Below, in pieces: positions 1 through 32,520 of a DNA stretch of 32,520 nt (the stretch's first letter is position 1; each line of letters opens with the position of its first letter). The notes under the pieces are model-generated. The model made no database searches. It was not told where the DNA came from and saw only the letters and a program-made list of their open reading frames with translations. This stretch comes from a virus. The stretch spans positions 1-32,520 of IMG/VR virus record IMGVR_UViG_3300035158_001279, one strand, 5' to 3'. The translations under genes were made by a program, and so were the position numbers.

Positions 1-801
1 TTACGTCATCTGCAGGTCGAGACTCCCGATGGGGAACTCGACGGTGTCGCCAGTACCGACCCCCTGATCTACCACATCGTTGTCGTACCAGAGCAGATCC
101 CCCAGCGTCGCCGCCGAGCAGATCGCCACACCGACGACCGTCCCCCAGCTTGCCGTCGCCTGCGGGAACTGGATGAGATGGGTGTTGTCCACCAGCCCGG
201 CAGCCGCTAGGTCCCACGTGGGGCTCGCGCCGCCGTTGGGGTTGACCAGCACCCTGGCGTAACCGCCGCCGGAGGGCTCGCTGATTGTCGAGCCGGTGTC
301 CCCATCTCCGACCGCCGCCGTGACCAGCGCCACGTAGGTGTCTGGCTTCGTATAGGACACGTTGCGGAACATCAGGTTGAGCAGGTTGTGGGCCAGCGTG
401 GTGCTGAGCTCGCCTGCCAGGTATTCGACGTAGACCTGCCCGGTGTTGACCGTCGGGGTGTTACCCGCGATCACGTCCTTTGACGTCCCGAAGGCGCCGC
501 TTGCCAGCACGTTGCCGCTGGTCAGGGCGTCCATGATCGCCCAGTGGGTTATCGTGCCCCAAGGGCCGCTGGCCTGATCGAAGGTCACAGCTGTGCTCTG
601 CGCCACCCGCCGACTGGCTGCGGCGTCGAAGGTGATCGCCTTGCGGCCGTAGCCGTTGCCCGAGGGCTCCGCCAGGCTGGTGCCTGCATCCAGCGGGTCC
701 GCCGTGCTCAGGGCCAGATAAACCGTCGCCGGCGGCGTATAGGCTGCGTTGAATACATGATCAAGCAGAACGAGTTCGCTATGATCGCTTAGACTTCCCA
801 T
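1..801 (-). CDS. Duplicated-domain phage tail fibre-like structural protein
   Basis: A 266-residue protein made of two tandem copies of one domain, roughly residues 1-130 and 131-266. Each copy has a short helical start (LSDHSELVLLDHVF; LSTTLAHNLLNLMF), then a strand block (TVYLALSTADP; DTYVALVTAA), then a matching EPSGNGYGR / EPSGGGYAR segment and a WGT motif. This pattern occurs in small phage virion proteins often annotated as tail fibre or tail-associated proteins, and it usually appears once per protein. The ATG at 801 follows a good ribosome site (GGAGG, 6 bases upstream), just after the stop of the repeat protein. As the last gene of the minus-strand tail operon in this window it is probably a tail-tip or fibre component. 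The fold and role are inferred from family resemblance and position only. Confidence 0.7.
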   Translation of the reverse strand: MGSLSDHSELVLLDHVFNAAYTPPATVYLALSTADPLDAGTSLAEPSGNGYGRKAITFDAAASRRVAQSTAVTFDQASGPWGTITHWAIMDALTSGNVLASGAFGTSKDVIAGNTPTVNTGQVYVEYLAGELSTTLAHNLLNLMFRNVSYTKPDTYVALVTAAVGDGDTGSTISEPSGGGYARVLVNPNGGASPTWDLAAAGLVDNTHLIQFPQATASWGTVVGVAICSAATLGDLLWYDNDVVDQGVGTGDTVEFPIGSLDLQMT

Positions 802-813
802 TGTGTACCTCCA

Positions 814-2766
814 CTAACTAGGGATGACGTAGACCCGGTCATCGTCGGGTGTCAGGACCCGCGCCTCGCGGGTCACCTCGTAAAGCCTGGGCTGGGGTGT
901 GACCGCCAGGACCCGGTCCTCGCTGGCCACCTCCCAGGCGCGCTTCTCAAGTACGACCGCGAAGAGCCGCGCCAGCGCCAGGGCGATGACGTCCAGCTCG
1001 GCAACGTCCGGGGTCATGCTCCGGGCAGCCATAAGGGCCGCCAGGCTGACCAGGCCGGTGTAGAAGACGGTATCGTCCGGCGTGGCTGATTGCACCTGGA
1101 TCGCCGCCGCCAGCGCGCGGATGACCGCCAGCTGGGCGTCGGGCGTGCCCGAGGCTGCCGTCGCCGCAGCCTCCAGGGCGTGGGTGACCTGCAGGACCAG
1201 GCTGTCGGGCGTCGCCGTCTTGCCTTCAGCAGCCGCTGCCAGGGTTCTCAGCAGCGCCAGCGCCGCACCGTCGGGCGTCCCCGACTGGCTGCCCAGTACC
1301 GCGGCCAACTGGCGGGCTACGTTGAGGGCTGCATCGTCGGGTGTCGCCGTTGACGCCGACGCCAGGCCCGCCAAGGCGCGCGTCACCGCAAGCGCAGCGT
1401 CCGCCGTTACGCTGCCGGCCACAAACGATCCGGCCAGTTTGAATATGAGCCCCATGAGCGCGTCCGCCGTCGCAGACTGGGTGCTAGGGGCAGCCGCCAG
1501 CTCTCGCTTGACCGCCAGCGCCGCAGGCGGTGTCTCCGACCGGGCCAGACACGACGCCGCCAGCTCGATGATGGCGGCGACAAACAGCTCGGCGTCATCT
1601 GGTGTAAGGGAAGCGCCCAACGCTGCGGCTGCCAGAGCGCGCTGCACTGTCAGCTCGGCGTCCGGCACCTGCGACTGGGCCAGGCAGGCCGCCGCCAGTT
1701 GAATCGCCAGCAGAATGTTCAGTTCGACGTCATCCGGGGCCGTAGAAGCCGAAAGCGCCGCCGCGGTGAGCGCCCGCAGCACGGCAAGCTCGCCCGAGTC
1801 CGGAGTGGCGCTGTTTGCGGCCAGCACGGCGGCCAGCGCCCTGGTCACGTCAAGGGCGACGTCCGGCGTGGCCGACTCTGCAGCCGACGTCCCCGCCAGG
1901 GCGCGGAGCACCGCCAGCACCGCGTCCGACGATTGGCTCTGAGCATCCATGACCGCCGCCAGGCCGCGCGTCACGGCAAGGCCTGCGTCGGACGTGCCGG
2001 AAGCAGCCAGCATCTGGGCCGCCAGACTGACAATGCCGGCGACCACAAGCGCGACGTCATCGGGCGTGAGACTCCGGGCCTCGAGCGCCGCGGCCAGCGC
2101 GCGAGCGATGGACAGGGCCGCATTGTCCGGGCTGCTGCTGTCCGCTGCCGCAGCCGCCGCCAGCGCCCGCCCGACGTTCAGGTCAGCGTCGGGCGTTGCG
2201 CTCTGGGCCAGGGCCTCGGCCAGCAGGGCTTTGGTGAGCGCCAGAGTGACAGCGTCCGGCGTGGTACTATCGGCAGCACCAGCAGCGGCCAGGGCGCGGG
2301 TGACGGCCAGCGCTGCGTCCGGCGTTGCGCTTGCGGCGTTGACTAGAGCGGCAAACTGGAGAACGCCTGGCGGGGCCTCCGGTATCTCGAGCGCTGCCCA
2401 GGCTACCGCAGCTCGCGCCAGCAGGCCCAGGACGGAGTTGTCGGGCGTTGCACTGGCGGACAGGCCGACGGCTGCGAGCTGGCGCGCCACGGACAGCGCC
2501 GCGCTCGGGGTGAGTGACTGGCCCAGGACCTGGGCCGCCAGCTGGACGACAGAAGCGAGCGTCGCCGTGTCCGGCGTCTCGCTGCCGGCCAACGCCGCCG
2601 CGGCCAACTGGACGATGAAGGCGAGGTTTGCAGTGTCCGGCGTCGCGCTACCGGCTAACGCGCTCGCCGCCAGCTGGTAGGTCTGGGTGACCCCCGTCTG
2701 GGACCTCGAGCTCGGCCCACGAAACCTGCACGGAGCCGCCGCCGCCAGCGGCAACCGTAGTCTCAA
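814..2766 (-). CDS. Ala-rich 22-residue repeat protein, probable adhesin C-terminal part
   Basis: Almost the whole ORF consists of about 26 degenerate copies of a 21-24 residue repeat with consensus LAA..LA.SATPD.A.LAV.RA. It ends in a different C-terminal tail of short motifs (EDRVLAV, EARVLTP, DDRVYVIPS) of the kind seen at the ends of other phage tail proteins. The nominal start is a TTG at 2766 without a convincing ribosome site. Its first 25 codons are the shifted reading of the upstream gene's beta domain, so independent initiation there is unlikely. More likely translation enters at about 2691 from the upstream frame (see the G5 run feature). The same repeat occurs four times in the ORF at 3155-4525, which ties the ORFs together. 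The repeat could form a helical solenoid or stalk. I recognise no named family, and its position next to the hub and fibre genes suggests a tail adhesin. Confidence 0.72.
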   Translation of the reverse strand: MRLRLPLAAAAPCRFRGPSSRSQTGVTQTYQLAASALAGSATPDTANLAFIVQLAAAALAGSETPDTATLASVVQLAAQVLGQSLTPSAALSVARQLAAVGLSASATPDNSVLGLLARAAVAWAALEIPEAPPGVLQFAALVNAASATPDAALAVTRALAAAGAADSTTPDAVTLALTKALLAEALAQSATPDADLNVGRALAAAAAADSSSPDNAALSIARALAAALEARSLTPDDVALVVAGIVSLAAQMLAASGTSDAGLAVTRGLAAVMDAQSQSSDAVLAVLRALAGTSAAESATPDVALDVTRALAAVLAANSATPDSGELAVLRALTAAALSASTAPDDVELNILLAIQLAAACLAQSQVPDAELTVQRALAAAALGASLTPDDAELFVAAIIELAASCLARSETPPAALAVKRELAAAPSTQSATADALMGLIFKLAGSFVAGSVTADAALAVTRALAGLASASTATPDDAALNVARQLAAVLGSQSGTPDGAALALLRTLAAAAEGKTATPDSLVLQVTHALEAAATAASGTPDAQLAVIRALAAAIQVQSATPDDTVFYTGLVSLAALMAARSMTPDVAELDVIALALARLFAVVLEKRAWEVASEDRVLAVTPQPRLYEVTREARVLTPDDDRVYVIPS

Positions 2767-3154
2767 ACTGCAGCCGCAGGTCCCCGTAGTCGGTTATAGC
2801 GTCCGCCTGCTGGGCGGTGAGCGTCTGCTCGGCCAGGGTGAAGCTGGTGCCCGGGTTGGCGTGGGTCCAAGAGGCGATTGTCGTGGTGCCCTGCATCAAG
2901 CGCACGAGCAGGGTGTAGTTCTTGTTGGTTATCGTGCGCAGATAGGTGTATCTGACAACGTGCCCCGTCGAACTCTGCGGGTCAATGAGGCTCGACAGTC
3001 CGACCTCGCAAAGCGTCAGCTGGTTGGCGCCGCTTGCGATGTAGTCTGCATCGCTGCGCGCGGCCTCGTCGAGGACGCTCCACAGCGTCGTGCCGGTCGA
3101 GGGCGACCAGGCGCCGGCTGTTACGTCGCTCGAAGGGCGTGCGTACTGGGCCAA
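2648..3154 (-). CDS. Beta-type domain segment between two repeat blocks
   Basis: A 168-codon ORF starting at TTG 3154, directly after an in-frame TAG of the preceding ORF. Residues 5-135 form a domain clearly paralogous to the C-terminal part of that ORF. Both have an RPS.D start, a LDEA/IDEA..DDDY block, a V.YTYLR / LHYRYQR strand, LTAQQADAITDYGDL / LTAEQADSITSYGDL, and LRLQF / LYLRF. The alternation of strands suggests a beta-sandwich carbohydrate- or receptor-binding module. The last 14 residues after PDG look like a misread of the next frame, in which the repeat protein resumes with VTQTYQLAA. I read this ORF as the middle part of one long adhesin, or as a reinitiated product: a G-rich stretch ahead of the TTG could act as a weak ribosome site. 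Confidence 0.65.
   Translation of the reverse strand: MAQYARPSSDVTAGAWSPSTGTTLWSVLDEAARSDADYIASGANQLTLCEVGLSSLIDPQSSTGHVVRYTYLRTITNKNYTLLVRLMQGTTTIASWTHANPGTSFTLAEQTLTAQQADAITDYGDLRLQFETTVAAGGGGSVQVSWAELEVPDGGHPDLPAGGERVSR
2691..2695 (-). other. G5 run at frame change between beta domain and repeat block
   Basis: On the minus strand the upstream frame reads GAC GGG GGT CAC. Skipping one G gives GAC GGG GTC ACC and joins ...LEVPDG directly to VTQTYQLAA. That mirrors the SSGQTYQLAA junction in the upstream ORF. A one-base homopolymer indel, natural or from sequencing, or +1 slippage on GGG would explain it. Confidence 0.6.
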
Positions 3155-3157
3155 CTA
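3155..3157 (-). other. In-frame amber codon between paralogous adhesin domains
   Basis: The codons read GTG TAG TTG with no frame change on either side, and homologous beta domains lie on both sides. It may be a true stop with TTG reinitiation, a readthrough site, or a point mutation in a once continuous gene. TAG is used as an ordinary stop by other genes here (for example at 814, 7354, 14215 and 15892), so genome-wide TAG reassignment is not supported. Confidence 0.6.
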
Positions 3158-4525
3158 CACCCCCGCGGCGACGAAACGCAAGTAAAGGTCCCCGTAGCTG
3201 GTTATGGAATCCGCCTGCTCTGCGGTCAGCGTCTGGTCGGCCTGGGCAACCGACGCGCCGATCGCGTTGTGCTGCCAGGAGCCGATTAGCGTCCCCAGGC
3301 TGGCCTCGCTGGCGTAGCCCTGCCGGAGCTCCACGGTGAGGTTGATCGTCGGCGTCTCGCCCAGCCGCTGGTAGCGGTAGTGCAGCCTGTGGTCCGCCGA
3401 GACTTGAGGATCCTGGCCGGCCTGCAGCTTGACCACGACCGGGCTGCTCGCAGGCGCGGCCTCGCTCTGCATATAGTCATCGTCGTTGGGCGCGGCCTCG
3501 TCTATTGTCTGGTAGAGGTTTGAGGCCCCGCCGGCCCGGGTGGTCCACTGGCCCGTGTAGCTGTCCGCGCTGGGCCGCAGCAGCTGGGGTATTGCCAGGA
3601 CCGCGTCATCGGGCGAGATGGAGCCCGCCAGCACCGCCGCCGCAAGCGCTCGCGTCACCGCCAGGGCCAGGGCGTCCGGCGTGACCGAGCTGCTGGAAGC
3701 GGCGCCGCTTACGGCCCTCAGCACCGCCAGCGTGGACACGTCCGGCGTGGTCGTTGCCCCGACCGCGACCCCACCGAAAGAGCGCAGCACCGCCAGCACG
3801 GACGCCGTGGGCGTGCCGGAGGCCGCCAGGGCCAGGGCTGCCAGCTGGTAGGTCTGGCCGCTGGACTGGTGCGGGCCGATCAGCATCCCGTCATCGTTGA
3901 TAATCAGCTGGTCGAGGTAGAAGGTGCCGGACGTGCCGGCGTCAATGCTCTCGGTGGCGCCGAACTGCATGGCCGTCTTGCTGTCGAAAACATCGTAGAT
4001 GTCATAGACTGCGCCGCTGTCGTAGACCTGGGTGCCGTCAATCCACATGGCCAGGCGCCCATCGCTGGCCGTCGCGCTGGAAGCCCCCTCGATCAGCACC
4101 TCGATGTAACAAGGACCGTTGGGAATCTCCTGGTAGCCGGTGTTCTGGCGCGTATTCGAGTCATCGTAGACGTTGGCGAAGACCGCGTAGCCGCTGCTGA
4201 AGCTGTCGTACCGCGCAAAGCTCACATAGGTGAGAATGTAGGGGCTGCCGCCGTGGATGCGGAAAATCGTGTGGCCGCCGTAGTTATTAGGCAAGTAGAT
4301 GTCGTTGGGGTCGATATAGAACCGATAGCGCAACGTCCTGCCGGGGATACTGATTGCCTTCTGCCCGTAGATTGCGACCGTGTCATCAATGACGCACTGC
4401 AGGCCATAGCTGGTGCCGCCCAACGCAGCAGCAGCCGTAACGGACAAATCCCCGCCGTCGGTGACAGTGGAATCGTATTCGGAGAGGTCCCCGGCCTCGT
4501 GGTTAATGTCTATCAGAATGCTCAT
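3155..4525 (-). CDS. LamG/jelly-roll-like tail adhesin with four Ala-rich repeats
   Basis: A 456-residue protein. Residues 1-215 resemble a concanavalin/LamG-like jelly roll, with a strand-rich domain containing a LRYRFYID strand, an LAMWIDGTQVYDSG strand pair and a closing FYLDQLIINDDG strand. Residues about 222-310 hold four copies of the same 22-residue Ala-rich repeat that fills the gene at 814-2766. Residues about 312-456 are a second beta domain, paralogous to the next ORF. It ends at a TAG at 3155-3157 followed without a gap, in the same frame, by the next ORF. The start ATG overlaps the stop of the upstream 98-residue gene (ATGA). Location after the baseplate hub suggests a host-surface or glycan-binding tail protein. 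The specificity is unknown. Confidence 0.75.
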   Translation of the reverse strand: MSILIDINHEAGDLSEYDSTVTDGGDLSVTAAAALGGTSYGLQCVIDDTVAIYGQKAISIPGRTLRYRFYIDPNDIYLPNNYGGHTIFRIHGGSPYILTYVSFARYDSFSSGYAVFANVYDDSNTRQNTGYQEIPNGPCYIEVLIEGASSATASDGRLAMWIDGTQVYDSGAVYDIYDVFDSKTAMQFGATESIDAGTSGTFYLDQLIINDDGMLIGPHQSSGQTYQLAALALAASGTPTASVLAVLRSFGGVAVGATTTPDVSTLAVLRAVSGAASSSSVTPDALALAVTRALAAAVLAGSISPDDAVLAIPQLLRPSADSYTGQWTTRAGGASNLYQTIDEAAPNDDDYMQSEAAPASSPVVVKLQAGQDPQVSADHRLHYRYQRLGETPTINLTVELRQGYASEASLGTLIGSWQHNAIGASVAQADQTLTAEQADSITSYGDLYLRFVAAGV

Positions 4526-4818
4526 GGTCTATCCGGCAGCGGCGACTCGTCCTCGGGCCACACTGCAGGCTCGGCGCCGATAGCGATAGCGACCGACCCG
4601 TCGCGGTTGATATGGATAAAGATGTCCAGTGTGACGCCGAACTTCTCTTCGAGTGCGGCCTTGATCCTCTCGACGCGGTTACTCACCTTCTGCAGCTCTT
4701 CAGGGGTGAGCGTGGCCTCGCGCAGAATAGCGCCGTCCTCTGCGACCAGGGCGATGGAGACACCCTCGTGGTTGGCTGCTTTTGCCGCAGACCAGGTTGC
4801 TATGCGCTTCCACTTCAT
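4522..4818 (-). CDS. Small tail-region protein, function unknown
   Basis: A 98-residue protein with no recognised family. The N-terminal half has amphipathic strands (GVSIALVAEDG) followed by a helical segment (TPEELQKVSNRVERIKAALEEKFG), then a strand pair (LDIFIHINRDGSVAIAIG) and an acidic, Pro-rich tail. The ATG has a strong ribosome site (GGAGGG, 6 bases upstream). Its stop overlaps the start of the adhesin gene (ATGA), so the two are translationally coupled. The context suggests a chaperone or small partner for the downstream adhesin, or a minor tail component. This is inference from position only. Confidence 0.7.
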   Translation of the reverse strand: MKWKRIATWSAAKAANHEGVSIALVAEDGAILREATLTPEELQKVSNRVERIKAALEEKFGVTLDIFIHINRDGSVAIAIGAEPAVWPEDESPLPDRP

Positions 4819-4832
4819 GGGTTACCCTCCTA

Positions 4833-5066
4833 TCACAAAGCCGCCGTCGCAATCGCCCGCACGGTGCCGTTGCAGTTGATCTGCACTTCGTTATCCGTCG
4901 TCTGATAGCCGTAGTCACCAGGCTGCGGCAGGTCCGCCGTCGTGAAGTCCGCCGCCTTCGTGCCCTTGTAGTGACCGACCGGCTCCAGACGCTGGAGGCG
5001 GGCCACCTCGCGCCGGAGGGTGCCCACCTCTGCAGCCAGCTTCTCGATGTGCCGTTGGATGCTCAT
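4833..5066 (-). CDS. Short coiled-coil tail protein
   Basis: A 77-residue protein starting MSIQRHIEKLAAEV. The ATG at 5066 overlaps the TGA of the Gp37-like gene (ATGA), which decides the start. A longer reading from further upstream would be an Arg-rich shadow of that gene. Residues 3-26 form a heptad-like coiled coil (IEKLAAEVGTLRREVARLQRL). The rest, about residues 27-77, is a short domain with GHYKGTKAADF...PGDYGY, resembling the short modules near the tips of phage fibres. A coiled-coil oligomeriser attached to the tail tip is plausible. No named family is recognised. Confidence 0.75.
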   Translation of the reverse strand: MSIQRHIEKLAAEVGTLRREVARLQRLEPVGHYKGTKAADFTTADLPQPGDYGYQTTDNEVQINCNGTVRAIATAAL

Positions 5067-6166
5067 TGTGTCTCCATCTCCACGTCGATCTGCTCGACGT
5101 TGTCCCCCTGCGCCGCCACGGACACCGTCACACCGACGATCTTCTCCACGGCGGAGATGTCGCGCCACTGGGCGTTGACCAGGTCGCCCAGGAAATAGTG
5201 CACGCCGTAGGCCGTCGAGACCGTCTGCAGGACATCGAAGGTGAACTCTTCCCGCGCCCGGTCCTCGTCCAGCTTCTTGCCGGCCTTGTCCTGCAGGGCA
5301 GCAGTGGCCCCCTTCTCGACCTCTCGGGCGTCGACGAACACCTCGACGTCGTTGCTGGCACTGTACGTGCTGCTGGCGTGCACGACAATGTCCCGCGTGC
5401 TGGCCTCACCCTGGCCGGCGGCGACAGCGACCGTCTTCTCGCTCTGTCGGTCGTAGCGGTATTTGGGGTTGGCCATGTTGCCGAAGCCCAGGTTGAACGT
5501 CACCTGGCTTGCGCCCGACGTCCGGTCCGTGCCCAGCTGGCCTGCATACCATCTGAACTCCCAGGCCGCCGCGCCGGTCTTTACCAGGCCGAAGTCGCCG
5601 CCGGCAATCCGCGCCAGGTCCTGCAGGGACTCGAGCACGTTGTCCCAGCTGCAGTACCAGTTGACGCTGTTGCCGCCGGCGCCGTCCGTCTGCACCGATA
5701 GGCCGGTGATCGCCCCGTCCCGGATACGGCCATTCGCCGCCGTCGCGCTCGGGCCGCAGTTGTATTCGACGATGGTCTTCATGACCGTTTCCGCCGGGAC
5801 TGACAGGAAGCGGCTGCGGTCCGTGGTGTTGGCATACCAGAGCACGTACCGCGTCTGCAGCAGCCACGGCAGCCCAGGGCAGCGCATGACGAAAGTCTCG
5901 CTTTCCTGGTGCGCCCGGTCCTGGTCGAGGTAGAGGCCGTAGAAGTCCGGCATCCACTCGAGCCCCAGCTCCCGGTTGCGGCGCCATATCTCGATCTGGC
6001 TGCGGTGCTCGAGCTGGCTGATGACGGCGTGGTTGCCGGGCAACTGGATTGTGCCCAGGCCAGGCGCGTTGACTTTCTTGGCATACGCCAGCTCGAGAAA
6101 GTCGGTGATCTCGCCCACCAGCACGCCGGCGGCGGTGTGGGCGCGGACCTTGTACTCGGTGCCCAT
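5063..6166 (-). CDS. Gp37-like tail/baseplate hub protein (ReqiPepy6 Gp37 family)
   Basis: A 367-residue protein matching the Siphovirus ReqiPepy6 Gp37-like family, which forms the hub below Dit in siphovirus tail tips. Supporting signs are the N-terminal strand-rich region with ITDFLELAYAKKVNAPG and QLPGNH, the IEIWRRNRE strand, and the Y..D.DRAHQESETFVMRCPGLPWLL segment. The C-terminal half has an AREEFTFDVLQT...LGDLV motif near the end, and the length is typical of the family. The gene lies after the fibre gene and before small tip genes. The ribosome site ahead of the ATG at 6166 is weak. Some relatives carry hydrolase domains, but I see none here. It probably acts as the tail-tip platform and in tail-tube closure. 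Confidence 0.85.
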   Translation of the reverse strand: MGTEYKVRAHTAAGVLVGEITDFLELAYAKKVNAPGLGTIQLPGNHAVISQLEHRSQIEIWRRNRELGLEWMPDFYGLYLDQDRAHQESETFVMRCPGLPWLLQTRYVLWYANTTDRSRFLSVPAETVMKTIVEYNCGPSATAANGRIRDGAITGLSVQTDGAGGNSVNWYCSWDNVLESLQDLARIAGGDFGLVKTGAAAWEFRWYAGQLGTDRTSGASQVTFNLGFGNMANPKYRYDRQSEKTVAVAAGQGEASTRDIVVHASSTYSASNDVEVFVDAREVEKGATAALQDKAGKKLDEDRAREEFTFDVLQTVSTAYGVHYFLGDLVNAQWRDISAVEKIVGVTVSVAAQGDNVEQIDVEMETQ

Positions 6167-6169
6167 AGC

Positions 6170-7345
6170 TTAGCTGGGCTGCCCTATTGCCATCCACGGC
6201 ACGGCCACGTTCTCACTGGTGACTCGGGTCGTGTTTCTCCATAGTGTGAGAATGAACCCGGTCGTGGACTCGTCATCGGGCTCGGCCTGATAGACCTCGC
6301 CGTTCTGGTTGTTGCTGAACGGCGCCCCAACCATGATGAACGGGATATTGAAGTAGGCACTGGGGAAGGTGACTGCGTAGGTCCCGCTGTATGCGCTTGC
6401 GGCGATGTTTACCCAGGCCATACCTATCTGGATCGCCACGCCGGCGGTGTTGTAGGTGTACATGGTTGAGCCGGCGCCAGACCAGTTAGCTTGCCCGGTG
6501 CTGATCCTCTGCCGCAATATGGGCACGCTCTGGCTGATCTTTTCCCAGTTCACCGAATTGTCCGCCAGCTTGTAGTTAGTCACGGCACCATCTGCCAGGG
6601 CGTTGGTGCCAAGCTGTGCCCCGTCGCCGCCGATGTGGTCGTGGCTGTCGCCGCCAGTGACCAGCTGCGCAGCGACAGCGCTTGCGAGCTTGGCCTCCAG
6701 GATCGTGAGGTCGGCCAGCTTGTCGTTGGTCACGGCGCCGGCGCCCAGCTTGGTGTTGGTCACGGCGCCGGTGCCGATCTTTGCCTCTATCACCCCTCCG
6801 TCGGCCAGCATGTCGCTGGTCACGGCCCCGCCGGCCAGCATGGCCGAGTCCACCTCGATGTTTGGGTGCAGGTAGACCCGCTCATTGACCAGGCTGGTGA
6901 GGTCGCCTGCCGGCGTCACCGTCACCCGCGCCAGCGGTATCTCCCAGATCACGCCCTCGGACTGGGTGAGGCTGGGCGCGCTGCCGCTGCCCTCGGTCCC
7001 CTCGACCACGGCTATGCGCACCGTCTGGGCCGTCCAGTCAGCCCGCAGCACGATCCTGTCGATCCTGTTCTGTGACGACGGCGTGTTCAGGGCGATTGAT
7101 ACCGTCGAGGTGTTGTAGTAGGGGAAGCCGTAGACGTAGGCCGCGCCCGCGGCGATATTGACCGTCGTGCCGCCAGCGTCGCTGACCACCATGTCGCTGT
7201 CCACGCCCTTGAGGACCCCCTCGTCGGTCGCGTCCCCGACAAAGGTCTTCCGCAGCCAGTTGTAGACGAGCTCGGCCATTGTGTAACCCGTAGCGGTGCC
7301 GTCCCCGACCCCCGTCGTCGACCACATAAGACTGTTTTCTGCCAT
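6170..7345 (-). CDS. Tail fibre / receptor-binding protein
   Basis: A 391-residue protein. Residues 1-150 are a phage baseplate-attachment type N-terminus (GVDSDMVVSDAGGTTVNIAAGAAYVYGFPYY... IDRIVLRADW), seen in many tail fibres. Residues about 165-260 are short phased repeats (MLADGGVIEAKIGTGAV, TKLGAGAVTNDKLADL) that typically form an intertwined trimeric beta-helical shaft. The C-terminal 110 residues form a globular beta domain, likely the receptor-binding head. I chose the ATG at 7345 because AGGGG lies 5 bases upstream and the gene then follows the Dit stop closely. A GTG eight codons earlier would overlap Dit and has no better site. The protein is a structural partner of the neighbouring Dit and hub. 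Host range is probably set here and by the adhesin ORFs. Confidence 0.82.
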   Translation of the reverse strand: MAENSLMWSTTGVGDGTATGYTMAELVYNWLRKTFVGDATDEGVLKGVDSDMVVSDAGGTTVNIAAGAAYVYGFPYYNTSTVSIALNTPSSQNRIDRIVLRADWTAQTVRIAVVEGTEGSGSAPSLTQSEGVIWEIPLARVTVTPAGDLTSLVNERVYLHPNIEVDSAMLAGGAVTSDMLADGGVIEAKIGTGAVTNTKLGAGAVTNDKLADLTILEAKLASAVAAQLVTGGDSHDHIGGDGAQLGTNALADGAVTNYKLADNSVNWEKISQSVPILRQRISTGQANWSGAGSTMYTYNTAGVAIQIGMAWVNIAASAYSGTYAVTFPSAYFNIPFIMVGAPFSNNQNGEVYQAEPDDESTTGFILTLWRNTTRVTSENVAVPWMAIGQPS

Positions 7346-7353
7346 AGTTGCCC

Positions 7354-8217
7354 CTATATCCCGAGCCACCTCGGGTAGTAGTTAAGATAGATCTCTGTAT
7401 CCCCGTCTACCGACGTGCCCGTCACCATGATGTCGTTCCGGCCCTCGTCGGCCTCCGGGTGCGGCGCCAGGTGGAAGGTCGCCAGGTCCGAATCGTTTGA
7501 CAGCTCTGCGATCTTGTTCGCGCCCGCCTTGTCCGTGACCGTCTTGTAGCCATAGCGGCAGTCGATGTCGTAATAGTCCCCGTTGCCGATGGTGCAGCCC
7601 GTAAAATCAAGTTTCTCGCCCGTCGAAAGGTTCCAGATGACCGGGTCGGTGATCGGGCCGCCGATGCGGATGCGCCGCGGCAGGGCCAGGACGTTGCCCG
7701 TATACTGAATCGGCACCACCTGGTCCATCGTCGAAGCCCCGACCGTGAAGGGCACCGCCAGGGGCACTGCCGTGCCGCTGCCGCCGCCGGCCAGAGCGAA
7801 GGCGACCATCCGGCCCACTGGGTCGTAGAAGGTCGGGTCCGGCGCTTGAAAACGCAGCGCCACTAGCTGCGCCGCCCACTCCTTGCGGGCGTCGTGGGGC
7901 AGCGGGGCGTCAAGCGCCTTGCAGTCGAGCTGCCGCTTGCTCCCGTCGTCCAGGGTGAACAGCAGCGACAACGCGGCGCCCGGTGATAGGTAGGTCTGCA
8001 GGGACGTCCGCTTCGTGTACAGGTCCTGGCGGTCGGCGCCCTCAAGCACCGCGAGCAGGGAGAACACCCGCGGGTCCAGCCGGTAGCCGACGTCGGTCTG
8101 GCCGTGCTGCATCGGCCCTCTCTCGACCAGCCGGTGCAGCGGCGCTAGGCCCAGCCCGTCGTGCGCCACGACTTTCAATGCCAACCTATGAGAACCGACG
8201 ATAAGCTCGGCGTTCAT
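7354..8217 (-). CDS. Distal tail protein (Dit)
   Basis: A 287-residue protein of the siphovirus distal tail (Dit) type, which forms a hexameric ring joining the tail tube to the tip. The N-terminal belt domain shows the usual pattern: strand, then DPRVFSLLAVLEG and DLYTKRTSLQTYLSPG, then FTLDDGSKRQLDCKALDAPL and the LVALRFQAPDPTFYDP segment, which is very characteristic of Dit proteins. The C-terminal galectin-like domain starts at about residue 160 and includes PRRIRIGGPITDPVIWN. It lies directly after the tape measure gene, one base past its TGA, and before the fibre and hub genes, the standard order. Confidence 0.88.
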   Translation of the reverse strand: MNAELIVGSHRLALKVVAHDGLGLAPLHRLVERGPMQHGQTDVGYRLDPRVFSLLAVLEGADRQDLYTKRTSLQTYLSPGAALSLLFTLDDGSKRQLDCKALDAPLPHDARKEWAAQLVALRFQAPDPTFYDPVGRMVAFALAGGGSGTAVPLAVPFTVGASTMDQVVPIQYTGNVLALPRRIRIGGPITDPVIWNLSTGEKLDFTGCTIGNGDYYDIDCRYGYKTVTDKAGANKIAELSNDSDLATFHLAPHPEADEGRNDIMVTGTSVDGDTEIYLNYYPRWLGI

Positions 8218-8218
8218 G

Positions 8219-10960
8219 TCACCGTCCCAGCAGGGTCAGGAACCTGACGTCGTCCCGGAGACTCACTTCGTCCTGGTATCTGTAGTTGGCCGTCAGGTGG
8301 TAGTGATTGTGGACCTCTGCGCCCACAGCCGCCGCCAGCGGTCGCTGCGCCGCTGCGATAGAGACACCGCCCATCCGCGTCGCGGCGTCCTCGAGGGGCC
8401 GCGTGTCGAGCAGGCCCTTCGCCATGCCCGCCAGCGCCTGGCGCCCGATCCTCTCGAAGACGCGGGACGGACTGCGGATCTCCAGCTTGGCGTTGGCGGC
8501 GTCCACGATCATCTGCATGGCCCGCGTCATCGCGCCCACCAGGTCCGACCTGCTGGCTTCGAGGCCCAGCTTCAGCCCGCCCAGGACCTTTGCAGGGTCC
8601 AGGCCGTGCTCTTCGATCATCTCGAGCATCTTCATTTGCTGCTGCAGGAACTGCATGTCCTGCTGGGCCTTCTCGAAGGCTGTCACGCGCTCCATGATCT
8701 CCGCGTATTCCGCCTGCAGACGGTTGCGGTAGGTGAGCGCGTCCAGGAAACTCCACATGTTGTTGTCGGTTGCCATCGCCTCGGTGACGGCCTCGATCTC
8801 TTCCTCAAGCTCGCTGGCCCGGTCCTTCAGCGGGCCAACAAAGGCGCCGGCGGCGCTGGCAAGGTCGGTACCTCTCTCGAAGAAGGCGTGCATCGCGTCT
8901 GTGAAGTTGTCTTCCGTCCGGCGGATCCCCAGGATCATGCCCTCGCCGATTGCCATACCAATTTCGATGAACAGCCTTGAAGGCGAGCTGATGCCGAGGA
9001 ACGCTTTGGCGGCCTCAAAGGCTGCCTTTGCCGCATCCCTGGCGGCGTTCTTGATCCTCTCCACGCCGTTGGAGATGCCCGCAGCGATACCGTCGATCAC
9101 GGCCCGCCCGACTGCGCCCCAGTCGGTGCCACTGAAGAAACTGATGATGCTGTCCACGATGCCGCTGACGATGACCTTGATCGAGTCCCAGGTATTGCTC
9201 AGAATCTGCCCCATCGCGTCCCAGGTGCGCTGCCAGATAGACTGCAGTTCTGCGCCGAACGTATCCCAGTCGCCTTGAATAGCCGCCGCCACGGCGTCGA
9301 TGATGTCGCCGATGTTGCCCAGCATCGTCTCGACGATCACCTTGATGGTGTCCCAGGTGTTCTGGGCCACGGCCATAATGGTGTCGCCGTGGACCGACCA
9401 GAAGGCCTGTATGCCGGCCAGGGTGGCCTGGATGAAGCCGGAGATAGCGCCGATAATCGACGATATGATGGACTGCACCGCGCCGAACGCGGCGCTTACG
9501 ATGGTCTTGACGCTCTCGCCGTGGGCGCCCCACCAGCGCCGGAGTGTGTCGAGGGCCGTCTGGATCACGGTCTGCACCGCCCCGATGACCGTGGTGATGA
9601 CTGTGCGCACCGTGTTGAAAGCGTTGGTCACGGTCGAGGTGGTCTGCTCGCCGTGGGTGTCCCATAGGCCGCGGATAAATCGCAATCCATCGTTGATGAA
9701 GTCGCTGACGAAGGAGATGACCGCGCGGGTGATGTCGCGGACCCCCAGGAAGTTGCTTTCCCAGGCCCGGCGCAGCAGGGCGGCGGCGGCGACGACTCCG
9801 ACGAAGGCCGCCACGAGCGGCGCCGTTGTGGTGATAAGCGACCACACAATCGGCAGGATCACGCTGGCAATGCACACGCCCAGCGCCAGCAGCACGTCCT
9901 GGAGTCTGACGTTCTCTCCTACCCAGGCGGCGACTGGCCCCAGGACCTCCTGCACCCTCGCCAGGAACCCGCCGATCGCGTCACGCACGGCGATGAAGCC
10001 CCCCTGGAGGTGCTCGAACGGCGTCCCCTCAAAGGCCATCGCGAGCGCTTCCCAGACACCGCTTGTCTGCTCCAGCTGCGCCGCGAAGTTTGCGATGAAC
10101 TGCGCCACGCCTTCGAGCAGGGGGCCAAAGCGCTCGAGCGCGCCCGTCACGAGCGGCAGCGCGAGCTCGGCGAGGGACATAAGGCCCTGGGTCAGGTTGG
10201 AGAAGGCCGGCAGCATGGCGAGACCGACCTGGTCCTTGACGTTCTGGACCGTGGCCTTGAAGGCTTCCCAGCCCTGCATGGCGCTGCCGGTCACGTCCGG
10301 CATGTCCGCCGTGTTTTCTTTGAGCTTCTCCATGACGACGCTCATCATCCCCGCCTGCTGCTGGGCCTTGGTGAGGGCGTCGGCCTCGACGCCGAACATC
10401 TCGGAGGCCCGCGCCGTCGCCTCCGACAGGCTGGCCTGGACGTTGAGGTTGTCGAGGATCAGGGGCGACAAACGCCCGACGCCCCTGACCAGGCTGGTGA
10501 GCATGTAGTCCATGCCCTGGCCGGTCGAGGCGGCGACCTTTGTCAGATACTGCATCGCCTCCGGCAGCTGCTGGGCGAAGTCCTTGCTTACCAGGCCCGC
10601 GGCCTGGTTAAACGTCATCATCAGGTCGCGGTTGGACACCATGCCCGCCGAAGCGTTCTGGAGGGCAGCCAGCATCCGATCCGAGCCTCCCTCCATCGAC
10701 GCGGTCAGGCCCTCGAAGGCGCCGCCGATCATCTCGACCGGCGCCGCGTTGACGGCCAGTTTGCCGAGGGCCAGGCTCAGCCCGCCGGCGGCGGTCACTG
10801 CCGCACCCAACCCGGCCAGCGCCACGGTGCCGACGCCCTGGATGCTGTTGACCAGGCCCTTAGCCCAGCCTTGCGTCTGGTTCTGGGCCTCCTGCAGGCC
10901 GTGTGTCAGTCTGTCGGTGTTCGCTATCAGGTCGATGCCCAGCGTTGCTATCGTCGCCAT
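8219..10960 (-). CDS. Tail tape measure protein
   Basis: A 913-residue protein with the usual features of a tape measure protein: an N-terminal helical segment (LIANTDRLTHGLQEAQNQTQGW) and a Gly/Ala-rich hydrophobic stretch at residues 40-70. A conserved region at 75-250 contains AASTGQGMDYMLTSLVRGVGRLSP and TKAQQQAGMMSVVMEKLKENTADM. Strong membrane segments lie at about 345-395 (VLLALGVCIASVILPIVWSL and the following Ala/Val-rich stretch). Long helical repeats follow (TALDTLRRWWGAHGESVKTIV, QATLAGIQAFWSVHGDTIM). It sets tail length and helps DNA entry. By comparison with lambda gpH (853 residues) the tail would be of similar length. The ATG at 10960 has a GAGG nine bases upstream. The downstream T-frame of the chaperone extends about 100 bases into it. 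Confidence 0.93.
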   Translation of the reverse strand: MATIATLGIDLIANTDRLTHGLQEAQNQTQGWAKGLVNSIQGVGTVALAGLGAAVTAAGGLSLALGKLAVNAAPVEMIGGAFEGLTASMEGGSDRMLAALQNASAGMVSNRDLMMTFNQAAGLVSKDFAQQLPEAMQYLTKVAASTGQGMDYMLTSLVRGVGRLSPLILDNLNVQASLSEATARASEMFGVEADALTKAQQQAGMMSVVMEKLKENTADMPDVTGSAMQGWEAFKATVQNVKDQVGLAMLPAFSNLTQGLMSLAELALPLVTGALERFGPLLEGVAQFIANFAAQLEQTSGVWEALAMAFEGTPFEHLQGGFIAVRDAIGGFLARVQEVLGPVAAWVGENVRLQDVLLALGVCIASVILPIVWSLITTTAPLVAAFVGVVAAAALLRRAWESNFLGVRDITRAVISFVSDFINDGLRFIRGLWDTHGEQTTSTVTNAFNTVRTVITTVIGAVQTVIQTALDTLRRWWGAHGESVKTIVSAAFGAVQSIISSIIGAISGFIQATLAGIQAFWSVHGDTIMAVAQNTWDTIKVIVETMLGNIGDIIDAVAAAIQGDWDTFGAELQSIWQRTWDAMGQILSNTWDSIKVIVSGIVDSIISFFSGTDWGAVGRAVIDGIAAGISNGVERIKNAARDAAKAAFEAAKAFLGISSPSRLFIEIGMAIGEGMILGIRRTEDNFTDAMHAFFERGTDLASAAGAFVGPLKDRASELEEEIEAVTEAMATDNNMWSFLDALTYRNRLQAEYAEIMERVTAFEKAQQDMQFLQQQMKMLEMIEEHGLDPAKVLGGLKLGLEASRSDLVGAMTRAMQMIVDAANAKLEIRSPSRVFERIGRQALAGMAKGLLDTRPLEDAATRMGGVSIAAAQRPLAAAVGAEVHNHYHLTANYRYQDEVSLRDDVRFLTLLGR

Positions 10961-11297
10961 GTCTCAGGTCCTCACCGCCCAGCGCGGCGGTGTATGCCTC
11001 GATAAGCTGCAGTTGTGCTTCCCAGGGCTGTCGGTCCTCTGCGCTGCCCACCGTCTGGAACCTGGGCATGAAGTCCTCGATGTCGGCGGCCTTCTGGCCC
11101 TGGCCGCGGTTGACGTCGGCGATTGTCTTGGCGACAATCGCCGCGCGGACGTCCTCCCGGTAGTCGCCGAACGGCTCTACCAGGTCGTAGGCGATCCACT
11201 CCGCGAAGTCGCGGCTGCTCAGGTAGCGCTGGAGGTGTCTCGGGTGGGGGAAGCCGAGGGCTAGGCAGAGCTTGAACCAGAAGCGCCGCTCTGGTCG
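10860..11297 (-). CDS. Tail assembly chaperone T domain, made by -1 frameshift
   Basis: This frame has no start or ribosome site of its own. It continues from the chaperone ORF by -1 slippage at A AAA AAC (11303-11297). Read from 11297 it encodes about 145 residues beginning RPERRFWF, with LSSRDFAEWIAYD.VEPFGDYREDVRAAIVAKTIADVNRGQ, then AADIEDFMPRF. This is the hallmark of the lambda gpT / DUF4035 minor tail protein T family. The fusion product would be about 271 residues when counted from the first ATG, or 267 from 11662. In lambda, the analogous gpGT binds tape measure and recruits tail-tube subunits, and the G:GT ratio is set by slippage. The ORF overlaps the tape measure start by about 100 bases. 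Confidence 0.85.
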   Translation of the reverse strand, partial: RPERRFWFKLCLALGFPHPRHLQRYLSSRDFAEWIAYDLVEPFGDYREDVRAAIVAKTIADVNRGQGQKAADIEDFMPRFQTVGSAEDRQPWEAQLQLIEAYTAALGGEDLRHGDDSNAGHRPDSEHRQTDTRPAGGPEPDARLG

Positions 11298-11662
11298 TTT
11301 TTTAGCTCACCCGCCAGTTCCTCGACGTCCTTGTCGCTGATGCCGGAGAGCTCCTGGGCCTTGCCGAAGACCCGGTCGAGCGCCTTCGCGCTCTTCTTCG
11401 CCAGCGCCTTGATGTCGGCGTCGCCGAACATGCGCTTGCCGGCCTCGTCCCGCAGGCAGCGCGCGGCCATCTTGGCGCGGATGTTGCGCGTGTCGATGCG
11501 GGCGCCGCCCTTGCGCTGGATCAGCACCTCGGCCTCGAAGGCGTCGCGCTCCTCGCCCGTCATGCCGTAGACCCACACGCTTCCGCCCCACTCGGGGACC
11601 GGGACCAGCTCGCGCTGCATGTCGTCGGCGTTGAGGATGTCTTCCTTGCTCAGTACGGCCAT
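11261..11662 (-). CDS. Tail assembly chaperone G
   Basis: A 133-residue protein upstream of the tape measure gene, in the position of lambda gpG. It has the common layout of these chaperones: LSKEDILNADDMQRELVPVPEWGGSVWVYGMTGEERDAFE at the N-terminus, then a helical basic/acidic middle, and a C-terminus ending NDQSGASGSSSA. The start at 11662 is chosen over 11674 because GGAGGG lies just 4 bases before it. A classic slippery heptamer near the C-terminus feeds a minority of ribosomes into the T frame. It acts transiently in tail assembly on tape measure protein and is not expected in the mature virion. Confidence 0.87.
   Translation of the reverse strand: MAVLSKEDILNADDMQRELVPVPEWGGSVWVYGMTGEERDAFEAEVLIQRKGGARIDTRNIRAKMAARCLRDEAGKRMFGDADIKALAKKSAKALDRVFGKAQELSGISDKDVEELAGELKNDQSGASGSSSA
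11297..11303 (-). promoter_or_regulatory. -1 programmed frameshift site (A AAA AAC) in chaperone G
   Basis: Minus-strand sequence reads GAG CTA AAA AAC GAC, so the heptamer A AAA AAC sits in the correct zero frame for simultaneous slippage. Starting one base downstream, ACCAGA (11295-11290) can pair with TCTGGT (11281-11276) as a small hairpin. The -1 frame then runs open for about 145 codons with a T-family protein signature. Confidence 0.88.
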
Positions 11663-11703
11663 ATCGCCCTCCAAATTGGTAGTGTATCGTCAGTGTGTCG
11701 TTA

Positions 11704-12141
11704 TCAGGCCAAGCTGGGCTTGCCCGATGGCTTGAGCTCGACGTCCGCCGTCAGCTTGCCGGCAACCGGCGCGCTGGGTGAGACCTTCCGCACGTAGCAG
11801 GCCGCCGTCCAGGTGGTCGCCGCAGCGTCGGGGAACACGATCTGGAAGTTGCGCAGCGTGCGGCTGGCCGCGTCCCCGATCAGGCCGGTCGAGTAGCTGT
11901 GCGTGGCGTTCGTCGGGATGAACTGGATCGTGAAGGTGATCGGGTCCGTCCGCAGGATCGTCGGGATCACCTCTTCCCAGCCGTCCGTGCTGCTGTGATT
12001 CGTTGCGTCCTCTGTGTCCAGCGAGATGCCCAGCCCATTGATGTCCAGCACCTCAGCGATGGTGGTGAAGGTCTCGGTGGCCTGCCCATCGCCGATCTTC
12101 ATGAGCGTGCCGAAGCTAGATATTGCCTCTGTCATTGTCAT
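11704..12141 (-). CDS. Major tail tube protein
   Basis: A 145-residue protein that fits small siphovirus tail tube subunits: an N-terminal glycine-poor strand block (SSFGTLMKIGDGQATETFTTIAEVLDINGLG), a central loop (TEDATNHSSTDGWEEVIPTILRTDPITFTIQF) and a closing beta region (AACYVRKVSPSAPVAGKLTADVELKPSG). The IPT.LRTD and GKLTADVELKPSG patterns are typical of lambda gpV-like tube proteins, where the last motif is the C-terminal hairpin. The gene sits between the completion proteins and the G/GT chaperones, as expected. Two ATGs (12141 and 12135) share one AGGAG site, and I keep the first. It is likely one of the most abundant virion proteins. Confidence 0.88.
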   Translation of the reverse strand: MTMTEAISSFGTLMKIGDGQATETFTTIAEVLDINGLGISLDTEDATNHSSTDGWEEVIPTILRTDPITFTIQFIPTNATHSYSTGLIGDAASRTLRNFQIVFPDAAATTWTAACYVRKVSPSAPVAGKLTADVELKPSGKPSLA

Positions 12142-12153
12142 TCACTCCTGTTG

Positions 12154-12504
12154 TTACAGCCCGACCACGCCGAAGCGGACCTCGGCGCTGTCCGCGCTTA
12201 GGTAGATGTACCCATCCGGCGCCATCCAGCCGGTGGTGCCGAAGGGACCGAATACGGCTATCTCGCCGGCCCCCAGGCTGTACGCCGAGATGTCTCGCGT
12301 CCGCCCATAGGGGTCGGCGGCGCTCGTGATGGTGACGGTGTGGGCCGCTGCCCCGCTGTTGTGGGCCAGGACGACGTCCTTACCGCTGGCCCTGAACATG
12401 TTGCCGTTGGTCGGGTCCGCCGCCGCCATCGTCACGTCGGCCTCATCGGCGCCGTAGTCGCCGAACGGGCCTTCAATCGTTGTCTTCGTCAGCTGTGTCG
12501 CCAT
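12154..12504 (-). CDS. Small beta-rich virion protein, role unknown
   Basis: A 116-residue protein beginning MATQLTKTTIEGPFGDYGADEADV. It is mostly beta, with a recurrent pattern of small phage proteins: VVLAHNSGAAAHTVTITSAADPYGRTRDISAYSLGAGEIAVFGPFG, followed by GWMAPDGYIYLSADSAEVRFGVVGL. Similar proteins of this length occur next to tail tube genes and are thought to be virion-associated (head fibre, decoration or tube-associated). I cannot assign the position on the particle. It overlaps the end of the zinc-finger gene by about 30 bases and is followed 12 bases later by the tail tube gene. Confidence 0.7.
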   Translation of the reverse strand: MATQLTKTTIEGPFGDYGADEADVTMAAADPTNGNMFRASGKDVVLAHNSGAAAHTVTITSAADPYGRTRDISAYSLGAGEIAVFGPFGTTGWMAPDGYIYLSADSAEVRFGVVGL

Positions 12505-12955
12505 CGTCGGTTAGCTCCTGTTCTGCTGTCTCGGGTTGGGGCTGTGGCCCGGCGTCTGCCGCTGCCGGCTCGCCGACGGGATTGCCGAAGCGGTCGAAGC
12601 TCGGCGCCGCTGGTGCTGCCGGCAGCGCGCGGTGCTCGTTGCGCACGTGGTCCCTCACGGCTTGCTCGCTGTCCGCCTCGAAGCCGCACTCGTGGCAGCG
12701 GAAGGAAATAAGCGTCAGTGAATGGATCTGGCGGCGCTCTTCGGCCAGGTGCCGCTGTATCTCGTTGGCGCTCGGGGTCTCGAAGCCGCACACGGCGCAG
12801 ATGTACGACACGACGCGCTCGTACCCTGTGCCGATGTGCCGGGCCTCAATGTGCTCGAGAATGTCCTCTTCGTTCAGCGTGCTGAAGGGGCAGAGGGCGC
12901 ACTCATAGAGCGCCAGCGTCTTCCACTCGCCGACGGTGTACAGTTGGTTAGTCAT
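12473..12955 (-). CDS. Triple C2H2 zinc-finger phage protein
   Basis: A 160-residue protein with three evenly spaced C2H2-type motifs: C19-C22-H35-H40, C53-C56-H69-H78 and C87-C90-H103-H108. The first and third have the textbook C-x2-C-x12-H-x4-H spacing. The second is identical except for eight residues between the histidines. Each starts C..C(G/P)F, as in many C2H2 domains. The C-terminal 45 residues are acidic and Pro/Ala-rich, probably disordered. The ATG at 12955 follows GAGGTGG. It lies between a tail-completion gene and the virion gene at 12154, so it may be a structural or assembly protein and not a transcription factor. Function cannot be told from sequence. Confidence 0.8.
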   Translation of the reverse strand: MTNQLYTVGEWKTLALYECALCPFSTLNEEDILEHIEARHIGTGYERVVSYICAVCGFETPSANEIQRHLAEERRQIHSLTLISFRCHECGFEADSEQAVRDHVRNEHRALPAAPAAPSFDRFGNPVGEPAAADAGPQPQPETAEQELTDDGDTADEDND

Positions 12956-13361
12956 GGTCCACCTCGTAGTCGATCATTACGTCAACGATCTCCCGATAGC
13001 GTCCGACCTCGAGCTCGGGCATGGAGAGCTGGCTCTCGGCAAAGGCGGAACCGACGGCCCCGCCCTTGTAGCCGTTCCAGGCCTTGACCACCTCCCGCGC
13101 CAGCGTCGCTGCCTGGTCGCCCGTCGGGGCGTAGCAGTCGAACTGGATCCGCGCCGTGTCGCGCCCGCCGCCGCCGCTGTGGGAGCGGTAGCGGGATGGA
13201 TTCCCACCCACGCGCCTGTAGACCAGCGCCGGCAATAGGGACCCGCCCGCCGGCACCTCGTCCGGGTCGGGCAGGGCGTCGGGGTAGCAGGCGTCGCCGA
13301 TGATGGCGGCGATCCCTGCGTGGGCGGTGCAGCGGGCGTAGATGGCCTCTCTCAGGCTCAT
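12948..13361 (-). CDS. Tail completion/terminator protein (DUF3168-like)
   Basis: A 137-residue protein with the layout of DUF3168 tail terminator proteins: an N-terminal helix (SLREAIYARCTAHAGIAAIIGDACYPDALPD), then PALVYRRVGG, the R.D..R.QFDCYAPTGDQAATLAREVVKAWNGYKG block, and a closing strand (REIVDVMIDYEVDHD). In this family the protein caps the tail tube end that meets the head. The ATG at 13361 overlaps the TGA of the upstream HK97 gp10-like gene, the usual neighbour. Confidence 0.87.
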   Translation of the reverse strand: MSLREAIYARCTAHAGIAAIIGDACYPDALPDPDEVPAGGSLLPALVYRRVGGNPSRYRSHSGGGGRDTARIQFDCYAPTGDQAATLAREVVKAWNGYKGGAVGSAFAESQLSMPELEVGRYREIVDVMIDYEVDHD

Positions 13362-13843
13362 ACGGTGATCCCCAGCTCTCTCGACAGTACGCGGGCCAGG
13401 TAGAGCTTGAACTCCCAGGCCGCCTTGTCCTGCTCCGAGTCAACCGCCGGGCGCAGGTACGGGCGGGCCGGGATGGTGTAGGTGGCGGAGAGGGCGAGAG
13501 CCCTCCACATCTCGCCGCCCGTCTCGGCGTGCTTGGCCCAGAAGAAGCGGCGCTGTCTGTCGGTGATGACGCCGGTGTAGCCGAACTCGTGGACCGCGCC
13601 GTGGTCGCAGGCCACCAGGATCGAGACTGCATACTGGTTGACCACCTGGACTCTGACGGCGTTGTAGAGCTCGCCGGTGAGGTAGAGCTCCTGCTCCAGG
13701 ATGTTCTCCTGGGCCTTGCGCTGGATGACGCCGCCGGCTTCCCGCAGCCCTTCCGCCATGTACGGCGGCCCCATCGCCCGCGCCACGTCCTGCATGGCCT
13801 TGTTGAAGTTGTCTATGCCGGTGACCGTGACTTTGAAGCTCAC
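13358..13843 (-). CDS. HK97 gp10-like tail/neck completion protein
   Basis: A 161-residue protein of the HK97 gp10-like family. It shows KVTVTGIDNFNKAMQDV at the start, a helix with EGLREAGGVIQRKAQENI, a strand with YNAVRVQVVNQYAVSILVACDHGAVHEFGYTG, and IPARPYLRPAVDS near the C-terminus, the last two being the strongest family marks. It starts at GTG 13843, which overlaps the TGA of the previous gene (GTGA). It lies in the conserved order adaptor, stopper, gp10-like, terminator. Confidence 0.88.
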   Translation of the reverse strand: MSFKVTVTGIDNFNKAMQDVARAMGPPYMAEGLREAGGVIQRKAQENILEQELYLTGELYNAVRVQVVNQYAVSILVACDHGAVHEFGYTGVITDRQRRFFWAKHAETGGEMWRALALSATYTIPARPYLRPAVDSEQDKAAWEFKLYLARVLSRELGITV

Positions 13844-14211
13844 CGCACCCGCTCCAGTTCGCAGCTGAGGTGGTGGGCGGCTGTGCCGGCAAAGCGCCGG
13901 TAGACCGCCTTGACCTCGAAAGGCCCGGCGTCAATAACGCTGTTATCCGTGGACAGGGTGACGTCGGTGATGCGGTAACAGCGCTGCACGCTGGCGCCGG
14001 CGTCGAAAAGGACGAACAGCTCCTCCTTGACCAGCGCGCCCAGGGTGGGGCTGGCGTAGTGCTCGCGCCTCTCCACCAGCCGGCAGGGCACGGCGGTGTC
14101 CACCGTTGTGTAAGTGGACACCTGGACCTCGCCGCTGGCGCTCCGGGCCGCGACCGGCGCCTGAAGCGTGCAGCGGTGGATCAGCGCTGACAGGAAGTGC
14201 CGGTCGCCCAC
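13840..14211 (-). CDS. Head closure / head-tail joining protein
   Basis: A 123-residue protein in the position and with the general sequence of the stopper (SPP1 gp16-like) family. It has a beta-rich barrel pattern: ALIHRCTLQAPVAARSASGEVQVSTYTTVDTAVPCRLVERR, then a LFVLFDAGASVQRCYRITDVTL strand pair and a final DAGPFEVKAVYRRFAG. Start is GTG 14211 with GAGG eight bases before. The protein would sit between adaptor and tail to prevent DNA leakage. Assignment rests on order and a loose match. Confidence 0.75.
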   Translation of the reverse strand: MGDRHFLSALIHRCTLQAPVAARSASGEVQVSTYTTVDTAVPCRLVERREHYASPTLGALVKEELFVLFDAGASVQRCYRITDVTLSTDNSVIDAGPFEVKAVYRRFAGTAAHHLSCELERVR

Positions 14212-14214
14212 GGT

Positions 14215-14619
14215 CTAGTCCTCGAAGTCCGCGTACTTGTAGACCGACAGCTCGGCCTTCTTGAGGCCCAGCTTTGCCAGGGTGCCGGTGCAGTCGAGGT
14301 CGAGGGCCGTCTGGCCGTAGACCGTTGCCCGCAGCCCCTCTCCCAGCCTGGCGGTCTCGTACTCGACCCGGTACTCGTCGGCGACGTCCTGCATCTTGAC
14401 CCGGCGCTCCCGCAGGGCGATGAAGTGGGCGGCGAGGAACTTCTGGATGTCGTCGAGCATGCCCTCGCCGCCGCACCCCTCAAGTTCGCCCACAAGGGGG
14501 AGCGTCATGCGGTAGGCGACGTTTATCATCGCGTTGATGGCCCCATCTTCGAGGGCCGTGTCGATGATCTCCCGGACGTCGCCGGCGGAGATGTCGATGC
14601 CCTCGATCAGGCTAGCCAA
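14215..14619 (-). CDS. Head-tail adaptor protein (gp6-like)
   Basis: A 134-residue mostly helical protein like the HK97 gp6 / SPP1 gp15 family. It has DVREIIDTALEDGAINAMINVAYRMTLPLVG, then LDDIQKFLAAHFIALRERRVKMQDV, and ends with VYGQTALDLDCTGTLAKLGLKKAEL. It starts at TTG 14619 with GGAGG 6 bases upstream, which is better supported than any ATG. It overlaps the end of the E3-binding-like gene by 8 bases. In the family it forms a ring below the portal. Confidence 0.85.
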   Translation of the reverse strand: MASLIEGIDISAGDVREIIDTALEDGAINAMINVAYRMTLPLVGELEGCGGEGMLDDIQKFLAAHFIALRERRVKMQDVADEYRVEYETARLGEGLRATVYGQTALDLDCTGTLAKLGLKKAELSVYKYADFED

Positions 14620-14866
14620 TGACCGCCTCCACGTCGCTCTTCAGGACCCGACCGTCAGTGCCGCTGCCCTCGATCTCAGCCAGGTCGATGTCGTGCTCCT
14701 GGGCAAGCTCGACGGCGGCGTCGGTGGCGTTGACGGTCAGCTCTTCGTTGACGATCTCGAACTTGTCGCCGAAGTCGCGGAGCTCCAGGTCGGAGACCTC
14801 GATGACGTCACCCGCCCGGTGCTTCCCGCCAGCTCCGTGCTGCGTCTTCACCCTCACTCGGGGCAT
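14612..14866 (-). CDS. Small head-module protein with E3-binding-like (PSBD) domain
   Basis: An 84-residue protein. Residues 1-42 are a small basic strand domain (RVRVKTQHGAGGKHRAGDVIEV). Residues about 47-84 read ATDAAVELAQEHDIDLAEIEGSGTDGRVLKSDVEAVI. This has the length and key positions of the peripheral subunit-binding domain of 2-oxoacid dehydrogenase E2 chains (AxxLAxE.(G)IDL..I.GSG..GR(V/I)xxxDVxxxI). In E2 enzymes the domain binds E1 or E3. In phage proteins it is probably a protein-binding module reused in head assembly. The ATG at 14866 follows GGGAG, which overlaps the stop of the capsid gene. It lies next to the capsid and adaptor genes. Confidence 0.8.
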   Translation of the reverse strand: MPRVRVKTQHGAGGKHRAGDVIEVSDLELRDFGDKFEIVNEELTVNATDAAVELAQEHDIDLAEIEGSGTDGRVLKSDVEAVIG

Positions 14867-14880
14867 CCCGTCTCGCTCCC

Positions 14881-15858
14881 TTAGCAGCCGCTGGCGTGCG
14901 CCACGCCGAGGTTGCCCTCATAGTCCTGCTTGACCCGGAGGGATATGGCGCTCATGATCTTGAAGTGCAGGGCCGACCCGTCCGGCGACTGCCACTGCCG
15001 GTTGTCCACCGCCAGCGCCAGGATCAGCTCGATCACGCGGCGGTCGAGCTGGAACAGGATCAAGTTGCCGTCGGCCAGGTGGTCGCAGGGCCGGATGTAC
15101 TGGAGCTGCCGGATCGACTCGGCCCGCTGCAGGAACGTCTGCCCGGACCCGTCGGTGTGCCAGCTGATCGCCAGGTCGTTGTACTGCGTGGGCGCTACGT
15201 AGGCCGCGAAGGGGCCGTAGTAGTTCTTCGCAGACAGCGCGTTGATCATCCCCGCCAACGTCTTGGTGGCGTTGTGCTCGACAGCGAAGTCCCCACCGCC
15301 GTAGGCGGTTGCCGTGGCCGTGTCGCGCTGCGGGTGTGTGGTCAGGCCGTAGATCTGGTAACCGTCCACCATGACGCTGGAGTTGCCGTTGAGGACCAGC
15401 TTCTCCTCGCCCTCGGCGAGCGAGAAAGCCGCCTCCTGCGCCTCGTGGACGTCGATTGGCGCGCCCAGCCGGCGCGAGGCCATCAGCTCGCGGGCGCCGA
15501 TCTCGTAGCCCGTGGAGAGGATGGGGACCGGCACGCCGTACGTCTTGCGGGCCGTCAGGTCCTGGAAGTAGGCCGTGCGGCCGTCCATGTTGATGTCGAC
15601 ATCGGGACGCTTCGACGATACGCTCCACTGGCTCACCATCACCGCCAGGTCGACGTCGTCGGTCAGCCCGGCTGCCTTGAGGTCGTTGACGATCACCAGG
15701 CGCTTCTTCCACGCGGCGATCACGGCGGCGTCGAGCCGCTTCCACTCTTCCTCGCGCAGCGGCGAGTTGACGACGATGCCGTTCTCGATGACGGGCCGGT
15801 GCGAATGGGTGATGAACTCCACCGCGTCCCCGTCGAACAGGATCTGCAAGTTTTCCAT
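14881..15858 (-). CDS. Major capsid protein, HK97 fold, encapsulin-like
   Basis: A 325-residue protein. It matches the encapsulin-like phage capsid type (DUF6260-like): LREEEWKRLDAAVIAAWKKRLVIVNDLKAAGL near the N-terminus, then VDINMDGR, TYGVPVPILSTGYEIGARELMASRRLGAPIDV and the EEKLVLNGN helix/loop. In the E2-like HK97 fold the first part forms the E-loop/N-arm area and the RELMASRR helix is the spine helix. Length fits the family. The ATG at 15858 follows AGGAG. The decoration gene lies just upstream, and the protease-scaffold gene lies before that. It forms the icosahedral shell. Confidence 0.88.
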   Translation of the reverse strand: MENLQILFDGDAVEFITHSHRPVIENGIVVNSPLREEEWKRLDAAVIAAWKKRLVIVNDLKAAGLTDDVDLAVMVSQWSVSSKRPDVDINMDGRTAYFQDLTARKTYGVPVPILSTGYEIGARELMASRRLGAPIDVHEAQEAAFSLAEGEEKLVLNGNSSVMVDGYQIYGLTTHPQRDTATATAYGGGDFAVEHNATKTLAGMINALSAKNYYGPFAAYVAPTQYNDLAISWHTDGSGQTFLQRAESIRQLQYIRPCDHLADGNLILFQLDRRVIELILALAVDNRQWQSPDGSALHFKIMSAISLRVKQDYEGNLGVAHASGC

Positions 15859-15891
15859 TAGGTTTTCTCCTGGAGCCTTGTCTGCTCCGGT

Positions 15892-16335
15892 CTAGATGAT
15901 TCGCACCTTGATGCGCACGTTGCTGCCGGAGGCGTTGTTGAGTGCCTCCGCTGCAATCCCGACAACGGCGCCGGTTGTGGCGGCCTTCAGGGCCCCGCTG
16001 CCCGCCGACTCGAGCGAGTCGCCCTTGGCGACGTTGCTGCCGGTGGCCAGCCACATGTAGAGCACGTCGCCGGGCACCGGGAGCCCGACGTAGACGCGGT
16101 CGCCGGCGGCGTAGTCCTGGTCGATGGCCGGCGTGGTCCCCGTTGCCGGGGTCATCGTCTCGAGCGCGACCATCCTGCTGCCGACGTCGGTGCCGGCGGC
16201 GGTGCTGTGCGGCTGCACGTTGCCGGCGCTGTACTCGAGCAGGTCGCCCGGGGTGACCGCAGCCGCCGCGGTCTCCTCGATGCGCATGATCCCGTAGCGC
16301 CTGGCCGTCTGAATTGCGATCGTGTGAAATGTCAT
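15892..16335 (-). CDS. Head decoration / capsid cement protein
   Basis: A 147-residue beta-rich protein between the protease-scaffold gene and the capsid gene, a common place for decoration proteins. It shows AIQTARRYGIMRIEETAAAAVTPGDLLEYSAG and later YAAGDRVYVGLPVPGDVLYMWLATGSNVAKGDSLESAGSGALKA, with a final strand VRIKVRII. The pattern A..GD.V....G.V....AGS resembles DUF2190-type capsid cement proteins, which trimerise on the capsid surface. A strong ribosome site (GGAGGG, 6 bases before the ATG) agrees with high expression. Confidence 0.8.
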   Translation of the reverse strand: MTFHTIAIQTARRYGIMRIEETAAAAVTPGDLLEYSAGNVQPHSTAAGTDVGSRMVALETMTPATGTTPAIDQDYAAGDRVYVGLPVPGDVLYMWLATGSNVAKGDSLESAGSGALKAATTGAVVGIAAEALNNASGSNVRIKVRII

Positions 16336-16371
16336 TGCTTTCCCTCCGTGTTGGGGTTATCTATCCCCTGC

Positions 16372-17070
16372 TTACTGCTCCCAGGGCGAGGGCATGTCCA
16401 GCGTCTTCGCCCCGCCGTTCTCGCTGGGCGTCTGGAGCCCGCGGCCGCCGTAGTTCGACGGCGCGAGCGACCGCTCCAGCTTGCCCAGTACGCAGAGGTC
16501 CATCGCCTCCAGCTCCTCTTTCGAGAAAGCGCAGCGGCTGTTGCCGGCCAGCCGCTCGACGACCGCGGCCTTCTGGTCCGCCTCCTGGGCCGCCAGCTTC
16601 TCGGCGCTGCCCAGGACGGCCTCGATGCCGCCGCGCTGCTCCAGCGCCGCCGCCAGGTCGAGCAGGATCTGCGGTAGCTGGACGGCTGCCTGGGCCTCTG
16701 GCGCGGCCGCCGGCTCAGGCTCGGCGACGGGCTCGGGCTCGACGGTCGGCTCTGGCTCTGCGGCCGGCTCTGGATCTGCGGTGGGCGCGACATCTGCGAT
16801 CGGCTCGGGTTCTGCTTGAGGCGCAGCCGCCGGCTCGGGTTCGACGACGGGCGCAGCGCCCGGCGCGGCGCCCAGCAGCTTGTCGAGGGCGCTGTCGGGC
16901 ATGGCCTGTAGCTCTTCCTGGTCGAAAGGGTTGCTCTCTTTCGCCAGCAGTGCAGCGACCTTTTCTTCCTTGGTCATACTGTCCTCCTGATACTGATTGA
17001 CGATGCTCAGCAGGGCCTCGCCGGTCTGGCGCAGGATGCCGAGTGCGGTTAGTGCGGTCTGTGCGTTCAT
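16372..17070 (-). CDS. Nested scaffold protein from internal start(s)
   Basis: In-frame second product of the protease gene. The ATG for Met201 (17068-17070) is preceded by AAAGGAG at 17078-17084, and the ATG for Met232 (16975-16977) by AGGAGG at 16983-16988, 5 bases away. Two near-perfect ribosome sites in front of in-frame ATGs are unlikely by chance inside a coding region. Products of about 232 and 201 residues would contain only the Pro/Glu-rich spacer and the helical scaffold region. The lambda C/Nu3 and related phages use exactly this design to make excess scaffold over protease. The use of both starts is inferred. Confidence 0.7.
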   Translation of the reverse strand: MNAQTALTALGILRQTGEALLSIVNQYQEDSMTKEEKVAALLAKESNPFDQEELQAMPDSALDKLLGAAPGAAPVVEPEPAAAPQAEPEPIADVAPTADPEPAAEPEPTVEPEPVAEPEPAAAPEAQAAVQLPQILLDLAAALEQRGGIEAVLGSAEKLAAQEADQKAAVVERLAGNSRCAFSKEELEAMDLCVLGKLERSLAPSNYGGRGLQTPSENGGAKTLDMPSPWEQ

Positions 17071-17670
17071 GTGTGGCTCCTTTCCGTCGCTCTGATTGAG
17101 TCGTGGCGCGCCGCAGCCGTCGGCCCAGCTGCACTCGCCGATCCCGCCCGGCAGCAGCGCCAGGTGGTCGGGCCGCAGATAGCGCGATACGCCCTGGTAC
17201 TCTTTCCCGTTGAACACGCCGGACCCGGGCTCCCGCTGGCGCCAGTAGGCCGTCGAGACGTCGAGCTGCCCGCCGTTCTGCACGGCGTTCAGCACCTGGG
17301 CCCCTGGATCGCCCGCGGCTTTCGCCTTCTCGATGTCCAGCCACACCTCGGGCACCAGCGCGCCGGCTTCGTTCACTTTGGTGTTGAACAACCAGCCCAC
17401 GCGCTGCTCCTCCCAGATGCCGGGCTCGTTGACTGAAACGGGGTTGCCGTCTGCGTCGTGGGCGTGGAAGAGCGTCACCGGTCTTCCGTCCCAGGCGCCG
17501 TGGAAAGTGGCGATTTCTTCCGCCGGCATGAGCTCGCCTTTGAGGACCATCGGCCTGAGAGCGACCGCCGGGAAGACCAGATACTCGCGGCCTTCGTAGC
17601 TCTCGCGCCTCACGTCTGGGGTGACTTTGTTGCAGACGACGCCCAGCCGGGCGTTGGTGTTGTCCTGCAT
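16372..17670 (-). CDS. Prohead protease fused to scaffold (DUF2213-like N-terminus)
   Basis: A 432-residue protein. Residues 1-185 resemble the DUF2213 prohead protease group: EYLVFPAVALRPMVLKGELMPAEEIATFHGAWDGRPVTLFHAHD, then VGWLFNTKVNEAGALVPEVWLDIEKAK and NGGQLDVSTAYW, with the His of TLFHAH a candidate catalytic residue. Residues 201-432 look like a scaffold: a helical start, then a long Glu-Pro-Ala stretch (about 276-335), a coiled-coil-like helix at 338-390 and a tail with SPSNYGGRG-like sequence. The ATG at 17670 overlaps the stop of the previous gene (TAATG). Two internal ATGs carry strong ribosome sites, so the scaffold part is probably also made alone, as in lambda C/Nu3. Confidence 0.82.
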   Translation of the reverse strand: MQDNTNARLGVVCNKVTPDVRRESYEGREYLVFPAVALRPMVLKGELMPAEEIATFHGAWDGRPVTLFHAHDADGNPVSVNEPGIWEEQRVGWLFNTKVNEAGALVPEVWLDIEKAKAAGDPGAQVLNAVQNGGQLDVSTAYWRQREPGSGVFNGKEYQGVSRYLRPDHLALLPGGIGECSWADGCGAPRLNQSDGKEPHMNAQTALTALGILRQTGEALLSIVNQYQEDSMTKEEKVAALLAKESNPFDQEELQAMPDSALDKLLGAAPGAAPVVEPEPAAAPQAEPEPIADVAPTADPEPAAEPEPTVEPEPVAEPEPAAAPEAQAAVQLPQILLDLAAALEQRGGIEAVLGSAEKLAAQEADQKAAVVERLAGNSRCAFSKEELEAMDLCVLGKLERSLAPSNYGGRGLQTPSENGGAKTLDMPSPWEQ

Positions 17671-17990
17671 TAGCGCTCCCTCACTACAATGTCGATGCTG
17701 CGGTCGTCCTCGCGCCCCAGGGCCGTGGTCACGCTGACCCTTACCTCGTAGCGCTCGCCCGCGGTGCCGCCCGAAAGCCAGAGCCGCACCACGGAGTTGG
17801 CGGGGTAGGTGAGGCCGTCGAGGGTGATCTCCGCCGCCACGATCTCGCTGGACTCGACCGTGATGCCGCTGTCGGCGCTGACGGCGACCGTGGTGAGGGT
17901 GTCGCTGCCGGCCAGGGCCAGCCAGCTGCCCCAGGCCAGGTAGTAGTCGAGTCTGGCGTTCGGATCCTTGATAAAAGACTTGTCGCTCAC
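17670..17990 (-). CDS. Fibre-tail adaptor-like small virion protein
   Basis: A 106-residue protein with the pattern DPNARLDYYLAWGSWLALAGSDTLTTVAVS, then a strand region, then VRLWLSGGTAGERYEVRVSVTTALGREDDRSIDIVV. These are the signature parts of a small phage family often named fibre-tail adaptor, a single beta-sandwich. The GTG at 17990 has GGGAG 5 bases upstream and so is preferred over a GTG six codons earlier. It is the first gene after the strong promoter and terminator-like leader, so it would be the head-operon gene most directly controlled by that element. Its location before the protease is unusual for the name. Confidence 0.75.
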   Translation of the reverse strand: MSDKSFIKDPNARLDYYLAWGSWLALAGSDTLTTVAVSADSGITVESSEIVAAEITLDGLTYPANSVVRLWLSGGTAGERYEVRVSVTTALGREDDRSIDIVVRER

Positions 17991-18008
17991 TGCGTCTCCC
18001 AGAGACAC

Positions 18009-18069
18009 AAAAAAACCGCCGGCTCTCGCCCGCGGGGTGTAACCTTGCCCACGTTCTAAGAGTCGGCGG
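18009..18069 (-). terminator. Intrinsic terminator-like hairpin in leader
   Basis: A 10-bp GC-rich stem (18060-18069 with 18016-18025) with long, itself foldable loop is followed on the minus strand by seven T (18015-18009). It lies between the terminase/portal genes and the head genes and after a promoter in the same direction. It may therefore end upstream transcription, attenuate the leader, or both. Confidence 0.65.
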
Positions 18070-18096
18070 TCAGATGTTGCGCCTATATTCGATTGT
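18009..18096 (-). ncRNA. Structured leader / possible attenuator RNA or small RNA
   Basis: Expected transcript start at about 18096 from the promoter at 18102-18130. The RNA folds with CCGCCGACTC (18069-18060) against GAGCCGGCGG (18025-18016), one A-C mismatch in ten pairs. An inner 6-bp stem CGUGGG/CCCGCG lies within the loop. A run of seven T follows directly. It thus looks like an intrinsic terminator less than 100 bases after a strong promoter, just before the first head gene. No known riboswitch class was recognised by eye. Confidence 0.6.
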
Positions 18097-18101
18097 CGCT
18101 G

Positions 18102-18130
18102 ATTCTACTCTATGCTATGACGAATGTCAA
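18102..18130 (-). promoter_or_regulatory. Near-consensus sigma70 promoter for head operon
   Basis: On the minus strand TTGACA (18130-18125), a 17-base spacer, and TAGAAT (18107-18102). The -35 matches consensus fully and the -10 differs in one base. It reads toward the fibre-tail adaptor and protease genes. Confidence 0.8.
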
Positions 18131-18150
18131 GAAATACTTGACGTGTGTCA
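18118..18150. promoter_or_regulatory. Double operator, two TGAC-N4-GTCA copies plus inner repeat
   Basis: Perfect inverted repeats TGACGAATGTCA (18118-18129) and TGACGTGTGTCA (18139-18150) stand 21 bp apart, two helical turns. Between them GTCAAG-N5-CTTGAC (18126-18142) forms a third palindrome. The first copy covers the -35 box of the head promoter. The same TGAC-N4-GTCA element covers the -35 of both early plus-strand promoters. Confidence 0.7.
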
Positions 18151-18321
18151 GGTGCGCTGGCGCCTGTACCACTCGCGGATCTCGGCGGTGCGGGGGCTGA
18201 TCCCCAGGGTCCGCTCGATCTCGTCGATCAAGAGCAGGTAGAGCCGCCGCTCCCGTTCCTGGCGCTCGCGCAGCTCCGTCTCCAGCGCCTGCATCTTGGC
18301 CTGCAGGTCTTCGTGTGTCAT
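18148..18321 (-). CDS. Small helical coiled-coil protein
   Basis: A 57-residue protein, MTHEDLQAKMQALETELRERQ onward, almost fully helical with heptads over residues 4-40, followed by LGISPRTAEIREWYRRQ. The ATG at 18321 overlaps the TGA of the upstream gene (ATGA) and has a GAGGTGG nine bases before it, so the longer upstream reading is rejected. Its stop codon lies inside the operator region. Function unknown. It is in a small-gene cluster between the minor head protein and the head promoter. Confidence 0.65.
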   Translation of the reverse strand: MTHEDLQAKMQALETELRERQERERRLYLLLIDEIERTLGISPRTAEIREWYRRQRT

Positions 18322-18533
18322 CGGTACGGCCACCTCACTTCTGGCAGCCCGGCGACCCATTCGGCGACGGCGTCCGCCGGTATCCCGAACGCCCCCAGGA
18401 GCAGGCTGCCGTCCTCGCTCACCAGCCAGCGCCTGGCCGACCTGGCGTACATGCCGCCTCTAGCTGCGTCCTTCAGCGCCCGCTCTATGATGGCCAGAGC
18501 CAGGCGTCCTTCAGGGCTGCTCGCATCCCACAC
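18318..18533 (-). CDS. Small phage protein, function unknown
   Basis: A 71-residue protein starting at GTG 18533 with AGGGGG upstream. The sequence PEGRLALAIIERALKDAARG, then SARRWLVSEDGSLLLGAFGIPADAVAEWV, follows a pattern seen in small phage proteins with a W(L)..(D)D...(L)...GI....V layout, which are usually unassigned. It overlaps the following coiled-coil gene start and follows a membrane protein gene. It may be a regulatory or morphogenesis accessory. Confidence 0.6.
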   Translation of the reverse strand: MWDASSPEGRLALAIIERALKDAARGGMYARSARRWLVSEDGSLLLGAFGIPADAVAEWVAGLPEVRWPYR

Positions 18534-18544
18534 CGCTCGTCCCC

Positions 18545-18784
18545 CTACCTCAGCAGGCCGCCGACGCTCGACAGGGCCATAAACACAGTCAAGAGCTCCG
18601 CCGCCGCGAAGGCCGCCCAGTGGACGTCCAGCCGGCCCAGCACCATAAGCCAGCCCATCGAAAGCGCCGCGCCCCAGAACATCACCGCCAGCACGGCGTG
18701 GAGCACGAAGCGCACCTTGTCCTTGAAGATGACCACAGGATCCTCCTTCACGTCCGGGTCGAATAGTGAGTCTAGCTGTTCCAT
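18545..18784 (-). CDS. Small protein with two membrane segments (holin-like, unproven)
   Basis: A 79-residue protein, MEQLDSLFDPDVKEDPVVIF..., with two likely membrane helices at about residues 28-50 (LHAVLAVMFWGAALSMGWLMVL) and 57-79 (AAFAAAELLTVFMALSSVGGLL). The short loop (GRLDVHW) between them and the acidic N-terminus fit a two-span protein of holin size. It is far from the endolysin gene, however, so another membrane role is equally possible. The ATG at 18784 has AGGGG 6 bases upstream. A longer reading upstream would run inside the minor head gene. Confidence 0.68.
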   Translation of the reverse strand: MEQLDSLFDPDVKEDPVVIFKDKVRFVLHAVLAVMFWGAALSMGWLMVLGRLDVHWAAFAAAELLTVFMALSSVGGLLR

Positions 18785-18794
18785 CTCTGTCCCC

Positions 18795-19421
18795 TTAGCG
18801 TATCGCATAACGTAGAGTGCAGCGGCAGTTGCCTTTGCACGATCTCTGGCCATCGCCTGGTGTCTGCCCCCCATACGGATCATCGGCTGTCCTCTGCCAG
18901 CCCAAACCAGCAAAGGCGCTGCAGCCGTCGCACGGGTTGGTCGAGTGGACTTCCCACAGCACGTGCGTCACGTCGCTTGCGGCGTTGGCCTCCCAGCGGG
19001 CGCCCTCGTAGGCGCCGCGGGCCGCGTTGCCGTACATCCGCGCCCTAGCGATGATCTGCCCCTCTGACAGGTCCTTCGTCACCAGGTCCGACACGAAGGT
19101 GTCCAGGTAGCGGTACTGCTTGCCGAGGCGTCCGCCGATCTTGCCCCAGTCCGCCGGCGTCATGTTCTGCAGCCCGCCGTGGCCGACCAGGTACTGGCGG
19201 ATGTGCTCCGCCTTCAGCTCCGCCCGCAGTGCCTCCCGGAACTGGTTGGGCGTGATCTGCTTATGGGCCACCGCCCAGCCTAGCGACGCCGCGCGCCGCT
19301 GGCAATCCTCGAGCGAACGCTCCATCGCCCGCTGGACCACCTGGGCGGCGACGAACCGCCCGCGCTCGCTGCGGAAGCGGGCCGCAGCCGCGTCCCAGTA
19401 CCAGGCCGGCTGCTCAGGCAT
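18795..19421 (-). CDS. Minor head protein (SPP1 gp7-like)
   Basis: A 208-residue protein. The helical N-terminal two thirds include an AAARFRSERGRFVAAQVVQRAMERSLEDC stretch. The C-terminal part is the SPP1 gp7/F-type head morphogenesis signature: HVLWEVHSTNPCDGCSAFAGLGW, then PGDGQRSCKGNCRCTLRY, giving C-x2-C and C-x3-C-x-C Cys pairs likely to bind metal. It is at the expected place right after the portal gene, with an 8-base overlap. A few copies are thought to enter the capsid with the portal. Confidence 0.88.
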   Translation of the reverse strand: MPEQPAWYWDAAAARFRSERGRFVAAQVVQRAMERSLEDCQRRAASLGWAVAHKQITPNQFREALRAELKAEHIRQYLVGHGGLQNMTPADWGKIGGRLGKQYRYLDTFVSDLVTKDLSEGQIIARARMYGNAARGAYEGARWEANAASDVTHVLWEVHSTNPCDGCSAFAGLGWQRTADDPYGGQTPGDGQRSCKGNCRCTLRYAIR

Positions 19422-20976
19422 CTTCCGGCCTATCCGGGGCCCCTGGGAACTTGTGACTTGCGTTATGCCACGGCTGGGCCGCGACCATCTTTGCCATCGT
19501 CGCGCTCGAAACGCCTGCGAGTGCCTGCATCACGTCGTCTTCGGTGATGGTGAAGCGCTCGACTGGGTCCTCGTACAGGACCCGGCTGGCCTGCGCCTGC
19601 GGCTGGGCCTCTGGCCCCTCTGCCGGCGCCCGCGGCAGCTGGGGCGCTGTCGCCGGCACCGTCTCGGGCTCTTCCGGCGGCCAGGTGTCCGACTCCTCCG
19701 GCAGCCCCAGGATGTCACGCTGCTCGATTTCGCTCAGCGGCGCCTCGCCCGTAAGCGGGTGCCGGATCGCCCTGATCGCCGTCGCGCGTCTGGCCACGAC
19801 CTCGGCCTCCTCCAGCGCGCTCAGCTCCTCCAGCGGCGGCCAGTACCACTGCCCCTTGTCGTCCTGGGTGCCGACGTCGTAACTGTCCTTTGGCTGGGGC
19901 AGGGCGCCCAGCTCGATCAGCCGGTCGATGAAGGGCCGCAATATCTCGGGCTCGGCGAAGTTGCTCTGGCGGAAGCGGACCTCCTTCGCCCACTCTTTCG
20001 CGTCGTACTCGGCAGCGGCCAGCTCGCCCTTTGCCGAGCCGACGACGACCCGCTGGGGCATGTTGGCGCCGGCGGCGACGCGGGAGAGAGTGACGTCGAA
20101 GGCGCCCGTCGGGTCGAGCATCTGCCCGCCGGGGAACCCGACCTCGATCCCCTCGGCGATCAGCGTGCGTGCCAAGTCGTGGAGGAAGGCCTCGATCTGG
20201 CTTTCCAGCGCCGCGTTGTCGAGGGTGTAGCCCTCTTTGTTGGTGATGACCGTCCCCTGGCGCATCAGCAGCCACACCGCCTCCGCCGTGCCGCCGCCCA
20301 GCTTGATGGCGTCCAGCAGGGCGTTGTAGGGGCGCAGCAGCCGCGGCCGGCCCTCCAGCTCGCTGTCGGTGCAGCCCTCGGCGACGTGGATCACGTGCGA
20401 CCAGTGGACTTCCACCTGGTTGCCGGGGCTGACGGCGATGCGGTACTTGGCCGGCAGCCCGTAGCGCGCGTCGGTCTCGTCCTTGACCAGGTCCTCCGCG
20501 GCGTACTCCGCCGACTCCTCCGAAAGCGGACGCAGGTAGAGGACGTCGGCGGGCGAGCTCAGCGAGCCCGGCTCGACCTCTTCGGCCAGGTCCGCGCCGC
20601 GCGTCCCGATGACGAGCACCCCGTAGCGCCCCAGGCCCGTCAGCTTGTCGAGCCGGCTCAGCACCGACCAGACCTTGTGCGCGTCCGCCAGCTCCTCCCA
20701 GGCCTTGACGAACGCCGTTTCGGCGTTTCCGCCCTCGGTGATCTGCGGCGGCTTCTTCCACGTGTCCTGGGCCGGCAGGTCCACGATGCGCCCGGCCATC
20801 CCCTCGCGCTCGTACATCGTCTTGAAGTCCTTGAACTTCAGCGCGACCGGGTAGCCCAGCGTGGTGTAGTAGCTGCGCTGGGAGTTGTGCGAGCCCAGCT
20901 CTTGCGACAGCATCAGGCGGGACGACAGCTCGCCCGCCAGCGCGACCATCTCTCGTCTCGTCAGTTGTGTTGTCAT
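19414..20976 (-). CDS. Portal protein (DUF1073-type)
   Basis: A 520-residue protein that begins MTTQLTRREMVALAGELSS. The region SYYTTLGYPVALKFKDFKTMYEREGMAGRIVDLPAQDTWKKPPQI is the hallmark of DUF1073 portals, followed by FVKAWEELADAHKVWSVLSRLDKLTGLGRYGVLVIG. The core portal wing/clip continues to about 400. The C-terminal 110 residues are Pro/Glu/Ala-rich then helical. Related proteins in databases carry an Acb1-like label on this domain, but no 2H-phosphoesterase motif pair is visible here. The ATG at 20976 overlaps the terminase TGA (ATGA) with GAGGG just before it, and decides the start over a much longer upstream reading that overlaps the terminase gene. Confidence 0.88.
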   Translation of the reverse strand: MTTQLTRREMVALAGELSSRLMLSQELGSHNSQRSYYTTLGYPVALKFKDFKTMYEREGMAGRIVDLPAQDTWKKPPQITEGGNAETAFVKAWEELADAHKVWSVLSRLDKLTGLGRYGVLVIGTRGADLAEEVEPGSLSSPADVLYLRPLSEESAEYAAEDLVKDETDARYGLPAKYRIAVSPGNQVEVHWSHVIHVAEGCTDSELEGRPRLLRPYNALLDAIKLGGGTAEAVWLLMRQGTVITNKEGYTLDNAALESQIEAFLHDLARTLIAEGIEVGFPGGQMLDPTGAFDVTLSRVAAGANMPQRVVVGSAKGELAAAEYDAKEWAKEVRFRQSNFAEPEILRPFIDRLIELGALPQPKDSYDVGTQDDKGQWYWPPLEELSALEEAEVVARRATAIRAIRHPLTGEAPLSEIEQRDILGLPEESDTWPPEEPETVPATAPQLPRAPAEGPEAQPQAQASRVLYEDPVERFTITEDDVMQALAGVSSATMAKMVAAQPWHNASHKFPGAPDRPEDA

Positions 20977-22412
20977 AATGCCCTCGCCTTTGCGACCTTG
21001 CGAGCCTCCTCGCCAATCCGGTCCACGTAGCAGACCGCGTAGCGCAGCTGGTCCACGCCGTGGTCGTTCTCCTTTATCGGCACCTCTTTCGACTTCGTAT
21101 CCGCCCACACGTACCCCTGGATCTCGTCGTGGGTGCAGAGCGGCAGGTGCTTCTCCTCGAGCTCCGGGTCCGCCTGCCGCAGCGCGTCCCGGCTGATGAA
21201 CAGGCGGTTGTCGGCCAGCCGCTGCTTGACCGCCGTGATCCCCGGCAGCACGCCGTTGAACGCCTTCACCGCACTGAGGCCGGCGTTCCTGAACTTCTGG
21301 ATGTAGGCCGGCTCGCTTGGATCGCAGACCCAGGCCTCGATCCGGTGCTCCGTCGGCTTGCCCAGGCTTGCCGGCACAGAGTGTCTCCGGTGCAGCTCCA
21401 GCGCCTGCTCGAGCCACCAGTCGTCCGTCCGGCGCAGCCGGTATATCTCTTCGACCAGGTACATCCTGCCGTCGTAGTCGAGCCCGTAGACGGCGATGAC
21501 GCCGGGGTTGGTGTAGCCCCAGTCCACGCCGGCCACGTACCGCTCCAGGTGGGGGACGCTGTCCCGGTAGACGTAGTGGAGGGCGTCGTCCCACTCTTCC
21601 AGGACCACGCCCTCAGGCCTGGCCGGCAGGCCCAGGAGGAGCCGCTGCCGCCGGCTGCCGGTCAGGCGCCCCAGCGACGCGAGCGTCCGCTGCCCCTGCT
21701 CCGTCGGCTCGCCCGTCTTCTGGTCGAAGAGGTTCGGGTTGTCCGTGTGCTTGGAGTAGAACAGCCGCAAGCCCTGGCGGTGGTAGAACCAGTGCGACGG
21801 CCAGGCCGGGTTGCAGTCGCCCAGGGTCTGGGCATAGGGCATGTTGCCGGCGCGGCCCGTCGTGCGCGTCGTCAGCGTCTCCCACTCCTCGATGCTCAGC
21901 TCTTCGACCTGGTTGACGAAGATGATGTCGTGCTCGGCGGACAGGATCTTGGTCGACTTGTCCATGCCGGCCACCCAGATGCGCGAGCCGTTGTTGTAGT
22001 TGAACCACTCGGGCTTCTCGCCGCCGTAGCGCTTGCACCTCCAGTTCTCTTCGTCCGGCCCCAGCACCTTCTTGATGAACGTCTGCAGGACCGACGCATA
22101 GGCGCTGGAGAGCGTCTTGCGCATGATCACGATGGACGCGCCGGGGTAGTGCTGGGCGCACAGGTGCAGCTTCCACAGCGCGGCGAAGCTCTTGCCCGTC
22201 TCCGCCGGTCCGTGCAGGATGGCCTCCGGCCCGTGGTACGTCATGAACTCGGCGGCGGCGCCGTAGAAGTTCAGGTCGCCCTCGCCCGGCTCGGCCTGCT
22301 TTATGTTAGATGTCTCGGTCCAGGTCGATTCCCCCGATCGTAAGCGTTCGCTCGGGGAGAGCTGCGCGACCTGGTCCGCTATCCCGGTCAAGAATAAGGC
22401 TTCTAAGCTCAT
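20973..22412 (-). CDS. terL: Terminase large subunit
   Basis: A 479-residue packaging ATPase/nuclease. Walker A is GPAETGKS (68-75). The Walker B-like segment is IIFVNQVEE (163-171), with Asn where Asp is common but with the two acidic residues in place. The RNase H-like nuclease half has VAGVDWGYTNPG (D297), WVCDPSEP (D364) and NDHGVDQLRYA (D450/D454). The loop GLPARPEGVV (261-270) replaces the usual GxWxxAEGxV, a small oddity. The nominal ATG at 22412 lies 107 bases inside the preceding gene and has a weak ribosome site. The true start could be a later non-ATG codon, but must be before the NFYGAAAEF segment at residue 48. It cuts and packages phage DNA through the portal. Confidence 0.9.
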   Translation of the reverse strand: MSLEALFLTGIADQVAQLSPSERLRSGESTWTETSNIKQAEPGEGDLNFYGAAAEFMTYHGPEAILHGPAETGKSFAALWKLHLCAQHYPGASIVIMRKTLSSAYASVLQTFIKKVLGPDEENWRCKRYGGEKPEWFNYNNGSRIWVAGMDKSTKILSAEHDIIFVNQVEELSIEEWETLTTRTTGRAGNMPYAQTLGDCNPAWPSHWFYHRQGLRLFYSKHTDNPNLFDQKTGEPTEQGQRTLASLGRLTGSRRQRLLLGLPARPEGVVLEEWDDALHYVYRDSVPHLERYVAGVDWGYTNPGVIAVYGLDYDGRMYLVEEIYRLRRTDDWWLEQALELHRRHSVPASLGKPTEHRIEAWVCDPSEPAYIQKFRNAGLSAVKAFNGVLPGITAVKQRLADNRLFISRDALRQADPELEEKHLPLCTHDEIQGYVWADTKSKEVPIKENDHGVDQLRYAVCYVDRIGEEARKVAKARAL

Positions 22413-23076
22413 TTCCGATCTCTGCCCGCACGTCGATGTCCGCCACGTGCTGGCGGATCACGTCCACTACCAGGGCCATCAGGGCCATCATGCGTTCGAC
22501 GGTGATGATCTGCTCCGCGTCCACCAGGCGGCGGCGCTCGCTCTCCTTCAGCCGGCGGCGCCGCTCGAGCACGTCCAGGACCTCCGCCCACACCGCCCCC
22601 TCGCCGACGCCCCGGGTGATCAGCTTGCCCAGCTCCTCAAAGGCCGCGATCGTGCGTCTGGCGTCGCCGGCCAGCTGGGCCTGCAGCATATCGTCGTATG
22701 TCCCCTTTACCCGCTGCCACAGGCCGGAGCCGGCGCCTTCCGACAGCCCTTCCAGGAGGTCCGCCAGCCGCGCGTCGGTCAGGGCGATGTCGTCCCTCAG
22801 CGCCAACAGCTCCGGGTCCTTCAGGGCCTCTTCGTAGCGCTCGGCCAGCCGGTCGGGGAGGTACTTGCTGTACCGGCCCGTCTGGAAGCGGGGGTGGGCG
22901 ACGCCTCTGGGCGACGCGCCGCCGTGCACCCGGCAGCGCTCGCCCTCGACAACCACGCGCTGCTGGCAGTGCCGGTCCTCGCCGCAGTCGGGGCACTGCC
23001 AGAGGTCATATTCGCTCTTGCTGAAACGGTGTCCGCAGCTGCGGCACGTCTTTGTCCGCGCTCCACAGATTGCCAT
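22306..23076 (-). CDS. Probable terminase small subunit with zinc-ribbon N-terminus
   Basis: A 256-residue protein. The N-terminus is Cys-rich (CRSCGHRF, CPDCGEDRHC) and is followed by RCRVHGGASPRGVAHPRFQTGRYSKYLP, a segment common to phage proteins encoded just before terL and usually called small terminase. The middle and end are helical with basic Arg-rich helices (ERRRRLKESERRRLVDAE; RMMALMALVVDVIRQHV), fitting DNA binding and oligomerisation. It overlaps terL by 107 bases. Start ATG 23076. It lies on the minus side of the divergent control region at 23077-23203. The role is inferred from position and the HGGAS segment. Confidence 0.75.
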   Translation of the reverse strand: MAICGARTKTCRSCGHRFSKSEYDLWQCPDCGEDRHCQQRVVVEGERCRVHGGASPRGVAHPRFQTGRYSKYLPDRLAERYEEALKDPELLALRDDIALTDARLADLLEGLSEGAGSGLWQRVKGTYDDMLQAQLAGDARRTIAAFEELGKLITRGVGEGAVWAEVLDVLERRRRLKESERRRLVDAEQIITVERMMALMALVVDVIRQHVADIDVRAEIGNELRSLILDRDSGPGRAALPERTLTIGGIDLDRDI

Positions 23077-23113
23077 GAGGTATCCCTTTCCGTATGGGCT
23101 TTTGCGCTTCCAC

Positions 23114-23137
23114 GAGTTTGACGAGTTTACTGAGTTT
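23114..23137 (+). repeat. Three phased GAGTTT repeats upstream of early promoter 1
   Basis: GAGTTT at 23114-23119, 23123-23128 and 23132-23137, each 9 bp apart, preceded by AC or CT (ACGAGTTT, ACGAGTTT, CTGAGTTT). They end 13 bases before the -35 box. A similar set precedes early promoter 2. Confidence 0.65.
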
Positions 23138-23150
23138 GCTCATAAAAGAC

Positions 23151-23179
23151 TTGACAACTGTCATAACCTATGATATAAT
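23151..23179 (+). promoter_or_regulatory. Perfect-consensus sigma70 promoter, early promoter 1
   Basis: TTGACA (23151-23156), a 17-base spacer and TATAAT (23174-23179). The -35 overlaps the palindrome TGACAACTGTCA (23152-23163), the shared operator. It reads into the 106-residue gene at 23216. The leader just after the promoter matches that of early promoter 2. Confidence 0.88.
23152..23163. promoter_or_regulatory. Operator TGAC-N4-GTCA at early promoter 1
   Basis: TGACAACTGTCA is a perfect 12-bp palindrome overlying the -35 element. It is of the same form as the two copies at the head promoter (18118-18150). Confidence 0.65.
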
Positions 23180-23215
23180 ATCACTAACTAAGAAGATAGG
23201 GATATGGAGACAGGA

Positions 23216-23536
23216 ATGACCATCAGACTAGAGAATCTCGACAGCAGAATCGCCCCCAAAGAGCCCACGGTCGGCCAGATGATCGAGTTCGACAAGGGCG
23301 CCTTCTATGAGCTTCTGCCCTGCACCGACTGGGACCGCGCTCAGTTCAGGATCCCGGTAAAGCACCTGCAGATCGCCGTCAACGTCCGCATCACCGGCGA
23401 GATGGTCCACCGCACCGCCGCCTGCTACCCCAGGGTCCGCTGCGAGGTCGAGTTCGTCGGTGACTGCGAGCCCTCTCGCTTTGAGCGGGCCTGGCTGCAC
23501 CTTCACGTAGATGGTTGGGTCCACTATCACAAGTAG
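23216..23536 (+). CDS. Small early protein, function unknown
   Basis: A 106-residue protein starting MTIRLENLDSRIAPKEPTVGQMIEF. It is beta-rich with alternating strands (LQIAVNVRITGEMVHRTAACYPRVRCEVEFVGD, then AWLHLHVDGWVHYH). No family is recognised. The ATG at 23216 is chosen over one at 23204 because the alignment with the second early promoter places its gene start at the same distance, with a GGAG six bases before. It is the first gene behind the strongest promoter in the window, followed 18 bases after its stop by the RadC-like gene. Early small proteins at such sites are often host-takeover or anti-defence factors, but nothing in the sequence proves that. Confidence 0.75.
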   Translation: MTIRLENLDSRIAPKEPTVGQMIEFDKGAFYELLPCTDWDRAQFRIPVKHLQIAVNVRITGEMVHRTAACYPRVRCEVEFVGDCEPSRFERAWLHLHVDGWVHYHK

Positions 23537-23554
23537 TCTCAGGAGACTAGAGAA

Positions 23555-24211
23555 ATGAACGCCAGACAGCTCCAGGCCGAATACTTCGACAACTACGACA
23601 ACAAGACCGCATATGAGCGCGCCGCCTTCAAGGCCCGCGTCACCCGCCTTGCCAAGAGGTCCCGCCGGGAGACCGAGGACGGGATGATCCTCGAAGACCT
23701 GGCCTACCGGCTGGGCTACGAGCCTGCTTTCCTCGACGACCTGCAGAAGCACGTCACTCTGCAGCCCCAGGCCCAGGACATCCCCGTCGTCCGCGTGCAG
23801 CTGATCCGCGACAGCGCTATCGCCACCGAGAGGGCGGTCCGCAGCCCCGCCGAAATCGCCCAGCTGCTGATCGAGCGCTACGGCCTGGCCGACCGCGAGC
23901 TCTTCATCTGCGTCCATCTGGACACCCGCAACCAGGTCTTGTCCGTTGAGGTGGTCGCCCAGGGCACCCTCAACTCGACCCTGGTCACGCCCCGCGAGAT
24001 TTTCAAGGGCGCGATCCTGGCAAACGCCGCCGCCGTCATCCTGGCCCACAACCATCCCTCTGGTATGACCGACCCCAGCGCCGATGACTGCATCGTCACC
24101 GAACAGCTGCGGTCGGCGGGCAAGGTGATGGACATCGAAGTGCTGGACCATGTCGTCTTCTCTTCCACTGGCTTCACCAGTCTCCGCGAGCGCGGCCTCT
24201 GCGGCTGGTAG
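23555..24211 (+). CDS. RadC/YkfG-family JAMM protein
   Basis: A 218-residue protein. The N-terminal 75 residues are a helical extension not seen in minimal RadC proteins. From about residue 95 comes the JAB/MPN+ domain of the RadC/YeeS group: SPAEIAQLL, RELFICVHLDTRNQVL (E115 candidate acid), and the metal motif HNHPSGMTDPSADD (H165, H167, D178). JAMM proteins are zinc metalloproteases/isopeptidases. The role of RadC proteins is not settled, and they are frequent on phages and mobile elements. It lies 18 bases after the first early gene, likely in one transcript. Confidence 0.87.
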   Translation: MNARQLQAEYFDNYDNKTAYERAAFKARVTRLAKRSRRETEDGMILEDLAYRLGYEPAFLDDLQKHVTLQPQAQDIPVVRVQLIRDSAIATERAVRSPAEIAQLLIERYGLADRELFICVHLDTRNQVLSVEVVAQGTLNSTLVTPREIFKGAILANAAAVILAHNHPSGMTDPSADDCIVTEQLRSAGKVMDIEVLDHVVFSSTGFTSLRERGLCGW

Positions 24212-24253
24212 GTGGGGGCTTAGCGCTGTGGAACACAGGATCGAGAACCAGAC

Positions 24254-24280
24254 GAGTTTTCTGAGTTTCATCACGAGTTT
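24254..24280 (+). repeat. Phased GAGTTT repeats upstream of early promoter 2
   Basis: GAGTTT at 24254-24259, 24263-24268 and 24275-24280, spacing 9 and 12 bp, with the same ACGAGTTT/CTGAGTTT contexts as upstream of early promoter 1. The last copy ends one base before the -35 box. A duplicated control region or a second operator type is likely. Confidence 0.65.
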
Positions 24281-24281
24281 C

Positions 24282-24310
24282 TTGACAAAAGTCTGATAGT
24301 GTGATACAAT
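24282..24310 (+). promoter_or_regulatory. Near-consensus sigma70 promoter, early promoter 2
   Basis: TTGACA (24282-24287), a 17-base spacer, TACAAT (24305-24310). It reads into the ParB-like gene at 24347. The operator half-site TGACAAAAGTCT (24283-24294) overlaps the -35 with one mismatch to TGAC-N4-GTCA. Downstream, CACTAACTAAGACGATAGGGATA repeats the leader of early promoter 1 with one changed base. Confidence 0.82.
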
Positions 24311-24346
24311 AACACTAACTAAGACGATAGGGATAAGGAGAGCGAA

Positions 24347-25201
24347 ATGGCACACCAGACCGTAGAACTAAAACTCAACCAGATCATCCCCGGCGACAAC
24401 GACCGCAGCCACTTCGACACCGAGGGCCTGCGGGAGCTCGCCAGCTCTATCAAAGAGCACGGCCTGGCCCAGCCCATCACCGTCCGCCCGCTGAACGGGC
24501 ACTACCAGATCGTCGCCGGAGAGCGCCGCTACCGCGCCCACGTCCTCTTGAACGCCGAGACAATCCCGGCTATCATCCGCGACCTCGACGATGAGGCCGC
24601 CAGCGCCATCATGCTCGCCGAGAACGTCAGCCGCCGGGACCTGGACCCCATAGACGAGGCGCTGGCCTACCAGAAGCGGCTCACCCAGTTTGACTGGTCC
24701 GTCGAGGACATCGCCCAGCGCGCCGGCGTCACGACCGTCCGCGTCCACTTCCGGCTCAAGCTGCTGCGCCTGCGCCCGGACGTCCAGAAGCTGATCCGCG
24801 ACGGCCAGCTGCAGCTCGGGTACGCCCAGATCCTCAGCGACGCCGACCTCGACACCAACCGCCAGCTGATCGCTCTCCGCCGGCTGCGGGACAACCCCCG
24901 CCCGACCCCCACCTGGTTCCGCAGAGAGGTCAACGCGCTGCGCGAAGAGCAGTGCCAGGAGACGCTGTTCGACACCTCGTTCTTCACCGTTCAGGCGCCC
25001 GAGGCCGCAGCAGAAGCCTATTCCGAGCCCGCGCATCCCGAGACAACCGCGGCCCCCAGGGTGGGCAGGTCCCTACAGGACATCATCGGCAACCAGGTCA
25101 AGTTCTGGCAGAGCGCTGCCGAAGAGTGGGACCGCCTGGGCAAGCCATTCAAGCGCCAGGAGTGCCAGGCCGCAGCCGCCGCCCTCGCTGCCCTGATTTA
25201 G
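24347..25201 (+). CDS. ParB/Spo0J-family DNA-binding protein
   Basis: A 284-residue protein. The N-terminal ParB/Srx CTP-switch domain has ELASSIKEHGLAQPITVRP (29-48) and IVAGERRYRAHVLL (55-68), with the ENVSRRDLDPIDEA box at 92-105. A helix-turn-helix follows (114-140: FDWSVEDIAQRAGVTTVRVHFRL). The C-terminal third is specific to this protein. No ParA is seen nearby. Phage ParB proteins may help partition plasmid-like prophages or silence/regulate genes. It has its own promoter and the conserved early leader, with AAGGAG 6 bases before the ATG. It starts a tight run of four genes ending with the radical SAM gene. Confidence 0.88.
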   Translation: MAHQTVELKLNQIIPGDNDRSHFDTEGLRELASSIKEHGLAQPITVRPLNGHYQIVAGERRYRAHVLLNAETIPAIIRDLDDEAASAIMLAENVSRRDLDPIDEALAYQKRLTQFDWSVEDIAQRAGVTTVRVHFRLKLLRLRPDVQKLIRDGQLQLGYAQILSDADLDTNRQLIALRRLRDNPRPTPTWFRREVNALREEQCQETLFDTSFFTVQAPEAAAEAYSEPAHPETTAAPRVGRSLQDIIGNQVKFWQSAAEEWDRLGKPFKRQECQAAAAALAALI

Positions 25202-25211
25202 GAGACAACCG

Positions 25212-25412
25212 ATGGCTCAGCAGACCAAGATGTTTCAGACAGAAGACCTGCCCCTGTTCTCGGGCCCGGCCCCCAGGGGCCGTCAGGAGTCCTTCGACCC
25301 GCAGCCCGAGCCGCGCCAGCTGCGCCTTTTCCAGGACGCCTGCCCCATCTGCATGGGCTTCGGCGCTGTCAACCTGAACGGCAAGCTCAAGCGCTGCATC
25401 TGCAATAAGTGA
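25212..25412 (+). CDS. Small Cys-containing protein with clamp-binding-like motif
   Basis: A 66-residue protein. Residues 36-40 read QLRLF, close to the bacterial sliding-clamp binding motif QL(S/D)LF, and residues 12-16 read DLPLF. The C-terminus has C44-x2-C47 and C62-x-C64, possibly a small metal site (CPICMGFG... RCIC). The ATG at 25212 follows AGGAG by 7 bases, 10 bases after the ParB stop. A clamp-interacting replication or repair helper is a possible role, but it rests on a five-residue motif only. No named family is recognised. Confidence 0.7.
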   Translation: MAQQTKMFQTEDLPLFSGPAPRGRQESFDPQPEPRQLRLFQDACPICMGFGAVNLNGKLKRCICNK

Positions 25413-25430
25413 CCCACGGGAGAGGACAGG

Positions 25431-25658
25431 ATGAAGGACGAACTCAGAGATCAGCTGTTCAGCACCGAAGAGGCCGCCGAATACCTGGGGATCAGCGTCG
25501 CGGCCCTCAAGTACCACGTCCACGTTGCCGGCAATATCGATCCCATGAAGATCGGCCGCTCGCTGGTCTTCACCAAGGAACAGCTGGACACGTTTCAAGA
25601 GGAGAAGCGCGCCCCCGGGCGCCCACCGAAAGAAGAGTCAACCGATGACAGCAACTAA
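25431..25658 (+). CDS. MerR/excisionase-type helix-turn-helix protein
   Basis: A 75-residue protein, FSTEEAAEYLGISVAALKYHVHVAG..., then KIGRSLVFTKEQLDTFQEE, which is the HTH_17/excisionase layout: two helices, a turn, a wing and a terminal helix (residues 10-55). The tail APGRPPKEE resembles an AT-hook (GRP core) that might add minor-groove contact. It overlaps the radical SAM gene start by 14 bases and follows the small Cys protein. It could be the regulator that binds the TGAC-N4-GTCA operators, but it could also be an excisionase; no integrase is present. Confidence 0.82.
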   Translation: MKDELRDQLFSTEEAAEYLGISVAALKYHVHVAGNIDPMKIGRSLVFTKEQLDTFQEEKRAPGRPPKEESTDDSN

Positions 25659-26508
25659 GACCATTTACATTCCCAAAGGCCGCGCCCGCGAGTACGCGCC
25701 GCTGGCTGCCAACCTCTACAGGGGCTGCGGCCACGCATGTACCTACTGCTTCGGCCCGACAGTCACCTTCCGCGACAGCCTGGAGGACTTCGTCGAGGCC
25801 CACGAACGGCGCCGGATCCTTGCCAAACTTCACGCCGACGCCGCCCAGCGCCAGAAGGCCGGCAAGCGGGGCAGGGTGCTGTTGTGCTTCACCTGCGACC
25901 CCTACCAGCCCCTCGACGAAGACCTGGCCCTCACGCGCCAGGCGATAGAGATTCTGCACAACGCGGACCATCACGTCACGATCCTCACCAAAGGCGGGCG
26001 CCGCGCGCTGCGCGACCTCGACCTGATGGGGCCGCACGACGCCTTTGCCACGACCCTCACCTTTCCCGACACGTTCTCCGGGCGCGAGCAGAGCAACAAG
26101 TGGGAGCCCCACGCCGCCTTCCCCGCCGAGCGGATCGAGGCCATTCGGGCCTACCACGACGCCGGCGTGCCCACCTGGGTGAGTCTCGAGCCGGTGCTGC
26201 ATCCCGACGCCGCCCTCGAGTGCATCCGGCAGACTGCGGACATCACCGACCTGTACAAGGTCGGCAAGCTGAACGCGGATCACCGCCTGGCGCTGCCCGA
26301 GGTGGTCAGGGCGGAGACCGCCGTCGACTGGCGCCGCTTTGGTATTGCCGCTATCGAGCTCCTGGAGTCCCTGGGCAAGCCCTACTACATCAAGCGCGAC
26401 CTGGCCTGCCTGCTGCCCGCCGAGGTCCTGGAGGGCCAGTCCCGCCGCACCCAGGAGCAGCTCGAGGGCTCTTACCGGCCCCCAGTCCTTCAGCCAACCC
26501 TGCTCTAG
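25645..26508 (+). CDS. Radical SAM protein, SPL-like
   Basis: A 287-residue protein. The iron-sulphur motif CGHACTYC (C28, C32, C35) sits in NLYRGCGHACTYCFGP, a form typical of the spore-photoproduct-lyase-like/SplB radical SAM group. Later parts are typical of the TIM-barrel core: LLCFTCDPYQPLDEDLALTRQAIEIL, VTILTKGGRRALRDLDLM, DAGVPTWVSLEPVLHPDAALE, and YKVGKLN. Substrate is unknown; photoproduct repair or base/nucleotide modification are possibilities. It is the last gene of the early plus-strand run, overlapping the HTH gene by 14 bases, and ends 22 bases before the terminator. Confidence 0.85.
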   Translation: MTATKTIYIPKGRAREYAPLAANLYRGCGHACTYCFGPTVTFRDSLEDFVEAHERRRILAKLHADAAQRQKAGKRGRVLLCFTCDPYQPLDEDLALTRQAIEILHNADHHVTILTKGGRRALRDLDLMGPHDAFATTLTFPDTFSGREQSNKWEPHAAFPAERIEAIRAYHDAGVPTWVSLEPVLHPDAALECIRQTADITDLYKVGKLNADHRLALPEVVRAETAVDWRRFGIAAIELLESLGKPYYIKRDLACLLPAEVLEGQSRRTQEQLEGSYRPPVLQPTLL

Positions 26509-26529
26509 GGTAAGCTCTGCGACATTGTA

Positions 26530-26560
26530 GGAAGCCCCGGTCTCCGGGCCGGGGTCTTCC
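26530..26560. terminator. Bidirectional intrinsic terminator between converging operons
   Basis: GGAAG-CCCCGG (26530-26540), loop, CCGGGG-T-CTTCC (26549-26560) forms an 11-bp stem with a one-base bulge. GTTGTT follows on the plus side. It lies between the radical SAM stop (26508) and the methyltransferase stop (26573), so it would end transcripts from both directions. Confidence 0.82.
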
Positions 26561-26572
26561 GTTGTTAAGGTG

Positions 26573-27166
26573 CTATCGTCTAAGAATCGCCAGATAGTGT
26601 GTCATCTGCTGGGCGTGGCCGCAGTAGTAGCCCGCCCACCTCTCCACCTCGTAGCCGCGCGCCGCGGCCTTGCGCTGCATGAGCTCCTGGCACACCTCCA
26701 GGTAGACGCCGTCCAGGTCGTTGCCGTACTCCATGACGATCTCCTGAAGTGTCCCCACGTCCCAGGCCCCGATCCGCACCTTCTGGCGCAGCCCGTCGTT
26801 GACCACGACGGCCAGAGTGTCCGGGAACGGGCGCTGGCTCTCAAAGTACGCCGCAATCGTCGGCCACGGGTCCCCGTAAGGGTCCACGTCTACCACGTTG
26901 ACGCACAAGTGGGCGCCGGCCCCGCCGGCCAGGGCCGCGACGCAGTCCGCCTGATACACCGCCCAGGTCGGGCGCTGCTTGGCCAGATGCGCGGCCCGCG
27001 CCGGCTCTTTCTCGATGGCGACGCCGTCAGTCAGCCCCTGATAGCAGGCGGACCAGATCTGCCCCAGCCCCGCGTGCGTCTCCATCACGACGGGGCTCGC
27101 CACTAGCTCGAGCATCGCCCGGCGCAGCATTACTTTCTGCTGATAGGTGCTGTTGTCCTTTTGCAT
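26573..27166 (-). CDS. Class I SAM-dependent methyltransferase-like protein
   Basis: A 197-residue protein. After YQQKVMLRRAMLELV comes motif I, VMETHAGLGQIWSACY (27-42), an acidic motif II region (GVAIEKEP), and DVDPYGDPWPTI (93-103), a DPPY-like motif IV. The METHAG.G and D.DPYG forms resemble those of TRM1-like guanosine methyltransferases and of small phage methyltransferases. Target (RNA, DNA or protein) is unknown. The start at 27166 has no clear ribosome site but keeps the conserved YQ.KV.LRR lead-in; coupling to the preceding ParB-domain gene is likely. It overlaps that gene's reading frame by 140 bases. Confidence 0.78.
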   Translation of the reverse strand: MQKDNSTYQQKVMLRRAMLELVASPVVMETHAGLGQIWSACYQGLTDGVAIEKEPARAAHLAKQRPTWAVYQADCVAALAGGAGAHLCVNVVDVDPYGDPWPTIAAYFESQRPFPDTLAVVVNDGLRQKVRIGAWDVGTLQEIVMEYGNDLDGVYLEVCQELMQRKAAARGYEVERWAGYYCGHAQQMTHYLAILRR

Positions 27167-27788
27167 GGTTCAGTAGGTAGAAAGCGCAGACCTCAAGCAC
27201 GGCCTCGCCGCGGTTCTGCAGGCCGGTTGCCCGCAGCGCCAGCTCGAAAGGGACCAGGTCAGCGACGCAGATCACCGGCGCGACCATCTTGTCGCGGTCG
27301 CCCAACCTGCGGTCCGTGCCGCTGCCCCCTAACATTTCTCGCACCTGGGTCGCCAGCTTGGCCTGCTCTCGCACGTCCAGCCAGAAGGCCTCGTCTACGC
27401 CCGGCACCTCGGTCGGGTCCTCGAAGCCCTCTTCCAGGTGGCGCCGCAGCGTCTCAAAGGCCCAGGTTGACAGCTGGGCCGTGCGGTTGTCGGCAATCGC
27501 ATACCCGGTCGCCGTCCGCGGATCGTCGTCAATGAAGACGGCGGCGATGTGCCCCCAGCCCAGCCGCTGGGCCGCCAGCCACGTGCCGGACCCGGCCTCG
27601 ATGACGTTATCCGCCCGGTTGACCACCACGGGCTTGCGCTGCCCGTACATAGCCAGGCTTCGGGCAATCTGCTCGACGCTTTGGTCGGTGTGCTCGTTGG
27701 CGTTGTCCGGGTTTGGCGTCACGTCCGATAGCGGCACGGCCAGCGGGCGCAGGTCCTCAGCGATGTGCGACAGCTCCGTTGCGCTCAT
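27027..27788 (-). CDS. ParB-like nuclease-domain protein, C-terminus probably out of frame
   Basis: A 253-residue ORF. Residues 10-110 are a ParB N-terminal (nuclease/CTP-type) domain: PLSDVTPNPDNANEHTDQSVEQIARSLAMYGQRKPVVVN, then VIEAGSGTWLAAQRLGW, and TGYAIADNRTAQLSTWAFETL. This is the form found in phage ParB-like/methyltransferase-associated proteins. A second helical part follows to about residue 207. From there (AFYLLNHAKG onward) the sequence is the shifted reading of the methyltransferase start and loses helix-like character. A TGA one frame away at about 27172 lies 4 bases before the methyltransferase ATG, so a single-base change may have extended the ORF by about 45 residues. Confidence 0.75.
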   Translation of the reverse strand: MSATELSHIAEDLRPLAVPLSDVTPNPDNANEHTDQSVEQIARSLAMYGQRKPVVVNRADNVIEAGSGTWLAAQRLGWGHIAAVFIDDDPRTATGYAIADNRTAQLSTWAFETLRRHLEEGFEDPTEVPGVDEAFWLDVREQAKLATQVREMLGGSGTDRRLGDRDKMVAPVICVADLVPFELALRATGLQNRGEAVLEVCAFYLLNHAKGQQHLSAESNAAPGDARASGEPRRDGDARGAGADLVRLLSGAD

Positions 27789-27792
27789 AAAC

Positions 27793-28038
27793 TCAAATTT
27801 CCTTCGTGGCGACGTCTGCTGGGATGCGGCCCGCCTGGCGCTCGAGCCAGTGCGGGTCCTCCTGGGCTGATAGCCCGACCTCGCGCTCGCGGATCTCCGT
27901 CGTCAGCGTCACGAAGTAGCCCGGCTGCCAGCTGTTCTCCAGGTGCAGGTCTATGGCCTTCTTGAAGGCCTGGTCAGGCACGCGGTAGATCCGCTCGCCA
28001 TCCGGCGTTGTCACGACTGTAACCACGTGTCCGCCCAT
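27793..28038 (-). CDS. Small phage protein, function unknown
   Basis: An 81-residue protein, MGGHVVTVVTTPDGERIYRVP, then QAFKKAIDLHLENSWQPGYFVTLTTEIREREVGL, a short alpha/beta domain with no recognised family. The ATG at 28038 follows GAGG by 5 bases and lies directly after the HNH stop (TAGCATG), so it is chosen over a start 24 codons earlier. It stands between the HNH nuclease and the ParB-domain gene in the minus-strand operon. Confidence 0.65.
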   Translation of the reverse strand: MGGHVVTVVTTPDGERIYRVPDQAFKKAIDLHLENSWQPGYFVTLTTEIREREVGLSAQEDPHWLERQAGRIPADVATKEI

Positions 28039-28039
28039 G

Positions 28040-28327
28040 CTATCCTCTGCTCTTTCCGTCCCAGTACTCCCGATACGCCGTCTCGTCGTAGCAGTAGCCG
28101 TAACGCTCATGCAGGATCCTCAGCAGGCGGCGCCGGCCCTCATACGTCTCGTGTTCGATGTGACAGTCTCTGCAGAGACATATGAGATTCTTCTCCTCAG
28201 CCTTCAGCGATACGTAGCGCCGCGGCAGTACGTGCGCCACGTCCTGCGCGCCCCGCCAGCAGGACTGACAGATCCCCCGGTCGCGCTCGATGACGCGGAA
28301 GTAGGCGGCGCGCTGCCTAACCTCCAT
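28040..28327 (-). CDS. HNH endonuclease
   Basis: A 95-residue protein. CQSC (C20, C23) and CRDC (C52, C55) make the structural zinc site; DVAHVLPRR (H32), EEKNLICLC (N47) and CRDCHIEH (H56, H59) provide the HNH catalytic elements. The size is typical of free-standing phage HNH nucleases. In many cos-type phages such a nuclease works with terminase, but here it is on a different operon from terL. It could also be a homing-type or host-DNA-degrading nuclease. Confidence 0.85.
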   Translation of the reverse strand: MEVRQRAAYFRVIERDRGICQSCWRGAQDVAHVLPRRYVSLKAEEKNLICLCRDCHIEHETYEGRRRLLRILHERYGYCYDETAYREYWDGKSRG

Positions 28328-28553
28328 CCCATTCCAGCTTGTTCATCACGGCGCCCACAGCGGCAATCAGCGCCATGCCGGTCTGCACGCCGATGCCGTC
28401 GTGATTGAGGACCAGCAGCTCCAGGAGATCCGCCAGGACCGGCTGCTCCTGGGCGCACTCGATATAGGCCTGGGCGCAGCTCTGCTGGATGCAGAGCGTC
28501 CGCCAGGGGCCGGCCTTTTCCAGCTCAGGTATCATCTGGTCCCAGATTGTCAT
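28317..28553 (-). CDS. Small phage protein, function unknown
   Basis: A 78-residue helical protein, MTIWDQMIPELEKAGPWRTLCIQQSCAQAYIECAQEQPVLADLLELL, then a hydrophobic GVQTGMALIAAVGAVMNKL stretch. The start overlaps the endolysin stop (ATGA) and its end overlaps the HNH start by 11 bases. No family recognised. The C-terminal hydrophobic segment is too short and Asn/Lys-bounded to call a membrane span with confidence. Confidence 0.6.
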   Translation of the reverse strand: MTIWDQMIPELEKAGPWRTLCIQQSCAQAYIECAQEQPVLADLLELLVLNHDGIGVQTGMALIAAVGAVMNKLEWDGG

Positions 28554-31147
28554 AGGGCCTCAAACTCCGCTCGGTTGTGCTCAAACCATCTCCATTCGCT
28601 GCCGCCGGAAACGGTGAAAGCCGTCGCCGTCAGCACGCGTCCCTCCCGGCCAGGGACAGAATCGAAGACCAGCTTGTCGAAGCGGTCCATCAGCTTGACG
28701 TAGCGCGCCAGGTCCCCGTTGATGCACAGCGGCGACCGCCACCCGGCGCCGGCGTTCAGGCTGGGGATGTTCTTCTGCATCGCCTTGTGCCAGACGATGG
28801 TGCCCCCGATGGGGCCGCACTCGGTCAGGGCAAACTGCAGCTTCATTCCGAGCTTCTGGGCGATTTCGTCGTAACGGATAAAGCGCCCGGCGTAGTGGAT
28901 CCAGTCGCGCTCCAGCCATTCCTCGGTGCCGATGACAGGGAAGTAGCTGTGGTAGCCAAGATAGAACGGTATCCCGTCGTCGTGGACCGCTTTCAGCGGC
29001 GACAGCAAGAGCTCCATCTCTGGGCCGTGCTCCGGGTTGCCCACGGCCACGTTGGCGACGCAGGCGACAGCGCCCAGGTTCAGCGAGTGCAGCTTCCGCG
29101 CGTACTTGGCCGCAAACAGCCCCACGCGCCGGATGTCCTCGACAGCGCCGCAGGCCACGGTCTCGTTCAGGTCCTCGACGATAAACGGCTTCCCCTGGTG
29201 GATGTTGTACAGCTCCTGGATCTCCGGCATCTGCCAGGCAATCAGGCGGTTGACGGCCTCGTCCAGCCCGCCCAGGTGGTCCGGGTAGTAGATGAAGTCC
29301 TTCCAGTTGTTGTAGACCTTCCGGTAGATCACCAGCGTCTCGGGGCTGACCTCCTTCAACCATCTGGCCTCACCCGCGCAGTGGCAGAACTTGATCGCCC
29401 GAAGCGGCTTGCCCTCCGCCTTCTTGCGCTGCACGTACTCGGGCAGCCCGGCCCGGTTGGCCTGGACGTGGAAGCTGCGCAGCGTCCAGTTGCTTCCCGC
29501 GGGTGGGGTGGGGGGCTGCGGCGGGGTCGGCGGGGTCGGCGGCGTTGGTGGGTCCTCACCCAGAAGCGCCTGCAGGCGTCCGTAGAAGTCCGCCTTCCAG
29601 CCGGTGTGCCAGCCGGGGCACTCCGTCTGGGCGTAGTCCCGGTGGCCCTTGACTCGCTCCAGGGTGACGTCCATCTCGGGGTGACGCACTGCCCAGGCCG
29701 CGACCTTTACCGCCGCGTCCAGCTGGGCATCGCTGGGCCGGTACTCGTGCAGCCGCCCGGCCATGCCCACGCTGATGTTGACGTTCTGGTTTCCGGTGTT
29801 GTCGTGCCACAGGCCGCTCTCCAGGGGCTCGCAGAGCAGGACCTCGCCCGTCTGGGTGATCCAGATGTGGTACTGGATCGAGGGCAGCCCGCCGTACTTG
29901 GCGATGCAGACTTTGGCCGTGGCGTGGGGGCTGTCGGACAGCGTGTGGTGGATCGTCACGCCCTTGATCTGCCCCAGCGTCCGCTGCCACCAGCCGTTTT
30001 GCGCCTTCAGCGTGGCGTGGGTGAAGGTGCTGCACGTTGCCAGCTCGCTCGAGATGTCCCGGTCCCAGATTGTGAGGTCGCCCTCACCGCAGAACACCAC
30101 ATCGACGCCGGGATAATACGTCGCGTAGAAGTCAATAAACGCCTGCCGGTCTGCGGCTCGGATGTCCCAGAGGTTGGCGATGCGTTTGTCCAGGTCGCCA
30201 ATACCGGCCTGGTCGTAGGACCCGCCGGCCATCTCCCGGCTGCGCCGCCAGCCCGTGAGGAAGATCTCGGCGGCGCGTTCGTCGGTCGCGCCTTCTGGTA
30301 TCACGTTGACGGTGCTCTTGTACTGCACCCGCGGCTTGCCCCGCGTCAGGGGTTCTTCGACGACGTCCAGCCGGCAGTCGTCCCAGTAGGCGTCCGAGGT
30401 CTGGAAAGGCCAGAGGCTGGAGGCCTTGAGGTAGACCACCGCGCGCCCGTTCGTGGGCGCCGTGAAGCGGACCGCCGGCACGTTGAAGAAGCCGTTGTAG
30501 ATGTGTGCGCCGCGCGACCACTGCACTTCGTCGGAGAACGGATCCGGCTCGCCGAAGCTGACGCCCACCTGGAAGAGGAAATTGCCCTTTGCATCGTTGA
30601 CGGGGTTGGCGCTCAGCGGTGGGATCTCGTCCGGGTCCCAGCGCACAAAGTCATAGCCCGCGCCCTCGGACCACCTGGCGTCGCCCGCATGGGCGTAGAC
30701 CAGCTTGCACTTGCGGTTTATGCCTGTGCCGCACTTTGAGCACGCGGCGTGGTCCTCGCCGCCGGGGACCTTCACGGCGTTGCCGCAGTTCCAGCACCAG
30801 TAGAGATTGGGATCTCGATGGTTGCTCCATGCGTGGGCCAGGGCGTCGAAGCTGTACGTTGCGCCCGGGGTCAGGCCTTCCACGACCTGGTAAAGCCCCG
30901 CGTTCTGCCGCCCGTAGTAGGTGAACGACTGCAGGCCCCAGCTGCCCTCGGCAATCCGCAGCGGGTCCAGGAAGGGCGCCTGCTTGGGGATGACTTTCAT
31001 CTCCGGGCGCCGGTATAGGCCCTCGGCCCACCAGGCCACCCAACCTTCCGGCACGTATACCTCACCGAACTCTTGCCCGGTGTGCGTCTTGCGCGTCCAG
31101 CCGCCGGGGCCGGACACGCCCTCAAAACTAGGATTGACTAGCCCCAT
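28550..31147 (-). CDS. Modular endolysin: amidase plus glycoside-hydrolase-like domain
   Basis: An 865-residue, multi-domain cell-wall enzyme. Residues 1-265 are a beta-rich carbohydrate-binding-like region with an inserted zinc ribbon (C118-x2-C121 and C136-x2-C139). Residues about 275-390 form a further domain. Residues 395-530 are an N-acetylmuramoyl-L-alanine amidase (Amidase_2/PGRP) with VTIHHTLSD (H400/H401), GHRDYAQTECPG (H502, C510) as zinc ligands. A Pro/Thr linker follows (532-550). The last 315 residues resemble a clan GH-A glycoside hydrolase barrel, with VEDLNETV (N661-E662) and FALTECGP (E776) as candidate acid/base and nucleophile. The ATG at 31147 follows AAGGAG by 4 bases. 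No holin is next to it except the membrane protein at 32230. Such length is unusual for an endolysin. Confidence 0.85.
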   Translation of the reverse strand: MGLVNPSFEGVSGPGGWTRKTHTGQEFGEVYVPEGWVAWWAEGLYRRPEMKVIPKQAPFLDPLRIAEGSWGLQSFTYYGRQNAGLYQVVEGLTPGATYSFDALAHAWSNHRDPNLYWCWNCGNAVKVPGGEDHAACSKCGTGINRKCKLVYAHAGDARWSEGAGYDFVRWDPDEIPPLSANPVNDAKGNFLFQVGVSFGEPDPFSDEVQWSRGAHIYNGFFNVPAVRFTAPTNGRAVVYLKASSLWPFQTSDAYWDDCRLDVVEEPLTRGKPRVQYKSTVNVIPEGATDERAAEIFLTGWRRSREMAGGSYDQAGIGDLDKRIANLWDIRAADRQAFIDFYATYYPGVDVVFCGEGDLTIWDRDISSELATCSTFTHATLKAQNGWWQRTLGQIKGVTIHHTLSDSPHATAKVCIAKYGGLPSIQYHIWITQTGEVLLCEPLESGLWHDNTGNQNVNISVGMAGRLHEYRPSDAQLDAAVKVAAWAVRHPEMDVTLERVKGHRDYAQTECPGWHTGWKADFYGRLQALLGEDPPTPPTPPTPPQPPTPPAGSNWTLRSFHVQANRAGLPEYVQRKKAEGKPLRAIKFCHCAGEARWLKEVSPETLVIYRKVYNNWKDFIYYPDHLGGLDEAVNRLIAWQMPEIQELYNIHQGKPFIVEDLNETVACGAVEDIRRVGLFAAKYARKLHSLNLGAVACVANVAVGNPEHGPEMELLLSPLKAVHDDGIPFYLGYHSYFPVIGTEEWLERDWIHYAGRFIRYDEIAQKLGMKLQFALTECGPIGGTIVWHKAMQKNIPSLNAGAGWRSPLCINGDLARYVKLMDRFDKLVFDSVPGREGRVLTATAFTVSGGSEWRWFEHNRAEFEAL

Positions 31148-31400
31148 CTTGCTCCTTGAACCAGTAAATTCTCACCTGGCACCCGTCCAGTGAGACGAAT
31201 TTGGTGTCCAGTATCCCGGCCTGCACCAGCTCGTTGAGCTTCTTCCACGAGCTGGTGTCGGCCATTCCCGTGTCCTGCCGGAACCTCTTGCGGGTAAACG
31301 CCCCCGGCGGTATGTGTTGTGAACTCGCCTTCACCAGGTCCCGGTACGCCTGCGTCTCGTCGAACTCCGGGTCTATGATCGTTACCGTCCGAGTCTCCAT
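31128..31400 (-). CDS. Small winged-helix-like protein
   Basis: A 90-residue protein, METRTVTIIDPEFDETQAYRDLV, then PPGAFTRKRFRQDTGMADTSSWKKLNELVQAGILDTKFVSLDGCQVRIYWF. The helix-turn-helix plus final strand pair layout resembles a winged-helix DNA-binding domain, in which VQAGILDTKFV...CQVRIYW would be the wing. The ATG at 31400 follows GAGGGG by 6 bases. It overlaps the C-terminal extension of the phosphoesterase ORF and the first 20 bases of the endolysin gene. It is a possible lysis or late-gene regulator. Confidence 0.72.
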   Translation of the reverse strand: METRTVTIIDPEFDETQAYRDLVKASSQHIPPGAFTRKRFRQDTGMADTSSWKKLNELVQAGILDTKFVSLDGCQVRIYWFKEQDGASQS

Positions 31401-32226
31401 CAGTTTCCCCTCTAACAAACGCCCTTCTCTTCGGCTTATAGCGCACCTTGTCCAGCGTTATCTCCTCTTCGGTCACCAGAAAGATGTTTCCCCCTACCTT
31501 TGGCCGCTGATAAGCCCGCCCGCGTCCCGACCAGTAGAAGGTCCCCAGCTGCCAGGGCGGTAAGAACAGCGTCCTTATGGGGTGGTTGTCGTAGCTGTCT
31601 TCGTCGTGGTGCACGTGTCCGAACACCACGGTCTCCGGCCATTCCTCTTCTCCAAAGTATTCGTACAAGAGCGCCAGGGCCGTCCTGTTCGCGCCGCCGC
31701 CCTTGGTCCACGGCAGCTGCGAGTTGCTTGTTGGTGCGTGGGCAAAGCCGAACCGGCGTCCGCAGATCTCGAGCGGGAGCCAGTCCCAGGATGCGGTGCC
31801 TTTCGCGGTGTCGCGGACGGCCCCGATCTCTCGGGCGATGCGCTCTTCGAACCAGCCCACGCCGCCGGTGTGTGCCTCGGTGCCCCGCACGATGTAGGTC
31901 CGGTCGGCGGTGTCCAGCACCGGCACCAGCAGCGACAGCCCGTTGTTGATGATGTCCGACTCGTTGACGCTGATCAGCTGGTACTGGCTGTGTTTGTTCA
32001 GGTCGACCAGGTCCCCGTTGATGACGGCGTGGACCGGGACGCCCAGCTGGCGCTTGAGCCGCCACACGCGGCCCCAGAAGTCATGCCAGCACTTGAGCAG
32101 CCACTGCTGCGAAGGGCTCGGGTAGTAGAGGCCTCCGTCGTCGCGCACGAATACCTTGGGGCAAAGCCCCGGAGTGGAGTTAGAGTGCAGGTCGGAGACG
32201 ACGGCGAGTATGGCCGCTTCTCCCAT
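31138..32226 (-). CDS. Calcineurin-like metallophosphoesterase, C-terminus extended out of frame
   Basis: A 362-codon ORF whose first 272 residues make a metallophosphoesterase: SDLHSN (D12, H14), NGDLVD (D72), GTEAH in place of GNHE (115-119), FAHAP (H163) and GHVHHD (204-209). Asn of GNHE is replaced by Thr, a notable difference. It resembles phage phosphoesterase/exonuclease-type proteins with unknown substrate. From about residue 273 the sequence is a shifted reading of the small winged-helix gene and has no phosphoesterase character. A TAG at 31412-31414 in a neighbouring frame (one-base indel away) marks the likely true end near KPKRRAFV. The ATG at 32226 follows an A/G-rich site. Confidence 0.83.
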   Translation of the reverse strand: MGEAAILAVVSDLHSNSTPGLCPKVFVRDDGGLYYPSPSQQWLLKCWHDFWGRVWRLKRQLGVPVHAVINGDLVDLNKHSQYQLISVNESDIINNGLSLLVPVLDTADRTYIVRGTEAHTGGVGWFEERIAREIGAVRDTAKGTASWDWLPLEICGRRFGFAHAPTSNSQLPWTKGGGANRTALALLYEYFGEEEWPETVVFGHVHHDEDSYDNHPIRTLFLPPWQLGTFYWSGRGRAYQRPKVGGNIFLVTEEEITLDKVRYKPKRRAFVRGETDGDSDGNDHRPGVRRDAGVPGPGEGEFTTHTAGGVYPQEVPAGHGNGRHQLVEEAQRAGAGRDTGHQIRLTGRVPGENLLVQGARWG

Positions 32227-32229
32227 GTC

Positions 32230-32520
32230 CTATCTCTCCCCTTCTTCCAGGTTCTCAGGATCGAATCCCATGCGGCGCACGAAGCGGCATACTGTGTTGT
32301 AGAGTCTCAGGATCCGGTCGTAGTCGTGTTTCAGGTCCTCGTACTTCTGCTTGTAGTGGGCCAGCTCTTCCTCCAACTCCTCGATCCGCACCCGCAGCTG
32401 CCTCCCGATCTCTGCCAGGGCCTCGACGTCGGCTTTGCGCACGGTCGACTTTGCGGTGTAGAGTGAGATAATCAGGGCGCCGATACTTGCAATGATGGCT
32501 GCGATGGGTTGCCAGTCCAT
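32230..32520 (-). CDS. Membrane-anchored coiled-coil protein (lysis-related?)
   Basis: A 96-residue protein. A single N-terminal membrane span (residues 5-22, IAAIIASIGALIISLY) is followed by a long coiled coil (24-70, KADVEALAEIGRQLRVRIEEL ... YKQKYEDLKHDYDRILRL). This layout fits anchored holin/spanin-like or receptor proteins near lysis genes and phages' small membrane proteins in general. The ATG is the last codon of the window, so upstream promoter and ribosome site cannot be seen. It is 3 bases from the phosphoesterase ATG, so both probably share a transcript with the endolysin. Confidence 0.72.
   Translation of the reverse strand: MDWQPIAAIIASIGALIISLYTAKSTVRKADVEALAEIGRQLRVRIEELEEELAHYKQKYEDLKHDYDRILRLYNTVCRFVRRMGFDPENLEEGER

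Follow-up and report, generated by a model that had tools for sequence, protein, structure and literature searches.

Organization of the locus

The window analyzed here is an entire IMG/VR virus record of 32,520 bases (66% G+C), a single uncultured contig. Profile matches on its minus strand identified siphophage-type genes for terminase, portal, capsid, decoration, tail completion, and major tail proteins, together with tail chaperone, tape measure, Dit, fiber-like, and Gp37-like tail protein genes on the same strand. The terminase is closest to those of phages of Thermobifida and Streptomyces, with 33 to 40% identity. The Gp37-like gene is followed by two small ORFs, by the ORFs A, B, and C considered below, and by a two-copy Gp80-like fiber gene. 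The latter (1-801, minus strand) carries two Gp80 domains of podophage GP4 fiber I (Pfam PF23140, E 7.5e-65, two stretches) and is classed as a head protein by its PHROG despite this Pfam match. Elsewhere in the window, a fiber-like protein with a gp53-like C terminus (6170-7369, minus strand) contains a 30-base tandem repeat at 6715-6844 that encodes AVTN.KL-type units; 18-base tandem repeats at 16696-16815, within an ORF with a protease-like N terminus (16372-17670), probably encode a low-complexity linker; and a tRNA-Arg (gcg) called by ARAGORN at 19333-19421 (minus strand) shares bases with an ORF at 18795-19421 and is possibly spurious.

Three consecutive ORFs at 814-4525, as reported in the preliminary description, were borne out, all on the minus strand: ORF A (3155-4525, 456 amino acids), ORF B (2648-3154, 168 amino acids, TTG start), and ORF C (814-2766, 650 amino acids). 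ORF A comprises an N-terminal region, about four 22-residue repeats (3593-3850; repeat profile E 2.4e-8), and a C-terminal truncated jelly-roll domain (3158-3592) before a natural TAG stop. Its N terminus, previously called LamG-like, had no Pfam match at E≤1 and no relevant PDB sequence match. ORF C consists of an array of about 26 units of the same repeat (987-2685; consensus LAA..LA.S.TPD.A.LAV.RA) and a C-terminal tail (814-986; ..EDRVLAV..DRVYVIPS) for which no match was found. The sharing of one repeat between ORFs A and C was upheld: the array length in ORF C fits about 26 units, about four more lie in ORF A, and ORF C displays a periodicity of 22 (and 21) residues, with a match fraction of 0.248 against 0.148 ± 0.011 in 5,000 shuffles (z = 9). 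The array is not uniform, as a non-repeat segment, RAAVAWAALEIPEA (2374-2415), follows its fourth unit.

Among the loci searched, the repeat profile matched only ORFs C and A. A pairwise comparison gave a weak resemblance to an array in L066, a relative described below (E 0.003), and the alignment of the repeat was too poorly conserved for scanning. When used as queries against viral contigs, ORFs A and C and the truncated domain of ORF A returned no relatives, and tblastn against GenBank phages gave no match for any of the three ORFs, a truncated domain, or an array. Five relatives (L007, L012, L013, L050, and L066) carry, after the same jelly-roll domain, arrays of wholly different sequence and similar period (about 20 to 22 residues), as if the stalk repeat had been replaced or rewritten between phages.

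Domain B (2690-3154, minus strand), which starts at the TTG with MAQYARPSSD, is predicted to be a full CBM-like jelly roll. When folded alone with AlphaFold2 (41 sequences), it gave a mostly beta model with a mean pLDDT of 95.1 and a pTM of 0.89, on which DSSP placed the domain's own last strand, VQVSWAELEV, at residues 142-151 (2702-2731, minus strand). VIA structural matches of this model included 2zew CBM16 (Z 11.1) and CBM4-2 (Z 10.7), with 127 to 129 residues aligned, and other galactose-binding-like jelly rolls also matched in structural comparison; a fold family missing from the VIA lists was not counted as evidence. The predicted fold is like that of CBM4/CBM16-like jelly rolls (VIA Z 10 to 11 over about 125 to 130 of 155 residues), whereas the family described here has no sequence match to them and also occurs naturally in a form cut short before its final strand. 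Sequence searches with the domain in Pfam, PHROGs, NCBIfam, and PDB gave no match, and among 19 members none had a Pfam family of the CBM or galactose-binding-like kind at E 0.1. The last domain of ORF A is a paralog of domain B, at 43% identity, in agreement with the two paralogous beta domains of the preliminary description. This widespread family was represented by 19 close relatives of domain B, then by 80 loci found with an alignment, and by 15 loci in genome assemblies of bacteria and archaea. The domain is also present in the archaea-assigned contigs L112, L115, L116, L122, and L124 (Nitrosotenuis, Thermoplasmatota, Euryarchaeota, Nanoarchaeota, and Nitrosopumilus).

ORFs A and B lie in one frame with the TAG between them, and the TTG of ORF B directly follows it. 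Free-standing relatives and those of the B type start at the position of this TTG (MAQ[FY]ARP), and many relatives terminate at the stop position of ORF A. Since relatives begin at the start of ORF B and others end at the stop of ORF A, we regard A and B as two genes and the TAG/TTG as a natural gene boundary. The junction of ORFs B and C differs in kind. In full-type relatives, the domain runs through VSWAELEVPD into arrays of repeats of about 20 to 22 residues in one open frame throughout; in the window, a frame change falls in a G run just past the last strand of domain B (2690-2697). The corresponding place is open in these relatives, which argues that B and C form one protein there and that this record is broken at about 2690-2697. 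The interruption is thus not conserved among relatives, as that of a programmed frameshift or readthrough site would be. The frame change is apparently private to this record and may stem from misassembly or from mutation. The search for intact homologs, which had been suggested previously, therefore supports B and C as one broken protein. The nearest relative, L002 (1-2176), has a frame break of its own, which lies within the truncated domain that its upstream stalk gene encodes and at a site different from that in the window.

Truncated domains and orphan strands

The more important feature of the locus, absent from the preliminary description, is the strand that ORF A lacks and the spare one on the stalk. 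In the alignment, the family falls into full domains and a class that ends exactly before the last strand. ORF A belongs to the latter: its domain ends ..LYLRFVAAGV at the stop, was classed as truncated with 7 residues to the stop, and lacks the last strand VSWAELEVP. As in an acceptor that lacks one beta-sandwich strand, the truncated members end before strand 142-151 of the full-domain model.

The missing strand is carried by another protein encoded nearby, singly in a stalk or in arrays, from a single copy up to about two dozen. Ten copies of units like RRARVTWAELEVPNAP are present in a nearby gene of L014, and fifteen in L009; the spacing of strands within arrays is almost always 16 residues. 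In array-type relatives, the truncated domain is free-standing (about 145 residues) and lies upstream of the tandem-strand protein, while some truncated loci have a single strand copy inside an otherwise unrelated repeat array. One protein of L009 (5623-8769) bears two strand arrays, of 10 and 5 copies, on either side of a long middle region.

Orphan strands were scored in six-frame scans with a 14-residue weight matrix that was trained only on the own strands of 33 full domains. At a threshold of at least 13 bits, orphan strands were detected in 29 of 38 truncated clusters compared with 1 of 42 full-only clusters (Fisher 8e-13), and at 16 bits or more in 26 of 38 compared with 1 of 42 (Fisher 1.4e-10), counts that exclude clusters fetched via the array itself and are inflated by shared ancestry. 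The single match in a full cluster is antisense and a chance match, and reversed proteins of the counted loci gave no match at 16 bits. Orphans lie on the strand of the truncated gene, nearly always in a downstream gene and mostly 0.5 to 3 kb away. No orphan at 13 bits was seen in 9 of the 38 truncated clusters. These nine include L002, the nearest relative of domain B, which has none at 13 bits even across its whole 22.5-kb contig; VSMARIRLP, considered in L002 as a degenerate orphan strand, scores 1.2 bits and was dropped. Extended stretches of the L051, L058, and L095 contigs yielded weak candidates of about 13 bits that are unconvincing alone, because reversed proteins reach 14.9 bits there; the 13-bit count takes in only that of L051. 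L114, in which the truncated domain ends a 431-amino-acid protein of the isolate Ferruginivarius sediminum, is a possible cultured source and has no orphan strand within 8 kb.

The converse query used arrays alone and returned 47 loci, 44 of them with at least two strands. A truncated domain gene lay upstream in 31 of these 44 (24 clusters of domain sequence), and a full domain in none of the 44. For the other 13 arrays, which lack any domain, the contig ends no more than 2.1 kb upstream; every array with enough upstream DNA (31 of 31) therefore follows a truncated domain. An earlier array search gave the same picture.

In the window, the segment RAAVAWAALEIPEA within the repeat array (2374-2415, minus strand) is the best last-strand match outside domain B. 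It scored 18.3 bits, and the next of 45,519 14-mers scored 9.3; none of 2,000 shuffled versions of ORF C reached its score. We propose this orphan copy as a putative docking site for the truncated domain of ORF A.

Natural fusions and predicted strand docking

In L040, L084, and L066, a truncated domain and a strand occur in one ORF, with about 220 to 240 domain-like residues between them. L052 instead encodes a free truncated domain and then a second ORF composed of a relative of this insertion domain (E 6.5e-56) and a strand array, so that two ORFs of L052 are fused in L040 and L084 in the manner of a Rosetta stone. The L040 fusion was modeled with AlphaFold2 from an alignment of truncated domains and four fusion-type rows, with zero full-type domains. 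In the model, the insertion has a pLDDT of 24 to 59, and the distant strand (residues 368-377) lies in a sheet with a pLDDT of about 94. CBM structures aligned with this model over about 125 to 140 residues, in ranges that run from residues 1-7 to 377-381 and reach the end of the target domain; one alignment of 127 residues spans model residues 3 to 378, where ranges denote first and last aligned residues only. Because CBM structures align across to about residue 378, the distant strand appears to occupy the place of the last strand. The evidence that it would complete the domain in this intramolecular case is strong but indirect. For a strand supplied by another polypeptide, the support is genetic co-occurrence, the predicted docking being within one fused chain.

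Proposed assembly of two tail proteins

We propose that the locus encodes two tail proteins, A and B-C. B-C begins with a complete CBM-like jelly roll and continues as a stalk of about 26 22-residue repeats, its frame being broken after the jelly roll in this record; A consists of its N-terminal region, four such repeats, and a C-terminal jelly roll without the final beta strand. The B-C stalk bears one spare final strand between repeats, and by donor-strand complementation, the open groove of the domain of A would close on this strand and clip A to the side of the stalk. In relatives, pairing would be multivalent, as tandem strands at 16-residue spacing would hold several truncated domains in a row. 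Taken as a whole, with A docking onto the stalk of B-C and multivalent docking in relatives, we consider this explanation probable. We infer docking between separate proteins, with one domain per strand, and a role in host-surface binding; the tail locus, the CBM-like fold, and the repeat stalks together suggest a host-surface adhesin. Some array-type pairs, among them those of L009 and L014, adjoin a long candidate portal-like gene, so other relatives may decorate heads.

How far docking extends to this particular phage is a separate matter. The orphan strand of the window is degenerate, at 18.3 bits compared with 33.3 for the strand of domain B itself, and is weaker than those of relatives; judged by this sequence, the chance that protein A docks at 2374-2415 is about even. 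Donor-strand docking may operate elsewhere in the family, with this phage representing a decaying or mis-assembled copy without it, a reading that fits the weak strand, the isolated frame change in a G run, and a record that is a single uncultured contig. We hold it to be possible and rather doubtful, as structural genes elsewhere in the window match their respective families and show no obvious frame breaks, and the orphan strand retains V, W, L, E, I, and P at conserved places.

A further explanation would dispense with docking altogether: the strand motif at the domain's end, once duplicated in tandem, may have become an independent stalk of self-folding 16-residue beta repeats, and the truncated domain, stable alone, may be a mere neighbor by descent. 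Relatives in which unrelated arrays of 20- to 22-residue units follow the same domain indicate that this type of locus readily makes repeat stalks. We nonetheless find this unlikely, given that truncated domains of many clusters end precisely where the strand is missing, that single orphans, which are unable to form a solenoid, are also almost confined to truncated domains, and that the distant strand docks in the L040 fusion model.

The preliminary description had joined A, B, and C into a single restored adhesin of 1,236 residues and had itself named homologs that end and begin at the TAG/TTG junction as the observation against it; such homologs exist, so its beta domains, repeat stalk, and tail locus stand and its one protein is not supported. 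That one adhesin is interrupted by the TAG and the frame change, to be restored by recoding or broken by mutation, is highly improbable despite the frame shared by A and B across the TAG, the repeat common to A and C, and the intact B-C relatives, because relatives start at the start of B and stop at the stop of A, where the TAG is a natural gene end, and a conserved B/C frame change occurs in no relative.

Donor-strand docking thus remains our preferred explanation. The proposal shares with known donor-strand systems (chaperone-usher type I pili, type V pili, and TasA) an incomplete beta-sandwich completed by the strand of another polypeptide. TasA fibers of Bacillus subtilis, in the description of which beta-sandwiches are noted to be suited to donor-strand complementation (PMC9674648), are the nearest described principle. 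In pili and TasA, however, each subunit gives its own terminal strand to the next to form a homopolymer; here, the putative donors are internal, single or in up to about two dozen tandem copies, and belong to a stalk protein distinct from the acceptor; the latter is a CBM-like jelly roll, and the setting is a phage. The open-access literature on donor strands together with phages or tails yielded pili, TasA, and vaccines, and no phage assembly of this kind.

Engineered systems offer other parallels: SunTag arrays recruit copies of a partner through repeats of one short peptide, and in SpyTag/SpyCatcher, a beta domain that has been split is made whole by its own strand. The present system, by comparison, would be natural and viral, and no covalent bond is suggested. 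Cellulosome cohesin-dockerin scaffolds likewise present tandem docking sites that bear carbohydrate-active modules, whereas the docking unit here would be a ten-residue strand rather than a folded cohesin.

If correct, the proposal would describe donor-strand complementation of a viral, heteromeric, and multivalent kind that is undescribed in the open-access papers found. That phages of uncultured hosts use a strand-tag system of this type, with many copies of truncated CBM-like domains along a tandem-strand stalk, seems to us fairly likely, and a natural strand-tag with many-site arrays would be a useful tool for protein display. The pairing suggests adhesive domains clipped to stalks in a beads-on-a-string fashion, and phages would then be able to vary both number and kind of adhesive domains on their fibers through the count of ten-residue strands in the stalk gene alone.
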